Shown piece after piece: positions 1-64,000 of a stretch of DNA of 64,000 nucleotides. The notes beneath the pieces were generated by a model. That model had not been told where the DNA came from. It made no database searches and worked only from the letters and a program-made list of their open reading frames with translations. Numbering within the stretch: position 1 is the stretch's first letter; each line of letters starts with the position of its first letter. Source of the DNA: a virus. The position numbers and the translations under genes were made by a program. Location of the stretch: IMG/VR virus record IMGVR_UViG_3300037083_000054, positions 58,835-122,834 of that record, one strand, 5' to 3'.

Positions 1-2
1 AG

Positions 3-1070
3 GTTGTTAACCAACGATGGCGACTCGAAGCGACCGATTACGGTCTTGCCTATTTCCTTAATCCTGCCGAACGTCGATTGATGCTCATACATAAGCATCA
101 CCCATATGATGCCTCATTCGAAGACGGCTTACGAGCCGGGTCAATTCATGGCCTCGGAATTCGTTCGATTGTTTATTGGGAGTGGAAGCAAGCGACAGAA
201 ATTCAAGCGTTTCTTGTGGAATATCTTGAACGAATGGCGGGCGGCATTCAGATTTGGAAGTATCCAATGGGGAATCGCCAAGCCGAAGCGAAAGCTCGGG
301 AGGCGGCTGAGAACTATAACAGCGGACACGAACACATCATGCTTGTCCCAGTGCCCATCGGTGAAGCGGGCAATCAGTATGGTGTCGATGTCGTCGAGCC
401 TGGATTCCAAGGCATTGAGACGATCCAGCACTTGATCAAGGATTACTTCAACGATCGCGTCAAGCGGTACATCTTGGGCCAGAAACTGAGTTCCGAAGCC
501 GAAGCAACGGGCATGGGTTCCGGCGTCGCCGAGCTGCATATGGACACGCTGTTGCAGATCATCAAGAGCGATGCGACGGCCCATGAAGAAACGCTGACCG
601 ACGAATTGCTCGGGGCGATTATCAAGGTCAATGTCGACAAAAAGGTCTGGCATGATCCGGGATTCCGACCGCGATTCGTGTGCGAGACGGAAGAATCGGA
701 CATTGACAAGAAGTCGGAAGTCGTCTTGGCGTTCATGGGGCAGGGGATTAAGTTCCGCCTGCCTGATATTTACGATTTGGTAGGGATGGCTCAGCCAGGA
801 CCGGACGACGAAGTCAATCCTGATGCTCCGCAGGGAGCGAAACCGGGTGAAGCGGGCTTGCCAAAACCCGATGCGAAAACGAAAGAATCGGGTGATCCAA
901 AGTCGCCTTCCGAGCGTTCTGAAAGCATAAAGGACGGCGAGGACTCGACCGCTCGTGACGATAATGCGGCGAATAACGGACATGCCGCGTCGCATATCCA
1001 AAGGTATAGTCGTCGGTTGCCGTTCTCCGTTCCGTCTGGTTGGAAACGACGACCGAAAACAGGGAAATAA
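3..1070 (+). CDS. Portal protein, Mu gp29-like (DUF935), C-terminal part
   Basis: The frame is open from base 3, so the 5' end lies outside the window. About 355 codons remain. The block LGQKLSSEAEATGMGSGVAE and the surrounding residues resemble the C-terminal half of Mu gp29-type portal proteins, which form the dodecameric DNA gate of the capsid. The last ~100 residues are Pro/Lys/Ser-rich and end with HIQRYSRRLPF, which carries the RYS motif repeated in the following genes and in the scaffold protein. The stop is 2 bases before the next start. The family call is from residue patterns only; the tail extension is not typical of the family. Confidence 0.75.
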   Translation, partial: VVNQRWRLEATDYGLAYFLNPAERRLMLIHKHHPYDASFEDGLRAGSIHGLGIRSIVYWEWKQATEIQAFLVEYLERMAGGIQIWKYPMGNRQAEAKAREAAENYNSGHEHIMLVPVPIGEAGNQYGVDVVEPGFQGIETIQHLIKDYFNDRVKRYILGQKLSSEAEATGMGSGVAELHMDTLLQIIKSDATAHEETLTDELLGAIIKVNVDKKVWHDPGFRPRFVCETEESDIDKKSEVVLAFMGQGIKFRLPDIYDLVGMAQPGPDDEVNPDAPQGAKPGEAGLPKPDAKTKESGDPKSPSERSESIKDGEDSTARDDNAANNGHAASHIQRYSRRLPFSVPSGWKRRPKTGK

Positions 1071-1072
1071 TC

Positions 1073-1543
1073 ATGGATTTGATCGACCGCATTAGCCGAG
1101 CTAAATCAAACGACGATGTCGATCGCTATTCATTTGAGGAATCGAAACATCCTCGCGGCGACGGCGGAAAGTGGTCTGGAGTCGATCATGCCGCAAAAGC
1201 GGTCGAACACTCCAAGTCGGCAATGGATCGTCCGGCGAACTCAAAAGGCGACCCGAAGATTGTTGCGGGCTGGGCACACGAAGCGTCTGAGGATGCTCAC
1301 GAGGCCACAAAATCGGCCACAGATGCCAAGTCCCATGAGAAAGCGGCAGCGGCTCACAAGTCAGCCGCGAGACTCCATGCTTCGAACGCCAAGTTTCATT
1401 ATTACCATACAAATCCGATGTTGCATGAGGCTGCCGAAGATCACGAGAAGGCGGCTGACATCCATAGGACACTTCAGCAAAAGCACTCGGAAATGGCTGG
1501 CGGTCCGAAGATGGACAAGTTCGCAAACCGGACACTTTCATAG
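1073..1543 (+). CDS. Small head-region protein with DRYS and ESKHPRG motifs
   Basis: A 156-residue Ala/His/Lys-rich, probably helical protein. I chose ATG 1073, just after the portal stop, over the longer frame that begins inside the portal gene. It starts MDLIDRISRAKS, then VDRYSFEESKHPRGDGGKW. A DESKHPRG-like element is common at the C-termini of phage head-morphogenesis (Mu F-like) proteins. Here it follows an RYS motif shared with neighbours. The function is unknown; position suggests a minor head or core protein that may be processed at RYS (inference). Confidence 0.6.
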   Translation: MDLIDRISRAKSNDDVDRYSFEESKHPRGDGGKWSGVDHAAKAVEHSKSAMDRPANSKGDPKIVAGWAHEASEDAHEATKSATDAKSHEKAAAAHKSAARLHASNAKFHYYHTNPMLHEAAEDHEKAADIHRTLQQKHSEMAGGPKMDKFANRTLS

Positions 1544-1562
1544 TCGATAAGGAATGTGAATC

Positions 1563-2084
1563 ATGGAACTGACAGACCGCATCAATCAAGCTCGATCGCA
1601 GTACGAAGTCGATCGCTATTCCTTCAACCCTGATCAGAAGCGGGACGAATCCGGGAAATGGTCAAAATCCGAAGATGAATCGAACAGCGATTATCACAAA
1701 GCTCGCGACGAGGCAACTGAAGCCACTCGTGTATCTCATGTGCAGACGAAGGACGCCGTTACCTATGCTCCGTGGCGATTCACAACCAAAGTTCTGTCGC
1801 CATCTATGCAAGAGGCTCTCGAAAAGCAGCGGTCAAACAAACCTGCCTATGAGTTTTCCTCGAACGCAATTGAAATGGCAAAGCGTGGTTATCACGGAAT
1901 CGCGAGCGAGTTTCATCAAGCCGCCGCAGAAGACCATCAAAAAGCGATTGATGAACATCCTTGGGGCCGCGAGAAAGAACGCCATCATCTTGCGAAAAAT
2001 GGCCATCTCGAAGCGTCCGAACTTCATCTCAAAGCACACGCCTTGCAGAAAAAGCGTGCGGCGGACGATCGGCCTTCCGAGTAA
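1563..2084 (+). CDS. Small head-region protein, paralogue of the preceding gene
   Basis: A 173-residue protein starting MELTDRINQARSQYEVDRYS and continuing with KRDESGKW, the same N-terminal layout as the gene before it (DR-I--A-S---VDRYSF). The rest is rich in Ala, His, Glu and Lys, with repeated HQAAAEDHQKA-like segments that look helical. A weak ribosome site (AAGGAATG) precedes the ATG. It is clearly paralogous to its upstream neighbour at the N-terminus. No enzyme motif is seen and the function is unknown. Confidence 0.6.
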   Translation: MELTDRINQARSQYEVDRYSFNPDQKRDESGKWSKSEDESNSDYHKARDEATEATRVSHVQTKDAVTYAPWRFTTKVLSPSMQEALEKQRSNKPAYEFSSNAIEMAKRGYHGIASEFHQAAAEDHQKAIDEHPWGREKERHHLAKNGHLEASELHLKAHALQKKRAADDRPSE

Positions 2085-2112
2085 TAAATTTCGCCTGATT
2101 GGTATGTCTGGA

Positions 2113-2129
2113 AAATAACACGCTTATTT
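2113..2129. promoter_or_regulatory. Imperfect copy of the AAATAAGC/GCTTATTT palindrome
   Basis: AAATAAC-a-cGCTTATTT is a degenerate version of the palindrome found perfectly at 23464, 28057, 41175 and 60392. It lies 25 bases before the ATG at 2154. The downstream TTATTTCGT-CAGGAA is also shared with the copy at 41175. It is a candidate operator. Confidence 0.4.
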
Positions 2130-2153
2130 ATTTCGTTCAGGAATTTACGGCAA

Positions 2154-4004
2154 ATGAGCACAATCCGAGAGCGAATTCGTGGTGCGGTTGACTTGTATTC
2201 TTTTAATACAAACGAGAAGCGTGATGCTGATGGAAGATGGGCTTCCAGCGGCGATGCTCATTCGGAAGCCGAGCGAGCGAATTCCGTGTTCAGGAAGCAT
2301 GAGCAACCGACCGCTTCTGCGTCCGTTGACGAGGATGGTTCGTACAAGGTCGAGCATCCCACGCATGGGGAATTGACTTCGAACGAGATTGATAACCTGC
2401 ATTCCGCCGCATCGGATGTCGATCGAGCCAACAAAGTGCTCTCGAAGCACGGCCATGAACCTCTGGCGACAATCGGCGACGACATGCAGACAACGCACGA
2501 TCCTGACAACCTCGAAGATGCGAGCGATGAGGTCAAGCGAGCCAATAAGGTCTTCGAAAAGCACGGACTGCCGGATCGAGCGAATCTGGAAAATGTGAGT
2601 GGTATGTTCGGCGATTACAACTCGTCAGTGGACGCCGACGAACTTGAGCAAGCCGACGCGGATCACGAGAAGGTCAAGAGGATCTTCGAAAAGCACGGGA
2701 TTGACCCAAAGCATTCCAGCATCACAAACGCGAACGGTTCGTGGGAGTCAAAACACAATCTCGACGATATTGAGTCCCTGCATCAGGACATTTCGCGGGC
2801 CAACAAACGATTGGAAGCGATTGGGTTGAAACCGAATCTGAAGATGGCGATTCAGTTGGGGGAAGCTTACTCGCCGCATGATCTGGATGAAATCAATGAC
2901 GCGATCGACGTTCTGAAGAAGTTCCGAGACAAGGAACGATATTCACGCCGCGAGGATCTATCGTCGATTGTGCGGGCCAAATACGTTCTGCGGGATTTCG
3001 CGATTGACCGCTATGCCGAAGGTCACTGGATTACAGTTGAGCCATCTGGGACGCATATTGAGCTTGATGGCAAAGGAAACGTTCTCAAAGGTCCGAACAT
3101 CAATAAAAGTCCACACGGAACGCTTCCGCCTCCTGCTAAACCAAAAGTTAAGACTCCTATTCAAGATCCAATGTTGCGAGGAACAACGCCGCTTCCGCCT
3201 CCTGCTAATAAGAAATTGCCGCCAGTTCCCGGACAAGAACCGCCATCCGCTCCATCATGGTTCAAAGGCGGCAAGAAAAGCGAAGTTTCCGCTCCCGGAA
3301 GCATGACTCATCGTTTGCGATCGGCAATGGAAAATCATGTTCACTCAGTTGTCCAGCCGAAGAAGGATGAACACTTTGCGGAACATGCCCCCGAAGAAAA
3401 GGCAGCCTCCCAAATGACTCCCGATGAGCATCTCCGCAAAACCGTGGAAGACATCAAAAAGCGACTTGCCGCAAGCGTGAAGCAAGCGGTTGCCTCGCCA
3501 TCAGCCGAGAAGCCCAAGCCGAAAAAGCTGACGGCCCAGATTGATCCGGAAACGACGAAAGCGGCCTTTGCTCCGAAAGCCAAACCGGAAAAGAAACCGG
3601 AGATGCCGAAACCGCAGTCGGTCGCTCCTGCCGCTCCAACTCCGCATACCGATTTCTCGCAAGATCGACTCGCTGTCAATCGAGCGAAATCAACAGGCGA
3701 TACAGAACAAGCGAAACAACTTCAGTCCGTCTTGACGAACAAAATCGCAGCGGCAATGGGAATCGTTCAGACGTCAGCGAGTGCCATCAATGACTTTGAA
3801 GCACGGCTGCGGAATGGGGTCGCGAACTACGCGAAACGCAAGTCAGCGGTTGGCCAATTGGATCTGTTTTCCGGCGAGACTCGATCATCATCCAAAACAC
3901 AATCGCACTTGGATTGGGACGAGAGTAAGCATCATCGGGGGCTTTGCCCATTTAATGGCACTTGCCCGAATAATGAAAGGTCTGCCCGTTTAATCGGTGC
4001 ATGA
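2154..4004 (+). CDS. Repeat-containing head-region protein, 3' end replaced by an insertion
   Basis: A 616-residue protein starting MSTIRERIRGAVDLYSFN, matching the two genes before it. Residues ~40-260 contain about four repeats of ~50 residues centred on VKRANKVFEKHGL-like helices. Further motifs KERYSRRED and FAIDRYAEGHW follow, then a Pro/Lys-rich linker. The C-terminus reads LDWDESKHHRG and then turns into the left end of the mobile element (3940 onward), which supplies the last ~20 residues. The original C-terminus therefore probably lies beyond 9298. A virion-interior or head-assembly role is inferred from position and shared motifs. Confidence 0.65.
   Translation: MSTIRERIRGAVDLYSFNTNEKRDADGRWASSGDAHSEAERANSVFRKHEQPTASASVDEDGSYKVEHPTHGELTSNEIDNLHSAASDVDRANKVLSKHGHEPLATIGDDMQTTHDPDNLEDASDEVKRANKVFEKHGLPDRANLENVSGMFGDYNSSVDADELEQADADHEKVKRIFEKHGIDPKHSSITNANGSWESKHNLDDIESLHQDISRANKRLEAIGLKPNLKMAIQLGEAYSPHDLDEINDAIDVLKKFRDKERYSRREDLSSIVRAKYVLRDFAIDRYAEGHWITVEPSGTHIELDGKGNVLKGPNINKSPHGTLPPPAKPKVKTPIQDPMLRGTTPLPPPANKKLPPVPGQEPPSAPSWFKGGKKSEVSAPGSMTHRLRSAMENHVHSVVQPKKDEHFAEHAPEEKAASQMTPDEHLRKTVEDIKKRLAASVKQAVASPSAEKPKPKKLTAQIDPETTKAAFAPKAKPEKKPEMPKPQSVAPAAPTPHTDFSQDRLAVNRAKSTGDTEQAKQLQSVLTNKIAAAMGIVQTSASAINDFEARLRNGVANYAKRKSAVGQLDLFSGETRSSSKTQSHLDWDESKHHRGLCPFNGTCPNNERSARLIGA
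3940..4003 (-). repeat. Left terminal repeat of the 3.9-9.3 kb insertion
   Basis: GGCTTTGCCCATTTAAT, then TTGCCCGAATAAT and TGCCCGTTTAATCGG. It is the inverted counterpart of ends at 6576-6641, 9232-9298 and 56658-56724. Each has three TGCCC-type subrepeats. Confidence 0.6.
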
Positions 4005-4013
4005 AAAATTATC

Positions 4014-4349
4014 ATGGCCATGAAGCCTGAAGAACTATTCAATTTAGCCGTCACAGACAAGTTTCCCGACTATTTCCATCCAGGGCAAGGCGATTTGGTG
4101 CCAGACGATCTTCTGTCGGCCATGATTGTCCGCTGTGGCGCTCCAGATCTGGGCGGAAAAACGAACAGTGCGCTTGAGGGTGGTGGGCTGGTGATCGATT
4201 ACATTCCAAAAGGAATGCTTGGCGTCAAGCGGCTTGTGCTGAGTTTAAATGATTTGGGAATCAATGTTGTTATGTGTGATCACCTTCCAGAAGATAATGA
4301 GACCATTGTGGATTCAGTTCCACTAAATACCGCCGAACAGCATTCTTGA
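4014..4349 (+). CDS. Hypothetical protein in the insertion
   Basis: A 111-residue protein, MAMKPEELFNLAVTDKFPDY. I do not recognise it. It begins 10 bases inside the mobile element past the left repeat. Its last ~80 bases overlap the end of the converging gene on the other strand. No domain, signal peptide or membrane segment is visible. The regular hydrophobic spacing of the second half suggests a folded globular domain. Confidence 0.45.
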   Translation: MAMKPEELFNLAVTDKFPDYFHPGQGDLVPDDLLSAMIVRCGAPDLGGKTNSALEGGGLVIDYIPKGMLGVKRLVLSLNDLGINVVMCDHLPEDNETIVDSVPLNTAEQHS

Positions 4350-4887
4350 CGTGCGTCAGTTCATGAATGTGGAAAGCCTGCTCGATTGGCGTTCCTTCGT
4401 GGTGATATCTCCATTTGGAGAATACTTCTGAGCAGTCGTTCAAAATCTGATCAATTGTCGCTTTCTGTTTTGGTTGTGTTGTATCTGAACAAAACTGAAT
4501 GCGAACAAGATCTTTTGAACTATTCTCTTCATATAAAGCAGCAATCTTCTTCTGGCTGTTGGCTGTCATTTTCTGAAACAATTCGTTCAGTGGGTGTATT
4601 CGCTTGATAGATGTGTTTTCGCATTTGAGAACGGACTTGAAATACAACTCAACACAGAAAGCTGTTGCGACAACGAATGCTTTTAGAGTGGGAAGCCGTG
4701 TTTCAACTGTTGATCTTGGGTTTTTCTGATGTTCAACCCTCGCTGCTTCGAGACGATTCAGCGAGTCAGCGGCGAGAACCTCAGACGAATAGTCCCAATT
4801 GACCGCATTGGCAAATAACCCAATTCCAGTGTCGTATGGTTCTGTGTCGAGGGCCACATGGTAAATCGTCATATTCGTTGAATCCAT
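4270..4887 (-). CDS. HEPN-like protein
   Basis: A 205-residue protein. The central part AFVVATAFCVELYFKSVLKC followed by HPLNELFQKM resembles the helical core of HEPN-type proteins, which often pair a membrane-facing helix with an H-x-L-x-x-L segment. HEPN proteins are frequent RNases or partners in defence and toxin systems. A catalytic R-x4-6-H is not secure here, so RNase activity is not claimed. It reads leftward behind the ribbon-helix-helix gene (84-base gap) and may be in the same transcript. The call is tentative. Confidence 0.45.
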   Translation of the reverse strand: MDSTNMTIYHVALDTEPYDTGIGLFANAVNWDYSSEVLAADSLNRLEAARVEHQKNPRSTVETRLPTLKAFVVATAFCVELYFKSVLKCENTSIKRIHPLNELFQKMTANSQKKIAALYEENSSKDLVRIQFCSDTTQPKQKATIDQILNDCSEVFSKWRYHHEGTPIEQAFHIHELTHVKNAVRRYLVELNPQWSHYLLEGDHT

Positions 4888-4971
4888 AATTCGCGCGAAC
4901 CATGTCCGATGTCATGACGTCTTAAGAATATCATGATTCAACATTTGACTCTCTTCGCCCCCACGCTCTAA

Positions 4972-5163
4972 TCACGACTTCTTTCGTGATTGCTCACGCC
5001 GAGCTTCTTCCAGCAGAATTTCCCTGGCCCAGGTAGATGTGTGACCATCTGCCGCCGCGTCGAGAACTGTTCGCTCCTCTTTCGTGAGGCGAATACGCAG
5101 TTCTGCACTCTTGCGTGCCGCATCGGATTTGAAGGGCCGTCCCCGTTCTCGTTTGGTTTCCAT
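4972..5163 (-). CDS. Ribbon-helix-helix regulator
   Basis: A 63-residue basic protein: N-terminal GRPFKSDAARKSAELRIRLT forms the likely DNA-binding strand, followed by KEERTVLDAAADG and a helix ending in EEARREQSRKKS. Size and layout match Arc/CopG-type regulators. It is transcribed from one side of a symmetric promoter region (5175-5230) whose other side faces the transposase, so it probably represses both itself and the transposase (inference). It could instead be an antitoxin for the HEPN-like gene downstream. Confidence 0.65.
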   Translation of the reverse strand: METKRERGRPFKSDAARKSAELRIRLTKEERTVLDAAADGHTSTWAREILLEEARREQSRKKS

Positions 5164-5174
5164 ATTATTTACGA

Positions 5175-5230
5175 TAGCAACAATAAATAATGAGTCAACC
5201 CCTTGACGGAGTATTTATTGTTGCTACAAT
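5175..5230. promoter_or_regulatory. Face-to-face divergent promoters with 15-bp inverted operator
   Basis: TAGCAACAATAAATA (5175-5189) and TATTTATTGTTGCTA (5212-5226) form a perfect 15-bp inverted repeat. On the plus strand TTGACG (5203) and TACAAT (5225-5230), 16 bases apart, make a promoter toward the transposase. On the minus strand TTGACT and TATCGT, also 16 apart, point to the ribbon-helix-helix gene. The operator halves overlap both spacers. Confidence 0.7.
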
Positions 5231-5360
5231 AAATCAGTCGAAACAAAACCCGGTCGCTGCTGAAACAACAACCGGGAGCAACCACAACCAGCGTTTCCAC
5301 TGAATGCGATCAACCAAGTTCATTCTACTGGAAACGCCTCTTAAGAAAAGAGGCTTCATC

Positions 5361-6629
5361 ATGTGCGACCGGGAACAACGAGGTTTGGCAATCGCGGCAA
5401 TGACGAAAATCAAACGATGCGGTTATGTGTGGGTCGTTCCCAGCCAGTCCGGAAGCGGTAAATACTCGGTTTCTCCAGACGAACAGTCCCCCTATTGCTC
5501 GTGCCCCGACTTTGAAACGCGGGGCGTCACCTGTAAGCATATTTTCGCGGTTCGATTCACGATGAAGCGAGAACAGCATAGCGATGGTTCAGAGACGATC
5601 ACAGAAAGCGTGACCGTCACGGAGACGGTACGTAAAACGTATCCGCAGAAATGGAAGGAGTACAACGAAGCACAGAAAAATGAGAAAGACCACTTTCAAG
5701 CGTTGCTCCGCAGTCTGTGCGACATGATCAAGGAACCAAACGTTAAGCCCGGTCGTGGACGGCCCAAGCTGGCGATGTCCGATTGCGTGTTCATGTCATG
5801 CTTCAAGGTTTACTCGACCGTCTCGCAGCGTCGGTTTATGTGCGATTTGGATGACGCAACGGAAAAAGGATATCTGGAGCGGACTCCGCACTACAATGCC
5901 ATCGGAGCGTCACTCGAAGGCGAAGCGATGACGCCAGTCCTTATGAAACTGATCGCTGCATCAAGCCTGCCATTGAAGGAAGTCGAAACGGATTTCGCTG
6001 TCGATTCGACTGGATTCACAACCTCGAAATTCTATCGCTGGTACGATCACAAGTATGGAAAAGTCCGCGAAGATCACGACTGGGTCAAATTGCACGCAGT
6101 TTGCGGAGTGAAGACGAACGTGATTACCGCAGTTGAGATTCACGAACGGAACACGAACGATTGCCCGCTTCTGCCATCGCTCTTGGCAAAGACCGCCGAG
6201 AACTTCACGGTCAATGAGATGTCAGCCGACAAGCAATATGCCTCGCGTGACAACTTTGACGCCATTAACGCGATTGGTGCCGACGCCTACATTCCATTCA
6301 AAGCGAACGCGACCGGGAGCGTGGGAGGAATGTTCCAGAAGGCGTTTCACTTCTTCAGCCTGTACCGGGAAGACTTCCTGAAATCCTACCACAAACGGAG
6401 TAACATCGAGTCCACGTTCAGCATGTTGAAACGCAAGCATGGGGACAGCGTCCGAAGCAAGACGGAGGTCGCGATGAAAAACGAAGTGCTGTGCAAGGTT
6501 CTCTGTCACAATATCTGCTGCCTGATTTCCGCGATTCACGAATTGGGAATCCAGCCGGTTTTTGATAAGCTGATCGGCTGCACATTTAATCGGGAACCTG
6601 CACAAGAAATCGCCGCTTTTCGGGATTAA
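5361..6629 (+). CDS. DDE transposase with N-terminal SWIM zinc finger
   Basis: From the internal ATG 5361 (MCDREQRG; AAGAGG upstream) the protein has 422 residues; an ATG at 5304 would add 19. A SWIM-type C-x-C-xn-C-x-H motif is seen as YCSCPDFETRGVTCKHIF. The DDE core is suggested by VDSTGF, SADKQY and NIESTFSMLKR, an IS4/IS5-superfamily layout. The 3' end of the gene lies within the terminal repeat at 6576-6641, so the stop codon is part of the element end. I do not assign an IS family name. It is intact and likely drives movement of the surrounding insertion. Confidence 0.8.
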   Translation: MCDREQRGLAIAAMTKIKRCGYVWVVPSQSGSGKYSVSPDEQSPYCSCPDFETRGVTCKHIFAVRFTMKREQHSDGSETITESVTVTETVRKTYPQKWKEYNEAQKNEKDHFQALLRSLCDMIKEPNVKPGRGRPKLAMSDCVFMSCFKVYSTVSQRRFMCDLDDATEKGYLERTPHYNAIGASLEGEAMTPVLMKLIAASSLPLKEVETDFAVDSTGFTTSKFYRWYDHKYGKVREDHDWVKLHAVCGVKTNVITAVEIHERNTNDCPLLPSLLAKTAENFTVNEMSADKQYASRDNFDAINAIGADAYIPFKANATGSVGGMFQKAFHFFSLYREDFLKSYHKRSNIESTFSMLKRKHGDSVRSKTEVAMKNEVLCKVLCHNICCLISAIHELGIQPVFDKLIGCTFNREPAQEIAAFRD

Positions 6630-6641
6630 ATGTGCAAAGCC
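6576..6641 (+). repeat. Right-type terminal repeat at the transposase stop
   Basis: GGCTGCACATTTAATC ... GGGATTAAATGTGCAAAGCC: an inverted pair within one end, overlapping the last codons of the transposase. It is the GCACATTT variant; the other three copies are GCCCATTT/GCCCGTTT. Confidence 0.6.
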
Positions 6642-6821
6642 GAGTCGAGCCGACATTTATTAACTCCTGATCGTCTGTCTCATCAATCAACCGCCAGTAA
6701 GCGAGAAATGTTTGCTGGCGGTGCGCATTTGTGGCGTAATGCTATTGGATAAATGTCTAACCCTGGATGATAATCGCGAATCAATTTGTCGAGATCCGAA
6801 GGGAATCGCGAGGCTATTCGA

Positions 6822-7373
6822 ATGTGCGTCGAAGACAACATTTTCTCGGATGATTGGGAAAACACCAACGCCGGTCGATCCGTCAATATTTGGTTTGATC
6901 ACTATTTCAAAAATGTGTCGGACGACGCCACTGATAAGTACGACGTCATTTACGGATACTCCGATACGGTCTGGTCAGAATACATTGCGGCCAAGCGTCA
7001 CATTGACACCAAAGCGGAAGGGATTTTGCGATTTGGTGCCGCGTCGGCGACGGTTGTCATTGCCCTCGCGAAATTGAACTCAGTACCCAATTGGGTTGCA
7101 TTTACCCCCTTTGGATTCTTTTGCATTGCGGCAGCATTTTCTCTTGCGGCAACACGAATCACGATATGGCCGCATCCATTGCCGATCAAGGAAGCTCTTC
7201 TCAGATTGGCGGAATTTCACCTCGGCACGCAAAAGGCGATGTTGGCTGCCAACATTCACCGAGCGGCTGTTGGATATGAGATCCTACTCAGGCGACGGGC
7301 GAAGTTGCTTGGCTGCGCATACACGTTTACCGCAGTCGGCATTTTATCACTCGCCCTGTTTCTATTCTTCTAA
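6822..7373 (+). CDS. Membrane protein, SLATT-like
   Basis: A 183-residue protein from ATG 6822; the longer TTG start is less convincing. After a soluble ~65-residue N-terminus come three hydrophobic segments: FGAASATVVIALAK, WVAFTPFGFFCIAAAFSLAA, and GCAYTFTAVGILSLALFLFF at the C-terminus, with a basic helix (LLRRRAK) before the last. Small 2-4 TM proteins of this shape (SLATT and related) occur as membrane effectors in bacterial defence loci. That role is an inference from topology only. It follows the transposase end by 180 bases. Confidence 0.5.
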   Translation: MCVEDNIFSDDWENTNAGRSVNIWFDHYFKNVSDDATDKYDVIYGYSDTVWSEYIAAKRHIDTKAEGILRFGAASATVVIALAKLNSVPNWVAFTPFGFFCIAAAFSLAATRITIWPHPLPIKEALLRLAEFHLGTQKAMLAANIHRAAVGYEILLRRRAKLLGCAYTFTAVGILSLALFLFF

Positions 7374-7589
7374 TCCACCGGCTGGATTGCCGTGTTCGGT
7401 GCCGCCCGTTTTTGAATACGGCATGTGCCGCTGTGGATTGGCAAGCGATTCGCGAGGCGGTTTGATTTGCTGCTGCGGCGACGTCACGGCAACTGGATTG
7501 GCAGTCGGAATAACAGCAGGAACCGATTGAGCGTCCGTGGTTGCTGTGGGGACCGGTATGTTTGATTCTTGATTCTGCTGCGTATCCAT
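7362..7589 (-). CDS. Small Pro/Gln-rich protein
   Basis: A 75-residue low-complexity protein (MDTQQNQESNIPVPTATTDA), rich in Pro, Thr, Gln and Ala, converging on and overlapping the membrane-protein gene by 12 bases. No domain is recognised. A real gene is possible but composition alone cannot prove it. Confidence 0.35.
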   Translation of the reverse strand: MDTQQNQESNIPVPTATTDAQSVPAVIPTANPVAVTSPQQQIKPPRESLANPQRHMPYSKTGGTEHGNPAGGLEE

Positions 7590-7739
7590 TTTCCACCCAT
7601 CATGATTTGTCGAACGATCAACAACTCTCGACGAATTAACTTAACCGCCTCGTTCTTCATATCAGTATTGTGATTTGCATTCACTGACGAAAGCGAGTGA
7701 TTCAAGCCTCATGGAAACCAGTGTTTCTCAAAATCGGGA

Positions 7740-7756
7740 ATATCACACTGTGATAT
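7740..7756. promoter_or_regulatory. Palindromic operator-like site
   Basis: ATATCACACTGTGATAT is an 8-bp perfect inverted repeat with a one-base centre. Its half-site ATATCA(C/T)A matches the operators that overlap promoters at 23534 and 60549. Confidence 0.5.
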
Positions 7757-7791
7757 ATCAGGAAGCCCGTAATGTCTCCTTGAACAACTCC

Positions 7792-7835
7792 AACTCGAAT
7801 CGGTAGCCTTTCTGGCGACGGATTCGAGTTTTTTC
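7792..7835 (+). terminator. Intrinsic terminator
   Basis: AACTCGAATC and GATTCGAGTT form a perfect 10-bp stem around a 19-base loop, followed by TTTTC. It lies 31 bases before the lectin start, so it would insulate that gene from upstream transcription. Confidence 0.65.
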
Positions 7836-7865
7836 ATATTAGTGAAATGGAGAATCTGCATTGTG

Positions 7866-8588
7866 ATGCGCAAGAGATATTCCAGCAGCATAGTCGTCAT
7901 TACGATTGCATCGGCAATTTTCGTCTCTCTCACATTAGGGGAAGACGACGAATCGAAGACCACGATCGCGGCAACGGCAAAGCAGAAAGAACTGCTGGAA
8001 AAAGACCCGTTTATCAAAAAGTCCATTGCGGAATTTGAACGAGACGTTCGACTTGCCGAAGAAGCCTTGCGTCACGCGAAATTCTCTTGTGCCAGCCGGT
8101 CTGTGGAACTTTATGAGCACTATCAAAAAGTGTTCACGATGGCGGGCGATTTTGACAAGGCCCTCGCCTGCAAAACGATGATTGAAGAATTGGAAGCGAG
8201 CGGGATGGAATGCTCGCGACCCCGACCGAAGCACACCATTAAGTCGAACGGCCATTTATACGCAATCATTCGTGAAGCGGAGACATGGCATGTCGCCAAG
8301 CATCGCTGCGAGCAGATGGGAGGACATCTTGCCTATGCAAAGACTCCAGCCGTTATCGCGATGATTTCCAGAATGTCAGTAGGCGTTGATGTGCATTTGG
8401 GAGCGTCTGACGAAGAGAAGGAAGGCGAGTGGAAATGGCTGGATGGAACGAAATATTCACCAAGGCCCGGATTGATGAATAATGCCATGACTTATCAACA
8501 CCACCTGATGTGGCTAGATGGTCAGCAAACACTGGACGACGGTTTTGCCGGTCATCGAGCGTATTACATCTGCGAATGGGACAAGTGA
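7866..8588 (+). CDS. Secreted C-type lectin-domain protein
   Basis: A 240-residue protein from ATG 7866 (GGAG upstream). An N-terminal signal peptide is evident: MRKRY followed by VVITIASAIFVSLTL and GEDDES. Residues ~30-110 are charged and helical (KQKELLEKDPFIKKSIAEFE). The C-terminal ~110 residues have C-type lectin features: HLYAIIREAETWHVAKHRCE, GGHLAYAKT, GEWKWLDG and a final AYYICEW. Such lectins are common in planctomycete genomes. The N-terminal half is duplicated as a remnant on the other strand near 55.5 kb. In a phage it may act in adhesion; this is inferred. Confidence 0.75.
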   Translation: MRKRYSSSIVVITIASAIFVSLTLGEDDESKTTIAATAKQKELLEKDPFIKKSIAEFERDVRLAEEALRHAKFSCASRSVELYEHYQKVFTMAGDFDKALACKTMIEELEASGMECSRPRPKHTIKSNGHLYAIIREAETWHVAKHRCEQMGGHLAYAKTPAVIAMISRMSVGVDVHLGASDEEKEGEWKWLDGTKYSPRPGLMNNAMTYQHHLMWLDGQQTLDDGFAGHRAYYICEWDK

Positions 8589-8601
8589 CCGACCATGAAT
8601 T

Positions 8602-8758
8602 TGCCATTGCAGTTCGCGACGAATCCCGGAAAATGACAAACGCCACGAACTGGTATTCGTGGCGTTCTCTGATTCAACGTTCTCGGGATGAGAACCATGC
8701 AGTTATGGTGACAGTATGGTAACGACTCCCGGTACGCAGTCAACTGGGAGTTTGCAAC
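8602..8758 (+). repeat. Structured intergenic repeat, copy 1
   Basis: ~155 bases matching 55701-55856. It holds three stem-loops: AACGCCACGAA/TTCGTGGCGTT (11 bp), GTTCTC/GAGAAC, and ACTCCC/GGGAGT placed 6 bases before the next ATG. The first stem shows compensatory changes between the two copies. Confidence 0.7.
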
Positions 8759-9103
8759 ATGGACGAAATGTTTGATGAGCCGTTTCCATTTGAGGTTCCA
8801 TTTTGGTTCTTAGAAAACGACGACCGCGAAGTATTTCTGAAGATGGATTTGGAAGAAGGAATTGTTGCGGCACCGATATTCACAGATGAAGACTTATGTA
8901 TTCGATACCGGAATTTTTTGGGAGACATTGGTACTCCGTTCCATCCAAGGGAACTTCCGTATCCATTATTTATGATAAGCCTGTTCGATTTTTATGACAC
9001 GAATGGAATAACCCATGTCACATTTGACCCCAGAAATACCATCGCCAACACCTATTCAGTCCAGCAAATGCGGGAACACTTTAACAGACTCCTCGACCAA
9101 TAA
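8759..9103 (+). CDS. Acidic hypothetical protein
   Basis: A 114-residue acidic protein, MDEMFDEPFPFEVPFWFLEN. Not recognised. It is the first gene after the structured repeat at 8602-8758. A different gene occupies the same place after copy 2 at 55857, and both are followed by the same terminal repeat, so this looks like an exchangeable cargo slot. Confidence 0.5.
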   Translation: MDEMFDEPFPFEVPFWFLENDDREVFLKMDLEEGIVAAPIFTDEDLCIRYRNFLGDIGTPFHPRELPYPLFMISLFDFYDTNGITHVTFDPRNTIANTYSVQQMREHFNRLLDQ

Positions 9104-9116
9104 ATGGCCAAGGAAA

Positions 9117-9206
9117 ATGAAAATCCTTAAGATCGGATATGTGGGAAAAGACGGGATTGAACATTCAAAAGATGTTTCGCGAGACATCGAACCAGATGAT
9201 CAATAA
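9117..9206 (+). CDS. Very small ORF
   Basis: 29 residues, MKILKIGYVGKDGIEHSKDV, 13 bases after the previous stop, with AAGGA five bases before the ATG. No function is apparent. It may be a true small gene or the start of a truncated one. Confidence 0.35.
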   Translation: MKILKIGYVGKDGIEHSKDVSRDIEPDDQ

Positions 9207-9231
9207 TGGACTCCAATTTTCCGTTCCGACT

Positions 9232-9298
9232 GGCATGCCCGATTAATCCCCAGCTTGCCCGTTTATTCAGGGCCAAATAGGATTAAATGGGCAAAGCC
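9232..9298 (+). repeat. Right terminal repeat of the insertion
   Basis: GGCATGCCCGATTAATCC, then TTGCCCGTTTATTCAGGG and finally GGATTAAATGGGCAAAGCC. It is nearly the same as 56658-56724 and the inverse of 3940-4003. Confidence 0.65.
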
Positions 9299-9326
9299 CG
9301 TCCATTCGTGTGATTGCGAGTGAATC

Positions 9327-9758
9327 ATGAGCCAACCCAGTTTGCCGCAAGCTCCGAAAGAACATCCCGTCAAGCACGAATGCAAATTTGCAAGATTGCG
9401 TAAATACATCCGCGTTTTGCGGAAAGAATTTCCGGCAGAGTATCCCGTGACTATCTATCGCCGAAACGCTCTTTTTCTGAATCCCCACACGGGCGAGCAT
9501 TGTTGTAACGAATTGCGTGCTGTTAAGGATTCGCAACAGGTCTATGCCTTGGCGTATGGGCCGGAAGATTATCCGGGACGATTTGTCTTGTTTCTGGCGT
9601 ATCATCCGGATTTTGGATTCATGGCGGAATCGCTATTTCACGAATGGGCACATTTCCTGACATGGAATAGCAAGGGCACGAAAGAGCATCCCTTGGAATA
9701 TTTCAAGATGTATGGAAAGATTTACCAACGATGTATTGATCAGGGGGTTCCGAAGTGA
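9327..9758 (+). CDS. HExxH metallopeptidase-like protein
   Basis: A 143-residue protein. ESLFHEWAHFLTW contains an HExxH zinc-binding motif within a hydrophobic helix, and a third ligand could lie in the C-terminal ~35 residues. The N-terminal part has HCCNELRAVKDSQQVYALAY, strand-like. Size and motif suggest a SprT/IrrE-like small metalloprotein. It opens a rightward operon and overlaps the next gene's GTG by four bases. Substrate unknown. Confidence 0.6.
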   Translation: MSQPSLPQAPKEHPVKHECKFARLRKYIRVLRKEFPAEYPVTIYRRNALFLNPHTGEHCCNELRAVKDSQQVYALAYGPEDYPGRFVLFLAYHPDFGFMAESLFHEWAHFLTWNSKGTKEHPLEYFKMYGKIYQRCIDQGVPK

Positions 9759-10132
9759 AGTTGATTTATCTTGCCGCTCCCTATTCCCTCGGTGATCAAG
9801 CGTTGAATGTCCGTTCGCAGATTCGCAACTTTTCTGAATTGCTCGATGAAGGCATTGTCATTCCCTATGCTCCGTTACTCACTCACTTCGTTCACATGCT
9901 GCATCCGAAATCCTACGATGCATGGCTCTCCCATTGCTTGAACATGCTCGCTCGAATGGACGCGGTTCTCCTCTTGCCAGCGATTGAAGAGTCGGTGGAT
10001 TATCGACAGGAAGAATCCAAGGGCGTCCAGATTGAATTGGCGTTCTGTGCGGCCAACAAAATTCCTGTGTTCCGCAATAAAGAAACTCTTTATAACTGGG
10101 TGACTCAAACGTCCACGGAAGGAAGCGAATGA
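9755..10132 (+). CDS. DUF1937/nucleoside deoxyribosyltransferase-like protein
   Basis: A 125-residue protein with GTG start inside the previous gene's end. The opening KLIYLAAPYSLGDQALNVRS is typical of DUF1937/DUF4406 proteins related to nucleoside 2-deoxyribosyltransferases. Further family features are the D-A-V-L-L-LP segment and SKGVQIELAFCAANKIPVF near the C-terminus. In phages these genes sit among nucleotide-metabolism genes. Catalysis is not shown. Its last four bases overlap the next start (ATGA). Confidence 0.65.
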   Translation: MKLIYLAAPYSLGDQALNVRSQIRNFSELLDEGIVIPYAPLLTHFVHMLHPKSYDAWLSHCLNMLARMDAVLLLPAIEESVDYRQEESKGVQIELAFCAANKIPVFRNKETLYNWVTQTSTEGSE

Positions 10133-10782
10133 CTGATACTGAATCCGCTCCGATCAAACTCAAGACTCCCGAAGAATGGGAACAGATCTGCCATCTCGTG
10201 GTTCGTGAACCATCCGGATGGCGGCATCCGGAAAAGAAGTGGAGCGAACCAATCAGCCGCGAAGAGTTCGAAGAGCGAGCGAAAAAATCCATGTCGGTGC
10301 AACTGCACTCCCCATCGAACTATCGCAAGCCTGCGTTCCCGATAATTCATTCAGTGTCGAGCACTGTCGGAGAAACGTCGACTCATGAACTGCTCGTGAA
10401 AACCGACGATGTCCAAATTCGGCACTTCGAAACCGGAGCAACCCGTAATCCCTCGACGCACAAAATCAATCCGGCAAAAGCGATGTCATCCCTCGTGATG
10501 GAACGATATTGCCGATACATGGCATCACGTCGAGTTCAGCCCGGCGGCGAGATTCGATCGGATGACAACTGGAAAAAAGGAATTGATCTCGACTCCTATA
10601 TGGAATCGGGGCAACGTCACAATCTGCACTGGCTGGAAATTCACGACGGATTCGAATGCACGGATGAAGACAGCGGCGAGAAAGTCGATCTGGAAACGGC
10701 CTGTTGTGCGTTGCTATTCAATGTCAGCGGCTACCTCCACGAAATTCTGAAAGCCAAATCCGTCCCATTAAACCGTCAGTAA
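10129..10782 (+). CDS. DUF5664-like putative nucleotide pyrophosphohydrolase
   Basis: A 217-residue protein. The C-terminal half has NWKKGIDLDSYMESGQRHNL, then HWLEIHDGFE and a helix LETACCALLFNVSGYL, the layout of DUF5664/MazG-related proteins that include the dATP/dGTP hydrolase MazZ. The N-terminal ~90 residues (EPSGWRHPEKKW) are not recognised. In this operon a role in nucleotide-pool control fits. No PurZ-like gene is visible, so a Z-DNA link is not supported. Confidence 0.5.
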   Translation: MTDTESAPIKLKTPEEWEQICHLVVREPSGWRHPEKKWSEPISREEFEERAKKSMSVQLHSPSNYRKPAFPIIHSVSSTVGETSTHELLVKTDDVQIRHFETGATRNPSTHKINPAKAMSSLVMERYCRYMASRRVQPGGEIRSDDNWKKGIDLDSYMESGQRHNLHWLEIHDGFECTDEDSGEKVDLETACCALLFNVSGYLHEILKAKSVPLNRQ

Positions 10783-10800
10783 TTCGAAGGAATTCAATGC

Positions 10801-11070
10801 ATGGCTAAGAAACCAGTGATATCCGGCAGTCTTTTGAATCAGTTGAAGAAAAAGAAGCCGTCGCTTCATCAATCGTTTCTCGACAAGCTTCCTGACGCTG
10901 TTGCCGAGGAACTAATGGACTTGGCTAAAGCGTTCGTCAATGGCGAACTAATCAATTACAGCCGCTCCGATGCCATGACATTAATCAACGAAAGCGGCAA
11001 GGTTCCGCACGAATTCACGCGGCATCACTGGCAAGCCTTGATCAACAAAGCCAAAAAGGAACTCAAATGA
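10801..11070 (+). CDS. Small hypothetical protein
   Basis: 89 residues, MAKKPVISGSLLNQLKKKKP. Helical, basic, with SYSRSDAMTLINE-like helix-turn pattern (NYSRSDAMTLINESGKVPHE) that could be a small DNA-binding fold. The stop overlaps the next ATG (ATGA), so it is translationally coupled to the phosphoesterase. Confidence 0.55.
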   Translation: MAKKPVISGSLLNQLKKKKPSLHQSFLDKLPDAVAEELMDLAKAFVNGELINYSRSDAMTLINESGKVPHEFTRHHWQALINKAKKELK

Positions 11071-12275
11071 AAAAAGCCCGTTTGTTGGAATCGGCTCATG
11101 CAGACGCTTCTGACAAACAGAGGCGACCGGAATCCTGTGAAATCACGGAGAAATCCGACAATTGCGATATCGTCTATTACGGCTATGAAATCAAAACTGT
11201 CGAACAATTGTTAGAGTCCCAAGGCATTGATATGGCCATTTTGGAAATCGTCACGAAAACGATCAACAATTGGGAAGTGACCGGAAAACGATCGTTGGGC
11301 CAAGATCCTGCGACGAAAGTATGGAAAGGCGATCAGCTCTGGAAAACCGGCAATCGTCAGATCAAAGTGACGCTGCGGCGAAAGGCCCCGAAATTCATTC
11401 AGGATGGCATTCGAGAGCTTTTGCGGAATATCCAGCCTTTTCATTGCCCCAAGCCGCCCAAGCCGTCGAAATCCGATCGGCACATGGCGGAAATCTCTCT
11501 GTATGATCACCATTTTGGAAAACTCGCATGGGGGGCGGAAACAGGCACGCCGTATGATTTGGAAATTGCCGAACAAGATTGGTCGGAAGCGATCGTCGGA
11601 ATGATCGAACGCATTCATGATTTCAATATCGAGAAGATCGTTCTGCCGCTCGGAAATGACTTTTTTCATTCTGACTCCTTCGACAGCAAGACATCGAATG
11701 ACACGCGCGTCGATTCGGTCGATGACCGTTTCTCAAAAGTGTTTCGCGTCGGATGTCGATCGGCATCGTTTGCGATCGAGCGATGCCTGGAAATCGCCCC
11801 AGTCGAAATCATCTTCGTTCCAGGGAATCATGATCGGCATACCGCGTGGTATCTCACGGAAGTGATTGCCTCGCGATTTGAAGGCAATAAGCACGTCACG
11901 ATTGATAACGGGCCTCGTGAGAGAAAATACGTCTCGTATGGGCCGTCTCTGAATGGGTATGTTCACGGCGACGAATCAAAACATTCCGACCTACCGACGC
12001 TCATGGCCACGGAAGTCCCCCTCTTATGGTCGACAGCCAAGTTCCGATCATGGCGACTCGGTCACTGGCACAAGCGAAAAGAAGTTCGGCATACAGTGGG
12101 CGACACATTCAATGGCGTGGAGGTCCGCATTCTTCCTTCGCTCTGCGGTACAGACGCATGGCATTTTCGTAAAGGGTATGTTGGCAATCACCGCATGGCC
12201 GAAGTGCATCTATTTTCGGCGACGGATGGACCGGTCGGATATTTCTTGCAGCACGCGAAATCAGCCGCATTATAA
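11067..12275 (+). CDS. Calcineurin-like metallophosphoesterase
   Basis: A 402-residue protein. After a ~145-residue N-terminal region of unknown fold, metal-binding motifs appear in the usual order: SLYDHHFGK, LPLGNDFFHSD, VPGNHDRH, and GHWHKRKE near residue 330. These match the DxH, GD/GN, GNHD and GHxH ligands of Mre11/SbcD-type phosphoesterases. Large phages often carry such enzymes for nucleic-acid processing. The N-terminus may bind nucleic acid (WEVTGKRSLGQD; inference). Last gene of the rightward operon; the next genes converge on it with an 8-base gap. Confidence 0.75.
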   Translation: MKKARLLESAHADASDKQRRPESCEITEKSDNCDIVYYGYEIKTVEQLLESQGIDMAILEIVTKTINNWEVTGKRSLGQDPATKVWKGDQLWKTGNRQIKVTLRRKAPKFIQDGIRELLRNIQPFHCPKPPKPSKSDRHMAEISLYDHHFGKLAWGAETGTPYDLEIAEQDWSEAIVGMIERIHDFNIEKIVLPLGNDFFHSDSFDSKTSNDTRVDSVDDRFSKVFRVGCRSASFAIERCLEIAPVEIIFVPGNHDRHTAWYLTEVIASRFEGNKHVTIDNGPRERKYVSYGPSLNGYVHGDESKHSDLPTLMATEVPLLWSTAKFRSWRLGHWHKRKEVRHTVGDTFNGVEVRILPSLCGTDAWHFRKGYVGNHRMAEVHLFSATDGPVGYFLQHAKSAAL

Positions 12276-12282
12276 CAGCCCG

Positions 12283-12654
12283 CTATAATTTACCATATGT
12301 CGACGGTGTCCACGAAAACCATTGTCCGTCTTGCCAAATTGTTTTTTCATACAGCTTTTGAAAGAGTCCGCCGTATTCGTCGTAGCCATCACAGGCGACT
12401 CTGGTGAGAACGATTCGCACTGAACAATTGCGAGTTTCGATAATGCGATTGCATGCGGCTACGATATCGCTCTTGAATTCATGATAAGTTAGCTCCTTCG
12501 TAGTCGTCGATGTCCACTTGAAGAACCAGAATGATTTGGCAGATTCTGTGCTCTTGAAATAACGATCGTCTCCATGTTCATGATATCGAATTGGATGATC
12601 GGTCCAGACGTCGTCGAAATTGTTGTATTGGATTTTAAACGAATTCATACTCAT
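12283..12654 (-). CDS. Hypothetical protein
   Basis: 123 residues, MSMNSFKIQYNNFDDVWTDH (ATG at 12648 is an alternative). Aromatic-rich with many Trp, Tyr and Phe; no motif recognised. Third gene of a three-gene leftward cluster, 2 bases after the previous stop. Confidence 0.5.
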   Translation of the reverse strand: MSMNSFKIQYNNFDDVWTDHPIRYHEHGDDRYFKSTESAKSFWFFKWTSTTTKELTYHEFKSDIVAACNRIIETRNCSVRIVLTRVACDGYDEYGGLFQKLYEKTIWQDGQWFSWTPSTYGKL

Positions 12655-12656
12655 GT

Positions 12657-13025
12657 TTATTCCGACAATTTAATCTCATTCTGATTTCCGCCGATGTGCG
12701 TTTTAATGCCGAGTTTATTCTCGACGTTCATGAGTCGCTTGTTGATGCCGTGATAGAAGTCGAGGCAGCGACCGACTCGGCCATTTAGTTCATTGACCAG
12801 TTCATACGAATCCGATGGCAGTGGCGTTTTTTTCGAAAGCTTGTGCAAATCGGACTGTAATCCAACCAGCGACTGCGTGAGTTTCGATCCGCCTTTCGCA
12901 TTCAGAAGTTCGCAGAGAGATTGATCAGTTCGATTCAACAACTCTCGTAATTCTCGAATGGCGTCTTGAGCCCAATAAAAATCTTGCTGTAGCTTCTCGA
13001 TTTCTTCTCGTTTCTTTCCCATCAT
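12657..13025 (-). CDS. Coiled-coil hypothetical protein
   Basis: 122 residues. The first half (KREEIEKLQQDFYWAQDAIR) has heptad-like spacing of hydrophobic residues and looks like a coiled coil. Function unknown. Second in the leftward cluster, 8 bases after the gene at 13034. Confidence 0.5.
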   Translation of the reverse strand: MMGKKREEIEKLQQDFYWAQDAIRELRELLNRTDQSLCELLNAKGGSKLTQSLVGLQSDLHKLSKKTPLPSDSYELVNELNGRVGRCLDFYHGINKRLMNVENKLGIKTHIGGNQNEIKLSE

Positions 13026-13033
13026 AATTTCCT

Positions 13034-13675
13034 TTAGTCGTCACATTCTTCCCACTCAAATCGTAATGCACGGGCGAGCCTGCGAAAGTCTCCGCGAGTC
13101 GAAATTTCGCCGATCTGAGACAGGATGGCAAACTCCTGATATTGACCGATCGCATAAACGATAAACATTTTTGGGTCGCTGTCTCTCGTCTCATCGAGAC
13201 GGAATTCCAGTTTGGTTTCTGCCGCGACCCAGACAACAGGATCGTTAGAACGAAGTTCTTCGCAGATCCATTCTTTCGTGAGTTGCTCGCTATCATCGGC
13301 CTGATGCTCCTGCCGATATAGGCTGGCGTCTTGCTGATAACCGAGCATCTTGTTATGAGCGTATTCGAATTCCAGTTGTGATCTCGCCAGTTGAGCCATC
13401 AGAAATGAATTCGATTGTCGGATCGGAGCCGGGTGTCGTTCGGTCGGGCCTTCCGGTCCGCGATTCATCAGATTGCCCATCTCTCCTTGCAACAGTTGCA
13501 GGAATTCCGGTGTTCTGCACTGATTTACGATCCAATTTTCCACGGCGTCATTCCAAAGTTGCTGTCGTTCTGGTGAGAGATCGGACCATTTGTCGCGGAA
13601 TCCCATAGAATCTATGACGCCACGAAATCCAACCTCGCCTGCCGACATTCGGTCGTTATTAATTTCAGAATCCAT
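13034..13675 (-). CDS. Hypothetical protein
   Basis: 213 residues, acidic and largely helical, starting MDSEINNDRMSAGEVGFRGV. No family recognised. First gene of the leftward cluster; its 5' side shares the intergenic space with the sliding-clamp gene, which reads the other way. Confidence 0.5.
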   Translation of the reverse strand: MDSEINNDRMSAGEVGFRGVIDSMGFRDKWSDLSPERQQLWNDAVENWIVNQCRTPEFLQLLQGEMGNLMNRGPEGPTERHPAPIRQSNSFLMAQLARSQLEFEYAHNKMLGYQQDASLYRQEHQADDSEQLTKEWICEELRSNDPVVWVAAETKLEFRLDETRDSDPKMFIVYAIGQYQEFAILSQIGEISTRGDFRRLARALRFEWEECDD

Positions 13676-13737
13676 CAGTATTTCCCTTCGAGTTCACCGA
13701 TTGCCCACAATCTCTATAACGCAACATTTTCCAAACA

Positions 13738-13756
13738 GATCACGAAAATCGTGATC
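13738..13756. promoter_or_regulatory. Palindrome in the divergent clamp/cluster spacer
   Basis: GATCACGA-AAA-TCGTGATC, a perfect 8-bp inverted repeat, lies between the leftward cluster and the sliding-clamp gene. It is suited to control both directions. No clean promoter boxes were picked out around it. Confidence 0.5.
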
Positions 13757-13819
13757 CGAATCCAATAAACATCCGTTATGAGAGATAGTCGAACGAAAAC
13801 ACACGCCAAAGGAACTCAA

Positions 13820-14932
13820 ATGCCGGAAGTGAAATTGCAGACCAAATCGTTTGCTGAAGCGTTTTCCCGAGTCTCATCAGTATGCCCGGCTCGCACGACC
13901 ATGCCGATGCTGAAATCCGTCCTGTTTCAATTTACGCAGGATGGCGGCACATTAATCGCCTCCGATTCCGAAATCGGGATTCGCGGCACATTGACGAACA
14001 TTCAGGCGAGTGAGTCTGGCGAATGCCTCTTGCCAGTCGATCGCATGTCATCAATATTGGGAGCGGTGGTTGATGATCTCATTACGATCAAAATCACAGA
14101 CGCGAAGCTGGAAATCAAGTGCGGCTATTCGAAGTTCAACTTGGGGGCCGAAGATCCGAAAGGGTTCTCGCCGGTCACATGCTTCAATGATCAATTGCCG
14201 CATCGAACTGTGCCGTCCGCGAAATTGCGTGATATGATCACGAAAACGGTATTCGCTGTGGATCAATCGGCTCAACGACATGCAACTCAAGGATTGTGCG
14301 TGGAGGATAATGGAGCGATGCTGACGATCTTCGCGACTGACAAGCGACGGATTGCAGTGATTGGTTGCGATATGGGATCGACTGGACCGCTGACTCGCGA
14401 AGGAAAGTATCCGATCCTGCCGCCGAAAGCATTGCTCGCCGTCAATCGGTTTTTGGGCGATGAAGGCGAAGTGTCCTTTGTCCAAAACGAGAATCAAAGC
14501 CTGTTTCGCTACGGCAATTACACGCTTGTCACGCAGCATATCGTCGGTATCTTTCCGAACTGCCGCAAGATTATCCCGAGTGAACGATTGCCGCTGACGA
14601 TCGAAATGGTTTCATCATCACTGATGGCAACGCTCAAGCAGGCGATGGTCATGACGAACGCGGAATCATGCGGCGTGAAGTTTCAATTCGCGAATGGAAA
14701 CCTGAAGATTGATTCGGTCGCAAATGGCGTTGGCGATTCGGCGGTCGAAATGCCCATCAGCTATTCGGGGGCGGACATCACGATCGCTCTCAATCCGGCG
14801 TTCATTGTGGAATACCTGAAAGCGATTGGCGTGGGAGTTCCGTTCACTTGGGAAATGTCGCATGACCCCGACAATCTCGTTCAGTTGCGATGTGGTGACT
14901 ATATCTACTGTGTGGCTCCATTTAACGTATAA
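13820..14932 (+). CDS. dnaN: DNA polymerase III beta subunit (sliding clamp)
   Basis: A 370-residue protein from ATG 13820 (AAGGAA seven bases upstream); an upstream ATG at 13778 would add 14 residues. Length and three-domain layout match bacterial beta clamps: AFSRVSSVCPARTTMPML at the start, DSEIGIRGTL, FATDKRRIAVIG in the middle domain, and a C-terminal GDYIYCVAPFNV in place of the usual PMRL ending. The clamp rings DNA and tethers polymerase and other enzymes. A phage-encoded clamp implies a phage-modified replisome, although no polymerase gene is in this window. Confidence 0.85.
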   Translation: MPEVKLQTKSFAEAFSRVSSVCPARTTMPMLKSVLFQFTQDGGTLIASDSEIGIRGTLTNIQASESGECLLPVDRMSSILGAVVDDLITIKITDAKLEIKCGYSKFNLGAEDPKGFSPVTCFNDQLPHRTVPSAKLRDMITKTVFAVDQSAQRHATQGLCVEDNGAMLTIFATDKRRIAVIGCDMGSTGPLTREGKYPILPPKALLAVNRFLGDEGEVSFVQNENQSLFRYGNYTLVTQHIVGIFPNCRKIIPSERLPLTIEMVSSSLMATLKQAMVMTNAESCGVKFQFANGNLKIDSVANGVGDSAVEMPISYSGADITIALNPAFIVEYLKAIGVGVPFTWEMSHDPDNLVQLRCGDYIYCVAPFNV

Positions 14933-14954
14933 CTCGAAAAGGATTTTATTACAT

Positions 14955-15863
14955 ATGCCAACAGACAAATGGGATATCTATCACGGAGATTGTATTCCGC
15001 ACATGACATTAGAGATGGATGAACGGAGCGTCGATTTCGTAATCAGTTCACCGCCATTTCCGGCGTTATACGCGTACAGTTCGTCCCCCTCCGATATTGG
15101 CAATACTGACACGATGGGATCGGAAGCCAAGGTGCATCTGTCGTTTTTTTATCAAGCGTTATCAAGGGTCTTAAGGCCCGGACGTGTCGCCTGTATTCAT
15201 GTGTGCCAGATTCCGCGAATGAAGCGTAGTGGAGGAGTCGGCCTTTGCGATTTCCGTGGTATCAATATTCGACTCGCCGAGCGGGCAGGATTGATTTACG
15301 AGTATGATTGGTGCATCACAAAAAATCCTCAAGCCCAGGCCATTCGTACACGATCTAGAGAACTACAATTCGCCGGGTTGGAATCGGATCGAGCGAAACA
15401 ACGCGGGGCACTTGCTGACTATCTGATTAAATTTCGCAGTCCTGGCGAGAACAAGATTCCGGTTGTCGGCCATAATCAGGTGACTCGCAACGAATGGATT
15501 GATTGGGCCGAAGCTGCATGGACAGGGATTCGAGAGACGGACACGTTGAATGCCAAAGAAGGCAAAGGCGACGATGACACGAAGCATATTTGTCCGTTCT
15601 CATTGCCATTAGTCGATCGCTGCATTCGTCTGTTCTCGAATCCAGGCGAAAAAGTTTTCGATCCATTCACCGGCATCGGCAGTGTTGGATATGTGTCAAT
15701 CAAACTGGGTCGCACATTTTATGGATGCGAACTGAAGCCAGAATATCATCGTGCCGCGTGTGCGAATCTCGAAAAGATCGAGAACGAAATTCATTTCAGT
15801 AAACAGAGAAACATTTTCGAAGACAGCGATCTCGCGGAAGGTGAAAATGAAACTACGCTTTGA
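14955..15863 (+). CDS. DNA N4-cytosine/N6-adenine methyltransferase
   Basis: A 302-residue protein from ATG 14955 (AAAAGGA upstream); the longer frame overlaps the clamp gene and is unlikely. The catalytic motif SSPPF is N-terminal (VDFVISSPPFPALY) and the SAM-binding motif is C-terminal (VFDPFTGIGSVGY), the order of beta-class DNA methyltransferases. SPPF favours N4-cytosine or adenine amino-methylation. No restriction partner is adjacent, so it may protect phage DNA. The end overlaps the helicase start by 17 bases. Confidence 0.8.
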   Translation: MPTDKWDIYHGDCIPHMTLEMDERSVDFVISSPPFPALYAYSSSPSDIGNTDTMGSEAKVHLSFFYQALSRVLRPGRVACIHVCQIPRMKRSGGVGLCDFRGINIRLAERAGLIYEYDWCITKNPQAQAIRTRSRELQFAGLESDRAKQRGALADYLIKFRSPGENKIPVVGHNQVTRNEWIDWAEAAWTGIRETDTLNAKEGKGDDDTKHICPFSLPLVDRCIRLFSNPGEKVFDPFTGIGSVGYVSIKLGRTFYGCELKPEYHRAACANLEKIENEIHFSKQRNIFEDSDLAEGENETTL

Positions 15864-17322
15864 CTCTCATTCAATGAGTTCGTATGAGCAATTCTTGAAG
15901 CTCAAGTCCATTCCGAAATATGGCTGGGACGGACATGCGGCTGTCATTCCTGATGAATATGCGTCACTGTTCCATACGGACGCTCCGGTGATTCACAAGT
16001 CGGATTATGTGCCATCGGATTTTCTGTTTGACTATCAACGCGATATTGCGGCAATGGCCATCCAGAAGCAGAAGTTCTCGGTGTTTGCTGAGTGTGGTTT
16101 GGGAAAAACGCTAATTCTTATGGAAATGGCGAAGCATACGCACCGCATCGGCAACAAAACGCTAATTGTCTCGCCGCTGATGGTGGTGGATCAGACGCTC
16201 GGCGAGGCCGCGAAATTCTATCCGTCGCTTCCGATTGAACAAGTTCGATCTGCTAACTTGCAACAATGGCTTGATGCTCCAGTCACAGCTAAGACGCCAA
16301 TTGGCATTACGAACTATGAGTCGATTCGAGATGATTTATCAATCGGGAATGCAGGGGCACTCCTCTTGGATGAAAGTAGTTTACTGAAATCGGCCTACGG
16401 ATCGTGGGGCACTCGCTTAATCGAGATGGGCCGATGTCTTCATTGGAAGGCGTGCTTTACAGGAACACCAGCCCCGAATGATCAAATCGAATATGCGAAC
16501 CATTCGATCTTCATGAACCATAAGAAAACTGTGAACGAATTCTTGGCGTCCTATTTCATCAATCGCGGACAGACTTCCGAGCGTTGGGAGCTAAAACGAC
16601 ACGCGGTCAGTAAGTTTTACCGCGACTTATCTCACTGGTGCATTTTCCTCAATAACCCGGCAACGTATGGATGGAAAGACAACTGTTCAACAATCCCGCC
16701 CATCCATGTTCACATTGAGCAAATCGAATTGACCGACGAGCAGCGTAAATTGTCACAAAAGCTGACTGGAAACATTTTCGCTGGCAACATCGGCGGAATC
16801 GGGATGCGAGGAAAGCTGTCCCAAATCTCGAAGGGGAAAGGCGGAATTTCGACGAACAAGCCGCAGTTCATTCGCAATCTTGTCGATTCGTGGCCAGAAG
16901 AATCGACAATCATCTGGTGTCATTATAATGACGAGCAAAAGATCATGGAGAGAACCTTTCCAGAAGCCGCGTCGATTACCGGCGATACTCCCATTGAAGA
17001 TCGCATGCGACTGATCGCAGATTTCAAAGCGGGTCGCGTGAAACAATTAATCACGAAGGCAAAGATTCTTGGATTCGGCCAGAATCTTCAGATTGCCACG
17101 CGGCAAGTCTTCTCAGGAATTTCCGATAGTTACGAAATGTACTGGCAAGCAGTTAAGCGATCAAACCGCATTGGCTCAAAGCTCCCTCTCAATGTGCATA
17201 TTCCCGTGACTGAACTGGAGGAGCCAATGGTTCAGAATGTCTTGAGAAAGGCCAAGCGAATTCAGCGGGATACTGAGGAGCAAGAAAAGCTGTTTCGCGA
17301 AAAGCGATTCCAATTTTCGTGA
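15847..17322 (+). CDS. SNF2-family helicase
   Basis: A 491-residue protein from ATG 15847. Helicase motifs in order: FDYQRDIAAMA (Q-like), AECGLGKT (Walker A), LLLDESS (motif II, DESS), CFTGTPAPNDQ (III), and WQAVKRSNRIGSK (VI). This is the compact phage version of SNF2/DEAD-like helicases. It may act in replication, recombination or anti-restriction; no nuclease domain is seen. Starts inside the methyltransferase gene, so the two are probably co-translated. Confidence 0.8.
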   Translation: MKLRFDSHSMSSYEQFLKLKSIPKYGWDGHAAVIPDEYASLFHTDAPVIHKSDYVPSDFLFDYQRDIAAMAIQKQKFSVFAECGLGKTLILMEMAKHTHRIGNKTLIVSPLMVVDQTLGEAAKFYPSLPIEQVRSANLQQWLDAPVTAKTPIGITNYESIRDDLSIGNAGALLLDESSLLKSAYGSWGTRLIEMGRCLHWKACFTGTPAPNDQIEYANHSIFMNHKKTVNEFLASYFINRGQTSERWELKRHAVSKFYRDLSHWCIFLNNPATYGWKDNCSTIPPIHVHIEQIELTDEQRKLSQKLTGNIFAGNIGGIGMRGKLSQISKGKGGISTNKPQFIRNLVDSWPEESTIIWCHYNDEQKIMERTFPEAASITGDTPIEDRMRLIADFKAGRVKQLITKAKILGFGQNLQIATRQVFSGISDSYEMYWQAVKRSNRIGSKLPLNVHIPVTELEEPMVQNVLRKAKRIQRDTEEQEKLFREKRFQFS

Positions 17323-17379
17323 TCCGCACGCCATCAATTCACGTTCAGCAATCAGCCAGCGATTTTTTAGGGGAAAGTC

Positions 17380-18198
17380 ATGTCCACATTCGGCAATAGG
17401 TTTAATGAGTCGTCGCCGTTTCCTGATGGTCAACCGCATTTGATGATCGAGGAATTCGATGACGGATTGCCGGTCATCAAATGTCGCATCGTCTCCGGTG
17501 ACGACTTGATTCGCGTTGGGATGGCCGTCGATGTGTTTCGGCATCAGGGACGAAATCCGCTGTTGTCGATCTATTATCTGATGGGAAGCCGCATGGATCG
17601 GCGACTCTCTGATCAGGAGCCATATACCCTGAAGGTTGTTTGTAATTTCATTAATGCCTTGGATGTCCATGCCGTGCGTGTATTTGTTCCGCATTCGTCG
17701 GCCACATCGGATTTGTTAGGCAAGTTCCGCGACTGGAATCCAGAATATGAACGAGGATTCTATGAGCAAGGGATTTTGCAGTCTTGTGCCTTTACTCGTC
17801 TCTCATCAGCGACATCAATGTCACTCGTCTTCCCTGACGCGGGAGCAACGAAGCGATTTGTGAAAATGGGAATCGCCAATCTCTTTTCAGAGGCTCCAAT
17901 CGTCACGCTCTACAAGGATCGCGACGAACGCACAGGCAAGATTCACGGCACGAAATTGCTCAATGGCGAAGTTCGAAAACATTGCGTCATCGTCGATGAT
18001 CTGTGCGACGGTGGAGCGACATTCAAAGGGGCGGCGGAATGTTTGAAATCGCATGGAGCGGAGACAGTCAGTCTTGTCGTCGCTCATGGGGTCTTTTCAA
18101 AGGGCGAGTCGATTGACGGCATTGACTGCATCTCGACGAGCAATTCATTTTGCGAGCGAGAGAATCGTGATGGGTTTTATGTTCAGAAGGTATTTTGA
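17380..18198 (+). CDS. prs: Ribose-phosphate pyrophosphokinase (PRPP synthetase)
   Basis: A 272-residue protein, shorter than the ~310 of bacterial Prs. The PRPP-binding loop is clear: CVIVDDLCDGGATFKGAAEC. Upstream are LVFPDAGATKR and YKDRDERTGKIHG, corresponding to the catalytic region. It makes PRPP from ribose-5-phosphate and ATP. Fifteen bases further starts nicotinamide phosphoribosyltransferase, which consumes PRPP, so the pair forms a two-step module. AGGGGAAAG precedes the ATG as ribosome site. Confidence 0.85.
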   Translation: MSTFGNRFNESSPFPDGQPHLMIEEFDDGLPVIKCRIVSGDDLIRVGMAVDVFRHQGRNPLLSIYYLMGSRMDRRLSDQEPYTLKVVCNFINALDVHAVRVFVPHSSATSDLLGKFRDWNPEYERGFYEQGILQSCAFTRLSSATSMSLVFPDAGATKRFVKMGIANLFSEAPIVTLYKDRDERTGKIHGTKLLNGEVRKHCVIVDDLCDGGATFKGAAECLKSHGAETVSLVVAHGVFSKGESIDGIDCISTSNSFCERENRDGFYVQKVF

Positions 18199-18212
18199 TA
18201 AGGGCTGAATGA

Positions 18213-19739
18213 ATGTCGTTCAAGATGAATCCGCTTTTTGCGACGGATGCGTATAAAATTGGTCATCATTCGATGACGCCGACTGGCACGCAGTACATTT
18301 ACTCCAATCTCACACCCCGTAAATCGCGAGTGACGGGACAGAATGAAGTGGTCGTGTTCGGTCTTCAGTATTTCCTTCAGGAGTATCTGATTGACCGATT
18401 CAACGAAGAGTTCTTCTCTCGTCCGCTGGGCAAACTGATTGATGAGTATCAATCAACAATGGATTCCTACCTCGGATTCGGAGCGGTCACAACGGATCAT
18501 ATCGCCGCATTGCACGAGTTGGGCTATTTGCCGCTTCTCATCAAGTCCTTACCGGAAGGAACGCTCTGCCCGATCAAAGTGCCGATGCTGACGATCGTGA
18601 ATACGCATCCCGATTTCCCGTGGCTGACGAATTATCTCGAAACCATCATGTCAGCCTGTCTGTGGCAACCCTGCACGTCAGCAACCACGGCTTATCAGTT
18701 TCGAAAACGATTCGACAGAGCCTCCGAAGAATCAGGGCTTGACGTGTCGTTTAACAAATTCATGGGACATGATTTCTCGTTTCGCGGGATGTCGTCGCTC
18801 GAATCGGCGATGCTGTCGGGAGCGGGGCATCTGACGTCATTCGTTGGAACGGATACGATTCCCGCAGTCAAATTCATTGAGCGATATTATCCAGGTAACA
18901 ATGGATTGATCGGAGCGAGCGTATTTGCCACGGAGCACAGCATTGCGTGCCTGCTGTCAGACGACTTCGCTCGCAAGATTGTTCCGACAGGTGAGTCCGG
19001 AGAAAATCTCTTGGCTCGCGGAGAGATCGAGCATGTCCGCTATCTCATTACCGAAGTCTATCCGAAAGGAATCGTGTCGATCGTTTCGGATACATGGGAC
19101 TTCTGGTCTCTGATCACTGTCGGCATGAGAGAATTGCGTGGCGACATTCTCGCTCGTGACGGCAAAGTCGTGTCTCGCCCTGATAGCGGCGATCCCGTCA
19201 AAATCATTTGTGGTGACCGCGATGCGAAGATCGACTCTCCAGAGTTCAAAGGGGCGGTCGAATGCCTCTGGGACATCTTCGGCGGTTCATGGACGAACAA
19301 GGGATATCGAATGCTCGATCCTCATGTGGGAGCGATCTATGGCGATTCCATCAATCTCGAACGCCAAGATCAAATCATCAATGGCCTGATGAAGAAAGGA
19401 TTCGCTCCAGAAACAGTCCTTGGCATCGGATCGTACTCCTATCAGTTCGTGACTCGCGACACATTCGGATTCGCCATGAAAGCGACATGGGGCCAAGTGA
19501 ACGGCGAACCTCGCGAAATCTATAAAGATCCGAAAACCGACAAGGGCAGCGAAAAGAAATCCGCCAAAGGATTGTTGGCCGTCTATCTCGATGACTTTGG
19601 CAAGATGCGATTGTACGATCAATGCACGAGGCAACAGGAACGCGGCGGAATGTTGACGCCTGTTTTTGAAGACGGCAAGATCTTGCGTACAGACTCGTTG
19701 GCGGATATTCGGTATCGGTTGCATGGGGATAATTTCTGA
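18213..19739 (+). CDS. nadV: Nicotinamide phosphoribosyltransferase
   Basis: A 508-residue protein, full length for the family. Diagnostic segments: FATDAYKIGHHSM at the start, FMGHDFSFRGMSSLESAM, SFVGTDTIPA, VFATEHSIACL, SRPDSGDPVKI (phosphate binding) and GFAMKATW. It converts nicotinamide and PRPP to NMN. With the adjacent PRPP synthetase it can rebuild NAD+ precursors from the nicotinamide released by NAD-cleaving defences. NMN adenylyltransferase was not found in the window; the host enzyme or a gene elsewhere would be needed. Confidence 0.9.
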   Translation: MSFKMNPLFATDAYKIGHHSMTPTGTQYIYSNLTPRKSRVTGQNEVVVFGLQYFLQEYLIDRFNEEFFSRPLGKLIDEYQSTMDSYLGFGAVTTDHIAALHELGYLPLLIKSLPEGTLCPIKVPMLTIVNTHPDFPWLTNYLETIMSACLWQPCTSATTAYQFRKRFDRASEESGLDVSFNKFMGHDFSFRGMSSLESAMLSGAGHLTSFVGTDTIPAVKFIERYYPGNNGLIGASVFATEHSIACLLSDDFARKIVPTGESGENLLARGEIEHVRYLITEVYPKGIVSIVSDTWDFWSLITVGMRELRGDILARDGKVVSRPDSGDPVKIICGDRDAKIDSPEFKGAVECLWDIFGGSWTNKGYRMLDPHVGAIYGDSINLERQDQIINGLMKKGFAPETVLGIGSYSYQFVTRDTFGFAMKATWGQVNGEPREIYKDPKTDKGSEKKSAKGLLAVYLDDFGKMRLYDQCTRQQERGGMLTPVFEDGKILRTDSLADIRYRLHGDNF

Positions 19740-20095
19740 TGAGATCGAAACTTCATTCGCAGCTTGAACCTATGCGAGTTCAGTATCCGAAGTATGAATC
19801 GCCGATCGGCGCCGATTACGGGATGTTCGAGTGCTCCTATAAAGGCCAACGACTTCGAATGATGTCGAGCGGATCGACAAATGGCCAATGGGAGTATGTT
19901 TCTGTCTCGGCTCCCGACCGTTGTCCGACATGGGAAGAAATGTGCTTTGTGAAAGATCTGTTCTGGAGTGGCAGCGAAACGGTGATCCAGTTCCATCCGA
20001 AGAAATCGGAGTATGTGAACACTCACGAGAACTGTCTCCATTTATGGAAACGAGTCGGTGTTGACGAGAAGTTGCCGCCGCAGAATTTCGTTTAA
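19739..20095 (+). CDS. DUF7694-like phage protein
   Basis: 118 residues, starting within the preceding stop (TGATG). The core GQWEYVSVSAPDRCPTWEEM followed by CFVKDLFWSGSETVIQFH and LHLWKR resembles a small conserved phage protein family of unknown function. A later start at MRVQYPKYE is possible. Lies between NAD salvage and the MazG-like gene. Confidence 0.6.
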   Translation: MRSKLHSQLEPMRVQYPKYESPIGADYGMFECSYKGQRLRMMSSGSTNGQWEYVSVSAPDRCPTWEEMCFVKDLFWSGSETVIQFHPKKSEYVNTHENCLHLWKRVGVDEKLPPQNFV

Positions 20096-20110
20096 TTGAA
20101 AGATTATTGA

Positions 20111-20911
20111 ATGCCAACGAATTTCGAATTAGTCCGCGAGTTCCATGAAAAGTTCCATGTTGCGATTGAGGCCGAGCCAACGTTTCCGAGTCAGGCGATT
20201 CGCGACTTGCGGTTCGAATTGATTCAAGAGGAATTAGGTGAACTCGAAGTCGCTGATGGAAACGATGATCTGATCGAAGTGGCCGATGCGTTGACGGATC
20301 TTCTGTATGTCATCTACGGCATGGGGCACGCCTACGGAATCAATCTCGATGATTGCTTCCGAGAAGTGCATGCGTCGAATATGTCGAAACTTGGCCACGA
20401 CGGAAAGCCGATCTTGCGAGCGGACGGCAAGATTATGAAGGGGCCGAACTTTCGATTGCCGGACCTTCAGCGAGTTCTCTTTCATCCAATTCCGCCGTAT
20501 GTCGATCGAGACGAAAACGGCCAGATGTTTCTTGTCGATCCTGTCGGATTCGCAGTAGCAACGACGGTTGCAAAGCACAATTGCAAAAAGACACTGGAAC
20601 TGAACGCCGAGCGAGCGGAGCATTTCCGACAGCGTGCGATTGATCTTGGGAAAAGCAATGAGGAAGTGGTGGTCTTGATTGCCAATGCGGATGACAAATA
20701 TGGAGCGGATATTCTGCGTCTTGCGATGCCGGGTTATGACTTTCAGGCGATTCGTGATCGAGGCGAGGTTCCGTTCGGTCGCGGGCTATGTTCAAGGGAG
20801 GGAGTCCAAGACTTTCTCGAATTGATGGATGATGCGGCATTCCAAAAGCTTTCCAAATTTGATGGACTTGCAGTTGTTGTCGTTGATCATGGTGTGGCCG
20901 ATGTGTTTTGA
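20111..20911 (+). CDS. MazG-like pyrophosphohydrolase with extra C-terminal domain
   Basis: A 266-residue protein. Residues ~1-115 match the all-alpha NTP pyrophosphohydrolase fold: RFELIQEELGELEVADG supplies the E-x-x-E metal ligands and VADALTDLLYVIYGMG the E/D-x-x-D set, followed by REVHASNMSKLGHDGKP and PNFRLPDL. It likely hydrolyses a nucleoside triphosphate or phosphoribosyl nucleotide. Residues ~140-266 (FAVATTVAKHN, VEFGRG-like VPFGRGLCSREG) are a separate domain I do not recognise. Confidence 0.7.
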   Translation: MPTNFELVREFHEKFHVAIEAEPTFPSQAIRDLRFELIQEELGELEVADGNDDLIEVADALTDLLYVIYGMGHAYGINLDDCFREVHASNMSKLGHDGKPILRADGKIMKGPNFRLPDLQRVLFHPIPPYVDRDENGQMFLVDPVGFAVATTVAKHNCKKTLELNAERAEHFRQRAIDLGKSNEEVVVLIANADDKYGADILRLAMPGYDFQAIRDRGEVPFGRGLCSREGVQDFLELMDDAAFQKLSKFDGLAVVVVDHGVADVF

Positions 20912-20920
20912 AAGAGTGGG

Positions 20921-21622
20921 ATGATCAAATACGAAGATTCCGCTGGCTATAAACTAGAACGCGAAGTTCGCCAGCTGATGGATAAACGATTTGCCTCGTT
21001 CCAAGTTCAGGAACGATTGCGGAGCGGAATCTATCGCTCGTGGTACTGTGCCGAGCCGGGTCAGTGGGATTGTTCGTTCACGATCACAACAATTCCAGGT
21101 CGGTTGATTATGACTGGCGATTTGGGATCACTGATTGTCGAGCGATGTTACGACATGCTCCCGTGGTGTCGCGGCTCCTGCGAATCGACTGGATACTTCG
21201 CCGAGAAAGTTCCGCGAGAGATGCCGACAACCGAGTTCTCTGAGGATGTTCTCAGGGAATGGATTCAGGATGAGATTGAGGAGCTTGAAGAAGCTAAGGC
21301 TAGTTGGGATGAAGAATCTGATCCGACAGGAAATCATGTCGATGAGATAGCGTCCAAAATCGAACTGTTGCAGGAAACTCTCGAATGGGACATGGAAAAC
21401 GGGGAAGCCTATTTCGCCAGAAAACTCGAAGATGTCTGGCAAGGAAATGACTATCCAAACTGGCGCGTCTGGAAACGTCAATTCCTCGTGCAGCGAGAAG
21501 CGATTCGTTGGTTCGCGATGAACCATAGCGAACCAGAAATTAGAGATCCCGATCGCATTGAGCGATCAGCCGTTCGTGTTCCGGCATCTGAACACAAAAC
21601 AACAGAAGGAACCGAATTATGA
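20921..21622 (+). CDS. Conserved phage protein of unknown function
   Basis: 233 residues. The segment [20 protein letters not shown] followed by [12 protein letters not shown] and YFAEKVPRE resembles an uncharacterised protein found in many tailed phages. The second half is an acidic helical region ([19 protein letters not shown]). The stop overlaps the ATG of the DUF1559 gene (ATGA), which ties that gene to the phage operon. Confidence 0.6.
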
Positions 21623-22746
21623 AGCAAACATCAGGTCACTCGAACCATCGGAAAGGATTCACGCTCATCGAGCTATTGGTGGTGATTTCGATCATCGCCG
21701 TTTTAGTCTCATTAGTCGCACCGGCGGTCCAGGCGGCACGGCGTGCGGCACGGCGAATCGAATGTCTCAACAACATGCGAAACGTGGCTCTGTCGATTCA
21801 GAATTTTTCCGTAGTGCAAAACGGAACATTGCCATCGCTCACGATGGATCTGCCCGACTTCAATGGTCAGCTGACTGTCTATGAAACATCGTGGGCCGTG
21901 CAATTGTTACCGGGACTCGATCAGTCGAATTTGTACAAAAGTCTGCGAAACAATGTGGTCGCGAGCGGAACAACAGGAGCGGGCATCTACTCGACGGCGG
22001 ATCTGATTTGGTTGCCGGTGTTTACGTGTCCGGAAGACAATGATTCCTATCGCCAAGTCGGCGGCTTGAGCTACGTCGTCAACTCGGGGTTTATTCCCGA
22101 TACGATTTGGGGCACGACCGAAGTCTATGCGTCTGGCGGACCATTCCTGCAACCGTATTTGATCGACTGGGACGCCAATGGTGTCTACTCACTCGATGGT
22201 GTGACGATGAACGGAACGCCTCCCCATTTGGATACCGCCGATCTGTCCATCCAGATCTCGACAGGTGTCTTCACGCGGCAAAATACCTACTACACGCCAA
22301 CGATTGACGCGTTGTCGATTGGAGACGGTTCAGGCAATACGCTGCTAGTGACGGAGAACGCGAATGCAGGGCCTTGGAATGCCAGTCGCGATTCCTTGAG
22401 CGGATATGGCGTGAATTATTTGGGATTCGGTTGTCGCATCCCGACCTCGTCGATGGTTCCGAGTCCCGCGTTATTCACCAGCACTTCGCTGCCATTGCAA
22501 ACGACTGCTGGATTTTCCAATGAGACGACCAATCCAGGATCTTACACAATCAATCGTAATCTTGCCGCCGCCGTCGGGACTGCACCTCGACCGAGTTCAT
22601 GGCACACAGGCGGCGTGAATGTGATGTTCGGTGATTCGCATGGTCAGTTTCTGAATGAGGGAATTGACCGACAGGTTTATGCGAAACTCTGCACGAGCAA
22701 TGGCGGGACGTTTGGTGAAACGACTTTGAACAATGCGAGTTACTGA
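21619..22746 (+). CDS. DUF1559 prepilin-like protein
   Basis: A 375-residue protein with the planctomycete hallmark layout: short basic N-terminus, type IV prepilin cleavage/methylation motif [19 protein letters not shown] with the conserved Glu at +5, then [19 protein letters not shown]. The C-terminus [20 protein letters not shown] matches the family's ending. Such proteins are expanded in Planctomycetota and probably form pseudopilus-like structures. Here it is embedded in a phage operon with ATGA overlap to the preceding gene and 3 bases to the next, so it is a stable phage gene rather than flanking host DNA. Confidence 0.85.
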
Positions 22747-22749
22747 ACC

Positions 22750-23034
22750 ATGAAATCAAAGCAAGTGCTCGACATTCCGATGGAAGAAAACGACGCTGGA
22801 GCGGAAACAATCCGTGGCTATTTAAAGGCGTTGCTGGCGAGTGTCTGGATCGAAGAGGAAGGATTCAGCGGTAAGCGGCCCTTCGGAAATAGTGGATGGA
22901 AAAACGATGTTTGCATCGCACTCGTGAAAGCGGGTGCTGTCGCAGGCAAGTTTGATCATAATGGTTATTTGGAGGAATGCGATCGGGAGAAAGCGGATCA
23001 GATTATTCTGGACGCCATCGAGGAGTTGCAATGA
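22750..23034 (+). CDS. Small hypothetical protein
   Basis: 94 residues, acidic, with KALLASVWIEEEGFSGKRPF and GWKNDVCIALVKAG; mixed helical pattern. Not recognised. Starts 3 bases after the DUF1559 stop and overlaps the next ATG. Confidence 0.55.
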   Translation: MKSKQVLDIPMEENDAGAETIRGYLKALLASVWIEEEGFSGKRPFGNSGWKNDVCIALVKAGAVAGKFDHNGYLEECDREKADQIILDAIEELQ

Positions 23035-23438
23035 ATCGACCGCCAAAACCGGAGTATATGTGCCCGCATTGCGGAGAGATCTTCAAAATGCGATCGGATG
23101 CTTTGATTCCGACGCATGATTTTCCCAAACCGTGCCGATCGGTTTGTCCAGGATCGGGTCAGTATCCTCGCAATCCAAAAACGGATCGCAGGCCGCTTTG
23201 GAAGGATGAGGAAAAAGAGGAATCGGAGATATTGCAAGACAACATTGCAATTCTTCGCAACTGGGCGATTGGAAATCCCGTTGAGGAAGTCCGTGCCGAA
23301 GCAGCGAAGGCCGGATGGACCTGTCGCGTTCGCAACGCCGATGGAAAGAGCATGATCGGAACGTGCGATTTCGTGACTAACCGTTTCAATGTGACTGTTG
23401 AAAATGGATTGATCGTTTCTGTCGATGGAATCGGGTAA
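23031..23438 (+). CDS. Zinc-finger-like small protein
   Basis: 135 residues from ATG 23031 (ATGA overlap). YMCPHCGEIF near the start, then TH and CRSVCPGSG give a probable treble Cys/His zinc site. The C-terminal half (WTCRVRNADGKSMIGTCDF) is strand-rich. Function unknown; last gene before the palindrome/promoter region at 23464-23551. Confidence 0.55.
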   Translation: MNRPPKPEYMCPHCGEIFKMRSDALIPTHDFPKPCRSVCPGSGQYPRNPKTDRRPLWKDEEKEESEILQDNIAILRNWAIGNPVEEVRAEAAKAGWTCRVRNADGKSMIGTCDFVTNRFNVTVENGLIVSVDGIG

Positions 23439-23463
23439 AATAACTGTACAACAACTGTACGAT

Positions 23464-23480
23464 AAATAAGCCGCTTATTT
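23464..23480. promoter_or_regulatory. AAATAAGC palindrome
   Basis: AAATAAGC-C-GCTTATTT, a perfect 8-bp inverted repeat with one-base centre. One of five related sites at block boundaries. A shared GGGAATTCCGAT-TTT follows this copy and the copy at 60392. Confidence 0.6.
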
Positions 23481-23520
23481 TATCAAGTTTGGGAATTCCG
23501 ATATTTTGTGGATTGATTCG

Positions 23521-23551
23521 TTGACGCGATACGATATCACAATTATGATAT
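23521..23551 (+). promoter_or_regulatory. Sigma70-type promoter with overlapping operator
   Basis: TTGACG (23521-23526), 17 bases, TATGAT (23544-23549). The near-palindrome ATATCACAATTATGATAT (23534-23551) covers the spacer end and the -10 box, so a bound dimer would block polymerase. The same arrangement occurs at 60549-60566. Confidence 0.65.
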
Positions 23552-23589
23552 AGTTGTGTTGAACGCAGTCCAAATCAGGAATCAAGCAA

Positions 23590-23856
23590 ATGTCTGTTTT
23601 TTACTTTGTCGCTGGCGAACAACTGATTCGTTCGGAGTCAATTTCCATTCTTGATGCCTGGATGCTGCTTGAGCAGCGAGCAAAGCATTGCTATCCCGTC
23701 GCTCGTGAGTTTAGAGAGTTACCAATAGCGGGGACAGATTGCGATGGCAATGTGCTTGCCACTCGATCATGGCAGGGATGGCACGATGCTGTTCTGGAAG
23801 ATACCTATGGAAGCAATTGGCGAGAAGTTCTAGATCACGCCTCATCCCTCATGTAA
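23590..23856 (+). CDS. Small hypothetical protein, first gene after the operator promoter
   Basis: 88 residues, MSVFYFVAGEQLIRSESISI. Not recognised; C-terminal part WQGWHDAVLEDTYGSNWREV is aromatic-rich. Leads a run of small early genes driven by the promoter at 23521. Early operator-controlled small phage genes are often host-takeover factors (inference). Confidence 0.5.
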   Translation: MSVFYFVAGEQLIRSESISILDAWMLLEQRAKHCYPVAREFRELPIAGTDCDGNVLATRSWQGWHDAVLEDTYGSNWREVLDHASSLM

Positions 23857-23868
23857 TAAGAATCAAAA

Positions 23869-24021
23869 ATGACGCCAGCACAAACCAAAGCCGCTCTGAA
23901 GCTCTATGTGGACTACAAAACGGACACTCGTGCGTATCGCGAAATCGCAGATGCTCTCGGCATTCCGACGACAGAATTGAATCGCCGAATGTGGCACGTC
24001 TCGCGAAATCGGAACTATTAA
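23869..24021 (+). CDS. Tiny helix-turn-helix-like protein
   Basis: 50 residues: RAYREIADALGIPTTELNRR is a good helix-turn-helix pattern, preceded by KAALKLYVDYKTD. Basic C-terminus (HVSRNRNY). It could be a small DNA-binding regulator. Too short to assign a family. Confidence 0.45.
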   Translation: MTPAQTKAALKLYVDYKTDTRAYREIADALGIPTTELNRRMWHVSRNRNY

Positions 24022-24036
24022 TCAGGAGCCATTGCA

Positions 24037-24234
24037 ATGTTGGCCACTATCAAGACGCTAAATCCTGTTCGTGCTCTCGTTCGCCGCAATCATCGCGACG
24101 AATTGATTCAGATTCCATCAGAGGCAAAGCAGCCCGAACTGCGGAAGCTGTATTCCGACCTGCGTCTCGGCGAGAGAGTCATTGTCAGTCGCCGCACGAA
24201 CAGTCCTTATTTGATCTTGGAAGGAAGGGCGTGA
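24037..24234 (+). CDS. Small basic protein
   Basis: 65 residues, with RKLYSDLRLGERVIVSRRTN and SPYLILEGRA; looks like a short strand-rich, basic domain. Its stop overlaps the next ATG. Unknown function. Confidence 0.45.
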   Translation: MLATIKTLNPVRALVRRNHRDELIQIPSEAKQPELRKLYSDLRLGERVIVSRRTNSPYLILEGRA

Positions 24235-24527
24235 TGCAATTTGTGCCTGTCGCCGGTTATCGCGATATCATCGACCATGCCTTTCAGGTTCAGCGAGATT
24301 ACTATGCTTGCGCGGGCGAAAACGAAAAACGTTTCTGGCTGGATCGGATGGAGCGAGCGGTCGCAGAATTGAAGTCCGTCGATTGCAAGCGGGCGAACGA
24401 GACCGATCGAACGCAGTATGCGAATGCGATTCGAACCAGCGATTTTATGATCCGGGAGATGCAGAAACGATTTCAATCGTTTGACGCTCTGCATCAAAAG
24501 CTGGCGTTTGCGGGGGAATGGAAATGA
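24234..24527 (+). CDS. Small helical protein
   Basis: 97 residues, from ATG 24234 coupled to the previous stop. MQFVPVAGYRDIIDHAFQVQ then long helices with many Arg and Glu (ERAVAELKSVDCKRANE). No domain recognised. Confidence 0.45.
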   Translation: MQFVPVAGYRDIIDHAFQVQRDYYACAGENEKRFWLDRMERAVAELKSVDCKRANETDRTQYANAIRTSDFMIREMQKRFQSFDALHQKLAFAGEWK

Positions 24528-24721
24528 TCGTTCGTGAAGTCTTAACGTCTGATCGTGAGTTGAATAATTTCGATTATTACAACGATGCGAAAGACACAAT
24601 TGCATGGTTGAAAATGATGCTCGTGCGATCTGATGACGTCGCACTTAAATTATCGAGAGACAGATGTCGACATTGCCTTGAAGTGATTGAACAGGGATGG
24701 AAGAATTTCCGATTATTTTAA
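24524..24721 (+). CDS. Small helical protein
   Basis: 65 residues from ATG 24524 (ATGA overlap; an ATG at 24518 adds two residues). MIVREVLTSDRELNNFDYYN and a helix CRHCLEVIEQGW. Unknown. Confidence 0.4.
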   Translation: MIVREVLTSDRELNNFDYYNDAKDTIAWLKMMLVRSDDVALKLSRDRCRHCLEVIEQGWKNFRLF

Positions 24722-24734
24722 AAGGAAACTCGTA

Positions 24735-25031
24735 ATGAATTCCGGCGAAGTAGCCTATATCGCTTACGAGAAGTATTTCGGTCGCACAGGTCGAGATTTT
24801 CACGACCCATCGACTCCCGAATCATTTCGGCAGGGTTGGCAACAATCGGCAGATGCGGTTGAAATTCCGCTGTTGATTGATATTCAAGAGTTGCGGGCCA
24901 AAATTGCGGAACTGGAAAAGAATCTCGTAGCGACACGGATCGCAACCCATCTCGCCGCTAATCATCACGTAATTTCCGATCTCGAAAGGCGATTACGAGA
25001 CGAAGAGGCGATTGACTGTCAGTCGACATAA
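24735..25031 (+). CDS. Small coiled-coil protein
   Basis: 98 residues from ATG 24735, with AAAGGA seven bases upstream. The second half (LRAKIAELEKNLVATRIATH) has clear heptads. The first half EKYFGRTGRDFHDPSTPESF is globular. Unknown function. Confidence 0.5.
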   Translation: MNSGEVAYIAYEKYFGRTGRDFHDPSTPESFRQGWQQSADAVEIPLLIDIQELRAKIAELEKNLVATRIATHLAANHHVISDLERRLRDEEAIDCQST

Positions 25032-25108
25032 AATACGGTTTCTCGTGATCCGTTCGCCAGTTTCTTGCGTTATCAAATCGGGACAATCAATTTCATGAGG
25101 GGAAAACA

Positions 25109-26704
25109 ATGCAACCGACAATCCAAGTGTATGCCGATCGAGATTACGATCAGTTCGTCGGACGACTTCAGTCCGAATTCGTGGCGAGAACGAATAACGG
25201 GAAAGAACCTCTCTTTACGACTGCATTCGACAATCTGTTCGAACTCTATCTGAACGCGATTCCAGAATCTGAACGTCAGTATCACAACTGCCATTGCTGT
25301 CGTCGATTCGTCAATGAGTTCGGCGGACTGGTGACGATTGATGACCACGGCGATACCCATTCGGCATTCTGGACTTTGACGGATATTCCGCACGAATTGC
25401 GGGAATCTGTCAAAGCGGTCATCGATGTGGTCGAGCGAGCGAAAGTGGCGGGTGTCTTTCTCTCGCCATCGCCAGTCTACGGAACCGCCGTTTCCTTCGA
25501 TGGGAAGAAGAACAAAACATGGCATCATCTGTCGATCATGCCGCCGGGTGCGATGCGATTTAAGGACAGTCTTCAAACAGCCCATCAAGCATCGGCAGAA
25601 AAGTTGCAGGACTTTCTGATGGTGCGAACGGCCTTGATCGACTTCACGAAACAAATGCTCGAACAAGCGGTCAAGCTGTTGAAAACTGAGTCGCTGTATC
25701 GAAGCGAAAAACTGCTCGGTCAAGCCGAATGGTTGCTGGATCTGAAAACCAAGCCGATCAATCTGCTTTGGAAAGCCGTTGCGACCGCTCCCGCCGGGTT
25801 CTGCCATCCTCGTTCGTCGATGATCGGAACGCTTCTGGAAGATATCAGATCGGGTATGGAATTCAGTCAGATTGAAAAGCGTTTCGCGGCCAAGATGCAT
25901 CCATTGCAATACCAGAGACCGCAAGCCGCTCCGTCTGCCGGGGCGATTGCGGAAGCGGAAAAGATCGTCGAGAAACTGAAAGCCGCAGGTTCGCTTGATC
26001 GTCGCTTCTGCCGTAGGGAGGAAGTTCCGGCGATTTGGATTCCGCACGAGGCGATTGAAGTCGAAACGTCGGAAGGCGGTGTCTTCGGTCATTTGAAACC
26101 GAAGTCCAGTGAACCGCAAGTCACGGATCTTCGCATGCCACCGATTTCGATGACGTGGGAGAAGTTCCGCCGGACGGTGCTGCCTGATGCTGATCAAATC
26201 GAACTGTACTGCGATGGGTCGAGAAACAGCTATGGAGCACTCGTGACCGCAGCGAATCCCGATTCGCCGCCAATCCTGCAATGGGATTCGGAAGAGAATC
26301 GCAATCCGGTTTCGTGGTATCTGTGGCACGGCGGATCAGTTCCAGCACAGTATGGACTTTCCGGCGGTCGATTTAACAAGATCGAGAAGATTTGCTTGGG
26401 GCCGAACCAATGGCGGAACGAAGACGATTTCGCTCATCAGGGACAACGAGTCATTCTTTTGATCGAGGGAGCCAAGGAAACGAAGATGGCCGGAAATGCT
26501 CTGTTCCCAGAAATCATGCGATCCGAGTTTCATGGCATCCGCAGCGTGATTGAAGCGTATGCTCGATCGGCGAAGATTGCAGGAATGGAATCGCCGCATG
26601 CTTGTGGTTTGATTTTGGCCAAAGGAAATGACACGTGGGATGCTCATTTGCGAGTGACGTCCAAGGGATTGAAAACGGAATACAAACTCGACAGATGGGA
26701 CTGA
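25109..26704 (+). CDS. Large conserved hypothetical phage protein
   Basis: 531 residues. The N-terminal part has YHNCHCCRRFVNEFGGLV followed by DDHGDTHSAFW, a possible Cys-rich metal site. Middle helices (KLLGQAEWLLDLKTKPINLL) and a C-terminal domain with RVILLIEGAKETK, HGIRSVIEAYARSAKI and GLILAKGN. Similar long proteins occur in actinobacteriophages without known function. No enzyme motif is secure. It is preceded by GAGGGGAAAACA as ribosome site and is the largest early gene. Confidence 0.6.
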   Translation: MQPTIQVYADRDYDQFVGRLQSEFVARTNNGKEPLFTTAFDNLFELYLNAIPESERQYHNCHCCRRFVNEFGGLVTIDDHGDTHSAFWTLTDIPHELRESVKAVIDVVERAKVAGVFLSPSPVYGTAVSFDGKKNKTWHHLSIMPPGAMRFKDSLQTAHQASAEKLQDFLMVRTALIDFTKQMLEQAVKLLKTESLYRSEKLLGQAEWLLDLKTKPINLLWKAVATAPAGFCHPRSSMIGTLLEDIRSGMEFSQIEKRFAAKMHPLQYQRPQAAPSAGAIAEAEKIVEKLKAAGSLDRRFCRREEVPAIWIPHEAIEVETSEGGVFGHLKPKSSEPQVTDLRMPPISMTWEKFRRTVLPDADQIELYCDGSRNSYGALVTAANPDSPPILQWDSEENRNPVSWYLWHGGSVPAQYGLSGGRFNKIEKICLGPNQWRNEDDFAHQGQRVILLIEGAKETKMAGNALFPEIMRSEFHGIRSVIEAYARSAKIAGMESPHACGLILAKGNDTWDAHLRVTSKGLKTEYKLDRWD

Positions 26705-26707
26705 GGC

Positions 26708-26977
26708 ATGCGAAAATATTTGTCTGGATTGCGACAGATCATTTCCGAGATGGATTGTTGGATTGCCTTTGGATTCTGGTGTGGACTGTTCAATATGGCG
26801 GTCAGTGCCGCTCTGGGTCGTTGGCTGGAATCTGTTGCATGGTCATCCTCTGTTGCTGCCTGCTTCGTAGCAGCCTGTCAATTTTCCATGAAAAATATTC
26901 GCAATGAAGCGATTCAAGAAGCATTGAAAACCGGCGATCTTGATGCAATTCGCCAAGTGACGGAATGGCCGCTTTAG
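26708..26977 (+). CDS. Small membrane protein
   Basis: 89 residues with two membrane segments: CWIAFGFWCGLFNMAVSAAL and SVAWSSSVAACFVAACQF, then a charged C-terminal helix (RNEAIQEALKTGDLDAIRQ). The shape fits a small inner-membrane protein; holin is possible, but no endolysin gene lies next to it. Confidence 0.5.
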   Translation: MRKYLSGLRQIISEMDCWIAFGFWCGLFNMAVSAALGRWLESVAWSSSVAACFVAACQFSMKNIRNEAIQEALKTGDLDAIRQVTEWPL

Positions 26978-26989
26978 GAGTAAATTGAA

Positions 26990-27616
26990 ATGCAAAAAAC
27001 ACGAAAGATGGTGGAGCTTGAGAGTCTGAAAAACGCTTCTCACAATCCGCCAAATCGAATCACGAAAGCGAATATCCAATCGCTCGCGGATTCCATGTCT
27101 GTCATCGGACAATTGTCTCCGATCATCATCACATTGACGGATGAGATTATTGACGGGCATCGTCGGGTTGCTGCCGCGAAGTTTCTCGGCTGGTCTGAGA
27201 TCGAGGCGAACATCGTCAAGGATCTGGACAAGAACTTCGCCTATGGAACGGCCAATGCGACATCTCGAAAGCTGTCTGGTTGTGATGCCTTATATGTTTA
27301 TCTCGAACAGCCGGATGCCGTCGTTCGCTCGACACGGCTGAAGTTCGATGAGATGGTCGAAGTGCTCACGCGACCTCTGGTGAAGAAGATTTGCAAGTCC
27401 GGAAACTCGTGGCGAATCTATGTCAATGCAAAGCAAGTCGCGAAGTATGTCGACGACGAAAACCCTGAGACACTGAAGGCCATCGTTGAGTGGTTGCTGG
27501 CGTTTCCAGTTCAAAGGACGGTGATTCAGGCAATGGCATCTGGTGAGTCCCCGCGAACAATTCTGAACGCCATAACGAATGGCAAAGCGATCAAACTGAA
27601 ACTGGCAATTGTGTGA
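26990..27616 (+). CDS. ParB/Srx-fold nuclease-like protein
   Basis: 208 residues, AGGAG upstream. The N-terminal domain has ASHNPPNRITKANIQSLADS, GQLSPIIITLTDEIIDGHRR and VAAAKFLGWSEIEANIV, the ParB N-terminal pattern including the GHRR box. The C-terminal ~110 residues contain a helical region (ETLKAIVEWLLAFPVQRTVI). Phage ParB-like proteins may act as CTPases, nucleases or regulators; there is no ParA or clear parS here. Confidence 0.7.
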   Translation: MQKTRKMVELESLKNASHNPPNRITKANIQSLADSMSVIGQLSPIIITLTDEIIDGHRRVAAAKFLGWSEIEANIVKDLDKNFAYGTANATSRKLSGCDALYVYLEQPDAVVRSTRLKFDEMVEVLTRPLVKKICKSGNSWRIYVNAKQVAKYVDDENPETLKAIVEWLLAFPVQRTVIQAMASGESPRTILNAITNGKAIKLKLAIV

Positions 27617-27627
27617 CAGAGTGACTG

Positions 27628-28065
27628 ATGAGCAAAGCAATGACAAATCTCGCCGCATTACGAAAACTCGAAGGGCGTCCGATCGTCATCAATATTTTCG
27701 ATGATCTTCGTCATATCCGAGATTTGGTTGAATATGACAGCCCGCTCGTTTCGGAGTATGGCCGATTTGATGGCGAGCGATTCCTCTTGTTTTGGTGCGA
27801 CTGCGATGACGACTTCCACCGATGGATGCTCGTCCGGCAAGACACCGTATGCATCGAGAGTTTTGTTCAAGGTAAGATCCCGCTCGATTATCTTGTCAAA
27901 GGATGTTCTGATTCGTTCGTGACGTTTTTCGATTGCACAAGGAATCCTTCACAGTCCATGCACATCGTAGAAGTCCCGTTTCATAAAATACCAGACGACT
28001 ACTTCCCGGATGACGGCCTGCTTTACGAGGATATTTCGGACAAGTTTCCCAGCCCTGATAAATAA
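27628..28065 (+). CDS. Hypothetical protein ending the early block
   Basis: 145 residues. LEGRPIVINIFDDLRHIRDL, FDGERFLLFWCDCDDDFHRW and a repeated strand pattern; resembles small DUF6575-like proteins. Its last codons and stop lie inside the palindrome at 28057-28079. Confidence 0.5.
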   Translation: MSKAMTNLAALRKLEGRPIVINIFDDLRHIRDLVEYDSPLVSEYGRFDGERFLLFWCDCDDDFHRWMLVRQDTVCIESFVQGKIPLDYLVKGCSDSFVTFFDCTRNPSQSMHIVEVPFHKIPDDYFPDDGLLYEDISDKFPSPDK

Positions 28066-28079
28066 GCCGCTTATTTATC
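28057..28079. promoter_or_regulatory. Extended AAATAAGC palindrome at the early/late boundary
   Basis: GATAAATAAGC-C-GCTTATTTATC, perfect 11-bp inverted repeat with one-base centre, overlapping the stop codon of the preceding gene. It marks the switch to virion genes. Confidence 0.6.
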
Positions 28080-28167
28080 GTACGCTGATTCTTGTCTGAA
28101 AATTTCCATCTTTCCTGATTCGGAGAAATCCTTTACACTTTTCGGTTAATCGGTTCAAGCTCGTGAA

Positions 28168-28207
28168 AACAGCCCGCAATCCTTTGGATTTGGCGGGCTG
28201 TTCTGTT
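28168..28207 (+). terminator. Intrinsic terminator before the 28236 gene
   Basis: AACAGCCCGC and GCGGGCTGTT, 10-bp stem, followed by CTGTTTT. It shares its stem sequence with the hairpin at 29547. Confidence 0.65.
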
Positions 28208-28235
28208 TTACAATCCACAGAAAAGGACTTCTGCC

Positions 28236-28712
28236 ATGACCGCTCCCAATGTGATTTCTCGCGATGGCTCTGACATCAGCGGCCCCACGGCGAATGCTCC
28301 CACGAATCAGGTTCCGGGAATTTTCTTCTACGATACGACTCTCGATATTCCCAAAGTTGTCAATGCGGCGGGGGTGTGCGTTCCTGTGGCCGCGAGTCTC
28401 GGCGGACCGGGGGCCATCACGGCGGCGGCTGGCAGTAGCTCCACGACAGCGGGCGTGCTTCCGGCAGCAACTGCGGCGGTTTATCCCGTCTCGGCCTCGG
28501 ATGGCACCAAGGGCGTCATCATCAATGCGGCGGACAATATTACCGGTCGACTCATCCGATTGATCAATCTGGTTGCCGGTCAACCGATTATTGTTTACCC
28601 ACCCAGCGGCGGCACGATCGACAACGGCTCGGCGAATGCGAGCTATTCCGGGACAAGCGGAAAAGGCATCCAGCTTTATTGCGAAACGCCCGGAACATGG
28701 TTCGTGGTCTAA
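28236..28712 (+). CDS. Probable virion decoration protein
   Basis: 158 residues, rich in Ala, Gly, Ser and Thr, with NVISRDGSDISGPTANAPTN and a strand-rich core (KGVIINAADNITGRLIRLIN, YPPSGGTIDNGS). Composition resembles phage structural surface proteins. It has its own AAAGGA ribosome site and is flanked by hairpins on both sides, suggesting high separate expression. Family not recognised. Confidence 0.5.
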   Translation: MTAPNVISRDGSDISGPTANAPTNQVPGIFFYDTTLDIPKVVNAAGVCVPVAASLGGPGAITAAAGSSSTTAGVLPAATAAVYPVSASDGTKGVIINAADNITGRLIRLINLVAGQPIIVYPPSGGTIDNGSANASYSGTSGKGIQLYCETPGTWFVV

Positions 28713-28748
28713 TAGTTCTGGCGAGCCAGTTTGCTTTTGATTATAATG

Positions 28749-28777
28749 CCCGGCTGGAGTGAACAGCCGGGTTTTTT
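28749..28777 (+). terminator. Intrinsic terminator
   Basis: CCCGGCT-(9)-AGCCGGG then TTTTTT, directly after the 28236 gene and 13 bases before the next ATG. Confidence 0.7.
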
Positions 28778-28789
28778 CATGGACGAATC

Positions 28790-29014
28790 ATGCGAGAATG
28801 TCTCTCGTGCGGCAGGGAATTGCCAAAGCCGATTATCGCGGGAGTACCATCCGGCGTTGATTGTTGTTTTCGTTGCTGGCATCGTGTGCCGATTGCCGAG
28901 AGACTGAAAATCTCGATCGCTGTGCGTGATCGACAGTTTGGCGGTGTTCTGAGTGAATTGGCCAGCGTTGCCGGGGCTTTCCAAGAAATCCAGAAACGGG
29001 AACTCGACTCATGA
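28790..29014 (+). CDS. Small zinc-finger protein
   Basis: 74 residues. MRECLSCGRELPKP and GVDCCFRCWHRVP give a four-Cys zinc site with CxxC spacing at both halves. Helical C-terminus. Its stop overlaps the next start (ATGA). Role unknown. Confidence 0.55.
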   Translation: MRECLSCGRELPKPIIAGVPSGVDCCFRCWHRVPIAERLKISIAVRDRQFGGVLSELASVAGAFQEIQKRELDS

Positions 29015-29202
29015 ATGAAACCATCGACGACGATGCCGACGAAGAAATTGACTGCTATGGCCGAGCCATCAATCAAGAGGAAGTTTCCGCACGCGACGAA
29101 CGCGACCATCAGCGTTATTCGCGCCGGGACGGGAGCACCGCAGGGGCCGCGTATCCAGTGACGGTGACTTGCGACGAAACGCCCCCGGGGAATGCACCGT
29201 AA
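29011..29202 (+). CDS. Small protein with RYSRR motif
   Basis: 63 residues: acidic start MNETIDDDADEEIDCYGRAI, then HQRYSRRDGS, the same RYSRR as the portal's C-terminus. Its 3' half overlaps the converging gene 29069-29404, so one of the two may be shorter than drawn. Confidence 0.4.
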   Translation: MNETIDDDADEEIDCYGRAINQEEVSARDERDHQRYSRRDGSTAGAAYPVTVTCDETPPGNAP

Positions 29203-29404
29203 TCACTCGCCCTGTTGCGAAGTCCAGCACGTCATAAACAATCCGCGACTTCAATTGCGGACCGCCCATGAAGTCTCGCCACGGTGTTCGCGGGAGAGTC
29301 CGAATGCCGATCAATTGCACGTCGACGACTTGCCCTTGAATCTTCATGCGATATCGTTCCATGACTTTCAGATCGGATTTCGTCAGTTTTGGGTCAGATG
29401 CCAT
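29069..29404 (-). CDS. Hypothetical protein on the opposite strand
   Basis: 111 residues from ATG 29404: MASDPKLTKSDLKVMERYRM, GQVVDVQLIGIRTLPRTPW, RIVYDVLDFATGRVITV. The first ~75 residues look like a genuine folded domain; the Arg-rich end overlaps the plus-strand gene and is less convincing. It is the only leftward gene in the late block. Confidence 0.45.
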   Translation of the reverse strand: MASDPKLTKSDLKVMERYRMKIQGQVVDVQLIGIRTLPRTPWRDFMGGPQLKSRIVYDVLDFATGRVITVHSPGAFRRKSPSLDTRPLRCSRPGANNADGRVRRVRKLPLD

Positions 29405-29546
29405 ATCATTTCTTTCTCTCAATGCCTGTAAGATTGCACCACAAATTCTAGCGAGATTGTCAAAAGAAAAAACACGTCTTGCGTCGATCGTGAAAATTTC
29501 GTAAATCATTGTCTCCTGCCAACGATTGGCATGCCGAGCTTGTGAG

Positions 29547-29595
29547 AACAGCCCGTGACTCTCAGAAATGAGAATCAGCGGGCTGTTATTTTTTC
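29547..29595 (+). terminator. Intrinsic terminator before the protease/scaffold gene
   Basis: AACAGCCCG/CGGGCTGTT outer stem with an inner ACTCTC/GAGAAT stem, then ATTTTTTTC. The bases after it (TTTTTTCATGGACGA) repeat those after the hairpin at 28749. Confidence 0.65.
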
Positions 29596-29606
29596 ATGGA
29601 CGAGAA

Positions 29607-31430
29607 ATGTCTCCCACGATGACCGCCCCGCCGATGCCGAAACAGACGCAACCGTCTGTGATGCCATTGCCCGGCGAGGCACAGGGAGCGTTCTTCGATC
29701 GTGCATGGGTTGCTCTCGCAAAAAAGTTTCCTAAAGCGAATCGTCGGACGGTCGCCATTATCCGACTCTGGCAACAGTCCGAAAATGATCAGGACTTGCG
29801 GAACGAGGCGAAAGAACGTTTCTCGCCCGACAAGTACACGCAACAGGGTCCACGCTGCGTCTTCCTCTCGCACACAATCCCGGAGATTGCCGAAACGCGA
29901 GACGAGACGACCGGCGAAGTGAATCCCGGTCGTGAGGGCACGGAATACAACCGCGAGAATTTGCAGCATCTTGTTGACTTTGCAAACTATCGAATTCGCA
30001 ATGCGGGCCAGTTCGCCGCTTTGAGCGACGGGCACATGCCGACCTTGGAAGAGAAATCGACCGGTCGACCGGATGCCGAGGTTTTGGGATGGGCTGGTCC
30101 GTTCTACATCGGATTGTTTGGCAACGAACATCCTCAATGGGCCATCTTCTGCGACGAGTGGATTCATAACGAGAATCTTTCGAAAGCGGAAAAACTCCAA
30201 CGACGCTCGCCGGAAGTCTGGTGCAAGGAACCGATCGAACGCCGAACGATGGACCCGATTGCCATGCTCGGCAGTGAAACGCCCCGCCTTGATAGTGGCA
30301 TGAACCTTTATTCAATGCGAGCGGACGGCCAAGAGGTCATGCGATATTCGATGTCGATGGCCATGCCGAACGCCGTGAACTCGTATGTGCCTGGATCGGA
30401 AACGGGCAAGAAAACCAACTACGGAGCCAATATGAACGATCTGCAACAGCCTGTTCCCGCTGGTCCTGCTCCCGATACGAACAGTGAAACGCCCGACGAA
30501 AACAAGGCTCTGGTCGATGCGATCATTGATGCTCTCGGCGGACTCATGCCTTCGATCGTCGAAAAGGTTTCGATGGCCATGCGTCAAGGCTCGGGAAACG
30601 ATCCGGATGCCGTTCCGTCCGACAATGAGAATCAAGACACCGAACCGGTTGAAGGGAAAGAAGCGGTTCCTCGTGGAATTGATTCACCCGAAGGCGACGG
30701 GATGGCGAAACAGGCTCCCGGTCAAAACGCCCCTCCGACTCCTGCACCCGCCGCGACTCCGGGTGCTCCCGCGGCGACAGGCGGACAGCCCGCGGCGGTC
30801 GCTCCCGCTCCTCCTCTCGACGACAAACATGCTCAATACGCGGCGATGTCCCCCGAATGTGGGGCGGCGTATGCGGCAGGCCATCAATCTGGATGCATGA
30901 AAGGCAGACCAATGACTTATTCCAAAGTGTCAGAAGATCCCGAATTCGTGGCCATGGCCGAAGCCCACAAGGCCGCACTCACTCGCATTCACGACCTGGA
31001 AATGCTCCAGCGCGATAAAGAGCGATATTCGAAAGTGCATGCGATCGTGACGAATCACGTTGTGTGTGCCGAAGACGAGATCAAGGCGAAGGAAGACGAA
31101 ATCCTGACGGACATTCTGCCGGTCAGCGATGCCGAATTCGATCGCTATTGCAAGGCTCTCTCGCAAGCTCCGGTTCGCGAGAAGGAAGTCACGAACTTCG
31201 AGCTTTACATTGATCCGACCGACACCCAGACCGAGAACTACTCGCGAGCCCACGGCCTGACGGTCCGGGCTTCGAAAGAGGACATTGACCGGTACACGCG
31301 GCAAGCCGCCGATATGGTCGTGACAAAACGTCGACGGGGCGAAACGACCGATATCGACACGGAAATGAAAACGATTTTTCTGGCCAATGGTTTGCCAGAT
31401 CCCACGTTGGTCGGTCCGAAAGCCGCCTAA
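29607..31430 (+). CDS. Prohead protease/scaffold-like protein (Mu I-like)
   Basis: A 607-residue protein from ATG 29607. Residues ~60-220 contain FANYRIRNAGQFAALSDGHM, EVLGWAGPFYIGLF and LSKAEKLQRRSPEVW, reminiscent of the phage-I/protease domain upstream of capsid genes. A Pro/Ala-rich linker follows, then a helical region (EFVAMAEAHKAALTRIHDLE) like a scaffold. YS-type motifs recur: NLYSMRADG, VMRYSMSMA, PMTYSKVSE, KERYSKVHA, TENYSRAHG, plus DRYC and DRYT. These could be self-cleavage sites. Position directly before cement and capsid genes fits. The catalytic residues are not certain. Confidence 0.6.
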   Translation: MSPTMTAPPMPKQTQPSVMPLPGEAQGAFFDRAWVALAKKFPKANRRTVAIIRLWQQSENDQDLRNEAKERFSPDKYTQQGPRCVFLSHTIPEIAETRDETTGEVNPGREGTEYNRENLQHLVDFANYRIRNAGQFAALSDGHMPTLEEKSTGRPDAEVLGWAGPFYIGLFGNEHPQWAIFCDEWIHNENLSKAEKLQRRSPEVWCKEPIERRTMDPIAMLGSETPRLDSGMNLYSMRADGQEVMRYSMSMAMPNAVNSYVPGSETGKKTNYGANMNDLQQPVPAGPAPDTNSETPDENKALVDAIIDALGGLMPSIVEKVSMAMRQGSGNDPDAVPSDNENQDTEPVEGKEAVPRGIDSPEGDGMAKQAPGQNAPPTPAPAATPGAPAATGGQPAAVAPAPPLDDKHAQYAAMSPECGAAYAAGHQSGCMKGRPMTYSKVSEDPEFVAMAEAHKAALTRIHDLEMLQRDKERYSKVHAIVTNHVVCAEDEIKAKEDEILTDILPVSDAEFDRYCKALSQAPVREKEVTNFELYIDPTDTQTENYSRAHGLTVRASKEDIDRYTRQAADMVVTKRRRGETTDIDTEMKTIFLANGLPDPTLVGPKAA

Positions 31431-31489
31431 GTGTCTTCGGAACCTTCCCTCAAAAACAAACGCCATTCCAACGCAGGAGACAGTAAAAC

Positions 31490-31903
31490 ATGGCCAACCA
31501 GTATCAGAATATGTGGGCGAACAGCACGATCCCGTGCTCTGTGATCCTTGTGCCCGACGCGACTCACAATAACTCCGTCAAACAAGCCGTTAGCGGTGCG
31601 ATTCGACCGAGCGGCATTTCGGTCAACTCGAACCGAACTCGCCCTGATCCCGATTTCTCGCTGACCACGCAAGCCCAACAAATTGCGGCGATTGCTGGTG
31701 AAGAAGTTGTTGTCTGGGTCGATGGGGCGACAGGCGTCGACTTGGTCTGCAATTATCCGTGGCTCGCCGGTGATCTGGTGATGTCCGACTCGAACGGCTA
31801 TGGCATCGAAGTGACCGCTGGAAACTTCTATGTCGCTCGTGCTCAGACGCCCGGTACGGTCGGAGCCTTGTGTCCGGTCGATATCGTGATTGGCAAGTTC
31901 TAA
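31490..31903 (+). CDS. Capsid cement/decoration protein (DUF2190-like)
   Basis: 137 residues, strand-rich: HNNSVKQAVSGAIRPSGISV, IAAIAGEEVVVWVDGATGVD, PWLAGDLVMSDSNGYGIEV, CPVDIVIGKF. Size, composition and its place between scaffold and major capsid gene match small DUF2190-type cement proteins that stabilise expanded capsids. Confidence 0.6.
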   Translation: MANQYQNMWANSTIPCSVILVPDATHNNSVKQAVSGAIRPSGISVNSNRTRPDPDFSLTTQAQQIAAIAGEEVVVWVDGATGVDLVCNYPWLAGDLVMSDSNGYGIEVTAGNFYVARAQTPGTVGALCPVDIVIGKF

Positions 31904-31948
31904 CAAACCTTCGCGGCATGTGACCGCAAACGACGACTCAGTGAGAAC

Positions 31949-31988
31949 GGGTCGATTACCAGATGGTGATCGACCCTTTATTTTTTTC
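31949..31988 (+). terminator. Intrinsic terminator before the capsid gene
   Basis: GGGTCGAT/ATCGACCC, 8-bp stem, followed by TTTATTTTTTTC, 14 bases before the capsid ATG. Confidence 0.65.
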
Positions 31989-32002
31989 GAAAGGCAAACA
32001 AG

Positions 32003-33073
32003 ATGGCTCCCGTACTGAACAGAGTTCTGCCGAATCAGTGGAACGTGTATGTTCCGAACGCCAAGGAATCTGGCAACTTGTTTGTCGATTTCAGCCGCAA
32101 CCCGGTTGACTTTAAAGTCAACCAATACTGTCAGCTTGTGCCCGTGCACCAAACGGTGGGGATTTGGTATCAGATGGGTCTCGATCAACGAGCACGCATC
32201 CTGGATACCGATGGGGCGAAGTATATGTTCCCGGACGGTGTTGACCGACCGGAAGCCCACGACCAGTCGGAATACTTTTCCGAACTGGGATTCCGCTGCC
32301 GCCGACGTTCGTACATGGACGTCATGGGCAAGATGATGAACGAACAGGCCGCATGGGATGAACGCGACCGCCGAAGTCGCGCCCTCGCTCAACTCGCGAT
32401 GACGTTCCGAACCCAACAGGTCATCACGAAACTGACCGATTCGACGCAGTATGCTTCGACGCACTACTGGGACTTGTCGCAGACGAATCAGTTCACCAAT
32501 CAGACGGGGAACTGGGCTCAATCGACGTCCGCTCGCGAAACGATCAAGAGAACCTTGAACGCCGCGAAACAGCAGATCCTGTTGGATACCCGAGCGGCGG
32601 TGAAGTCGAAAGACTTGCTGTTGATCATGGGTCCAGATACGGCGGCTCAGATCAGCGTGACGCAGGAAATCGTCGAACTTGTGAAGCAGAATGCGGGTGG
32701 AATCCAGTACCTGCAAAACAAGGGCGAGTACAAGAAGGACAACTACGGTTTGCCCGATCGGTTGTACGACACGGAATACGTCATCGAGGACACGGTCATT
32801 GTGACTTCACAACGCGGTCTGTTGACGCAAACCGCTCAGTTCGTGCTGCCACTCGGCACCGTGCTGTTGGTGCATCGTCCGAATTCGCTGGAAGGCATTG
32901 AAGGGGGTCGAAGCTTCTCGACCGTCTCGATGCACATCTACCGAAACGACGACTTGACGCTCGAAACCGATGCGGATAGTTGGAACCGTGTCGAACGCAT
33001 CGCGGTCACCGACAACTTCGATGTCAACATGACGGCCCCTGTGACCGGCATGCTGATTGTCAATGTCTGCTAA
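32003..33073 (+). CDS. Major capsid protein
   Basis: 356 residues with CGAAAGGC upstream. Long N-terminal arm, then a helix FRTQQVITKLTDSTQYAST, strand region, an ARETIKRTLNAAKQQILL helix, LLLIMGPDTAAQI, VIVTSQRG and a C-terminal FDVNMTAPVTGMLIVNVC. Size, composition and position after the cement gene and before a gp36-like gene support an HK97-fold capsid subunit. The sequence is diverged from textbook families, so the call leans on context. Confidence 0.75.
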   Translation: MAPVLNRVLPNQWNVYVPNAKESGNLFVDFSRNPVDFKVNQYCQLVPVHQTVGIWYQMGLDQRARILDTDGAKYMFPDGVDRPEAHDQSEYFSELGFRCRRRSYMDVMGKMMNEQAAWDERDRRSRALAQLAMTFRTQQVITKLTDSTQYASTHYWDLSQTNQFTNQTGNWAQSTSARETIKRTLNAAKQQILLDTRAAVKSKDLLLIMGPDTAAQISVTQEIVELVKQNAGGIQYLQNKGEYKKDNYGLPDRLYDTEYVIEDTVIVTSQRGLLTQTAQFVLPLGTVLLVHRPNSLEGIEGGRSFSTVSMHIYRNDDLTLETDADSWNRVERIAVTDNFDVNMTAPVTGMLIVNVC

Positions 33074-33091
33074 TTTTCTTGAGGATGCGTC

Positions 33092-33655
33092 ATGGCTGTG
33101 ACCTCTTATGCAACCGGGTTAGATTTTCTAGCCCGGTATGACGCCAGACTCTTCGGGGATCTCGTCAGCGATGAGGGGTATCGCGTTCCGCCCAACGAAT
33201 TGCCAACGAATACCAATCTGATTGCGGCCCTCGAAGACGCCTACGGTGAGATTGTTTCGACGATCGTCGTTGGCGGACGATATACGCTTTATCAGATTGA
33301 TCCCGCGAATCTCAGCCCAGCCGCGATGTCTTATTTGGTGCGTTTGAATTGTGATCTGGCACTGATCTTGATTAAGCGACGTCGAGGCGTTGTGAGTGAT
33401 AAAGACAAGGCGATTATTGAGTCGGCTGCCAATCGCCTCAAGGCCCTGAAAGATGGAGCAGGTTATTTGCTCTCCATCACCGACACAATGGCCGATGCCA
33501 GCGTGATGAAACTTGCCAATCCCTTGACGGTGATTCCCATTTGGCGACGCAATACGATCCGTGGGCGAACGCGAGAATACTATCCGAATTACCCGGTCGA
33601 CCGTGGTCCCGGCTGTTCCAATACTTCAGGGCCATGTGGCCCCCCCTGTCAATAG
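33092..33655 (+). CDS. Head-tail connector, Mu gp36/DUF1320-like
   Basis: 187 residues. LDFLARYDARLFGDLVSDEG near the start, EIVSTIVVGGRYTLYQ, and DLALILIKRRRGV fit the helical DUF1320 layout (Mu gp36), which bridges portal and tail. The final Gly/Pro/Cys-rich segment (GPGCSNTSGPCGPPCQ) is unusual for the family and resembles the Cys-rich endings of the tail proteins here. Confidence 0.6.
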   Translation: MAVTSYATGLDFLARYDARLFGDLVSDEGYRVPPNELPTNTNLIAALEDAYGEIVSTIVVGGRYTLYQIDPANLSPAAMSYLVRLNCDLALILIKRRRGVVSDKDKAIIESAANRLKALKDGAGYLLSITDTMADASVMKLANPLTVIPIWRRNTIRGRTREYYPNYPVDRGPGCSNTSGPCGPPCQ

Positions 33656-33665
33656 GACTTGAAAC

Positions 33666-34235
33666 ATGACTAATATATTGCCGTTCCCTCTGACAGTGCC
33701 GTGCTTCGAAGTTGCGGGACCAACACAGATTTGGTGCAGCACCGGTTCGACGAATGCCATGCAGTTTTTGGGTGTCACCCGCAACGGGATTGAGATCAAC
33801 GAACAAGCCTTCATTTCTGAATTGAAGTCGGATTATGGGGGCGGTGAACAGGGTCCGCCCACCGATTATCAATATCTCGGCGAAATGCATTCGATCGTGG
33901 CGGAATTGGCTCAGTGGAATCCTGAGGTGCTTGCGGTTCTCGAAACTCGCGTGAATGCCGCGTATGCCTTGACACGAACCAAAGGGCAGTTGCTTCGTTG
34001 TTCCGGAGCGTACTTTCGCGTCCTGTTTTTGGCCGCGAACTTCGGTCGCAATTATACGAACGTCTATATCAACGAACCGATTGCCTACTCGCCGGTCGGA
34101 ACGCCTGCGACGTTCCCTCGCATCACATTTACGGGCTTGGAAGATTTGACGACAAATAGCAGCGGGGCCTATATCAATCCGAATGGTTCGCCGTGGAATG
34201 GAACATGGACGGTGTCTGGTTCGGTCGTGACTTAA
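33666..34235 (+). CDS. Virion protein, possibly tail-related
   Basis: 189 residues, strand-rich with NGIEINEQAFISELKSDYGG and a helical middle (AELAQWNPEVLAVLETRVNA). Located between connector and tail-chaperone genes, where tail tube or tail completion genes usually lie. Not recognised by family. Confidence 0.5.
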   Translation: MTNILPFPLTVPCFEVAGPTQIWCSTGSTNAMQFLGVTRNGIEINEQAFISELKSDYGGGEQGPPTDYQYLGEMHSIVAELAQWNPEVLAVLETRVNAAYALTRTKGQLLRCSGAYFRVLFLAANFGRNYTNVYINEPIAYSPVGTPATFPRITFTGLEDLTTNSSGAYINPNGSPWNGTWTVSGSVVT

Positions 34236-34252
34236 TCGAATATGACTCTGTC

Positions 34253-34281
34253 AAGCCGTGATTGTCGTCACGGCTTGTTTG
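34253..34281 (+). terminator. Intrinsic terminator before the tail-chaperone gene
   Basis: AAGCCGTG/CACGGCTT, 8-bp stem with 8-base loop, followed by GTTTGCTTT. Confidence 0.55.
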
Positions 34282-34325
34282 CTTTAGAATGACGTGTGAA
34301 CTCTCTCTAAGACAAGGATGTCAAG

Positions 34326-34835
34326 ATGATGTACCGATTATGGCTCTGGTTCCTGCAATGTCTCGGCTTTGACCCTCGCGGCATCTTTCGCTATTGGGAC
34401 GGCAAGCGATATCGGAATGGCGACCCCATGGAAATGGCTCGCAATCTCTGGTCCGTCAATATCACGCGACAACTCGCTCCGGGAATTCCGGGGATTGAAG
34501 AACCGTTTGACTCTGCCGTCTCCCGAAAACTCATTGCCTCTGGGATCGGCATGCAGATTCAACAAGGCTATGCGGAAGTCGATTATGCCGTCCGCACCGC
34601 ATGGGGCATTCAGCCGTTGTCACAAGGCGGCTTGACAGAAGAAGAGTGCGACCGTCTCTTGCTCCGCTTCGAGCGATATCTGGGTGATGTAAAAAAAAAT
34701 GGCAATCCTCCGCCGATTGCGTCTGTCAATACGGATACGAACACCGACGAATCTACCACGAAGAACGCACGGCCCACTGGTTATGCCTCGGAAGGGCATT
34801 CCTTCGAACTGCCAAATGTTACCGAATTGCTGTAG
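34326..34835 (+). CDS. Tail assembly chaperone, G-like
   Basis: 169 residues. Begins MYRLWLWFLQCLGFDPRGIF, followed by helical segments and a polar C-terminus (NTDTNTDESTTKNARP). It sits immediately before the tape-measure-like gene. Codons 122-125 hold nine A residues (34691-34699), and a -1 slip there leads into a frame open to 34969. This is the lambda G/GT arrangement, in which a minority product carries a T extension that recruits tube subunits. The function is inferred from position and recoding signal, not from sequence similarity. Confidence 0.6.
   Translation: MMYRLWLWFLQCLGFDPRGIFRYWDGKRYRNGDPMEMARNLWSVNITRQLAPGIPGIEEPFDSAVSRKLIASGIGMQIQQGYAEVDYAVRTAWGIQPLSQGGLTEEECDRLLLRFERYLGDVKKNGNPPPIASVNTDTNTDESTTKNARPTGYASEGHSFELPNVTELL
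34691..34699 (+). other. Candidate -1 ribosomal frameshift site (A9)
   Basis: The zero frame reads GTA AAA AAA AAT, so the heptamer A-AAA-AAA is in the correct register. After a -1 slip the frame is open without stop to the TGA at 34967-34969, adding ~90 residues and including the 34844 ORF. No downstream pseudoknot was worked out by eye. Confidence 0.65.
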
Positions 34836-34843
34836 GTCTCTCG

Positions 34844-34969
34844 ATGCCGGATTGGTGGATGTGTGATGCTCATAACATCACACCGGAATTAGCAACAAAA
34901 GAGTTTCTGGAATATGAACGGGCGGAAGCGATGGCCCGAGCACGACAAAACGGACGGACGCGAATGTGA
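34844..34969 (+). CDS. T-like extension of the tail chaperone (-1 frame)
   Basis: 41 codons from ATG 34844: MPDWWMCDAHNITPELATKE then EFLEYERAEAMARARQNG. The frame is -1 relative to the upstream gene and is continuous with the A9 slip site. The short, acidic-then-basic helical sequence resembles T domains of other phages in size and style. It may be made only as a fusion, or also from its own ATG. The stop overlaps the next GTG start. Confidence 0.55.
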   Translation: MPDWWMCDAHNITPELATKEFLEYERAEAMARARQNGRTRM

Positions 34970-36378
34970 ATAGCTTAGTCCAGATCATTCAGGCGATTGC
35001 TACAGCCGTCAATGCAAAAATGACGATGACGCTGTCGCAACGCATTTCGCAACTGTCGCATCAGATGCTGACGGGAAGCGGAGCGGGATGGATTGATCGG
35101 TCGACGGCGAGCGAGGGCATGCGACGGCAGAGACTCGGCACATCGGCAGAACGAGTCACTCAGGCCACGGAAAAACGGAACGACCTGAAAGGCAAAGTCG
35201 ATGCTCTCGGTGAGTTCCTGATCAATAATGCTCAGACGCTGACTGATAAAGAATTCAAACAACTTCAGAGAGCATTGGATCAATATACGCGACAGCTTGA
35301 TCGTGCTCGCGAGGTCCTAAAGAAAGTCACCGATTCCGACAAGAAATTGAAGGAGGAAAATGATCGGCTGACTCGGGCCGAGAATGCCGCATCACTTCGG
35401 CAACCAAAAGGGATTTGGGGTCAAGTTCAAAATGCATATACGAATCTTCGTCGCAAAATTGGACCGTCCGGACGCAAGCGATTACTCGCTGTTCACGATG
35501 TCATTTCCTCTGTCCTGAATCCAAAACGAGCGAAAGCGAAAGCGGCTACTGCCAGATCCCGAGCAGATCAAGCGAATAAGGCTTATTATTCCGCCAAAGC
35601 GGCACACAATCAGGCGATGGCGGTTCATCGAAAAAATCTCGAACTTCATCAACGCTCGCCGACTGTTCAAACCGCAAAAGATGTCGCGTCGAGTGAAAAC
35701 ACCCTTAAAAAAACTCGGCACGCGGTTGTTGAAGCTGGTCAAACAGTACAGGCATTAGCAGAAGTCGCAACCGGACTCGAAGGAATCGCTGCCGTTGGAG
35801 CGTTTATTAATCCGGTGATTGCGGGCATTGCCTCTGCATTCGCTCTAGCAGTTGTAGTCGTTTCTGCGGCTCTCGTTTTCATTAACAAAACGCTCGCAAG
35901 TGCTCAGAAAGAAGTTGAGCGGTTTCGTTCAGAACGCTCGCATTTTTCCTCGCAAGTTGCGGGAGCGGTTGCAAGATATGATGCTCAGTCGCTTCAGCTA
36001 GAACAGCGATCGACACGAGCGACCAGTGGAAGTGCGACTGAAGTCATTAAAGCCACAATGAACCTTCGAGAATCTATGCAAGATCGAAGCGAGCGATGGG
36101 AAAATATCGCAAATCAGCTTTTGTCCGCGACGATTTCGGTTGCCACATTCGCCAGCGATGTCTTGTCATCGGTTGATATTGTTACGCCAGTCGCGGAGGG
36201 AATATTGGCCATTGGCCGTTCCATTCTCACGCAATTCGGAATCAAGCTAGACGATATCAGCAAGAATACCAGTAAGTCCGCTGGAAACATGGGCCTCGAT
36301 GTGATCCAACTATTGAACAACGAAAATCGAAACGCTCGCGGCAATAAAGCATTTCCCCCACTGAAGCCCATTAAATAA
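34966..36378 (+). CDS. Tape-measure-like tail protein
   Basis: 470 residues from a GTG start overlapping the previous stop. Long coiled coils in the first half (RALDQYTRQLDRAREVLKKV), a hydrophobic stretch IAAVGAFINPVIAGIASAFA followed by LAVVVVSAALVFINKTLA, and a second hydrophobic part near the C-terminus (PVAEGILAIGRSILTQFGIK). Helical length and membrane-like segments are typical of tail tape measures, but 470 residues implies a short tail. The upstream G/GT pair supports the call. Confidence 0.6.
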   Translation: MNSLVQIIQAIATAVNAKMTMTLSQRISQLSHQMLTGSGAGWIDRSTASEGMRRQRLGTSAERVTQATEKRNDLKGKVDALGEFLINNAQTLTDKEFKQLQRALDQYTRQLDRAREVLKKVTDSDKKLKEENDRLTRAENAASLRQPKGIWGQVQNAYTNLRRKIGPSGRKRLLAVHDVISSVLNPKRAKAKAATARSRADQANKAYYSAKAAHNQAMAVHRKNLELHQRSPTVQTAKDVASSENTLKKTRHAVVEAGQTVQALAEVATGLEGIAAVGAFINPVIAGIASAFALAVVVVSAALVFINKTLASAQKEVERFRSERSHFSSQVAGAVARYDAQSLQLEQRSTRATSGSATEVIKATMNLRESMQDRSERWENIANQLLSATISVATFASDVLSSVDIVTPVAEGILAIGRSILTQFGIKLDDISKNTSKSAGNMGLDVIQLLNNENRNARGNKAFPPLKPIK

Positions 36379-36390
36379 AGTCAAGAAAAA

Positions 36391-38379
36391 ATGTCGTCTG
36401 GTTTTACTACTGTCAGCTATGGGAATATCACGCTATACCGCTGCGCGACACGGCAGGTCAATCAAGAGGAAATTCTCGATCCGAGCGGCACAGACCTTCG
36501 GTATATGCAGACGACCGTTACGGTCGAGGGGCGGCTGAATGGTCATGATCAAGGGACACAATGGTTGTTTTCTCAGCAGAGTAATTTAACGCAGTATTCG
36601 CTCACATATGCAGGGGGTGCTGACACTCCCAATGGGCTTGCGAGCATTCGCGAAGCGAGCATTCGCTATCAACTTCCGCCACGCCAAGTCTTTCTGATGC
36701 AAGTCGGCTGCGATCAAAATGGCGGCGGCGGTCAAACGTTGATTTCTGCGAAACCAGCTCCCCTCACCATGACTCCCGTCGGGCCTCGAAGTGCGGCAGT
36801 CAACATGAACGTTTCTGGAGTCGACCTCAATAATGGGCCGCACTGCAAGAGCTTTGTGATTACGAAAATTGTTGGCGACGAACAGTATACGGTCGAAGCG
36901 ACGTTTGTGGTCTGTAAAGTGGAATGCGATTCGAACGGCAATGTCAACGGAAATACGAAAGGGATTCTCTACAATCGCTGGTCATGTCAAGACACGATGG
37001 ATGCCAATTTAAGGACGTCCAGAGTCTACTCTGGGCAACTCGCTCTGACATCAGCCAATCTCAATATGCAGCAGTTGCGATGGCTTGTAATACCGCCGAT
37101 TGTCCAAATCTTTCGTCGCGACAATATCATGGTCGCGGCATCAGAAGACGGACTCCTCATGAATTGGTCGGTTACGGACACGGAAATCGCTCAGGCCGCT
37201 CCCTATCCCGCAAGGACATGGTCTGTTCGACATACACAATCCGCCAAATGGGCGATGTTTGGCGAATCGACCATTGATGTTCATTTGACGGGCGACTCCA
37301 ATGTCAATAAGGGAGACCTGCTCGAATTAGCATTGTATATCGTGACGGCTAAGATGTTTGGAACAACGCCGCCGAATCTCAATAACCTTGCCGTCAAACC
37401 CGCTGCGTTCTGGGCACAATTCAATATCACAAATATCGAGCTTGTCGATGTCATCGGTGATACGAATGAAATCATGGCGAGAGTGTCCGTTAAAAAGACG
37501 ATGACCGGACTGAATGGATTTGCGATTGTTGGAGACGTGGCTCAAAAATTCGGGCAGCCATTTGGCCCTACGGACTTCACGAATTCGGCATATGCCCGCG
37601 ATCAGAGACCTCCCTATAACCGAGCCTATTCGTGGGGCGGCGTTCCGGGGGATTCTCCGCCTTATGCCAGTCCCGCTGCCTCCATTGTCGGAATTTTTGC
37701 TTGTTACTTACAAAGCCCTTGCAATGATACGCATCAAACAGCCAATCCATCCAGTGGTGGCGGTGGACAAGCAACCAATCAGGCGATTGCCGATTTGAAC
37801 CTCTCGCCTCTGGCAATTACGAATGTGCCTTATACGGCGACCATCGTTCCGTCATTGGCTCCTGCGGATACAACAAATCCTTATCTCTCCACCAATTCCG
37901 ATAGCACATCCAATGCTTATACCTATTGGCAATTGGAAAATATTTATGTCAATAATGCATTGAATGTCCAAATGCCGATTGCTAGCGCTCCACAGCGATC
38001 CGGGTACAATTATTCGAACACGTGCTCCGTCGTGTCGCTATCACAAGGCGTGTCGCAACGAATTGTAAGAGTCAAAGCCGAGAGAGTGGGGTTAGAACCA
38101 CAGTTTCCAAATCAATGGAATATCCCTAATGTTATCTCTCAAAGTTCGGGAAACCCGACCGTTTCTCAGTTTTTTTTGAAATCGAAAATTCGCCCCTGTA
38201 CGCCCGTCATTACGCCTTTCGGGCAACAAATCTTTCGAGCGGATGCGGAGTATGTGTTGGCATTGAATCGCATGCCCAATCCAGGAGAGCAACTTGCTCT
38301 CGGCAATGATATCTGGTCGAATCTCGGATCGCAGGTCACAAATGCCAATGGGGCACTTACCAATTCTTCTTGGGGTTAA
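36391..38379 (+). CDS. Large tail protein
   Basis: 662 residues, strand-rich, Asn/Gln/Thr/Pro-rich. MSSGFTTVSYGNITLYRCAT at the start; RSAAVNMNVSGVDLNNG and ANPSSGGGGQATNQ (a Gly/Ser hinge) in the middle. Follows the tape-measure gene by 12 bases, where distal tail or baseplate proteins lie. No family recognised. Confidence 0.5.
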   Translation: MSSGFTTVSYGNITLYRCATRQVNQEEILDPSGTDLRYMQTTVTVEGRLNGHDQGTQWLFSQQSNLTQYSLTYAGGADTPNGLASIREASIRYQLPPRQVFLMQVGCDQNGGGGQTLISAKPAPLTMTPVGPRSAAVNMNVSGVDLNNGPHCKSFVITKIVGDEQYTVEATFVVCKVECDSNGNVNGNTKGILYNRWSCQDTMDANLRTSRVYSGQLALTSANLNMQQLRWLVIPPIVQIFRRDNIMVAASEDGLLMNWSVTDTEIAQAAPYPARTWSVRHTQSAKWAMFGESTIDVHLTGDSNVNKGDLLELALYIVTAKMFGTTPPNLNNLAVKPAAFWAQFNITNIELVDVIGDTNEIMARVSVKKTMTGLNGFAIVGDVAQKFGQPFGPTDFTNSAYARDQRPPYNRAYSWGGVPGDSPPYASPAASIVGIFACYLQSPCNDTHQTANPSSGGGGQATNQAIADLNLSPLAITNVPYTATIVPSLAPADTTNPYLSTNSDSTSNAYTYWQLENIYVNNALNVQMPIASAPQRSGYNYSNTCSVVSLSQGVSQRIVRVKAERVGLEPQFPNQWNIPNVISQSSGNPTVSQFFLKSKIRPCTPVITPFGQQIFRADAEYVLALNRMPNPGEQLALGNDIWSNLGSQVTNANGALTNSSWG

Positions 38380-38382
38380 TTC

Positions 38383-38874
38383 ATGACACTTTCCATTAAC
38401 GCATCACTGACAATTGCGTCCACGTTGTCGATATTTGACAATCAAAACGATCCCGCCGCCAATCCGATTACGGTTGCAGCCAATCCGCCATATATCAATC
38501 AAACATGGAATGCCGCTCTCTCGCCAAACGGGACTGCTGGTTGGTGTGCTCAAGTCGTCATGACATCAGGAGCAGCAACAATTGACTTGACATCATTGAC
38601 TCAATTAGGACTGTCGACGCCCATTGATGCGACTGGTTTGAAGTCGCTGTTTTTTGTTTTCCAAGCTCCAACATCCAATACGAATCCGGTCAGCGTTGCT
38701 CCAGGCGGATCGAATGGCTATGCCTCTGTGGGAGAAGTTGGCCCGCTTTCACCGGGCGATATTGACGCTAAAACTACAGGTTCGGCAACCGCGATTAGTT
38801 CAACGAGCAAGACTATTTCCGTGACTGGAACTGGGTCTAACGCCATCAATATCTTCGTGGCTTTTGGATCATAA
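38383..38874 (+). CDS. Probable virion surface protein
   Basis: 163 residues, Ala/Ser/Thr-rich beta protein: SINASLTIASTLSIFDNQND, GWCAQVVMTSGAATIDLTSL, GSNGYASVGEVGPL. Composition resembles the 28236 protein. Tightly packed between tail genes. Function unknown. Confidence 0.5.
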   Translation: MTLSINASLTIASTLSIFDNQNDPAANPITVAANPPYINQTWNAALSPNGTAGWCAQVVMTSGAATIDLTSLTQLGLSTPIDATGLKSLFFVFQAPTSNTNPVSVAPGGSNGYASVGEVGPLSPGDIDAKTTGSATAISSTSKTISVTGTGSNAINIFVAFGS

Positions 38875-38876
38875 TC

Positions 38877-39428
38877 GTGTCAACTGGATTCACTACAAGC
38901 AAGATTCGCCCCACAACCGCCATCGAAGTCCTCGAAGCGGTCGTGGCGAAGCTTCGGAATGGCGTTGAGCAATTCAACAGTGAAACGACCTGTTTCATTA
39001 CGGCGACTCCGGAACCGAGCGTCGAAGTCAGCGATAACATTTTTGCAACCGTGACGTTTATGGGCGGTCCGTTCGATCAGCCGATCATGGATGGTTCGGG
39101 AAATCAGGGCGTTGTGCAATTGGCATCAATTGTAATTGCCGTCTGGTCCCGCGTCGAATTGGATCAAATCGAGCGATTCAGCATTGGGGATACCGATCCC
39201 GCTCTCGGGTTACTCTCCCTGATGAAAGATGTTCTTGCGGCACTTGCCGGACGAAATCTGGACGGCGGAACCTATCAAGCCGCGTCATCGGTCTTGTTGC
39301 TGGAACCGATGTATCCCTCCCGCAGTCAACCGTCCCAGCCACGGCAAGTTGACAGCTTCGCGGGGTTCACGATACCATTTGACTGTAAGTTCTGGTGGAA
39401 CCTCGGAACTGTTTCGTCTCTCACATAA
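38877..39428 (+). CDS. Tail-completion-like hypothetical protein
   Basis: 183 residues, GTG start. TAIEVLEAVVAKLRNGVEQF, IFATVTFMGGPFDQPI, SIVIAVWSRVELDQIERF and a terminal domain FAGFTIPFDCKFWWN. The helix-strand pattern is like small tail terminator or completion proteins, but this is not a firm match. Confidence 0.45.
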   Translation: MSTGFTTSKIRPTTAIEVLEAVVAKLRNGVEQFNSETTCFITATPEPSVEVSDNIFATVTFMGGPFDQPIMDGSGNQGVVQLASIVIAVWSRVELDQIERFSIGDTDPALGLLSLMKDVLAALAGRNLDGGTYQAASSVLLLEPMYPSRSQPSQPRQVDSFAGFTIPFDCKFWWNLGTVSSLT

Positions 39429-39440
39429 CATGGACGTGCT

Positions 39441-40766
39441 GTGAAAACGCAAGAGAAGTCTTACAAACGCGAACCGTTTCGCATTGAATTGATTCAGCCA
39501 GACTTCACTGACGAACCGGTCAAGCATCTCGTCTTTCACGTCTATCCCAAAAAGATGAACGACTGCTGGCGATGGAATATCCAGCAACTCAAACAGCGTC
39601 CCGATTTCTTCAATGGGAAGCGATTTGTCGGCGTTGTGACCGACGATTCGACCTGGGACGCCGAAGAAGTCGTCAAGGAATTCGGCGATTACCGCGTCGA
39701 TCTCTGGTATGTCGCTCCGAACAATCCCGATCTGCGGGAAGTGGTGACATTCGTTCCGCTGATGAGCCAATTGCCTCGTGGTGTGAACGATGTGACGGCC
39801 TACATGCAAGCCAAAGGCGTTTCGCATCATCCCGACGAAGGTTCCATTCCGATGGGATGGGCGAAGGCGATGTATGCCGCATTACTCGATCACTGGCTCG
39901 AGGTCTTCGAAGCATTCAAGACCCATCCGATCGTCGGTTCCTTCAAGAAATACGACGATTTCAATATCTCAAAGTGCGATCAATGGCACTATTCCGGTTC
40001 CTTCTGCATGTTCCGAAATATCGAAGTCTTCCGACGCAAAGGATGGGACGATCCCCCGCGATGGTTTCTCGGCGTGGAAGCATGGCCTTCCCGAATCTTC
40101 GCAAGTCATGAAGGTTATTGTCTTGTTGGGGAGAATCCCGGTGATTTGCATCGGTACGGTTCTTGGATCAATCTGCACGAAGAATTGGAAGACTTCGGGA
40201 TTGATATCGGGATCAGCCCGGAAGGCATGCGAATTGAAATCGGCGGCGGCACGAAACCGCACGGTCATGGCTATCTGAATTGTGACCGGGTCATTCAGGC
40301 TGATATCGCCGTTGATTTGGAACTCGGCCAACTACCGTTTGACAGTGGCTCCGTGGCTCGCGTTTATTCCTCGCACTGCTTGGAGCATATTCGCAACGTC
40401 ACGGGCGTCATGCAAGAGATTCTGCGGGTTTGCAAAATCGGGGCAATCTTTATCTTGAAGCAGCCGCACTGGTTGCAGCAAATGGCGATGTGCTTTGACC
40501 ATAAACACGTCATCAGCGAAGATCAGGTTCGGCTCTGGTGCCAACATTCCGAACTCGACTTTCCGGACGGGAACAAACGATTCAAGCTGATTGACGTTCG
40601 GTATGTGGCAGGCGGTGACTTTGCTGAACTTCGCGGAATGCATCCGACTTGGACGGCGAAACAAGTGGCGAAATACGCTCCGGGGGCCAGTCACGAATGT
40701 GTATTCGTGATGCAGTGTGTCGAACGGCGATCAGAAATTCTCCTTTTGGAAAAGGGCATCGAATGA
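39441..40766 (+). CDS. Glycosyltransferase-like/SAM methyltransferase fusion
   Basis: 441 residues from GTG 39441. Residues ~25-245 share with the 45342 and 47093 proteins a domain with H-V/I-W/YPK, W-W-N at its start, then FHYSGSF/WHYSGSFCMFRN and WFLGVEAWPSR; it looks like a glycosyltransferase-fold unit. Residues ~255-400 form a class I methyltransferase domain: MRIEIGGGTKPHGHGYLNCD (motif I), DLELGQLPFDSGSVARVYSS and HCLEHIRNVTGVM. It may add and methylate a sugar on a virion component (inference). Confidence 0.6.
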   Translation: MKTQEKSYKREPFRIELIQPDFTDEPVKHLVFHVYPKKMNDCWRWNIQQLKQRPDFFNGKRFVGVVTDDSTWDAEEVVKEFGDYRVDLWYVAPNNPDLREVVTFVPLMSQLPRGVNDVTAYMQAKGVSHHPDEGSIPMGWAKAMYAALLDHWLEVFEAFKTHPIVGSFKKYDDFNISKCDQWHYSGSFCMFRNIEVFRRKGWDDPPRWFLGVEAWPSRIFASHEGYCLVGENPGDLHRYGSWINLHEELEDFGIDIGISPEGMRIEIGGGTKPHGHGYLNCDRVIQADIAVDLELGQLPFDSGSVARVYSSHCLEHIRNVTGVMQEILRVCKIGAIFILKQPHWLQQMAMCFDHKHVISEDQVRLWCQHSELDFPDGNKRFKLIDVRYVAGGDFAELRGMHPTWTAKQVAKYAPGASHECVFVMQCVERRSEILLLEKGIE

Positions 40767-41146
40767 GCAAAATAGCGACAACGAAAAAAAGTGGTGAGTC
40801 TGTGAAATCATCATCCGGATTCGCAACAATTTGCGATTCACATAGATCGGTCATTCGAGCGATTACTCAACCGATGCCAGGATGTGACGCGGCCCCCGAA
40901 CCGGTTGTCCATAAGAGCTTGGGCTCTCTGGAACTCCATATTTCCAATCTTCAGAATTCCGTCGCGACACTTTATGACCGACTGGGCCCGCACGTCTTGT
41001 CGATCGCAAATCCTTCTCTGGCCGGAGATGAGGAATCTGGCGGAAGTTCACTTCCTGGCTTAGCGGAACGAATTTTCCAAGACGCCAAGCTGCTGGAAGG
41101 AATCAATAACCGACTGCAAGAGATCCTTCAACGATTGGAAATCTGA
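40763..41146 (+). CDS. Small hypothetical protein
   Basis: 127 residues from ATG 40763, coupled (ATGA) to the fusion gene. Ser-rich start, then helices (GSLELHISNLQNSVATLYDR; LEGINNRLQEILQRLEI) with coiled-coil character. Unknown. Confidence 0.5.
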   Translation: MSKIATTKKSGESVKSSSGFATICDSHRSVIRAITQPMPGCDAAPEPVVHKSLGSLELHISNLQNSVATLYDRLGPHVLSIANPSLAGDEESGGSSLPGLAERIFQDAKLLEGINNRLQEILQRLEI

Positions 41147-41174
41147 TTCGATTTTCGCATCGGAAAACGAACCG

Positions 41175-41195
41175 ATAAATAAGCGGCTTATTTAT
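41175..41195. promoter_or_regulatory. AAATAAGC palindrome
   Basis: ATAAATAAGC-G-GCTTATTTAT, perfect 10-bp inverted repeat, 46 bases before the oxygenase gene; followed by TTCGTGCAGGAA as at 2113. Confidence 0.6.
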
Positions 41196-41240
41196 TTCGT
41201 GCAGGAAAAATAGGGAAATCATTGAAACGGAGGGCCATGG

Positions 41241-41810
41241 ATGGCCATTGCGACAGTCATTGATCATTTCGCTCCACGGGGCTTAATCGAAGCCGCGAAA
41301 GCGGAATGGCCGAAATCCGATTGGGGCGGCTGGATCTGCTATCCCGGCTCTGGAAAGATGGCCACAAAGCTTCCGTGTGGATTACCACGTTCAATTGAGA
41401 TTCTGCACAACGAAATGGCTAAGCTTGATCTCAACGGTACATTCCCGGATCTCGATTGGATGAATGGAGCGGGCATTCATCAAATGGAAGCGGGTGTTTC
41501 GCTCGGCTTACATCTGGATACCGAATACTTCCCGAATAAACCGTGGAAACGCGAATGGTCGGTCGTTCTCTATCTCGACGATGATTGTGGCGGGAACTTT
41601 GAGATTACCGATTCGGAAGGGAATGTGTTAGAAGAGATCGAATCGAAATCGAATCGACTGGCGTATTTCCCGACGCCCGGAACATGGCACCGCATTCAGA
41701 AGGCGACCGCGTTGCGTCGTTCCATTGTTTTGTTCTTCTGGTCATTGATGGAGTCGATGCCGGAATCTGGGGAACGTCGGGCTTTGTTTGTGGATGAGAA
41801 AACCCGTTAG
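41241..41810 (+). CDS. 2-oxoglutarate/Fe(II) oxygenase
   Basis: 189 residues. The iron triad is visible: LGLHLDTEYFPNKP gives H-x-D and TWHRIQKATALRRS the distal His, with the Arg/Ser that would hold 2-oxoglutarate. VVLYLDDDCGGNFEI and RLAYFPTPG are typical strands of prolyl-4-hydroxylase-like dioxygenases. It would hydroxylate a protein or base. Its place among tail and glycosylation genes suggests it prepares a tail protein or sugar acceptor (inference). Confidence 0.75.
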   Translation: MAIATVIDHFAPRGLIEAAKAEWPKSDWGGWICYPGSGKMATKLPCGLPRSIEILHNEMAKLDLNGTFPDLDWMNGAGIHQMEAGVSLGLHLDTEYFPNKPWKREWSVVLYLDDDCGGNFEITDSEGNVLEEIESKSNRLAYFPTPGTWHRIQKATALRRSIVLFFWSLMESMPESGERRALFVDEKTR

Positions 41811-41824
41811 AGCATGGATGTGAA

Positions 41825-43288
41825 ATGGGACTTTTGAGCTATGCTGGCGTTCCGTTGTTACTGCAAGATCCGGCAGGCTTGTCGAATGAGTTTGTTCGTC
41901 GACATCTGGACGAGCGACTTGCGAGCATCTTCACTAATAAATTGACGTGCTATAACGACGGTCGGAATATCGCTCGCACGAACAATTCCGGCCAAACATC
42001 CCTTCAACAAGTCGGACTTCCTGTTCCGACCTATCCCGCGATGCCTCGGCCTCGGATTAATACGCTCTATTGGCCTTCCGGAGCGACTCGTTGGGCTCAT
42101 GGGCTCTTTCTCATCGACAATGCCAATCTGAAAACCATTATTTCCACGATGACGACGTCAGGAGGCTTGAATACCAACACGCCCCAACCTCTGATGATGT
42201 ATACACCGGAAGTCGATACGGTCGGCATCACGACGCCCATGTATCTGCTGCCGCCCCGACCGATCAGTGCGGCGAATATTAGCGGAACTGGCCAATTGCA
42301 ATTATGGATTCTGCCTTTGGTGGATGCCCGCTATTTTTGGCAAAACATGCCTGTTCCTCTGACGAATGTGAGTTCGTGGAATAGCTTACTTTTTCAAATC
42401 GCCTCGGCTTTAAACGCCACAATCTACTGCGATGCCATTCCCTCGGCCTATGGGGTGCCTGACCCCCTCGAATGGGCGAGAGTCTACGAAAACGGTGCGA
42501 TGCTCTTGGATGCATTTGCCGCGACAGTCGGCATGCGGTTTGTGTCCGACTGGTCCGCACTTCTCTCGTATGATGGATCGGCACAGTATCAAATCTTATC
42601 CGAAAGCTCATCTGTGACCGTCTATAATAGCAATGATACCGCATTCAATGCAGGCGGAAATAGCTTAATTGCAGGCGGTGATTTCAGTGCTTATGCTCCT
42701 GCGTCTCAGTCGCCGGGACAAGTGGTTGTGACATTTCGCAACAAAAATAATACAGGTCTTGGCAATGTGATCTCGAATCCGAGTCCCTACTCATTCTCGG
42801 ATTCGACGCAAACGAAAGTGTTTCATACGACCGTGCAGGATTATGGCGGATCTCCTGCTTCGTCGTCGATCGCTCTCGCGTCTCAAATCACGAACGACTT
42901 CTATTCGTGGAAATTAACGCTCTTCGACTTCGATCTGCCTGGAATTATTGGCTGGCATTCGTCGGGATTTGACGATCACATCCTGTGGGAGTATGGCGTT
43001 AAAAAAGGCCGCAAGATGAAATATCAGGCTCAGACGCGAGTGCAATCCTTGCCGCACAATTTTGGTTTTACGAATGTCCCGTGCCAGCCAGCGGGCTCAA
43101 GTTCTAGCAGCAGTTCGAGTTCCTCATCATCTTCCTCGTCGTCCAGTTCGCAACCGTCATCTTCCTCGTCTGTGTCAGGCTCCGGATCGAGTTCGTCGGG
43201 CTGTGGTTGCGTGACGGTTGTGACTGCCGTCTCCTGTTCGGGAGGAACACTTTCTGTAACGACCGGTACGGCGAGAGGATGTTGCTAA
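41825..43288 (+). CDS. Tail tip protein with poly-Ser linker and Cys-rich end
   Basis: 487 residues. Residues ~1-420 form a globular region (GLLSYAGVPLLLQDPAGLSN; YPAMPRPRINTLYWPSG; VRYENGAMLLDAF-like). From ~425 a serine tract of about 18 residues, then Gln/Pro and more Ser/Gly, ends in CGCVTVVTAVSCSGG and CC. Low-complexity Ser linkers and Cys-rich ends are typical of planctomycete surface proteins. The tract is a plausible target of the nearby glycosyltransferases. Stop overlaps the next ATG (TAATG). Confidence 0.6.
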   Translation: MGLLSYAGVPLLLQDPAGLSNEFVRRHLDERLASIFTNKLTCYNDGRNIARTNNSGQTSLQQVGLPVPTYPAMPRPRINTLYWPSGATRWAHGLFLIDNANLKTIISTMTTSGGLNTNTPQPLMMYTPEVDTVGITTPMYLLPPRPISAANISGTGQLQLWILPLVDARYFWQNMPVPLTNVSSWNSLLFQIASALNATIYCDAIPSAYGVPDPLEWARVYENGAMLLDAFAATVGMRFVSDWSALLSYDGSAQYQILSESSSVTVYNSNDTAFNAGGNSLIAGGDFSAYAPASQSPGQVVVTFRNKNNTGLGNVISNPSPYSFSDSTQTKVFHTTVQDYGGSPASSSIALASQITNDFYSWKLTLFDFDLPGIIGWHSSGFDDHILWEYGVKKGRKMKYQAQTRVQSLPHNFGFTNVPCQPAGSSSSSSSSSSSSSSSSSSQPSSSSSVSGSGSSSSGCGCVTVVTAVSCSGGTLSVTTGTARGCC

Positions 43289-43779
43289 TGCCCACGACAA
43301 CCTACTCAGGATGCACAACGTGCTGTGGAGGATCATCGTCCTCTTCGTCGTCCGCGTCGAATAGTTCTGGGGGATGTGTTCAGATCTGCCCTCGTAGTTC
43401 ATACACGATCACAACCACAAATTTTACGAACGCGGAATGTACTGGCTGTTCAGTATTTAATGGAACGTTCACTGTCACATGGGCTCCCACTGCTCCAGTC
43501 TGTGCTGGATGTACTGTCGGACTAGCGTGCATCTATTTCGATTGCAGTGGACTTTTAGGGTGCGATAACACTTATAATTATCAATTAACGATTACAAAAT
43601 CATTGGGCGTATATACATGGACTGCTACGCTCGGAACAGGGTGCACTGGTGGTGGCGGAAATACGACAAGAACGGCATGGACCGGGACATCATCGAGTTG
43701 TACTCCTCCAGCGACCATGACTGTTTTTGCTCAACAAAATGGCTGTAGATTATTCGCCGCCACGTGTGTAATAAGCTAA
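43288..43779 (+). CDS. Cys-rich tail/fibre protein
   Basis: 163 residues from ATG 43288 (the longer frame overlaps the previous gene). MPTTTYSGCTTCCGGSSSSS opens with Cys pairs and a Ser linker; the rest is Thr/Cys-rich (ECTGCSVFNGTFTVTWAPTA, CAGCTVGLACIYFDCSG) with about 20 cysteines. A disulfide- or metal-stabilised virion surface protein is likely. No family recognised. Confidence 0.5.
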   Translation: MPTTTYSGCTTCCGGSSSSSSSASNSSGGCVQICPRSSYTITTTNFTNAECTGCSVFNGTFTVTWAPTAPVCAGCTVGLACIYFDCSGLLGCDNTYNYQLTITKSLGVYTWTATLGTGCTGGGGNTTRTAWTGTSSSCTPPATMTVFAQQNGCRLFAATCVIS

Positions 43780-43782
43780 ATC

Positions 43783-44334
43783 ATGACTCAATGCGAAACA
43801 GCCATCGGAACCGTCGAGCATTTGCTCGCCAACAAAATCAACCCCTGTGATGGGACAAGCAATCGACAACTCGATGTAATTGTCGTGGCCCATTGTTGTC
43901 GGGAAGCGGGTCGCATTGATTTGGCAAACCATCTTCTGGGGCTCGCCGAATCCTCGACAATCGCTCATCAGGAACCTTACAAATCGCAAGCTATCCAATT
44001 GCGACAGATGATTGAACAGCAATGCACGGAACCGCTCAATAAAAGCCAGCCAATCCATGAGGTTGTCCCTGTTGTCCCTCCCGAACTTCCGCCCATCACA
44101 ATTCGAGGCTGGAACTTTGCGACGGCGATGTGGCGTTGGGCGGCATCGGGATTTAAGATGTGTACCCAAGAAGAAATTGACGAACGATTGGCGATTTGCC
44201 AAGCATGTGCGTATTTGACGCCCGCCAATACGTGTCAGCTTTGCGGATGTCAGTGCGATGAAAAAAACCAATTGCTCAACAAACTGGCCATTGCGAGTGA
44301 AAAATGCCCGATAGATCTCTGGAGAGCTAGATGA
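43783..44334 (+). CDS. Protein with C-terminal zinc-ribbon (DUF6171-like)
   Basis: 183 residues. The C-terminal ~45 residues have ICQACAYLTPANTCQLCGCQ then a helix and EKCPIDLW, a small Cys-rich zinc module seen in phage tail regions. The N-terminal ~90 residues are helical with CREAGRIDLANHLLGLAE. The stop overlaps the next ATG. Function unknown. Confidence 0.55.
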   Translation: MTQCETAIGTVEHLLANKINPCDGTSNRQLDVIVVAHCCREAGRIDLANHLLGLAESSTIAHQEPYKSQAIQLRQMIEQQCTEPLNKSQPIHEVVPVVPPELPPITIRGWNFATAMWRWAASGFKMCTQEEIDERLAICQACAYLTPANTCQLCGCQCDEKNQLLNKLAIASEKCPIDLWRAR

Positions 44335-44600
44335 ATGAACTGACAATTGCCGAACCGATCAACACAATCCGAATCGACAGCGAGCCGAAAAAGCCCGATA
44401 TTATTACAGAGACACAAACGAATCTCGAACAAGCCGTTCGTACGGGCCAATGGGCTGTCTTCGTGATTCGCGTGGAAAACGGAAATGTCTATCTCGAACG
44501 AACGGCTCAGAACGTCCCGCAGAGCGATATCCCTGTGGCCTTACGATTGATTGCCGACGACTGCCAGAAATTGAAGGGGGAAGTGGTCCCTAATGCGTGA
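44331..44600 (+). CDS. Small hypothetical protein
   Basis: 89 residues. EQAVRTGQWAVFVIRVENGN and VYLERTAQNVPQSD suggest a compact alpha/beta domain. Overlaps both neighbours by a few bases, so it belongs to one transcript with them. Confidence 0.5.
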   Translation: MNELTIAEPINTIRIDSEPKKPDIITETQTNLEQAVRTGQWAVFVIRVENGNVYLERTAQNVPQSDIPVALRLIADDCQKLKGEVVPNA

Positions 44601-45330
44601 TGGATATAAGCTAATCACAGAAGACTGGCTCTTGTCGATTGGCGTGGTTCGTCATTCCTGCAACGGGCCGTCGTGCGGACGACGATATACGATGCTCGCT
44701 CGTGATGGCGAATTAGAGATCAGTGGCTATCAAGGCTACGATTCAAACAATCCGGACTGGCGAACGAACAGCGTGATCACGTTATGGATTAAAAATTACG
44801 GGCAAGATCATCGGCCTATCATGACTCGAAATCAATTCGTCCATGACGCAAGGCGATTGGATGTTCTGTTTTGGTTTGATCAGACAAATCAGCTTGTTTT
44901 GTTCGATTCCGTTCCAGAAGAACAACGCAATTTCCTCCGCATGACATCGTACGATCATTGCATGAATGGTGGGATGTATGATCCAGAGTGGCCTCGCGAA
45001 TCGCAAGAAACGGCAAAACAAGCAGCGATTGATTGGATGATGCAGAGATTCGAGGGAAGCGATGAACTATGTCAGCGTATGATCGCTTCCCTCAATGAAA
45101 TTATTCCTCTGGATACCGACTGGCATTTCACGACCGATGGAAAAGGATTGGCCTATCGGCTCATTCGGAGCATCTTCACTGATGACTTGTCTGGAAGCGG
45201 CGGCTATCCCGATCTTTTTCGGTCGACATTCGCGATCATCTCTCTCGGTCAATGCATTGTGGTTCACGATGAACGCGATGGTGAAGATTGGAAAGTCATT
45301 GCATCGTGGGTTCGCGAGTTTGACGATTAA
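44593..45330 (+). CDS. Hypothetical protein
   Basis: 245 residues, aromatic-rich (EDWLLSIGVVRHSCNGPSCG; RRLDVLFWFDQTNQLVLF). A Cys pair near residue 25 could bind metal. Not recognised. It begins within the end of the previous gene and precedes the glycosylation cluster by 11 bases. Confidence 0.5.
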   Translation: MRDGYKLITEDWLLSIGVVRHSCNGPSCGRRYTMLARDGELEISGYQGYDSNNPDWRTNSVITLWIKNYGQDHRPIMTRNQFVHDARRLDVLFWFDQTNQLVLFDSVPEEQRNFLRMTSYDHCMNGGMYDPEWPRESQETAKQAAIDWMMQRFEGSDELCQRMIASLNEIIPLDTDWHFTTDGKGLAYRLIRSIFTDDLSGSGGYPDLFRSTFAIISLGQCIVVHDERDGEDWKVIASWVREFDD

Positions 45331-45341
45331 GGGTTTATCGC

Positions 45342-47096
45342 ATGGATGCGAGTCGGTTTTTCAGCAAGAGTTACGTCATCAATCTTCCGTTCAAAACGGA
45401 TCGGCTTGAATCGTTTCAAAAATCTGTGCCGAAAATCTTAGGTGAGATTGAAGTGTGGCCAGCAGTGCATGGGGACTCCATCAAACATCCCGATTGCTGG
45501 TCGTCTGGTAATGGCAGTTGGGGATGTCTGCGATCGCATCTCCAGATCTTGGAACATGCCTATCAATACCAAGATGAAATCGAGTCATATTTGGTCTTGG
45601 AAGATGACGCGATTTTTCGTCCCGATTTCGACGAACTGTTCCCGCAGGTCATGGAAGAACTTAATCAGCATGAGTGGGAAATGTGTTACTTCGGCGGCCA
45701 GATTCTTCATGAATCGCAGCATCCCCCGCAAAAGATCAGTCAGAATCTCTACAGGCCCTACAACGTCAATCGCACCCATTGTTTCGCTCTTCATCGTCGA
45801 GGCTATGAAAAAGTCTATCGGCATTTAATGAATCTCCCTTACGAGGACGCATTCCACATCGACCATCATTTGGGCAGACTTCACGAATCAGGAACGCTCG
45901 CTGTCTACTGCTCCGGAAAATGGATTGTCGGACAAGACTCGGGATCATCGAATATTAGTGGGAAGCATAACTCCGCCGAGTGGTGGGTCGATCCCGAAAA
46001 ATACGCGGTCGAAACTCGAAAATGGCAATCAAAACCAGTCCCGGCTGTTTTTCTCGAATCTCCAATTCATGTGGCGATCGAACTGGAACGCGAAGGCTGG
46101 CATCGAGGGCACTGGCAGGATCATCAGCATCTCGATCGAGGGGTGTGTGAAGCATTGACGTCATTGGATGTCAAAAGCGGACTTGTGAATTGGTTCCGAG
46201 CGGTCCAACCGGAAGCAAGTCGAGAAGGAAAGAAATGCATTTGCCTCTATCATCCGACTTTACATCTGTCCTGCGTTCAATCGCTCGATTGTGGGCCATT
46301 CCATCATATCGTTGCCAAAACAGTTGAAGAGGCTCGGCAGAAATTCGCGGAGATCGAAGCGCCGCCCACTGTAACGACAAAGCCAACACGGAACCTGATC
46401 TATCACATCTGGCCAAAATCTGGGAACGGGAAATGGCAATGGAATGTCCAAGAGCTACTGAAACGCATTGATCAGTTCGATGGCGTGCGATCTGTGGCCA
46501 TCGCAACCGATCTGATGACCGATTCGGTGGAAGACGTCAAAGCGGCCTTTGGATCGCATCGCATCGACAATTGGCTGATTTGTCCGAATGATCCAAAGCT
46601 TGGTGAAGTCGTCACGTTTCGAAGCCTACTCCAATCACTTCCGAAAGACGATGATTCCATTACATTCTACGGCCATGCCAAGGGCGTAAAATACGACGAT
46701 CCGGAATACAACAAGGAATGGTCACGGATGATGTATGAGATTTGCCTGGACGATCCGACCTTCGTTGATGCCAGTCTCTCGCAATACGACTGCACGGGAC
46801 CATTTCTGAACGACCATCAGAAAAACAAACCCTTTGATGCAACGTGGCATTATTCCGGGAACTTCTTCTGGTTCAAAAACACTCCTGTTTTTCGATCACG
46901 ATGGGATGATATCAAGGAATGGTATTTTGGGGTCGAGATGTGGATTGGTCGCGTCCTCGAACGAGCGGAGGCCGGATGTTTGTTCGGGAATGGCGTCAAT
47001 CATTTGTGGGAAGATGAACAGGCCGCGAATACGCGAGCGGACCTCGACCGGTGGGTGCAAGAGGGGAATACGAGAACGAGGATCAGCGAACAATGA
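45342..47096 (+). CDS. Three-module glycosyltransferase (GT25 + shared modules)
   Basis: 584 residues. Residues ~5-215 are GT25-like: SYVINLPFKTDRLESFQKSV, GCLRSHLQILEHA and YLVLEDDAIFRPDFDEL (catalytic acidic motif). A middle module (~225-345) with VFLESPIHVAIELEREGWHR and a C-terminal module (~350-565) with NLIYHIWPKSGNGKWQWNVQ, TWHYSGNFFWFKN and YFGVEMWIGR recur in the next gene; the latter also in the 39441 gene. Domain shuffling is evident. Likely transfers sugars to phage proteins or surface glycans. Coupled to the next gene by ATGA. Confidence 0.7.
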   Translation: MDASRFFSKSYVINLPFKTDRLESFQKSVPKILGEIEVWPAVHGDSIKHPDCWSSGNGSWGCLRSHLQILEHAYQYQDEIESYLVLEDDAIFRPDFDELFPQVMEELNQHEWEMCYFGGQILHESQHPPQKISQNLYRPYNVNRTHCFALHRRGYEKVYRHLMNLPYEDAFHIDHHLGRLHESGTLAVYCSGKWIVGQDSGSSNISGKHNSAEWWVDPEKYAVETRKWQSKPVPAVFLESPIHVAIELEREGWHRGHWQDHQHLDRGVCEALTSLDVKSGLVNWFRAVQPEASREGKKCICLYHPTLHLSCVQSLDCGPFHHIVAKTVEEARQKFAEIEAPPTVTTKPTRNLIYHIWPKSGNGKWQWNVQELLKRIDQFDGVRSVAIATDLMTDSVEDVKAAFGSHRIDNWLICPNDPKLGEVVTFRSLLQSLPKDDDSITFYGHAKGVKYDDPEYNKEWSRMMYEICLDDPTFVDASLSQYDCTGPFLNDHQKNKPFDATWHYSGNFFWFKNTPVFRSRWDDIKEWYFGVEMWIGRVLERAEAGCLFGNGVNHLWEDEQAANTRADLDRWVQEGNTRTRISEQ

Positions 47097-48709
47097 ACAC
47101 GCCTCCATGCGTCTTTCTGGAATCATCAACTCAAGTCGCGATGGATCTCGATCATCAAGGTTGGCATCGAGGCAACTGGCGAGATGATTATGCGATTGAT
47201 CAGTTGGTCTCGAAAAGCGTGGCCAGCGGAAACATGCATTTATTGAACGATTGGTATCCTATCGCAATTCAAGAAGCCCGCGAACAAGGCAAAGCATGTG
47301 CCTGCTTGTTTCACCCTCTGCTGACATTGGAGCAAATTCGCAGCACATTTATTTACCCGATGATTCCGATTCAATCGTGGTGTGCCGAAGAGGCCGCAGA
47401 GAAATTGCGTCTCGTGCGTTCCGTGTCACTTCGACCGCCGAAACCGGTTCGGAACCTGATTTATCATATCTGGCCCCGTAAAGGAAACGGCGTTTGGCAA
47501 TGGAATGTTCGACAACTGATCGAACGAATCGAGCAATTCGACGGGGTGCGTTCCATCGGAGTTGTTCTGGATGCGACGACCGATTCGATAGAGGATGTGA
47601 GAGCGATGTTCTCCGGACATCGAATTGATCACTGGATCGTCGAAAATAATAACCCCGACTATGGAGAAATGGTTACTATTCGTCAGTTATTGAATACGCT
47701 TCCGAAAGATCAGGGGATTACATTCTATGCCCACTCGAAAGGGGCTCGGTACGAACATGCGGAATTAATTAAGGAGTGGGCACGCATCGGTTATTCCGCC
47801 AGTCTGGATTGGCCTTATTGGGTTGCTTCGGTCCTTGAGGAGCATCCTTGTGCCGGTCCGTTCTTTCGCACGGATTCGACGGGTTGGTATTATTCCGGCA
47901 CATTCTTCTGGTTTCGCAACCAAGATGTTTTCGCTCGCCCGAACGCCTACCCGGACGGCGGCAACCGTTGGGGCGTCGAAATGTGGCTACGAAACCTGTT
48001 TAGCCGAGAAGAGGCAGGTCGCTTAATCGGAAATCAAGTGGGCCATCTTTATGATCCCAATGCTCTCGCACCTGTGCAGAGGATGCATGACTGGTGGAAG
48101 AAAATACAACCGAATGTGAACGCCGTTTCTCCGTCAATCTCGGTGATCATCCCAACACTCGGACGCCCTTGGATTCGGCGAATGATCGAATCGCTTCTGG
48201 TTCAAATTGGCTCGAATGACGAAATTATTGTCGTAGCCGATGGGTCAGAGGCTCACGCAAGGGCTATTGAGTATTGCGTGGGGCTACCGGTGATCATCAG
48301 TGAAGCATCGAATCCGCAATCTGTCTACGGAAATCATCAACGCAATCTCGGCGTGAAAATGGCCGTGAAGGATGTTCTCTGGTTCTGTGATGACGATGAT
48401 CTTGTTCCGCCCTATGCGATGGCGAAAATCCGGCAGGTCATGGCGAAAGACATGCGACCAACAATGTTCCGGCAGAATCATCAGGGAGTCGCCATTTGGC
48501 AATCAAAACAGATTGTCGATTCGCAGGTCTCTTCCACGCAAATGCTGATGCCGAATGTGCCCGATATTTTGCCATTTCCTGTTCCGACATTCCCCGATCG
48601 CGGTTCCGACTTGCGATGGATTCAGGAAATCAATAGTAAGTCACCGATCAATTGGGAGGAGTCCATTATTTATGTCTGTGAACAATCGCGATTCGGTCGC
48701 TTTGAATAA
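47093..48709 (+). CDS. Modular glycosyltransferase with C-terminal GT2 domain
   Basis: 538 residues from ATG 47093. Module 1 (~1-115) FLESSTQVAMDLDHQGWHRG; module 2 (~120-335) NLIYHIWPRKGNGVWQWNVR and WYYSGTFFWFRN; residues ~350-530 a GT2 domain with SVIIPTLGRPWIRRMIESLL, QRNLGVKMAVKDVLWFCDDD (DDDD at the DxD position). Thus it is the preceding protein with GT25 replaced and a GT2 added at the other end. The 3' end overlaps the radical SAM gene by 38 bases. Confidence 0.7.
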   Translation: MNTPPCVFLESSTQVAMDLDHQGWHRGNWRDDYAIDQLVSKSVASGNMHLLNDWYPIAIQEAREQGKACACLFHPLLTLEQIRSTFIYPMIPIQSWCAEEAAEKLRLVRSVSLRPPKPVRNLIYHIWPRKGNGVWQWNVRQLIERIEQFDGVRSIGVVLDATTDSIEDVRAMFSGHRIDHWIVENNNPDYGEMVTIRQLLNTLPKDQGITFYAHSKGARYEHAELIKEWARIGYSASLDWPYWVASVLEEHPCAGPFFRTDSTGWYYSGTFFWFRNQDVFARPNAYPDGGNRWGVEMWLRNLFSREEAGRLIGNQVGHLYDPNALAPVQRMHDWWKKIQPNVNAVSPSISVIIPTLGRPWIRRMIESLLVQIGSNDEIIVVADGSEAHARAIEYCVGLPVIISEASNPQSVYGNHQRNLGVKMAVKDVLWFCDDDDLVPPYAMAKIRQVMAKDMRPTMFRQNHQGVAIWQSKQIVDSQVSSTQMLMPNVPDILPFPVPTFPDRGSDLRWIQEINSKSPINWEESIIYVCEQSRFGRFE

Positions 48710-49793
48710 TGAATACACATCGAAGAAAGCGGCATTCCAGTTCTCGGCACTTCACGAACTATTGCAAGGTCGCCAACCCAATCCCACGCATGTTCTGATT
48801 GTTCTTTCTGACCTGTGTTCCCATGACTGCGTGTTCTGTTTATTCCGAGCATCGGGTTATGACACATCGAAGTATTTCGGGGAAATCAAACCAAATGGAA
48901 ATGTTCAGAAAAACCCAAACCGGATGATTCCTTTCCACAAAGTCATCGAGATTATTGATGATTGCAAGATAATGGGTGTCAAAGCGATCGAATTTACAGG
49001 CGGAGGAGAACCGACGCTCCATCCGCAATTTGATGCGATTGTGAGACACGCCCTAGAAAGCGGAATGGAGGTATCGCTGGTCACGCATGGGGCCGCACTC
49101 AAAAATCGCGTTGATCTGGTAGCCAAGATGGAATGGATCAGAATCAGCCTGGATGCTGGTTCACCTGAAATGTACGCGAAGATTCATCGAGTGAACGGAC
49201 GACAATTTGATCAGGTTTTGGAAAATATTCGCAGTCTCGCCGAAGCGAAACGACGACTGGAAACGAATGTTACCATCGGCGTGTCTTTTGTCATGACCGA
49301 CGACAATTGGTACGAGTTGCTCAACGCCGTTGCAATGTGTCGGGATGTCGGAGCGGATACGTTCAGAATCTCTGCCGAATTCATTCCCGACGAGCATTTG
49401 TTCGCACGTGGTCGATTGGAATCAGGACGGCTCTTGGCTGAACAGGCTGAAGAACTCCAAACCGACACTTTTCGCATTCACAATCACTGGAGTAAAAAAA
49501 CGAATGTTTCCGAAATCGGGCAACCCGATTATTCTACCTGCTGGTATCAGCAATTCACGACATTCATCGGAGGGGATCAAAATGTCTATCGTTGCTGTCG
49601 GACCTCCTATCAAGAACGTGGTTTGATTGGGTCGATTGCAAATCAGTCGTTCCGAGACCTGTGGGAGAGCGATCACAAGCAACAGCGATTCGCTCAGTTC
49701 GACGCTCGCGGATGTCGGGACTGTCACGTTAATGACCGGAATCGAGAAGTCGAACTCCTCATGCATCCGCCACGTCATGTCAACTTTGTTTGA
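48672..49793 (+). CDS. Radical SAM protein with SPASM-like C-terminus
   Basis: 373 residues from ATG 48672 (GGGAGGAG upstream). The cluster motif is CSHDCVFC (CX3CX2C) near residue 45, then EFTGGGEPTLHPQFDAI (GGE motif) and RISLDAGSPEMY. The C-terminal region has CWYQ..., YRCCRTSYQERGLIGSI and GCRDCHVN, a second Cys-rich cluster site as in SPASM/twitch proteins. It would reductively cleave SAM for a radical modification, perhaps of a peptide or sugar. It is a paralogue of the intein-bearing protein at 50439; both end in a -(D)VxF(I/V) sequence. Confidence 0.8.
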   Translation: MSVNNRDSVALNNEYTSKKAAFQFSALHELLQGRQPNPTHVLIVLSDLCSHDCVFCLFRASGYDTSKYFGEIKPNGNVQKNPNRMIPFHKVIEIIDDCKIMGVKAIEFTGGGEPTLHPQFDAIVRHALESGMEVSLVTHGAALKNRVDLVAKMEWIRISLDAGSPEMYAKIHRVNGRQFDQVLENIRSLAEAKRRLETNVTIGVSFVMTDDNWYELLNAVAMCRDVGADTFRISAEFIPDEHLFARGRLESGRLLAEQAEELQTDTFRIHNHWSKKTNVSEIGQPDYSTCWYQQFTTFIGGDQNVYRCCRTSYQERGLIGSIANQSFRDLWESDHKQQRFAQFDARGCRDCHVNDRNREVELLMHPPRHVNFV

Positions 49794-49802
49794 AAGAGGG
49801 AA

Positions 49803-50393
49803 ATGACATCTCGTTATCATCTCAGCGTAATCACACCCACATGGCAACGACCGCGAACATTGGCGATGCAATGCGATCAAATCCGTCGTCAGAAACGAGG
49901 CTACCTGAACATCGAACATATCGTCGTTTCCGATGGGCCTGATCCCGAAGCAAGAGGCATCGCCGAACACTTCGGCTGCAAGTACATCGAACATGCCGAG
50001 AACAAAGGATGTGCCGGAGCGTTCGGGAGAGATACGGGAATCGCAGCGGCAGAAGGGGAATATTGTTGTTTCGCGGATGACGAGAACGCATTAGAGCATG
50101 ATGCTCTCGAAACCCTATACGGGGCGGCGATCGGATATGACATGGGCATCGTCCAATGCATTCATCGAGGGTTCAACGAATGGCGAAAAATCCCAGACAG
50201 TGACTGGGATATGAAGGAAATCGTGGTTCATAATGTGGATGTGATGTGCGCGTGTATTCGGACGGAGATTGCCAAACAGTTTTCGTTTGCGGAAGAACCC
50301 GTGTACGATCACGATCACAGAACTTTTGCCAGAATTCAACGGGCTGGATACTCGGTCAATTTCGTTCCCGTTGTAATTGGGATTCATCTCTGA
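49803..50393 (+). CDS. GT2 glycosyltransferase
   Basis: 196 residues, a minimal GT-A domain: HLSVITPTWQRPRTLAMQCD, EHIVVSDGPDPEARGIAEHF, EGEYCCFADDENALEHDALE with DDE at the nucleotide-sugar/metal site, and a C-terminal YDHDHRTFARIQRAGYSVNF. Lies between the two radical SAM genes. Substrate unknown. Confidence 0.75.
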   Translation: MTSRYHLSVITPTWQRPRTLAMQCDQIRRQKRGYLNIEHIVVSDGPDPEARGIAEHFGCKYIEHAENKGCAGAFGRDTGIAAAEGEYCCFADDENALEHDALETLYGAAIGYDMGIVQCIHRGFNEWRKIPDSDWDMKEIVVHNVDVMCACIRTEIAKQFSFAEEPVYDHDHRTFARIQRAGYSVNFVPVVIGIHL

Positions 50394-50438
50394 CCATTTT
50401 CCTGACGTCGGCAATATGGTTTAGACGGAGCGTTATTG

Positions 50439-51860
50439 ATGACAGCAGAAACCGCATTCGATCCCAAGGGCAAGCTTTTATTCCAAGCGGAGAAACTCGC
50501 TCAGTTTGCGAAAGGGGATATGTCGTTTTCTCCAGTCGCGGTCGAGATTTCGCCGACAAATGATTGCAATGCAAAATGCCCGTGGTGTGCAGTTGCCGGA
50601 ACAATGATTGCCGTTGAAAACGGATTCAAGCCAATCGAAGACATTCGAGTCGGAGATTTCGTTTATGGGCATGACGGAAAATTGTGTCGCGTGACATCTT
50701 TCGGCAATCGTGAAGTCAGCGAAATTTATCATATCCACTGTTCTGGACATGACATTCTCGTCAGTGGCGAACATCCTTTTTTGACATCGGATGGGTGGAA
50801 GACTGCGGAAGAAATAGCCGTTGGTGACCGTGCGTTTATTCGTGTCCATAAACGGACCGCAAATCTTCAGCAATATGACTGCGAGCATACTGGCAAGACA
50901 CTGGAACGCGGACTGCGGTTTCGATTCGTTTCCATCGCGAAGAAACGTGTTGGCGGATCGCGAGTTTACAATTTCTCGTGCGAGCCATCGGAATCCTACG
51001 AAGCAAACGGTTTCGTCGTTCATAATTGTTTCTACGTTTCATCGGAATACAAATCCCATCATTCGAAAGACGAACTCTCTTGGGATGTTCTGAAAGCTGC
51101 CCTGTCTGAAATGGCTGAAATGGGAGTGAAAGCCGTCACATGGACTGGCGGCGGCGATCCGTCAGTTTATTCGCATATCAACGAAGCGATCGAATATGCA
51201 GCAAGCCTGAATCTCAAACAAGGGATGTTCACGAATGCTTACCGACCCATCGCTAGACCCGATCTGCTTCAATGGCTGCGAGTGACTGTCACTGAGCGAT
51301 TTGTCATCACGAAGCATGTTGCGAAGTATGCCGAAGCCACGAAATGCGGTGTCAACTTTAATTTGTCTGTGGAGAACGCCTCGGAAGTGCTGTCGATGGC
51401 GACGGCGGCACGCGATGCTAAATGTGCGTACTTTCAGATACGTCCCGCGCTCGCGGACCGATGGGAGTTGCAAAAACCAGTTGTGATGCCGGAGTATCTG
51501 AAAACACTCGAAACGGACGATTTCAAAATCATTCTGACCCCCTATAAATTTTCCGATTACATGATGCCGCACGGGTATCCACTCTGTCATTCTTCAGTGT
51601 TTGTTCCATTTTTGTGGCACGACGGAAGCCTAAGCGTTTGTGCATATCACAGCAGCACGCTCGATGAGTTCTCGTTTGGCAACATCAATCAAATGTCGTT
51701 CAAGGAAATTTGGAACGGTGAAAAACGAAAGAAAATGCTGGCAGATGGAATTCGTGTCATCAAATCCTGTCAAAATTGTTGCAAGGGACATGAGGCGAAC
51801 AAAGTCCTTGCGGCGATTCGCGGCGAGATGTCCCCCCCGGACGATGTCGATTTTATTTGA
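50439..51860 (+). CDS. Radical SAM protein interrupted by a mini-intein
   Basis: 473 residues from ATG 50439 (a TTG lies just before it). Residues 43-50 read CNAKCPWC and are the radical SAM cluster motif, but residue 50 is also the first residue of an intein ending in VVHN before Cys197. Splicing would give a 326-residue enzyme reading CNAKCPWCFYVSS. The mature protein then has TWTGGGDPSVYSHI (GGE-like), and a C-terminal Cys set SVCAYHSSTLDEF, SCQNCCKG, like its paralogue at 48672. Without splicing the Fe-S motif and following residues are displaced by 147 residues. Confidence 0.8.
   Translation: MTAETAFDPKGKLLFQAEKLAQFAKGDMSFSPVAVEISPTNDCNAKCPWCAVAGTMIAVENGFKPIEDIRVGDFVYGHDGKLCRVTSFGNREVSEIYHIHCSGHDILVSGEHPFLTSDGWKTAEEIAVGDRAFIRVHKRTANLQQYDCEHTGKTLERGLRFRFVSIAKKRVGGSRVYNFSCEPSESYEANGFVVHNCFYVSSEYKSHHSKDELSWDVLKAALSEMAEMGVKAVTWTGGGDPSVYSHINEAIEYAASLNLKQGMFTNAYRPIARPDLLQWLRVTVTERFVITKHVAKYAEATKCGVNFNLSVENASEVLSMATAARDAKCAYFQIRPALADRWELQKPVVMPEYLKTLETDDFKIILTPYKFSDYMMPHGYPLCHSSVFVPFLWHDGSLSVCAYHSSTLDEFSFGNINQMSFKEIWNGEKRKKMLADGIRVIKSCQNCCKGHEANKVLAAIRGEMSPPDDVDFI
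50586..51026 (+). other. Mini-intein (147 residues, no homing endonuclease)
   Basis: Starts with Cys (CAVAGTMIAVENGFKPIEDI, block A), block B GHDILVSGEHPFLTSDGWKT with the conserved His, and ends RVYNFSCEPSE...VVHN followed by Cys+1. The penultimate His and terminal Asn needed for Asn cyclisation are present. At 147 residues there is no room for a homing endonuclease. The insertion point is directly before the third cysteine of the CX3CX2C motif; Cys+1 restores it. Confidence 0.85.
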
Positions 51861-51926
51861 TCGCAGAATTTCAAATGCGACAGAGGTGGCGTATTTGACG
51901 AAACAATGCTTTTGCTCGGATGAACG

Positions 51927-52679
51927 ATGATTGACAATCTGTTCGTGATCAACCTGAATCGTCGGCCTGACAGAATGACGGAACTCCGAGCGATCCTTCC
52001 GAAGTCGTTGAAGGAAATGAATCCTCAACGCTGGCCAGCGATCGACGGAAAACTCGTTTCTCCACCGAAATGGTACAAATCCGGCCCTGCGGCCTGGGGC
52101 TGCTTAAGGTCTCATTTGAACGTACTTGAGCACGCCATGATGCAAAATCTGACGTCGTATATGGTCTTGGAAGACGATTGTTGCTTTCGCCCGAACTTCG
52201 ACGAAGAATTGTCAAGTTTTTTTGCAGAAATACGAGACAAGGAATGGGGAATGGCTTATATCGGGGGGCAGCTCCTCGACACGTTTTCCAAACCGCCCGA
52301 GAAAATCTCGGAAAATTGCTATAAATCGTGGAATTGCCACCGACTTCACGCCGTAATTGTGAACCATTCCGCGTTTGCAACGTTATACCATCATCTGGTC
52401 TCTGATTGTCCGGACTTAATTGTCGATTATCGTGTTGGCGAATTGCATTCGAGAGGCGAGATTACCGCTCTATGTCCCGCTCGCTGGTTAGTGGGCCAGA
52501 GAGCGAGCCACAGCGATTTAATGGAACGAGACCGACCGAACGATGAATACTGGCTTGATCCGTGCGATGTCTATGAATCACATCAAATGATGTCGGATTA
52601 CTTCAAGGAAAATCCTTTGACAGAACTGGAGGTGGCCGCAAATGCAGCAAGAAGTTCGTCCATTCATGTCTCGAAGTGA
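51927..52679 (+). CDS. GT25-family glycosyltransferase
   Basis: 250 residues. IDNLFVINLNRRPDRMTELR, WGCLRSHLNVLEHAM and YMVLEDDCCFRPNFDEELSS match the first module of the 45342 protein. DDCCF holds the acidic pair expected at the active site. The middle IGGQLLDTFSKPPEKISENC also follows that module. It lacks the extra modules. Overlaps the next gene by 38 bases. Confidence 0.75.
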   Translation: MIDNLFVINLNRRPDRMTELRAILPKSLKEMNPQRWPAIDGKLVSPPKWYKSGPAAWGCLRSHLNVLEHAMMQNLTSYMVLEDDCCFRPNFDEELSSFFAEIRDKEWGMAYIGGQLLDTFSKPPEKISENCYKSWNCHRLHAVIVNHSAFATLYHHLVSDCPDLIVDYRVGELHSRGEITALCPARWLVGQRASHSDLMERDRPNDEYWLDPCDVYESHQMMSDYFKENPLTELEVAANAARSSSIHVSK

Positions 52680-53010
52680 GGAGTTGCCGATTCCTTTTCG
52701 ACCGCCAAGTCGAGAGGAATTGTCTCAACCTGGATTCAGTGATTTGACTGGGTGTCGCATTGGTCGTTTGATAGTCTTGGGACTTGCGGTCACTAAAAGT
52801 AACACTCATGGGAGACCGTGGGTCGTACGGTGCGATTGCGGCTGCTACTCAACAAAAAAAGGCAAAGCGATTGTGACGGAAAGCATCGAATATTTGCATG
52901 TTCCGATGTGCGGGCGATGCATGGATCATGTGAAGCTGAAGAAGAAAGATTTTTTTAATCGCTATGGGCGTTGGCCGACAAAAGAAGAAGAACTCATTCT
53001 TGAAAGGTAA
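52642..53010 (+). CDS. Small zinc-ribbon-like protein
   Basis: 122 residues; GGAGG eight bases before the ATG. RPWVVRCDCGCYSTKKGKAI and VPMCGRCMDHVKLKKKDFFN give a CxC...CxxC zinc site as in a common small phage protein. Proline-rich N-terminus. Function unknown. Confidence 0.55.
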   Translation: MQQEVRPFMSRSEELPIPFRPPSREELSQPGFSDLTGCRIGRLIVLGLAVTKSNTHGRPWVVRCDCGCYSTKKGKAIVTESIEYLHVPMCGRCMDHVKLKKKDFFNRYGRWPTKEEELILER

Positions 53011-53020
53011 TTTCGTGGGG

Positions 53021-53251
53021 ATGCAGAAAAACCGACTGATCGAGAACCTCGAACCGGGCACGATCGTCTCGCTTAATGACGAAGATTGGCTCGCAACGAC
53101 TGAAGATTGCGGCATCAGAAACATCATGCTCGTGCGAGGATTCCATCAATTGATCGTGCCGTGGGGAACGATCGTCAATGTTGTTCGTGAAGCTCCGGCG
53201 ATGTTGCCGCCGAAACGAAAGCGGAAATCATTGGCGAGGTCACTCCAATGA
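53021..53251 (+). CDS. Small hypothetical protein
   Basis: 76 residues from ATG 53021. NLEPGTIVSLNDEDWLATTE and NIMLVRGFHQLIVPWGTIVN look like a small beta-barrel; basic tail (PPKRKRKSLARSLQ). The stop overlaps the next ATG. Confidence 0.5.
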   Translation: MQKNRLIENLEPGTIVSLNDEDWLATTEDCGIRNIMLVRGFHQLIVPWGTIVNVVREAPAMLPPKRKRKSLARSLQ

Positions 53252-53649
53252 AGTCGCGATTCATCGTTCCGATCTATGACTTCGCCGTGACAGTTGTTCA
53301 AGTTCCGGTATCGAAAATCAACGCCGTGCGTGCAGGAATGAACGACCTGCTTGGCGAGCCGGACTCGCATATCAGCTATGCGAATGCGGCCTTTTGTTTG
53401 AGCGAACGAGAATGCGTGCTGTTTTTCACGAACGAAGCGGCTTGCGATGTTGGTGCGGTCGGGCATGAAATCGTCCATTTGGTTGCTGCCATCATGCGAT
53501 CGAGTGGCGTGGCTTATTCGTTCAAGAGCGAAGAAGCGTTTGCTTATCTTCATGGCTGGCTGGAGCGAAGAATCTGGACGATCCTTCACAAGTTCTCTGA
53601 GCGAAAGACGCCGAAGAAGGTAACGGCCAGACGAAAGGCGAAATCATGA
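53248..53649 (+). CDS. HExxH metallopeptidase-like protein
   Basis: 133 residues. DVGAVGHEIVHLVAAIMRSS holds an HExxH motif in a hydrophobic helix; AFAYLHGWLERRIW follows at a distance suited to a third ligand. The basic C-terminus (KKVTARRKAKS) may bind nucleic acid. Similar in idea but not in sequence to the 9327 gene. Overlaps neighbours by 4 bases on both sides. Confidence 0.55.
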   Translation: MKSRFIVPIYDFAVTVVQVPVSKINAVRAGMNDLLGEPDSHISYANAAFCLSERECVLFFTNEAACDVGAVGHEIVHLVAAIMRSSGVAYSFKSEEAFAYLHGWLERRIWTILHKFSERKTPKKVTARRKAKS

Positions 53650-53843
53650 GAGATGGATTGCCTCGCGGGTATGATGAATGGCGGACCCGAAATGCCGAAG
53701 ATGAAGCAGATCGTCGACTGAGTATCGCAGAACGTGAAGAAATGTTGCTCGACCGTGCTGATCATTTGCGGGACGAGGAACGCGACGATGACGAACCTGA
53801 TCCGCGTAAGTGGTCCTATTACGATGAGGAAAACGACGAATGA
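53646..53843 (+). CDS. Small charged protein
   Basis: 65 residues, highly charged (RRLSIAEREEMLLDRADHLR; EERDDDEPDPRKW). No fold recognised. Coupled to both neighbours by ATGA overlaps. Confidence 0.45.
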   Translation: MRDGLPRGYDEWRTRNAEDEADRRLSIAEREEMLLDRADHLRDEERDDDEPDPRKWSYYDEENDE

Positions 53844-53923
53844 CAGAACCTGTTCACATTATCTCTCTCGGTGCGGGCGTGCAGTCATCGACGATGGCTC
53901 TAATGGCAGCGTGTGAACAGTGA
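53840..53923 (+). pseudogene. 5' fragment of a PAPS-reductase-like gene
   Basis: 27 codons: MTEPVHIISLGAGVQSSTMA then LMAACEQ and a stop. ISLGAGVQSSTMALMAA is the nucleotide-binding PP-loop start of phage PAPS-reductase/ATP-sulfurylase-type proteins of ~250-300 residues. Homology stops at ~53920, where an unrelated leftward gene is also cut. The remainder is not in the window. The ATGA overlap with the preceding gene shows it was part of the operon. Confidence 0.6.
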
Positions 53924-54125
53924 ATTCCTCGCCGATCGGCTCTGCGTCCCATAAGAATGAAACATCCTTTGGATGAAGCAATTCAGAACCAGCAATGCGT
54001 CGAAACATTGAACTGTCCGCATCGCGTAACACCGGGAAGATGTGACGCATTCTCGATATCTGGGCGTTTGTGATTTTCGGCACGCGGTGAACGTGGGCGT
54101 AGAGCCAATCATTCGACGTTGTCAT
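53859..54125 (-). pseudogene. Leftward gene cut at the 53.92-kb junction
   Basis: Starts at ATG 54125, overlapping the preceding leftward gene: MTTSNDWLYAHVHRVPKITN, then SRMRHIFPVLRDADSSMFRR. After FLWDAEPIGEE (about 53930) the frame continues into the antisense of the PAPS-reductase fragment, so the true C-terminus is probably lost. Function unknown. Confidence 0.45.
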
Positions 54126-54807
54126 GAACGACCTCTGTTTCCTGTTCCTGCGGCTTTGTCAGCTTCTTCTTTTTCGGACCAATCCATTTTCCCTCCGCGT
54201 TCCATCGCTGATTGAATTGCATTTCATGCTGCCGATAGTGGTGAATCGGTTTCATCGTCTCCCCCAGCATCAATTCCAGATCTTCCTGTTTCGCTTTCGA
54301 TCCCTTGAGCACAATGTCAATGATCCGAGACACGCAAGCCGACCGCAGCGTTTCAAGCTGCGTCTTGTCATGCTCGAAGTGACAGTCCTTTTCAAAGCGG
54401 ACGCGGTAATCCTTGAACAGTCGGATTCCGTTCAACTCGGCAAATTCATTCCCCAATCGCAGGGCCTCGTCCGGCGTGACGCACGGAGCGGATTCAAAGG
54501 CCAATGATCGCTCTTTTTTCGTGAAACGCAGAATCTTCGTCAGGAATCCAGGCCGGAGATTTACCAAACGCATCACAAATCGCTCGTGAATCGTGCAAAC
54601 GTGCGGACGTGGCGTTCCGTCCGGATTCCAATCGGAGGCCAGCCAACGTGAAATGCCGACGTAGGAGAGAATCAGCTTCAGGGCTTTGTCGACCGAAGTC
54701 AGATCGACTGGCTGTTTGTAGAGATCGATGAACGAGCCGAGCATCTCATTCCAGATCTTGGTTCGCTTGGCACAGTGATCAGCATAGGTTTTTGGTTTCT
54801 TCGGCAT
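54109..54807 (-). CDS. Hypothetical protein
   Basis: 232 residues from ATG 54807 (AAAGGA upstream). MPKKPKTYADHCAKRTKIWN, helical middle, ERFVMRLVNLRPGFLTKILR and a basic C-terminus (GKWIGPKKKKLTKPQEQETE). Not recognised. Leftward, unlike the genes to its left, and so part of the inserted segment. Confidence 0.5.
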   Translation of the reverse strand: MPKKPKTYADHCAKRTKIWNEMLGSFIDLYKQPVDLTSVDKALKLILSYVGISRWLASDWNPDGTPRPHVCTIHERFVMRLVNLRPGFLTKILRFTKKERSLAFESAPCVTPDEALRLGNEFAELNGIRLFKDYRVRFEKDCHFEHDKTQLETLRSACVSRIIDIVLKGSKAKQEDLELMLGETMKPIHHYRQHEMQFNQRWNAEGKWIGPKKKKLTKPQEQETEVVHDNVE

Positions 54808-54891
54808 TGATGGTTCCTTTGTTTTCAGCAGATCGGTCTGTCTGGATGAACGCAAGAAAACGCCGGTCGGATCAACGGATTTTCCGTTTTG

Positions 54892-55044
54892 TTACTGAAT
54901 CGAAGCCAAATCGCCCTTCAGATACTTCTCAACCGGGATTCGTTTGCCAGTTTCGTTGTTGACAACTTGCCCATTCTGCATCTGAACCTCCCAATTGGCA
55001 GTATTGGTGCTGTTTTGGCGGCAGGTTTCAAAAATGCTGGGCAT
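54892..55044 (-). CDS. Small hypothetical protein
   Basis: 50 residues from ATG 55044: MPSIFETCRQNSTNTANWEV then VVNNETGKRIPVEKYLKGDL. Possibly the lead gene of the leftward pair ending at 53.9 kb. Too short to assign. Confidence 0.35.
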   Translation of the reverse strand: MPSIFETCRQNSTNTANWEVQMQNGQVVNNETGKRIPVEKYLKGDLASIQ

Positions 55045-55130
55045 GGCATTTGGGCATTGAAGGATGACAAATAATGTCGATTTTTCGGATTCTAAATTTT
55101 GTATCGGAGGGCAGGTGAGAAATGGAAAAT

Positions 55131-55167
55131 TAAAAAACCCCTCGATGCAAGTTGCGATCAAGGGGCT
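55131..55167 (-). terminator. Intrinsic terminator, leftward
   Basis: On the minus strand GCCCCTTGATC...GATCGAGGGG-type stem (CCCCT/AGGGG with GAT/ATC) followed by TTTTTT. It would end the transcript of the lectin remnant. Confidence 0.55.
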
Positions 55168-55439
55168 TTAGTTACGTAAGTCCCAACAATTCCGGCAGAC
55201 CCAACTTTCTCAGGGCAAGTCTGTCAAAACGAGGATGGAAACTCACGATGTCTACTGAATTATACGGCTTATTGCCGCTGTTCTGGTATTCTTTGACCAG
55301 ACGCCAATTTCATTCGATGACCGGTCGCGGCACAAATCTGCTCTGACCATATTGTGCGTGCGGTTCCTGATGGGACCGCTTCGCATATTCTATCGTCAAC
55401 CTTCGGGCTTTTCCAGAGTTGAGTGACTCCTCTTATCGA
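55168..55439. other. Degenerate spacer
   Basis: No intact gene. On the minus strand a fragment NSVDIVSFHPRFDRLALRKL, ending in LGLPELLGLT and a stop (down to ~55173), looks like the C-terminus of a lost gene. I do not recognise it. Confidence 0.3.
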
Positions 55440-55598
55440 CTTTTTGATAAACGGATCGTTTTCCAATAAGGCCTTTTGTTCTGGCGTTGCCGTGGTCTGT
55501 TTCTTCGATTCGTCGTCTTGGCCTAATGTGAGGGAAACGAAAAATGCCGATGCGATAAAAATAAAACATTTTATTTTAGTGGAATCTTTGAACGTCAT
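55440..55598 (-). pseudogene. N-terminal remnant of a C-type lectin gene
   Basis: From ATG 55598: signal peptide CFIFIASAFFVSLTLGQDDE and QKALLENDPFIKKSI, closely matching the first ~55 residues of the 7866 lectin. After KKSI the match ends and the frame runs on ~55 codons without lectin features. The lectin domain is missing and the remnant points the opposite way to the adjacent intergenic repeat copy 2. Confidence 0.7.
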
Positions 55599-55700
55599 GG
55601 CGATTGCGCTCCGCAGTGAAGTCTGACAAGTGAGACGTGTTCTTTTCCGGTCGGCAATGATCCTACCGGCAATGATTCGATGGCTGCCAGTGAGCGGATC

Positions 55701-55856
55701 TGCCATTGCAGTTCAAGATGAATCATGGAAAATGACAAACGCCGCGAATGGGGATTCGCGGCGTCCTCTGATTTCAATGTTCTCGGGAAAGAACCATGTG
55801 CAGTGAGACATGCATGGTAACAACTCCCGGTGCGCCGTCAACTGGGAGTTCTCGCA
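55701..55856 (+). repeat. Structured intergenic repeat, copy 2
   Basis: Matches 8602-8758. The first stem is AACGCCGCGAA/TTCGCGGCGT; both sides of the stem changed together relative to copy 1 (A to G, T to C). The ACTCCC/GGGAGT stem again ends just before the next ATG. Confidence 0.7.
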
Positions 55857-56648
55857 ATGCCTGCTGTGCCTAGCAAGTTTCAATATCTATTTATGTTATT
55901 GAAAAAAGCGTGGGAAATAGAAATCTCAAAATGGTTCTCGACGGTATGGACAACTGCCGTGATGCTTATTGGTGGACTCTCCTGCCTCGCATTTGCTTCT
56001 GGAAACTGGGCTGTATTCGCTTCACAATCTGACACATTGCAGAGAACCGGCTACGGACTCTTGCTGATTGGCGCAATTAATTTACTGCGGTGCATCACAT
56101 CAGCTCCGTACAAAATATATTGCGAACAACTGTCGGACATTAATGAATTGAAGTCCAAATCACCAATTCGAACGATAATCGAGGCGTTCATAGACCAGGA
56201 CCGTTCATATCGAGAGATTAATACGCTTTCAGTGTGTAAAGTCAGCGTTCGCCAACTCGGGACAATTCCAGCTATTCGGGTTCGCGTAAAAATCATAAAT
56301 GCAATCGCAATCGGAGATGACCCAAGCGGAGCGAGGAAAAACTATGCCGACGAAGTGAAAGGCATGGCACTTCAGCAAACGCATGTTGTGGCGCAACCAG
56401 ATCCTCACATACCGTCTCTCGCCGTTGATTCAGACTTTGATTTAGCCGAAACATGGACGGATAAAGATTTCATCAGAATCATGCACGGAACTACCTTTGG
56501 CGGACAGGTAAACGAAAATATCGGTAGACTTCCATGTGGAATATACGAATTAGATCTACGAGCTGAATCAGACAATGCTGATCCAGATATCCTGAAAGTC
56601 GAACTTTCAAGATCAAACGATGGCCGTGTGCGACTTCGTCAAATATGA
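55857..56648 (+). CDS. Membrane-anchored hypothetical protein
   Basis: 263 residues from ATG 55857. Two membrane segments near the N-terminus: WTTAVMLIGGLSCLAFASGN and TGYGLLLIGAINLLRCIT. The rest is soluble with strands (RVRVKIINAIAIGDDPSG; CGIYELDLRAESDNADPD). It replaces the 8759 gene in the same slot between the structured repeat and the terminal repeat. Not recognised; a small membrane-effector role is only a guess. Confidence 0.5.
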   Translation: MPAVPSKFQYLFMLLKKAWEIEISKWFSTVWTTAVMLIGGLSCLAFASGNWAVFASQSDTLQRTGYGLLLIGAINLLRCITSAPYKIYCEQLSDINELKSKSPIRTIIEAFIDQDRSYREINTLSVCKVSVRQLGTIPAIRVRVKIINAIAIGDDPSGARKNYADEVKGMALQQTHVVAQPDPHIPSLAVDSDFDLAETWTDKDFIRIMHGTTFGGQVNENIGRLPCGIYELDLRAESDNADPDILKVELSRSNDGRVRLRQI

Positions 56649-56657
56649 CAATCATTG

Positions 56658-56724
56658 GCATGCCCGTTTAATATGAATCCTGCCCGTTTATTCAGGTCAA
56701 AACGGCATTAAACGGGCAAAGCCG
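56658..56724 (+). repeat. Terminal repeat of a second insertion
   Basis: GGCATGCCCGTTTAAT, CTGCCCGTTTATTCAGG, GGCATTAAACGGGCAAAGCC: nearly the same as 9232-9298. It abuts the interrupted release-factor-like gene. The matching left end was not found in the window. Confidence 0.65.
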
Positions 56725-56876
56725 CTTTATTCTGCTGCTGGCTTCGTTCTGTCTCGCATCGAACGAGCATTCCAGTCGGCTTGTGCTTCACCTGGACAGC
56801 CGATTCAGTTTTGTTGCGATGCTGACCGCCCGGACCGGACCCGCGACAGGTTGAGATTTCAAGGTCGGATTCATTG
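56725..56876 (-). pseudogene. 3' part of the release-factor-like gene
   Basis: Reads leftward: [20 protein letters not shown] then [16 protein letters not shown] and [17 protein letters not shown] is the peptidyl-tRNA hydrolysis motif of class I release factors. It continues in frame from the 59018-59331 part if the IS between them is removed. The end after QNKA is replaced by the terminal repeat at 56658-56724. Confidence 0.75.
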
Positions 56877-56932
56877 GGTAACGATATACTTCGCTCAGAA
56901 CTTTGCAGGTAATTGAAAATGAAAAACCGACG

Positions 56933-57067
56933 TTACTTTTTTCGCTTCTTGGCTTTGTTCTTGGCCAGCTTTTTATCGAGTTCGGCCTTCGGAACCTTGA
57001 CCAGCTTCGATGCCAAATCCTTGAATGCTCCGAAGCCACGCGGCTTCCTTTCCGGTACGTCTGTCAC
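56933..57067 (-). CDS. Small Lys-rich protein at the IS end
   Basis: 44 residues from GTG 57067 (AGGAG upstream), GFGAFKDLASKLVKVPKAEL then DKKLAKNKAKKRKK. A very basic small ORF after an ISXO2-like transposase, possibly an accessory protein. It starts 11 bases after the transposase stop. Confidence 0.5.
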   Translation of the reverse strand: MTDVPERKPRGFGAFKDLASKLVKVPKAELDKKLAKNKAKKRKK

Positions 57068-57077
57068 AATCAATCTC

Positions 57078-58037
57078 CTATTGAATTCCCATGAAACCGG
57101 CATCGTCGATTCCGGCCAACTTACGATAAGTCAGCCGCTTTCCGACGACACCTTTGAGCAGCTTGAAAAACCGATAGCAGTCGTTCACTTTTCGCTGATT
57201 AAATCTCCAAGCCTGCTCGTGACAGTATCTGTGCAGGTGGAACGGCATCACAGCAACGTAGGTTCCCTTCAGTGCTCGTTTGAGCAGGGACCAGAAGTTT
57301 TCAACGCTGTTCGTATGGCATCGCCCGCGAACAAACTCAATCGCATGGTCGACGGCGCTGTGCCGGTATCGGTTGTGCAACGATCCATAGGCCGTGGCCG
57401 CGTCAGTGTAGACGAACGAATCGGCCTCTACGTTGCGAATGATGTTTCCAGCCAAGTTCTCAGCGTCGGCAGCAGGAACGACGAACGTCCTGACATTTCC
57501 TTCGCGTTCCAAGATTCCCTGCACGGCTGTTTTGTTGACCGCTCCCCGACCGTCAATCAGTTTCTTTCGTCGGCCAGCATGCATGTTTTTAGCTTTACCA
57601 CCGACGAATGTTTCATCAGATTCGACTTCGCCATTCATTTTACGGAAGTCGTCCGTCTCCATCGCAACGCGGATTCTGTGAAGCATAAACCACGCCGTTT
57701 TTTGGGTGACGCCGATTGCTCGGCCAAGCTCGTGAGAACTGACACCGTTCTTGCAATTAGCGATCGACCAGACGGCCACAAACCACTTGTCCAGGCCAAG
57801 CGGCGAATCCTCGAAAATGGTGTCAATCTTGTACGAGAATTGCTTTTTGCAGGTCCGAACATTGCATTGAAGTTGTGGACGGCCTTTAACTGGAGTCACC
57901 GATTTTCCTTCACACTTCGGGCAGACAATCTCGCCGTTTGGCCATTTCAGATCGGCCATGACTTCGTTGCAGCGGGCCGGATCGGAAAAGTAGCGGACGG
58001 CTTCGATAAGAGTTTTTGGGAGAGCATTATCTGCCAT
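57078..58037 (-). CDS. IS1595-family (ISXO2-like) transposase
   Basis: 319 residues, full length. N-terminal zinc ribbon CPKCEGKS...CNVRTCKKQF; then an ISXO2-like DDE/DDxN-type core with SDETFVGGKAKNMHAGRRKK, FVYTDAATAYGSL and HTNSVENFWSLLKRALKGTY. It begins 10 bases after the methyltransferase stop with AAGGA upstream. The first ~85 residues recur almost unchanged in the truncated copy at 62884. Confidence 0.9.
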   Translation of the reverse strand: MADNALPKTLIEAVRYFSDPARCNEVMADLKWPNGEIVCPKCEGKSVTPVKGRPQLQCNVRTCKKQFSYKIDTIFEDSPLGLDKWFVAVWSIANCKNGVSSHELGRAIGVTQKTAWFMLHRIRVAMETDDFRKMNGEVESDETFVGGKAKNMHAGRRKKLIDGRGAVNKTAVQGILEREGNVRTFVVPAADAENLAGNIIRNVEADSFVYTDAATAYGSLHNRYRHSAVDHAIEFVRGRCHTNSVENFWSLLKRALKGTYVAVMPFHLHRYCHEQAWRFNQRKVNDCYRFFKLLKGVVGKRLTYRKLAGIDDAGFMGIQ

Positions 58038-58046
58038 AATTGTTCC

Positions 58047-58724
58047 TTAATCGCAACCCCACTGAGCGGCCATAGCATTCGCAATTCCAGCGTAAGTAAC
58101 CGAACGAATGGACCAGCGATCATCGGAGGGCGGAAGCCTGTTTTGGCCGCCGTCTGTCTGATTCGACCATCGTTCGACAACTTTTCCAGTTCTCGGATCA
58201 GTCACAAACCGTCCTTGAAATCTCCGTGTATGTCGAAGCGTCGGCAAACCTATCAACCAGAGGCACGTCTTTTTGCTGGCGTCTTCCCCAAAGTCATACG
58301 GTTGAATGTATTGATCTGGTTCCCGCCACCGAGTCGAAAGAATACCAACAGGATTCTCAAAGCATTGCCGTGGGATGCCGCTATCACGAATCCTGTAAAC
58401 GAATTCAATGGATTGTTCTCTGGCTTCGCGGCGTGCTTTTCCGGCGAGAGTTCCCGGCTTAATCCTTTGATGATAACCGACTTCAGGGTATCGCTCGAAG
58501 TCTGGCTCTTTGTAAGCCCATTCCGCCGAGCCTGTCATGAATGTGCATGTGGGGAAGAATATCCCGATGTCCCAGTCTCTGTCGAGAACCGTCAACACGT
58601 CGCATTGCAAATGTTTTCCGCCCGTTTTGCAGGGCAGCAAGTCGCAAGACCATGCGTCATGGCCGAGAGCGGCAAAGGCGTCCCTGACACGTCCTGAAGA
58701 TTCACAGCCGAGCAATACACGCAC
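58047..58724 (-). CDS. Cytosine-C5 methyltransferase-like protein
   Basis: 225 residues. RVLLGCESSGRVRDAFAALG followed by HDAWSCDLLPCK matches motif I and the acidic loop of phage-type C5-MTase-fold proteins. IGIFFPTCTFMTGSAEW stands where C5 enzymes have the PC catalytic loop (here PTC), and ECFENPVG-like RQCFENPVGIL follows. The residue order suggests a functional fold, but classical PCQ is absent, so activity is uncertain. It is a passenger of the IS and could modify DNA against restriction. Confidence 0.65.
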   Translation of the reverse strand: MRVLLGCESSGRVRDAFAALGHDAWSCDLLPCKTGGKHLQCDVLTVLDRDWDIGIFFPTCTFMTGSAEWAYKEPDFERYPEVGYHQRIKPGTLAGKARREAREQSIEFVYRIRDSGIPRQCFENPVGILSTRWREPDQYIQPYDFGEDASKKTCLWLIGLPTLRHTRRFQGRFVTDPRTGKVVERWSNQTDGGQNRLPPSDDRWSIRSVTYAGIANAMAAQWGCD

Positions 58725-58896
58725 TTGACTGCTCCTTTGTGAGTTGGGATTCCATGCGAGTTACAAAATACTCGTAATCAAATTCATAACGATCCATCAT
58801 GGCGTACACTTTTTCGCAAGGTCGCATTTCGCACCGCAACTGAGCAAGCGTCAATCCGAGACTTTTGACATCGATCAAAAACTGTTCATAGGTCAT
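58702..58896 (-). CDS. Small first ORF of the IS operon
   Basis: 64 residues, MTYEQFLIDVKSLGLTLAQL with helical pattern and FDYEYFVTRMESQLTKEQSS. Overlaps the methyltransferase start by 23 bases. The first passenger behind the shared promoter; unrelated to the first gene of copy B. Confidence 0.5.
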   Translation of the reverse strand: MTYEQFLIDVKSLGLTLAQLRCEMRPCEKVYAMMDRYEFDYEYFVTRMESQLTKEQSSACIARL

Positions 58897-58929
58897 TTTG
58901 AAACTCCCGTTCGTGTGTGTGACAGAAGT

Positions 58930-58958
58930 ATTATCGTCTCTGCGTTGTTCTGAGTCAA
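58930..58958 (-). promoter_or_regulatory. IS operon promoter, copy A
   Basis: On the minus strand TTGACT, 17-base spacer, GATAAT. The boxes and most of the region up to the terminal repeat match copy B at 61421-61449. Confidence 0.75.
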
Positions 58959-59017
58959 CTACTAACCGTGAGAAACGGCAATTATTCCAAAAGTTCTGAG
59001 TCAAGTAGGTCGTTACC

Positions 59018-59331
59018 ATTCATTGAGTCGGAACTCTGCGGGCGTGATATCCCGGAAGACGGCGACCGTGACAGTCGAAGAATGAACTTTCCCTTTGCGT
59101 TCGTTCGGTGGAACACGCTGCCATCGGTGTCCGCCGGATTCGTGCTTGAAGAGTTGCCATGCAGTCGGTCCGCAGACCTTCACGACGATCATGCCAATCA
59201 GGTCATTGACGATTTCGACGCTAAAGGCAACTCCGTCGAGCGGCCTTCAAATAGACCGACAGTTGCTCGCGGACTAAAGACTTCGCATCATCGCCACCTT
59301 CACCGGCTCGAATCTCAATCCATGCGTTCAT
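59018..59331 (-). pseudogene. 5' part of a release-factor-like gene (RF1-type)
   Basis: From ATG 59331: MNAWIEIRAGEGGDDAKSLV, EQLSVYLKAARRSCL, then an in-frame TAG. After a +1 shift the frame continues SVEIVNDLIGMIVVKVC, WQLFKHESGGHRWQRVPPNE and RKGKVHSSTVTVAVF, the codon-recognition domain of a class I release factor. HRWQRVPPNE aligns with the RF1 HRVQRVPxTE region. The gene is broken by the IS at 59018 and by a second insertion at 56725. As found it cannot give the full protein. Confidence 0.75.
59220..59234 (-). other. Candidate +1 programmed frameshift (CTT TAG C)
   Basis: Minus strand GGAG-TTGC-CTT-TAG-C. It has the same parts as the RF2 (prfB) site: a Shine-Dalgarno-like GGAG just upstream, a slippery CTT and an in-frame stop followed by C. 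Reading after a +1 shift restores homology to release factors on both sides. Confidence 0.65.
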
Positions 59332-59799
59332 GATTATCACTCTCGTTAAAGAAACACTGGCACGTTTTATCTTAACAGGTCACGCTTGGCCTTCGAAATC
59401 ACGGCGGCATCGAATACGAGAGTGGTCAACTGCCGACACCAACCCTCTTGGAATCTTCCCCCGAACACACTGTTGCAAGCGAACGTATCCAGAACGCGCA
59501 AGACCCCTAACCCCGGCACTAAAACTTACAAAAAAGTAAGAAAAAGTCGTGATTAGGGGTATATTTGCAAGACGAACTGTAGAGCCGTCACGCCCAAGGG
59601 CTCGGCCATTTACTGTTGCCGAAATACTTGGATCTCCCCCGACAGGTTCCGCCTGATAAATCAGGTGCGAATGAGTCGCTGGATTGGTTGCGTAGTCCCG
59701 GTATCACGAGCCGGTTCATCCCGTGTCTGTATGTCGAAGCTAACTTGGTTAAGCCGCTTTAGGTGTCAATGACAAGCACCGTGCAGGATATGTCGGAAA
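59332..59799. other. Non-coding spacer, no gene seen
   Basis: About 470 bases without a convincing reading frame on either strand. It includes AACTTACAAAAAAGTAAG, a short inverted repeat, and a GGTTCATCCC segment that superficially resembles a T-arm, but no tRNA cloverleaf could be built. Confidence 0.4.
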
Positions 59800-60147
59800 T
59801 CAAATCTTTCGCTTGTGTTCCTTCTCGTGGCAATTCTTGCAGAGTATTTCGATGTCAGTCGCGACATTCTCGTGACCGAATCGCTCATAGGTTTTATGAT
59901 GGCAATGCAAAAATTCAGTGGCAGGGCATCGACGGCATTTTCTGCCATGAATCGAGAGAGCTAAACGTCTTTTAGACGCCCACGCATCAGATCGCATATA
60001 GGCGTGATATTCGATACTCAACTCAAATGGGCGACGTTCCGAAGACTTGGATTTCTTTTCCAATCGACGCTTACGTTTGGCGAGTCTCGCGGCATTCCAG
60101 GCTGGTTCGAATCTTGATGCTTTCGACCGCATTGCCGATGATTTCAT
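59800..60147 (-). CDS. HNH endonuclease
   Basis: 115 residues from ATG 60147 (11 more from 60180). Basic N-terminus (AARLAKRKRRLEKKSKSSER), then YMRSDAWASKRRLALSIHG, CRRCPATEFLHCHHKTYERF and IEILCKNCHEKEHKRKI. The CxxC...HCHH...N...CxxCH layout is the zinc-stabilised HNH fold; HH is the catalytic pair. Free-standing HNH genes in phages act as homing or packaging nucleases. Next to a broken release-factor gene, homing is more likely (inference). Confidence 0.8.
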   Translation of the reverse strand: MKSSAMRSKASRFEPAWNAARLAKRKRRLEKKSKSSERRPFELSIEYHAYMRSDAWASKRRLALSIHGRKCRRCPATEFLHCHHKTYERFGHENVATDIEILCKNCHEKEHKRKI

Positions 60148-60237
60148 GCGAACAGTCCATTGTTCCAAAAACGACAGCACCCAAAATAACCAAGGGCATT
60201 TGGTTGTTTTGGGTGGCCGTAGAGCGGAAAGCCCATT

Positions 60238-60333
60238 TTATTTTTGTGATTTATCGACTTCCGATGCCCCGGTTGTCGTTTCGGCTGCCATTTTCCTATG
60301 ACGATTGTTTCGAATTGTTTTGCGAGGCGGCAT
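60238..60333 (-). CDS. Very small basic ORF
   Basis: 31 residues, MPPRKTIRNNRHRKMAAETT. Basic N-terminus; 90 bases upstream of the HNH start. Weak evidence. Confidence 0.25.
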   Translation of the reverse strand: MPPRKTIRNNRHRKMAAETTTGASEVDKSQK

Positions 60334-60391
60334 ATTACCGGTCACGACTGCCAGTGTCAATCTATTCGCAAACTGCCGAAAAATCAGTGCG

Positions 60392-60416
60392 AATTAAATA
60401 AGCGGCTTATTTAATT
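60392..60416. promoter_or_regulatory. Extended AAATAAGC palindrome
   Basis: AATTAAATAAGC-G-GCTTATTTAATT, a perfect 12-bp inverted repeat, the longest of the five sites. The following GGGAATTCCGATTTTT is shared with the site at 23464. Confidence 0.6.
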
Positions 60417-60548
60417 TTCTCAGATGTATAGAGGATTATCGACAAAACAGCAGGTATCACGGCTTCAATTGGCCGCTCGCTTCTCGCCAACAATTTCCTA
60501 TTTTCGGGAATTCCGATTTTTCTTTCCGTCTTGCTCTCGACAATCACG

Positions 60549-60566
60549 ATATCATAATTATGATAT
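60549..60566 (+). promoter_or_regulatory. Perfect 18-bp palindromic operator over a -10 box
   Basis: ATATCATAATTATGATAT is its own reverse complement and contains TATGAT (60559-60564). The -35 (CTCGAC, 17 bases upstream) is weak, so an activator may be needed. Same layout as 23521-23551. Confidence 0.65.
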
Positions 60567-60607
60567 ATCTGCCGAACGCGAATCAAACTCAAACAAGGGG
60601 CGAGCAA

Positions 60608-60790
60608 ATGTCACAAATCATGATCAGTCGACAGAACTACGATTATCTCGTGCGAAACTGTCCGTCATGGATGAGTCGGTATTGGAGTGAATTTTCAAGG
60701 CAGTGGATGATTGGCGGAGTGTTGGTCAAGGGCGAGTCCCATCAAATTGAAAATCTTCGCTGTCAACTTCCGTCCCCGGACGACAAATAG
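60608..60790 (+). CDS. Small hypothetical protein
   Basis: 60 residues, MSQIMISRQNYDYLVRNCPS; aromatic-rich. First gene after the operator promoter, like the 23590 gene. Unknown function. Confidence 0.45.
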   Translation: MSQIMISRQNYDYLVRNCPSWMSRYWSEFSRQWMIGGVLVKGESHQIENLRCQLPSPDDK

Positions 60791-60850
60791 TTTCGATGTC
60801 GTGATCTGATGGGCGAGAAGTTTCGTTACTCAAACCGAGGGGAATTCAAA

Positions 60851-61366
60851 ATGGCAACTTATCGAATTCATGCAGATTTGATCGACGGCGAATTCATGAA
60901 GACATTTCGCAGCATGAAGTCAGTCGTGGCATATGTCGATTCGATGGAAGACTTCGGCGATGACGGCAGGCGACCTTGGGGCTTTCAAGGCGAGTTCGGC
61001 CCATTTTCCTTTGAGGGCTTCTCATGGGCTGAGATTCATCGCTGCAAGAATAATTACTACCGAAATCATGTGGATGTTGTCGAATGCCAAGCCGACTGGA
61101 AGCTGGTCGAATGGCTCCCGAATCCAGTGACCGGCTATGCAGAATCGGCACAGCTATTCGCATGGGCATATAACGCGACGCATCAAGGATCGTTCTTCGA
61201 GGTCCGTGCCGTGATGGGGCGATATCATGTCACCGCCTTTGATTCCGAATCGCAATACGAAGACGACTGCGGTTTCGAAATCGGTCGATATCGCTCAATG
61301 GAAGATGTCCAGGCGGCAATCGTTCGATGGAGCTTGGCTCCCAAGGCTTCGCGATTCGAATGGTAA
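60851..61366 (+). CDS. Hypothetical protein truncated by an IS end
   Basis: 171 residues from ATG 60851. TYRIHADLIDGEFMKTFRSM, FSFEGFSWAEIHRCKNNYYR, GSFFEVRAVMGRYHVTAFDS. The stop TAA is inside the terminal repeat GGTAACG of the copy-B element at 61362, so the C-terminus has been cut. Not recognised. Confidence 0.5.
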   Translation: MATYRIHADLIDGEFMKTFRSMKSVVAYVDSMEDFGDDGRRPWGFQGEFGPFSFEGFSWAEIHRCKNNYYRNHVDVVECQADWKLVEWLPNPVTGYAESAQLFAWAYNATHQGSFFEVRAVMGRYHVTAFDSESQYEDDCGFEIGRYRSMEDVQAAIVRWSLAPKASRFEW

Positions 61367-61420
61367 CGATATACTTCGCTCAGAACTTTTGAAATAATTT
61401 TCATTTCTCACGATTAGTAG

Positions 61421-61449
61421 TTGACTCAGAACATTCGGGAGACGATAAT
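61421..61449 (+). promoter_or_regulatory. IS operon promoter, copy B
   Basis: TTGACT (61421-61426), 17 bases, GATAAT (61444-61449). Homologous to the copy A promoter in both boxes and spacer length. Confidence 0.75.
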
Positions 61450-61500
61450 ATACTCAGTCAATCGCACTTCGCGGTTGCGGAACTCGAAAAGGAATGAATC

Positions 61501-61932
61501 ATGTTGAAGGCTGACTACACAGTGTGGAACGACAATGACAAAGGTTTTCTGGTTCGTGACGCGAGCGGGCTGTTTAATTATTGGTGGGCTGGATGTTTGA
61601 TGGCGGACGACTTCTGCACATTGGAACAAATGTTCGTCCCTGACTCGGTGGAGCGAATGCGGGAGTTGTCTGAAACTGCTCCTACTCACGGATTCATCAG
61701 CAATCCAAGGGAAGTCGGCGGATATGGCGAGCCGTTCTCGATGGATTTCTCTGAATGCGTCCCGCTCGATCAAATCACGCCAGAGGAAATTCCAGACGAA
61801 TGCCGAACGAGCATGACTTGCCCGAACTGCGGATCTGAAAAGGATATTGTTGGCGGCGATGGACGGATTCTGCTTCTCGATTGCGGATGTCGAATCCTGT
61901 CGAGGTCCAACGCAGTGTTTTCTGGAGATTGA
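61501..61932 (+). CDS. IS passenger with zinc-ribbon end
   Basis: 143 residues. KADYTVWNDNDKGFLVRDAS, then SMTCPNCGSEKDIVGGDGRI and LLDCGCRIL, a CxxC...CxC zinc site at the C-terminus. Function unknown. First gene after the copy B promoter; overlaps nothing. Confidence 0.55.
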   Translation: MLKADYTVWNDNDKGFLVRDASGLFNYWWAGCLMADDFCTLEQMFVPDSVERMRELSETAPTHGFISNPREVGGYGEPFSMDFSECVPLDQITPEEIPDECRTSMTCPNCGSEKDIVGGDGRILLLDCGCRILSRSNAVFSGD

Positions 61933-61936
61933 TGAC

Positions 61937-62173
61937 ATGGAACTCTACAGTGAAGACGGGAACATGAAAGCCGTAATTAAACACACAAAGCTTTGCGTTC
62001 GAGCAACCATCAAGACGCCAAAGCGAACGCAATCGAAACTGTTCCGGTCGCGATTCGGCGGAAATTGGCACTTTGCTGAGGCATGGGCAAAAGAACAGAT
62101 TCGAATCTACAACGATTACAAAAACAGACGCGGCGAATTCGCAAATGAACCTCCAGTAAACGAAGGAATTTGA
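61937..62173 (+). CDS. IS passenger, small basic protein
   Basis: 78 residues from ATG 61937: MELYSEDGNMKAVIKHTKLC then basic helices (WAKEQIRIYNDYKNRRGEFA). Unknown. Confidence 0.45.
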   Translation: MELYSEDGNMKAVIKHTKLCVRATIKTPKRTQSKLFRSRFGGNWHFAEAWAKEQIRIYNDYKNRRGEFANEPPVNEGI

Positions 62174-62175
62174 AT

Positions 62176-62508
62176 ATGACGACAACCACCAATCCTGCAA
62201 CACAGTACGGTCTGACGGATCTTCCTGAAGGGATCGTCCTGAGAACTGAAGAAAACTCGGGAGACGAGTCGGTGATTAAGTGGTCTGGCTGCTATCCAAT
62301 TCCGCAAATCGGACAGTCGGTCAGGATTAACTTCAATACGTTGGGCACAGGCGTTGTGGAAAGCTATTTCGTTGAACACGGATACTGCGGTGTCACTGTT
62401 CGGCTTGATAAAGAGCCAGAGTGGAAAATCAAGCAACACAAGGGAACAAAGCACGCTGGAATCGCGATGGTGTTCGGGCTGGAAATCACGCTTCTTCCAA
62501 GGGTTTGA
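62176..62508 (+). CDS. IS passenger, small beta protein
   Basis: 110 residues from ATG 62176 (GAAGGAATT upstream). IPQIGQSVRINFNTLGTGVV and GYCGVTVRLDKEPEWKIKQH suggest a small beta-barrel. Unknown. Confidence 0.5.
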   Translation: MTTTTNPATQYGLTDLPEGIVLRTEENSGDESVIKWSGCYPIPQIGQSVRINFNTLGTGVVESYFVEHGYCGVTVRLDKEPEWKIKQHKGTKHAGIAMVFGLEITLLPRV

Positions 62509-62511
62509 GAA

Positions 62512-62880
62512 ATGAACATTCGAGAAATCAAGGGGCTTATTGCTTTGGGATGCACTCCGGGATTTGCAGCGTATGCTTCCCGGAGCATCCTTGAGAAAAT
62601 CAATTTGAAGAGGGAACTCCAAACCAACGGTGCTCTGTTTTACATGCTGATTAGTACGATGCGTCGACATGATCGGAAAGCGGCGTTCCAATTTGTGATC
62701 GACTGGAGCAATCCGAATGGCCTTCCAATGACTCGCGTAACCCGCTTCCAGCCTGGGCAGCACTATCACGTTTTGGGTAGAAAATTTGATAAGTTTTCCG
62801 AAGCAGTGGAGTTTTTGGAAAAGAGTGGCTACCGATTTGGTGGAACGGATGTAACCCGTATTGAACTTGCTGGAGAATGA
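62512..62880 (+). CDS. IS passenger, hypothetical protein
   Basis: 122 residues. NIREIKGLIALGCTPGFAAY, HDRKAAFQFVIDWSNPNGLP, YHVLGRKFDKFSEAVEFLEK. Mixed alpha/beta; not recognised. Ends 3 bases before the transposase fragment, the slot occupied by the methyltransferase in copy A. Confidence 0.5.
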   Translation: MNIREIKGLIALGCTPGFAAYASRSILEKINLKRELQTNGALFYMLISTMRRHDRKAAFQFVIDWSNPNGLPMTRVTRFQPGQHYHVLGRKFDKFSEAVEFLEKSGYRFGGTDVTRIELAGE

Positions 62881-62883
62881 AGA

Positions 62884-63240
62884 ATGTCCGACCTTCCAAA
62901 AACTCTGATCGAAGCCGTCCGGTACTTCTCTGATCCGGCCCGATGCAATGAGGTCATGGCCGACCTGAAGTGGCCTGATGGTGAGATTGTTTGTCCGAAA
63001 TGCGGCGGTAAATCGGTGACTCCAGTTAAGGGCCGTCCACAACTTCAATGCAATGTTAGGACCTGCAAAAAGCAGTTCTCGTACAAGATTGACACTATCT
63101 TCGAAGATAGCCCGCTGGGCCTCGATAAATGGTTCGTGGATATGAAACCGCCGGGAAGGCTCGCATGGCTGCAATGGGAGCCGCGAGAGCAAAAGGACGT
63201 GGACGATTCGCTGGCGTCTGCACTGGCGATTGGGATGTAG
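62884..63240 (+). pseudogene. Truncated IS1595-family transposase
   Basis: The first ~85 codons (LPKTLIEAVRYFSDPARCNE through DSPLGLDKWFV) are almost identical to the intact transposase at 57078-58037, including the zinc ribbon. After KWFV (63139) the sequence is unrelated and the frame ends at 63240. The catalytic domain is missing. Confidence 0.85.
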
Positions 63241-63323
63241 AATCGGACGAAGGCATTATCGAAGCGGGTAGGATTGAACGAATATAACAAACCGACTGAA
63301 TCACAAATTTAATGGAGAAAACA
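63140..63323 (+). other. Fragment beyond the transposase break
   Basis: In the +1 frame relative to the transposase, YETAGKARMAAMGAARAKGR and FAGVCTGDWDVESDEG run to a stop near 63287 and look like the C-terminus of a lost gene. Not recognised. Confidence 0.3.
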
Positions 63324-64000
63324 ATGGCCGACGAAACGACAGTTGCAGAAATGCAGAAACCTCATCTCTGGACCGATGGTGGCGACAAGGTGTTAATTCT
63401 CCGCCGCTGCAATGCGGATATGACATCAAGCAACGATTTCAAATATCCAGAATCGGGAGTGGTCAAATGTCCTGACTTCGAGCCGTCAACTCAATGCGGC
63501 GGCGGTCTGCATGGATGGCCGTGGGGAATGGGGCTCGGTGAAGGATCGGATTACGACATTATCATCGATAAATGGTTGATCATCGCTGCCTTCCCGGATG
63601 ATATTGTCGGTGAACTCGAAGGCAAATCGAAATGCAAGATCCGTCGCGGCGACGTGATTCACTGTGGGTCGTTTTCGTCGGCTTGGAATCTGATTAACTC
63701 TGGCCGACATCGACTGATTGATGCAATGGCGATTGTTAAGTCCGTCAATGCAAGTGGCGATAACGGTGCCCAATTGGCCAGTTCTGGATACGGTGCCCGA
63801 TTGGCCAGTTCTGGATACGATGCCCAATTGGCCAGTTCTGGATACGGTGCCCGATTGGCCAGTTCTGGAAACGATGCCCAATTGGCCAGTTCTGGAAACG
63901 ATGCCCAATTGGCCAGTTCTGGAAACGATGCCCAATTGGCCAGTTCTGGAAACGATGCCCAATTGGCCAGTTCTGGAAACGATGCCCGATTGGCCAGTTC
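63324..64000 (+). CDS. DUF7666-like protein with 9-residue repeats, partial
   Basis: Starts at ATG 63324 (GGAG upstream) and is open to the window edge. Residues ~1-140 form a domain (HLWTDGGDKVLILRRCNADM; CGGGLHGWPWGMGLGEGS) like phage DUF7666 proteins. From ~residue 148, repeats of A-(Q/R)-L-A-S-S-G-(N/Y)-(D/G) follow, which probably form a beta-solenoid. The 3' end and total repeat number are unknown. Confidence 0.7.
   Translation, partial: MADETTVAEMQKPHLWTDGGDKVLILRRCNADMTSSNDFKYPESGVVKCPDFEPSTQCGGGLHGWPWGMGLGEGSDYDIIIDKWLIIAAFPDDIVGELEGKSKCKIRRGDVIHCGSFSSAWNLINSGRHRLIDAMAIVKSVNASGDNGAQLASSGYGARLASSGYDAQLASSGYGARLASSGNDAQLASSGNDAQLASSGNDAQLASSGNDAQLASSGNDARLAS
63765..64000 (+). repeat. 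27-bp tandem coding repeats
   Basis: About nine head-to-tail 27-base units such as GCCCAATTGGCCAGTTCTGG plus AAACGAT, nearly identical at DNA level. They encode the 9-residue units of the last gene and continue past the edge. Confidence 0.9.

Follow-up and report, generated by a model that had tools for sequence, protein, structure and literature searches.

What is an intein doing inside the catalytic motif of a phage radical-SAM enzyme, and does it act there as a switch? The question is raised by a 64,000-nucleotide stretch (hereafter the window) of an IMG/VR virus record, IMGVR_UViG_3300037083_000054, which comprises 122,834 bases in total. An intact ORF of 473 residues (P0001; 50439-51860, ATG at 50439, stop codon at 51858-51860) is preceded there by a Shine-Dalgarno-like GGAG. 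Its first 49 residues (50439-50585, + strand) end in CNAKCPW, thereby supplying the first and second cysteines of the iron-sulfur cluster motif, and its last 277 residues (51027-51857, + strand) start with Cys+1 (codon 51027-51029), the third cluster cysteine, and comprise the remaining radical-SAM barrel and a SPASM domain. Between these two exteins lies a Hint domain of 147 residues and 16.45 kDa (50586-51026, + strand; residues 50-196), without endonuclease, which the first-pass annotation had described as a mini-intein with exactly these boundaries. The exteins match the radical-SAM (PF04055, 7e-8) and SPASM (PF13186, 3.8e-10) profiles, and the protein has the CX3CX2C motif, the radical-SAM domain and the C-terminal SPASM cysteines of a SPASM radical-SAM enzyme. 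Cysteines C383, C401, C444, and C448 of the SPASM domain are invariant in an alignment of ten sequences, and the host part of the predicted precursor structure is matched by Foldseek to the radical-SAM enzymes PqqE, BlsE, DesII, and SkfB.

The insert has the anatomy of a class-1 intein: an N-terminal Cys (C1, codon 50586-50588), a block-B [T/S]xxH motif (S60-G-E-H63), and a terminal His-Asn (H146-N147, ending at 51026) followed by Cys, all within a Hint fold. Its removal gives back a continuous host protein whose junction is identical to that of homologues with an empty site. The Hint profile PF13403 matches the intein above its cut-off (2.7e-8; 34.8 bits, cut-off 28.4), PF14890 falls just below it (6.6e-8; 32.9 bits, cut-off 35.8), and TIGR01443, which describes the intein C-terminal region, exceeds it (20.2 bits, cut-off 15.6). 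Detection by chance is excluded. The structure of the precursor, predicted from ten sequences with a mean pLDDT of 80.8, contains both folds in one model. Foldseek matches of the intein part include the gp41-1 intein (6qaz; TM 0.86, E 6e-9), the Mtu RecA mini-intein (5i0a; 0.80) and the Mch DnaB-1 intein. The pLDDT drops below 50 in the linker (residues 140-154) and on either side of the insertion (46-48 and 198-207). A class-3 intein had been considered because of Cys132 and was ruled out by the presence of C1.

Two positions depart from the usual pattern, as the block-F Asp is replaced by Asn129 and the block-F His by Glu136. Such changes might indicate a dead or cleavage-only Hint domain, in which splicing has been lost and the host gene inactivated. 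Block-F Asp and His are frequent in class-1 inteins but not strictly required, and the relatives of the window intein also lack them while keeping intact host ORFs. In addition, the core nucleophiles are all unaltered, and the host has an open ORF in which the SPASM cysteines are retained, which makes a dead domain very unlikely. The mini-intein is real and probably active. From its anatomy, its site and the empty-site homologues, we infer that the precursor splices.

The position of the insertion is defined by homologues that have no intein. The first-pass annotation had placed the intein precisely within the Fe-S motif and had suggested a comparison with empty-site phage homologues. This comparison yielded three viral proteins (L003, L004, and L005; 48-57% identity to the window protein) that read CNAKCPWCFYV or CGAECPWCFYV, i.e. 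C(N/G)A(K/E)CPWCFYV, at the insertion point. The predicted splice product reads CNAKCPWCFYV (CNAKCPWCFYVSSEYKSHHSK) at its junction, identical to the empty-site reading, so that the intein sits at the third cluster cysteine. The site is empty as well in two more distant homologues (L006 and L007). It had also been claimed that C1 and Cys+1 take turns as the third ligand, and indeed both occupy a single place. For the same reason, the claim that the motif is completed only after removal of the intein does not hold: the precursor already reads CNAKCPWC, C1 providing the third Cys, and since intein Cys1 and extein Cys+1 share one position, CX3CX2C exists in the unspliced and the spliced protein alike. 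With the window, a phage SPASM enzyme joins the known cases of inteins seated on an iron-sulfur ligand, where one cysteine position doubles as splicing nucleophile and cluster ligand.

An intein from another source, joined in during assembly, would be the trivial explanation, given that the contig is a metagenomic virus and that no close copy of the window intein was found in IMG/VR when the intein alone was used as query. Nevertheless, the insertion is codon-exact and lies at a site that the nearest relatives use, and the GC content of the intein (0.478) agrees with that of its flanks (0.485-0.497). The probability of such an artefact is next to negligible.

By BLAST and tree, the closest inteins are those of the IMG/VR viral loci L136, L134, and L193 (44-47% identity), with L173 further off (35%); the window intein groups with the first three in the tree (support 89/91, unstarred). 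All four are found in hosts of a sister radical-SAM family, to which a second SPASM radical-SAM gene of the window also belongs (P0002; 48672-49793, + strand; motif CSHDCVFC), itself free of intein. These inteins share with the window intein the motif and the VVHN/C end (the slash marks the splice junction), whereas they are longer (295-362 residues), encode a nuclease-like protein in their +1 frame, and reside in the sister family. The L193 intein (L193:3001-4086) is inserted at the second cluster Cys (CNQN/.../CHFC), three codons upstream of the third-Cys site. Together with the sister-family hosts, this indicates that one intein lineage occupies two neighboring cluster cysteines in two radical-SAM families.

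In the middle of these four inteins, about 200 residues show no recognizable domain in the intein frame. The same DNA carries an ORF in the +1 frame (L134:615-1349; L136:1262-2056; L193:3179-3981; L173:905-1552), whose product is conserved between the four loci, with 30-45% identity to the first. It contains the motifs CxCGCG, NPM(R/K)xP, and PDF...K.IE...CLV, the last of which is a Vsr/DUF559-like nuclease pattern; the likeness to Vsr/DUF559 is at the motif level (E..F..W, PDF...K.IE, CLV). Searches of Pfam, PHROGs, and the PDB gave no significant match to the +1-frame protein, and its model is poor (pLDDT 59), with no significant Foldseek match. A free-standing ORF (L187) that shares an NNPM motif does match DUF559.

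We asked how often the intein frame would be interrupted if the +1 protein was kept and its synonymous codons were permuted. No intein-frame stop occurs over 216-267 codons in the four relatives, versus 4.4-7.9 expected (P = 1e-4, 1.5e-4, 8.5e-4, and 2.7e-3), and therefore both frames are under constraint. Related inteins in probable terminase large subunit genes (L194-L206; HN/CDALRY) harbor HNH_3 endonucleases in the +2 frame (E 5e-12 to 1e-19; e.g. L202:3285-3902 and L198:3057-3647), and the combined P over 12 loci is 1e-16. Considering its motifs, and by analogy with the HNH_3 ORFs of the terminase-type inteins, the +1-frame protein is a probable homing endonuclease. The four ORFs would accordingly be predicted to have endonuclease activity, and the inteins closest to that of the window have the look of homing elements. 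These relatives are strong evidence, on computational grounds, that an endonuclease-like gene can reside in an overlapping frame of a phage intein.

A comparable arrangement is the ShiLan domain, which has a hidden out-of-frame HNH endonuclease inside a phage-gene insertion (PMC11855218). Like the relatives of the window intein, it has an endonuclease ORF in another frame of such an insertion, but it has no intein splicing domain, whereas the window element is a splicing domain without endonuclease. The same report cites a preprint from its group on non-canonical actinophage inteins (10.1101/2025.01.02.630785), in which overlapping-frame endonucleases in inteins may already have been reported.

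The window intein shows what may be left after the loss of such an endonuclease. Both edges of the linker between its Hint halves (approximately 50829-50934, + strand) align at the DNA level with the +1-frame region of L134, L136, and L193: AFIRVHKRTAN in the window corresponds to AFVRVRMRTNS, and LERGL to LERGL, the peptide that the intein frame gives where the +1 protein has its conserved WSGVW(N). The +1 and +2 frames of the window intein are themselves short and interrupted by stops, so the similarity to an overlapping-frame endonuclease is confined to the edges, and no nuclease ORF of the +1-frame type was found elsewhere in its own record. Because both edges of the nuclease region are kept, the window intein resembles an endonuclease-loss form and looks like a mini-intein from which the nuclease was deleted. 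The short linker would point to loss rather than original absence.

To see how widely the third-Cys site is used, genomes and viral contigs were scanned with degenerate DNA patterns in which the start of an intein follows CNxxCx(aromatic)C. At this site, inteins interrupt about a dozen radical-SAM genes of viruses (L129, L134, L136, L143, L144, L145, L147, L155, L163, L173, and L178), and another one (L188) came from the nuclease search. The radical-SAM protein at L188:2-2146 has this third-Cys intein and, in frame, an insert that shows repeated NPM motifs as well as an HNH-like segment. Third-Cys inteins also occur in mostly archaeal enzymes that we take, from sequence recognition, to be of the AmmeMemoRadiSam type (...VSN/CQNY, ...VAN/CQNAD), and in presumably QueE-like enzymes (...SHN/CDTPF) and a Lokiarchaeal enzyme, whose families were assigned in the same way. 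A Microcystis phage match (H1), at first taken for a second radical-SAM intein, lies, judging by its sequence, in a family-A DNA polymerase.

In bacteria, the site recurs in NF038136 (rSAM_Rv_intein, intein-containing Rv2578c family radical SAM protein), where all 10 proteins that we read have a third-Cys intein. A strong match to this family is present in 53 of 199 sampled Actinomycetota genomes; about 16 of these matches span the intein part and most others cover the C-terminal extein only. The window protein scores 34.1 bits against a cut-off of 700 and falls outside the family. The Rv2578c-family inteins resemble that of the window in their insertion at the third Cys of CX3CX2C (GCSHACxYC/...SHN/CFAR), and differ from it in their radical-SAM family, their location on bacterial chromosomes, their size of about 290-355 residues and, in some of them, an intein frame that includes a LAGLIDADG-like insert. 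LAGLIDADG-like inserts are present in several third-Cys radical-SAM inteins. An analogous scan aimed at the first cluster Cys produced 15 matches, of which none lies in a coding intein. Since the scans were designed for the third-Cys site, they establish its recurrence rather than an enrichment over all sites.

The third-Cys site is thus used across radical-SAM families by ordinary mobile inteins, and the site of the window intein is not unique, being a further example of a known arrangement. The recurrent cluster-Cys site and the overlapping-frame endonuclease-like genes are more interesting than the original finding. We lean towards the combined view that the third cluster Cys is a general hot spot in viruses, archaea, and bacteria, that one viral lineage carries a homing endonuclease in the +1 frame, and that the window intein is a fossil of this overlapping state. 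If so, a single stretch of DNA would encode intein and nuclease at once.

The remaining question is whether splicing controls the enzyme. The first-pass annotation had proposed that it does, as a switch of activity that possibly responds to oxygen or iron. Cys-3 (C47) and Cys1 (C50) of the window protein are spaced as CxxC, like those of the Pyrococcus abyssi MoaA intein (Callahan et al. 2011), in which a Cys-3/Cys1 disulfide is reported to control splicing and oxidation to block it (as described in PMC3922620 and PMC10663303). Both hosts are radical-SAM enzymes, and the spacing is that of a C1 placed within the CX2C of the cluster motif; the Pyrococcus host is an archaeal MoaA rather than a phage SPASM enzyme, and the comparison is one of cysteine spacing. 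Because the window has the spacing of this redox trap as it is described there, redox-sensitive splicing is chemically plausible, and by this analogy oxidation would be expected to affect the window intein.

A selected redox or oxygen switch goes further, as the disulfide within CPWC would lock an unspliced, inactive enzyme and reduction would free it just as conditions allow the oxygen-sensitive cluster to assemble. The spacing shared with the MoaA intein, whose disulfide is reported to govern splicing (PMC3922620, PMC10663303), speaks for it, as does the presence of Cys-3 in all third-Cys inteins that we read. The spacing is nevertheless no evidence of selection, because third-Cys inteins inherit Cys-3 from the cluster motif, where it is ligand 2 and present regardless. 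Moreover, mobile inteins with endonuclease-like inserts use the same site, the related L193 intein at the second Cys has its upstream Cys at -4 rather than -3, and the close homologues have no intein. We therefore consider a selected switch rather unlikely, and of the original proposal the chemical plausibility is what stands. The third-Cys inteins with Cys-3 and the second-Cys intein of L193 form a natural series for distinguishing selected from incidental redox control, and loaded versus empty homologues provide a second contrast.

For the iron or metal part of the proposal, the analysis found no evidence. An iron sensor would require that C43 and C47 of the precursor and intein C1 bind iron or a cluster whose occupancy controls splicing, and the precursor does literally contain CX3CX2C with C1 as third ligand. 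On the other hand, the literature searched offered no precedent, and the precursor model predicts no formed cluster site, since segments 46-48 and 198-207 beside the insertion have a pLDDT below 50. Such a sensor is most improbable.

We favor with good confidence a splicing-competent mini-intein that descends from mobile viral radical-SAM inteins, has lost its endonuclease, is retained in the catalytic motif and is slowed by oxidation. Self-excision from the 53.1-kDa precursor would proceed through a Cys1 thioester, transfer to Cys+1 and Asn cyclization, leaving a 326-residue enzyme of 36.6 kDa with an intact CX3CX2C cluster motif. The ancestors would have been mobile inteins of viral radical-SAM genes with a probable homing endonuclease in the overlapping +1 frame, which the window lineage later lost. 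Splicing would probably be on by default in a reducing cytoplasm, and oxidation to the Cys-3/Cys1 disulfide would slow it. The intein most likely persists because its site is an indispensable catalytic motif, where imprecise loss or failed splicing would kill the enzyme; Cys+1 would have to stay, being both splicing nucleophile and cluster ligand.

The two SPASM radical-SAM genes are surrounded by GT2 and GT25 glycosyltransferase-like genes (45342-52676). A domain common to the ORFs at 47051 and 45342 recurs next to the intein-free homologues L004 and L005. Elsewhere in the window, a DUF1559 protein with an N-methylation pilin-like start (21619-22743) gives a possible hint at a host among Planctomycetes, in which this family is expanded, and a phage nicotinamide phosphoribosyltransferase (phrog_448, E 4e-184) is encoded at 18213-19736.

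Follow-up and report, generated by a model that had tools for sequence, protein, structure and literature searches.

Introduction

Insertion sequences of the IS1595 family are bounded by terminal inverted repeats that start with GG and are flanked by an 8-bp target-site duplication. Two other systems bring unrelated genes into fixed surroundings: tailed phages show mosaicism at gene boundaries and carry morons (small additional genes, each under a promoter of its own), and integrons keep frame and promoter constant while their gene cassettes are exchanged, with an integrase and attC sites. IS1595 elements that carry passenger genes are known as transporter IS (tIS), ISNha5 being one example (PMC11891212, citing Siguier et al. 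2009). The locus described here bears on the means by which phages acquire and exchange small accessory genes, among them DNA methyltransferases and possible counter-defence genes.

The window, by which we mean the whole stretch of 64,000 nucleotides that was analysed, covers the final 64 kb of an IMG/VR virus record of 122,834 bp, with the record end at window position 64000. The source is thus a virus record, not a planctomycete chromosome, and IMG/VR records are predictions from metagenomes. Encoded in the window are phage-type clamp, exonuclease and helicase genes together with NAMPT. We propose that it holds one complete, probably active tIS in a phage-like virus (copy A) and one broken relative (copy B), and that both stem from a family in which cargo is exchanged within a fixed frame; we put the probability of this whole explanation at roughly 0.78.

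Like the tIS summarized in PMC11891212, these elements have an IS1595 transposase, short end repeats, an 8-bp duplication and passengers dispensable for transposition. They differ from that summary in forming a virus-contig clade, in carrying cargo ahead of the transposase in what is probably a tight operon, in the replacement of cargo between near-identical frames and in a conserved basic end gene after the transposase. Tailed-phage mosaicism and morons are similar in that unrelated genes are replaced at gene boundaries, but here the setting for exchange is a transposon, with end repeats and target duplications as its borders. Integrons likewise offer exchangeable genes a constant frame and promoter, whereas here no integrase or attC-like site was seen and several genes can be exchanged as a block. 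Literature searches, in which the 2009 tIS description was represented through its citation, returned nothing on IS1595 cargo exchange in phages. Relative to tIS as presented in the citing source, what looks new is the combination of a virus-contig clade, an upstream slot within an operon, the replacement of nearly all cargo at gene boundaries and a conserved basic end gene of 40-50 residues.

Results and Discussion

Two copies share a frame and differ in cargo

Copy A is a complete IS1595-family element of 2141 bp on the reverse strand (56877-59017) with matching end repeats (GGTAACG...CGTTACC), and copy B is a remnant that starts at 61362; the coordinates originally given for the elements are correct. 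The features of copy A are as follows.

56869-56876, no strand: target-site duplication, first copy, 8 bp, ATTCATTG
56877-56904, plus strand: terminal inverted repeat on the transposase 3' side, 28 bp identical to the left end of B
56933-57067, minus strand: small basic end gene, 44 aa, GTG start, ...FGAFKDLASKLVKVPKAELDKKLAKNKAKKRKK, the family's conserved last gene
57078-58037, minus strand: intact transposase, 319 aa, zinc ribbon and DDE domain, IS1595 family
58047-58724, minus strand: cargo DNA methyltransferase, 225 aa, phrog_757 (E 6e-51)
58702-58896, minus strand: first cargo ORF, 64 aa
58930-58958, minus strand: promoter, TTGACT-N17-GATAAT
58948-58961, minus strand: internal copy of the end-repeat core, 13/14 bases, with the -35 box inside it
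58990-59017, minus strand: terminal inverted repeat at the promoter end
59018-59025, no strand: target-site duplication, second copy, 8 bp, ATTCATTG

The transposase is a DDE enzyme with an N-terminal zinc ribbon (IS1595/ISXO2-type), matching Pfam DDE_Tnp_IS1595 (2e-36) and Zn_ribbon_IS1595 as well as NCBIfam NF033547 (5e-53), and the element has end repeats starting with GG and an exact 8-bp duplication, all of which place A in the IS1595 family. Passenger genes that are unrelated to transposition lie inside the IS ends, as in tIS. The methyltransferase, which with an accompanying ORF had been expected as the cargo of A, belongs to a family common in phages (151 isolated-phage records, identity up to 49%), and the 64-aa ORF has no Pfam match. 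A custom HMM matches the end gene at E 7e-18, a value obtained with A itself in the HMM seed, and the same pattern is common to 16 other members besides A; the conserved end gene (40-50 residues) has no match in PHROGs or NCBIfam.

Copy B comprises the following features.

61362-61389, plus strand: left terminal repeat, 28 bp identical to the A end at the transposase 3' side
61421-61449, plus strand: promoter, TTGACT-N17-GATAAT, with the -35 box inside an internal copy of the end repeat
61501-61932, plus strand: cargo gene 1, 143 aa, possible zinc finger (weak match)
61937-62173, plus strand: cargo gene 2, 78 aa
62176-62508, plus strand: cargo gene 3, 110 aa, with homologues in large Caulobacter and Brevundimonas phages
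62512-62880, plus strand: cargo gene 4, 122 aa
62884-63139, plus strand: truncated transposase, first about 85 codons, 95% amino acid identity to A

Past 63139 the transposase frame of B runs on into unrelated sequence, out of homology with A, and a right-hand end is absent from the record up to its end (64000). The original prediction of two elements thus holds for A, which has both ends and the 8-bp duplication, and falls short for B, which is broken, with its transposase cut and one end missing. Because B is incomplete, exchange within the window is seen through the ends and the transposase start only, and two intact elements cannot be compared there. Cargo gene 1 of B had no phage match, and a search for the origin of cargo genes 1 and 4 found no source. 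As to an empty site for B, its left flanking gene had no relative in the virus contigs searched. The ORF to the left of B (60809-61366) takes its stop codon from the B end repeat (TGG TAA within GGTAACG), so the insertion of B may have cut this ORF or given it its stop.

The first 89 bp of the left ends of A and B are 84% identical and their transposase starts 86% identical over 247 nt, and between these common blocks blastn finds only chance matches of 12-15 nt. The shared parts are far beyond chance, and the concern that alignment would reduce them to a short fortuitous resemblance can be set aside. Both copies have the identical 28-bp terminal repeat and the same promoter boxes with 17-base spacing ahead of a common transposase start, around passengers that are unrelated, just as had been proposed; the four small genes ascribed to B were found as four small ORFs. 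Cargo genes were called automatically and some calls are wrong (one reverse-strand ORF in B), but the DNA-level comparison is independent of these calls.

Relatives of the window elements on virus contigs

Relatives were gathered from virus contigs and genomes, with the ends placed by matching repeats and duplications, and the collected elements carry labels such as L003 and L082. The relatives from genomes are among the matches listed in the contig scan. A GG start of the end repeats was a search requirement, end repeats matching at 20/22 positions or better sufficed for acceptance (a duplication was not required), and the end-repeat search covered the first 700 bp downstream and was then widened, since many chromosomal elements carry cargo downstream. 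After removal of duplicates there were at least 136 related elements, and 112 of the 136 have an exact 8-bp duplication. Apart from the transposase and end gene, nearly all of them have space for cargo (median 1160 bp), the clear exception being L036, a truncated derivative of 789 bp. This element (positions 3781-4569) has an 8-bp duplication and a truncated transposase and is a MITE-like form of the family. The contig of L082 carries a second, truncated transposase copy (L210, 4001-4459, aa 1-152), much as B lies beside A.

In the transposase tree the window elements belong to a clade of 18 members (SH-aLRT 95), all from virus contigs, in which the cargo slot usually lies between promoter and transposase. 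Adjoining this clade are planctomycete chromosomal copies, which carry their cargo on the opposite flank of the transposase. Many elements with upstream cargo also occur in a second virus clade (25 members, SH-aLRT 100), which was collected from virus contigs only. Overall, an upstream slot was found in 42 of 82 virus-contig elements as against 3 of 55 genome elements, the latter being among the matches listed.

If the virus records were mis-sorted cellular or plasmid contigs, the elements would simply be an ordinary chromosomal IS family. The near absence of the transposase from isolated phages (2 of 50,697 records) fits this explanation, as does a plain terminase search that gave a match in only 10 of 33 records, the match for record G000 being weak (9e-7). 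However, no copy above 58% identity was present in the sampled genomes of 392 Planctomycetota, 347 Acidobacteriota and 398 Pseudomonadota (~1,140 in all), and a search of the 398 Pseudomonadota genomes for the second clade at E 1e-90, run without a positive control, gave no match. Moreover, the best plasmid matches, among those listed, reach about 40% identity, and the window itself carries the phage clamp, exonuclease, helicase and NAMPT genes. The all-virus-contig make-up of the window clade and the 10 terminase matches that were obtained also speak for a virus association. We therefore regard mis-sorting as unlikely.

Cargo turnover and its junctions

In virus-contig elements the frame (the ends, the left-end promoter, the transposase and the basic end gene) is kept and the genes in the slot are replaced. 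Among 53 pairs with transposases at least 80% identical, 44 lack cargo similarity in a six-frame DNA comparison of the cargo regions (tblastx), which is independent of gene calling; in the 9 pairs with any similarity, part of it is end-gene or 5' leader sequence. Protein comparison agrees, with a cargo protein in common in 4 of 50 virus-contig pairs at the same level of transposase identity (at least 80%), and one group of 10 elements holds 9 cargo sets. L003, with a transposase 83% identical to that of A, adds a third member to the window lineage and a third cargo set unrelated to the other two, in which one gene is of phage type (phrog_1273); the L003 5' leader matches that of B over 122 bp at 84%, and homology between the two resumes within 1-2 bases of the transposase start. 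The swap recurs independently in L061/L065 (transposase identity 93%), L081/L082 (98%) and L171/L173 (95%), and the swapped pairs differ in insertion sites and flanks. The possibility raised along with the original prediction, that other copies all have the same cargo, is thus not borne out in this lineage or in others.

The cargo junctions lie at or near gene starts. Across 35 co-lineage pairs, the median distance between the transposase start codon and the point where homology returns is 5 nt, and the left conserved block stops short of the first cargo start codon by a median of 40 nt. Since this block often falls some 40 nt short, the left junction has lower precision than the right-hand one. 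Of the 12 members that make up the neighbourhood of the largest lineage, nine have the start codon of their first cargo gene at position 89-90. For example, the left block of L061 and L065 (87% identity) reaches within 4 nt of the first cargo start codon, and their homology returns at the transposase start codon with 83% identity. L081 and L082 match at 91% as far as the transposase stop codon and at 92% beginning with the end-gene start codon, with unrelated cargo between. The slot can also move, as indicated by L016 and L021 (transposase identity 87%), where the transposase-end gene pair has its cargo on one side in the first element and on the other side in the second. Finally, cargo crosses frames: the methyltransferase of A is 36% identical over 227 aa to cargo of L180, and the transposases of these two elements are 41% identical.

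Expression and exchange of the cargo

Of 35 cases, 25 have the transposase start codon at -4 to +9 nt from the cargo stop codon, and from these touching codons cargo and transposase probably form one operon. A single transcript starting at the left-end promoter would then cover first the cargo and next the transposase, so that the two would be co-expressed. A copy of the end-repeat core lies at the -35 box in A, L003 and L167 (13/14 bases each) and in L012, L014 and L017 (12/14). The placement of the -35 box inside a second end-repeat core in many members of the window clade suggests that a transposase binding the ends would also cover the promoter; on this sequence arrangement the transposase may dampen its own promoter, a form of autoregulation.

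The original description of the system as cassette-like is apt for the outcome, a fixed frame with an exchangeable slot, and does not extend to dedicated machinery, since no recombination site, integrase or excess of repeats was found. A dedicated cassette system would have the transposase or another enzyme recognise a site at the start codon and insert or remove cargo genes. Right-hand junctions that are precise to the start codon favor such a system, and the first cargo gene of L082 closes with a repeat of the transposase gene's terminal sequence (AAGGTGCCAGCATGA, exact in L081 too), but this repeat is the sole case. Direct repeats of at least 13 bp inside elements number 15 against 10.6 expected, which is not above chance, and no integrase or second recombinase gene was found among the element ORFs, which together also separate the elements from integrons. 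We consider a dedicated system quite unlikely. It is similarly improbable that the virus-specialised lineage's own transposition chemistry, not host recombination, exchanges cargo at start codons; if it did, the element would be an active gene-shuffling device for phages.

Passenger genes are known in IS1595 elements (PMC11891212), and a divergent cargo family of ~220 aa recurs among chromosomal elements at 20-30% identity. Both observations are compatible with a plain passenger IS, whose cargo was acquired once long ago and has since only diverged, with no exchange within lineages. In L081/L082, however, the frame retains 91-92% DNA identity on both sides of the cargo and there is none inside, and L061/L065, B/L003 and the 10-member group contradict simple divergence likewise. 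With the neighbouring gene still 83-91% identical, divergence cannot account for the loss of cargo similarity. This reading is already contradicted for the virus lineages and, as an account of the family, is very unlikely. A composite transposon, in which two IS move cargo jointly, was rejected because the cargo of A is enclosed by a single pair of ends that has a duplication of its own and B is one-ended.

For fixed-frame exchange, general recombination combined with selection is the likeliest route, given that no repeat, motif or enzyme for dedicated exchange was found. Cargo would be exchanged by the ordinary recombination that is common in phage genomes or infected cells, and selection would let only those junctions survive that leave the operon readable. 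The cargo, including phage-type DNA methyltransferases, may help the carrying virus, and a useful gene would in turn favor retention of the element.

Cargo content

Nameable functions among 63 cargo proteins are mainly DNA methyltransferases of several families, and further include two MvaI/BcnI-type restriction enzymes, a PD-(D/E)XK nuclease and a PIN domain; the bulk are small proteins without an assigned function. The family behaves as a miniature exchangeable gene carrier in which ends and transposase are constant and the slot genes are replaced almost every time. A fixed frame with a readable slot provides a handle, in that one can find the frame and read off the cargo, and small cargo genes of unassigned role become candidates for functions useful to phages. 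Because the frame can serve as a clock, the rate and rules of gene exchange should be measurable. The MvaI/BcnI-type restriction endonuclease genes lie on virus contigs at L069 2217-2993 and L071 6622-7425.

Other features of the window

The nicotinamide phosphoribosyltransferase gene (18213-19739, phrog_448) suggests that the virus carries NAD salvage genes. Another transposase, a DDE_Tnp_1 protein with a SWIM zinc finger, is encoded at 5304-6629 in the same virus record. Finally, an open ORF with a DUF7666-like start (63312-64000) reaches the record end and contains at least nine tandem 27-bp units, each encoding 9 aa (about NDAQLASSG), that continue up to that end.

Follow-up and report, generated by a model that had tools for sequence, protein, structure and literature searches.

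The locus studied here raises the question whether a phage release-factor gene is expressed across an in-frame stop codon by programmed frameshifting, or whether the stop merely reflects the decay of the gene. The original prediction was an RF2-style +1 shift at CTT-TAG-C in an RF1-like factor. The stretch of DNA analysed (the window, 64,000 nucleotides) comprises bases 58835-122834 of a 122,834-base IMG/VR record and carries other phage genes, e.g. for a DNA polymerase processivity factor and a nicotinamide phosphoribosyltransferase.

The interrupted gene in the window

The gene was read on the minus strand from an ATG at 59331 through 36 codons to a TAG at 59223-59221. Release-factor homology runs in frame 0 up to this TAG and resumes in frame +1 beyond it. 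The site has the order GGAG-TTGC-CTT-TAG-C, with GGAG at 59234-59231, CTT at 59226-59224 and the final C at 59220. Reading in +1 from CTT gave SVEIVNDLIG...GGHRWQRVPPNER...AEFRLNE, ending near 59019. The joined protein matched the Pfam PCRF domain with 71 bits (1.5e-19), and the pieces taken separately with 19.8 bits (7.4e-4) and 47.7 bits (2.2e-12). The features of the locus are listed in Table 1.

Table 1. Features of the release-factor gene and of the element inserted in it (window coordinates).
Feature	Position	Strand	Evidence
Zero-frame ORF, start of release-factor decoding domain (MNAWIEIRAGEGGDDAK...RRSCL), ends at internal TAG	59221..59331	-	PCRF match
Shine-Dalgarno-like stimulatory sequence GGAG, 4 nt upstream of CTT	59231..59234	-	GGAGG in family consensus, roughly 3 nt from CTT
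Shift site CTT TAG C	59220..59226	-	CTT before stop in 119/119 distinct shifted relatives
+1-frame continuation, remaining decoding domain, reading head RVPPNE	59019..59222	-	PCRF match
8-bp target-site duplication CAATGAAT, gene side 1	59018..59025	-	
IS1595-family insertion, 2,141 bp, 39-nt inverted ends, interrupts gene	56877..59017	-	PF12762 2.3e-36
Transposase within the element	57078-58037		PF12762 2.3e-36
Second ORF within the element	58047-58724		
8-bp target-site duplication CAATGAAT, gene side 2	56869..56876	-	
Detached GGQ domain piece, truncated after ERSQQQNK	56711..56872	-	tblastn, 65% identity to L015 residues 105-159

The gene had been described as broken by two insertions. It is indeed broken, and one insertion was identified: an IS1595-family element splits the gene before GGQ and leaves the GGQ piece on its far side. 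The last ~60 codons are missing as well. Because of the insertion and the lost C-terminus, the window copy is a pseudogene of a phage gene whose intact relatives need recoding, and the question can therefore be answered only from these relatives.

Two further observations were made in this part of the record. At 61353-61450 and 62884-63240, additional ends of an IS1595-like element of this type lie in opposite orientation, together with a truncated transposase fragment, which suggests repeated insertion of such elements. At 63708-64000, a 27-nt direct repeat array corresponds to a nonapeptide repeat, (N/Y)DAQLASSG, in an ORF running off the contig end.

Conservation of the CTT-stop site

A first scan yielded four viral relatives with 46-51% identity. 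In the nearest homologues (L003-L006), the stop was present at the identical codon in four out of four, three times as CTT TGA C and once as CTT TAG C, so that CTT-stop is kept and TAG itself is variable. The site is preceded by AGGTGT or AGGGGT, and the +1 frame runs through GGQ to a normal stop. A continuous frame in close homologues would have spoken against the predicted shift; none of the four has one, and the prediction stands.

Profile scans of IMG/VR and GTDB contigs returned 412 loci with 272 distinct genes. Among the latter, 119 can be decoded in full only with a +1 shift; they represent 118 distinct site contexts and fall into about 90 clusters at 72% identity. As in the window, CTT lies directly before the in-frame stop and the coding frame continues in +1 in all 119. 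The stop is TGA in 94 genes, TAG in 22 and TAA in 3; 112 sites are at the window position, six are ten codons further on, and one is elsewhere. At other positions of the shifted genes, CTT accounts for 231 of 1786 leucine codons (13%). Measured against the leucine codon usage of those genes, the nominal chance of CTT at 119 of 119 sites is log10 P ~ -119, a value that relatedness makes less extreme, by too little to matter.

The family consensus is CGG AGG GGT CTT TGA C. Shine-Dalgarno-like matches of at least 4 nt were found upstream of 82% of the sites versus 28% of control leucine codons, with a modal spacing to CTT of 3 nt, as in prfB (4 nt for GGAG in the window); in 21 of the 119 shifted sites the match is 3 nt or shorter. 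A few members (L028, L035, L041, L042 and L095-L097) have a continuous frame and no CTT at the shift codon, showing that the recoding gate can be lost.

The original prediction had allowed for a simple decay mutation. Such decay, or a sequencing error, would make the in-frame TAG the product of an indel in a once-continuous gene, and the window copy is indeed broken elsewhere by the IS and by loss of its C-terminus. The same site is, however, shared by 119 distinct genes, including genes in complete genomes of cultured bacteria, and purifying selection acts on both sides of it. An upstream indel as the source of the internal stop is thereby refuted for the family, and for the site decay is scarcely conceivable, even though the window copy is a pseudogene through the IS. 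In Nannocystis species the recoded gene lies in collinear flanks. One Nannocystis pusilla strain (Na p29, L122) shows CACCTTGACC, one T fewer, at the site and another frame change upstream, both probably assembly indels; another N. pusilla strain (L149) has the normal site.

Reinitiation after the internal stop would give two separate proteins without any frameshift, and some annotated phage entries consist of a fragment only (BFVD A0A6J5T9T2, 164 aa). In only 5 of the 119 genes, though, does an ATG follow the site within 10 codons, and any of ATG, GTG or TTG in 32. The peptide before the stop forms the conserved beginning of domain 2, and reinitiation leaves both CTT and the Shine-Dalgarno spacing unexplained. 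This route was rejected on the scarcity of start codons and is very improbable.

The encoded factor and its in-frame UGA relatives

The family protein has about 220 aa. Its start aligns to residue 110 of E. coli RF1, so residues 1-109, and with them domain 1, are absent. A representative was compared with the equivalog models and stayed below the cut-off of each. It scored 226 bits with RF1 (TIGR00019/NF001859, cut-off 400), domain 1 being absent, and at most 148 bits with RF2 (TIGR00020, cut-off 370), where PPT or PPN stands in place of SPF and domain 1 is again missing. The PrfH model (TIGR03072, cut-off 167) gave 89 bits, and no RtcB neighbour was found. The general features of RF1-like class-I factors are present, i.e. 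GGQ, a PxT reading head and the RF1 fold, with GGQ detached in the window. The predicted fold of L028, a naturally continuous member, had a mean pLDDT of 91.5 and matched ribosome-bound RF1 with a TM score of 0.94. The reading head HR[W/I]QRVPPTE...HTS is alike in the shift-UGA, shift-UAG, shift-UAA and in-frame-UGA classes; its Gln is invariant and PxT is kept in all classes, including those with UGA sites. PPN replaces PPT in the window gene and some of its nearest relatives, and some members carry S-P-T. The family protein is thus an RF1-like class-I release factor, with an activity predicted from RF1 homology and fold. The sequences show the site, its conservation, its positional identity, the RF1 homology and the fold.

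Large phages carry the recoded factor, which also has a sporadic occurrence in Myxococcota and proteobacteria. Minicystis rosea and Nannocystis possess ordinary prfA and prfB genes, the latter with its own CATCTTTGAC site, and in addition a PrfH-like gene; the recoded gene is therefore a further class-I factor in these bacteria. The PrfH-like domain was located in much longer open frames of 711, 483 and 388 aa (L425, L426 and L427, from Nannocystis and Minicystis), with scores slightly under the cut-off for PrfH. Among 96 sampled genomes from the phylum of Nannocystis, a second match, shorter than RF1, was obtained only in Nannocystis, and the gene is therefore sporadic in the phylum. Eleven phage records examined contained no other RF1-family gene. 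No RtcB was detected in 10 of these 11 records or among 82 neighbours, and a search for a conserved gene neighbourhood found none.

These data bear on a role as a PrfH-like rescue factor, in which slow termination on impaired ribosomes would switch on synthesis and the product would release peptides there. Domain 1 is missing as in PrfH, the occurrence in phages and sporadic hosts fits a role in conflict, and synthesis gated by failing termination would suit such a function. Against this, the score is far below the PrfH cut-off and nearest to RF1, the stop-reading residues are kept, RtcB is absent as described, and a separate PrfH-like gene exists in the same genomes. Membership in PrfH was rejected on the low score, the lack of an RtcB partner and the coexisting PrfH-like gene, and the rescue role is regarded as improbable.

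A sister group of 84 distinct genes (13 clusters) has a single frame with one in-frame TGA at the same residue; this TGA aligns to Trp144 of E. coli RF1, as does the CTT in the shift group. The 80 viral genes of the group carry one TGA each versus 168 TGG, and their flanks are mostly open when translated with the standard code. The proteobacterial members are from Jiella, Rhodovibrio, Sphingomonas and Variovorax (in Variovorax the TGA is further on), and their hosts have RF1 and RF2 without internal stops. Genome-wide use of TGA as Trp was rejected in view of the TGG use, the standard-code flanks and the uninterrupted host RF1 and RF2. On the simplest reading, the UGA that takes the place of the shift is probably read through as Trp, likely by tRNA-Trp. 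At a proteobacterial site about 10 codons downstream, genes with a CTT TGA +1 shift (L130, L156, L157, L162) and genes with an in-frame TGA (L101, L151, L120) are intermixed, which suggests that the two devices replace each other or interconvert.

Several huge-phage relatives (L007, L010, L011 and L012, i.e. LR745206, LR756504, LR756501 and LR756502; also L078 and L118) have one or two in-frame TGAs elsewhere, around residues 41, 46 and 53-54. Their flanks look no less open when TGA is taken as a stop than when it is taken as sense; these codons may act as additional readthrough gates, in some genes double ones, or reflect a reassignment of TGA.

Proposed mechanism and relation to known systems

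The best explanation overall, considered quite probable, is an RF1-like phage factor without domain 1 whose intact relatives are gated through recoding by the general termination capacity of the cell. We infer from the sequences how efficient the shift is, what triggers it, which codons the factor reads and what it does. Fast decoding of the internal stop would end translation after some 37 codons. Under slow termination, the Shine-Dalgarno-like GGAGG would pair with 16S rRNA, tRNA-Leu would slip from CUU to UUU, and translation in +1 would continue to an active factor of ~220 aa. The protein would thus be made mainly while stop codons are read slowly, and the gate would sense how much capacity for termination the cell has overall, rather than the activity of the factor alone.

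Strict self-regulation of the prfB type, in which the factor terminates at its own internal stop and synthesis falls as it builds up, is a rather unlikely alternative. It matches the prfB architecture exactly, but requires that the factor recognise all three stop codons (UGA, UAG, UAA), for which a hybrid P-P-T motif might account. The middle Pro of P-P-T is common to the S-P-F of RF2, some members carry S-P-T, and plain autoregulation would fit equally well if P-P-T reads all three stops. RF1-type factors, however, do not read UGA, and the predicted RF1-like specificity therefore conflicts with self-termination at this codon, the RF1-like head being present in all classes. Stop identity changed about 20 times on the tree among the shifted genes (e.g. 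between the close relatives L331 with UAG and L242 with UGA), and no correlation of the internal stop with the PPT/PPN motif was seen across the family classes. A gate on general termination capacity is favoured because UGA, UAG and UAA freely replace one another at the site with no departure from the RF1-like reading head. In the original prediction, an RF1-like recognition region was coupled to autoregulation through the factor's own UAG; the former was borne out, and the latter does not hold as a general rule for these stops.

A broader proposal would see in the family a further phage-spread class of bacterial release factors whose synthesis is gated by slow termination through interchangeable recoding devices, either a CUU-stop +1 shift at any of the stop codons or readthrough of a UGA in frame at the same residue. 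The class would serve as general sensor of termination stress and as backup, and giant viruses of eukaryotes would have reached this solution independently; the chances for and against the proposal are judged about equal. Two questions become testable with the family: whether a recoding gate follows the specificity of its own product or the overall capacity for termination, and for what reason phages encode release factors. Recoding also explains the truncated or pseudogene-like look of such genes.

For prfB, the CTT-stop shift is textbook knowledge. In a survey of this gene, TAG was absent from the shift site, and nothing credible was found for a shift in prfA (PMC12421855). Among release factors, only an RF2 cluster is named in a part of the GeneTack report (PMC3711429), and the CUU-stop cases in RECODE are all prfB (PMC10885494). 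According to a review of 2016, RF2 genes with in-frame UGA readthrough and a UAG/RF1 counterpart were unknown in bacteria, and the giant-virus case was pointed out (PMC5009743). Close counterparts of both appear to be present in the family, in over 100 distinct phage genes and in cultured bacteria such as Nannocystis, Minicystis and Rhodovibrio. No bacterial or phage counterpart was found in the open-access literature, and a prior description elsewhere is possible; a large release-factor family with a skipped premature stop is apparently undescribed. The mechanism is of a known kind, whereas the gene family and the site variation are new.

The shift resembles that of prfB in the Shine-Dalgarno-like GGAGG or AGGGGG 3 nt before CTT, the CTT slip codon, a stop usually followed by C, the +1 direction and the location in a class-I factor gene. 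Unlike prfB, the family gene is RF1-like and lacks domain 1; its site lies at RF1 Trp144 inside domain 2 instead of in the N-terminal region, and it uses UAG and UAA, whereas prfB never uses UAG (PMC12421855). With prfA it shares the reading head (Gln, PxT), the GGQ domain and the best sequence and fold match, but it lacks residues 1-109, reaches about half the equivalog cut-off, forms a separate clade and, unlike prfA, has a recoding stop (PMC12421855). PrfH is likewise a class-I factor without domain 1 and of sporadic distribution; the family differs from it in the low score, the reading head and the missing RtcB partner, and Nannocystis and Minicystis have both genes. The closest parallel is the eRF1-type gene of Mimivirus (R726) and Megavirus (mg280), which combines UGA readthrough, probably as Trp, with a shift at CUU UAG C or CUU UAA C (PMC3521657). 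There, too, a viral release factor is recoded and the stop varies between relatives. The protein of these amoebal viruses is, however, of the eRF1/aRF1 type, unrelated to RF1/RF2 apart from GGQ, and both devices occur in one gene, whereas the phage family has mostly one per gene.
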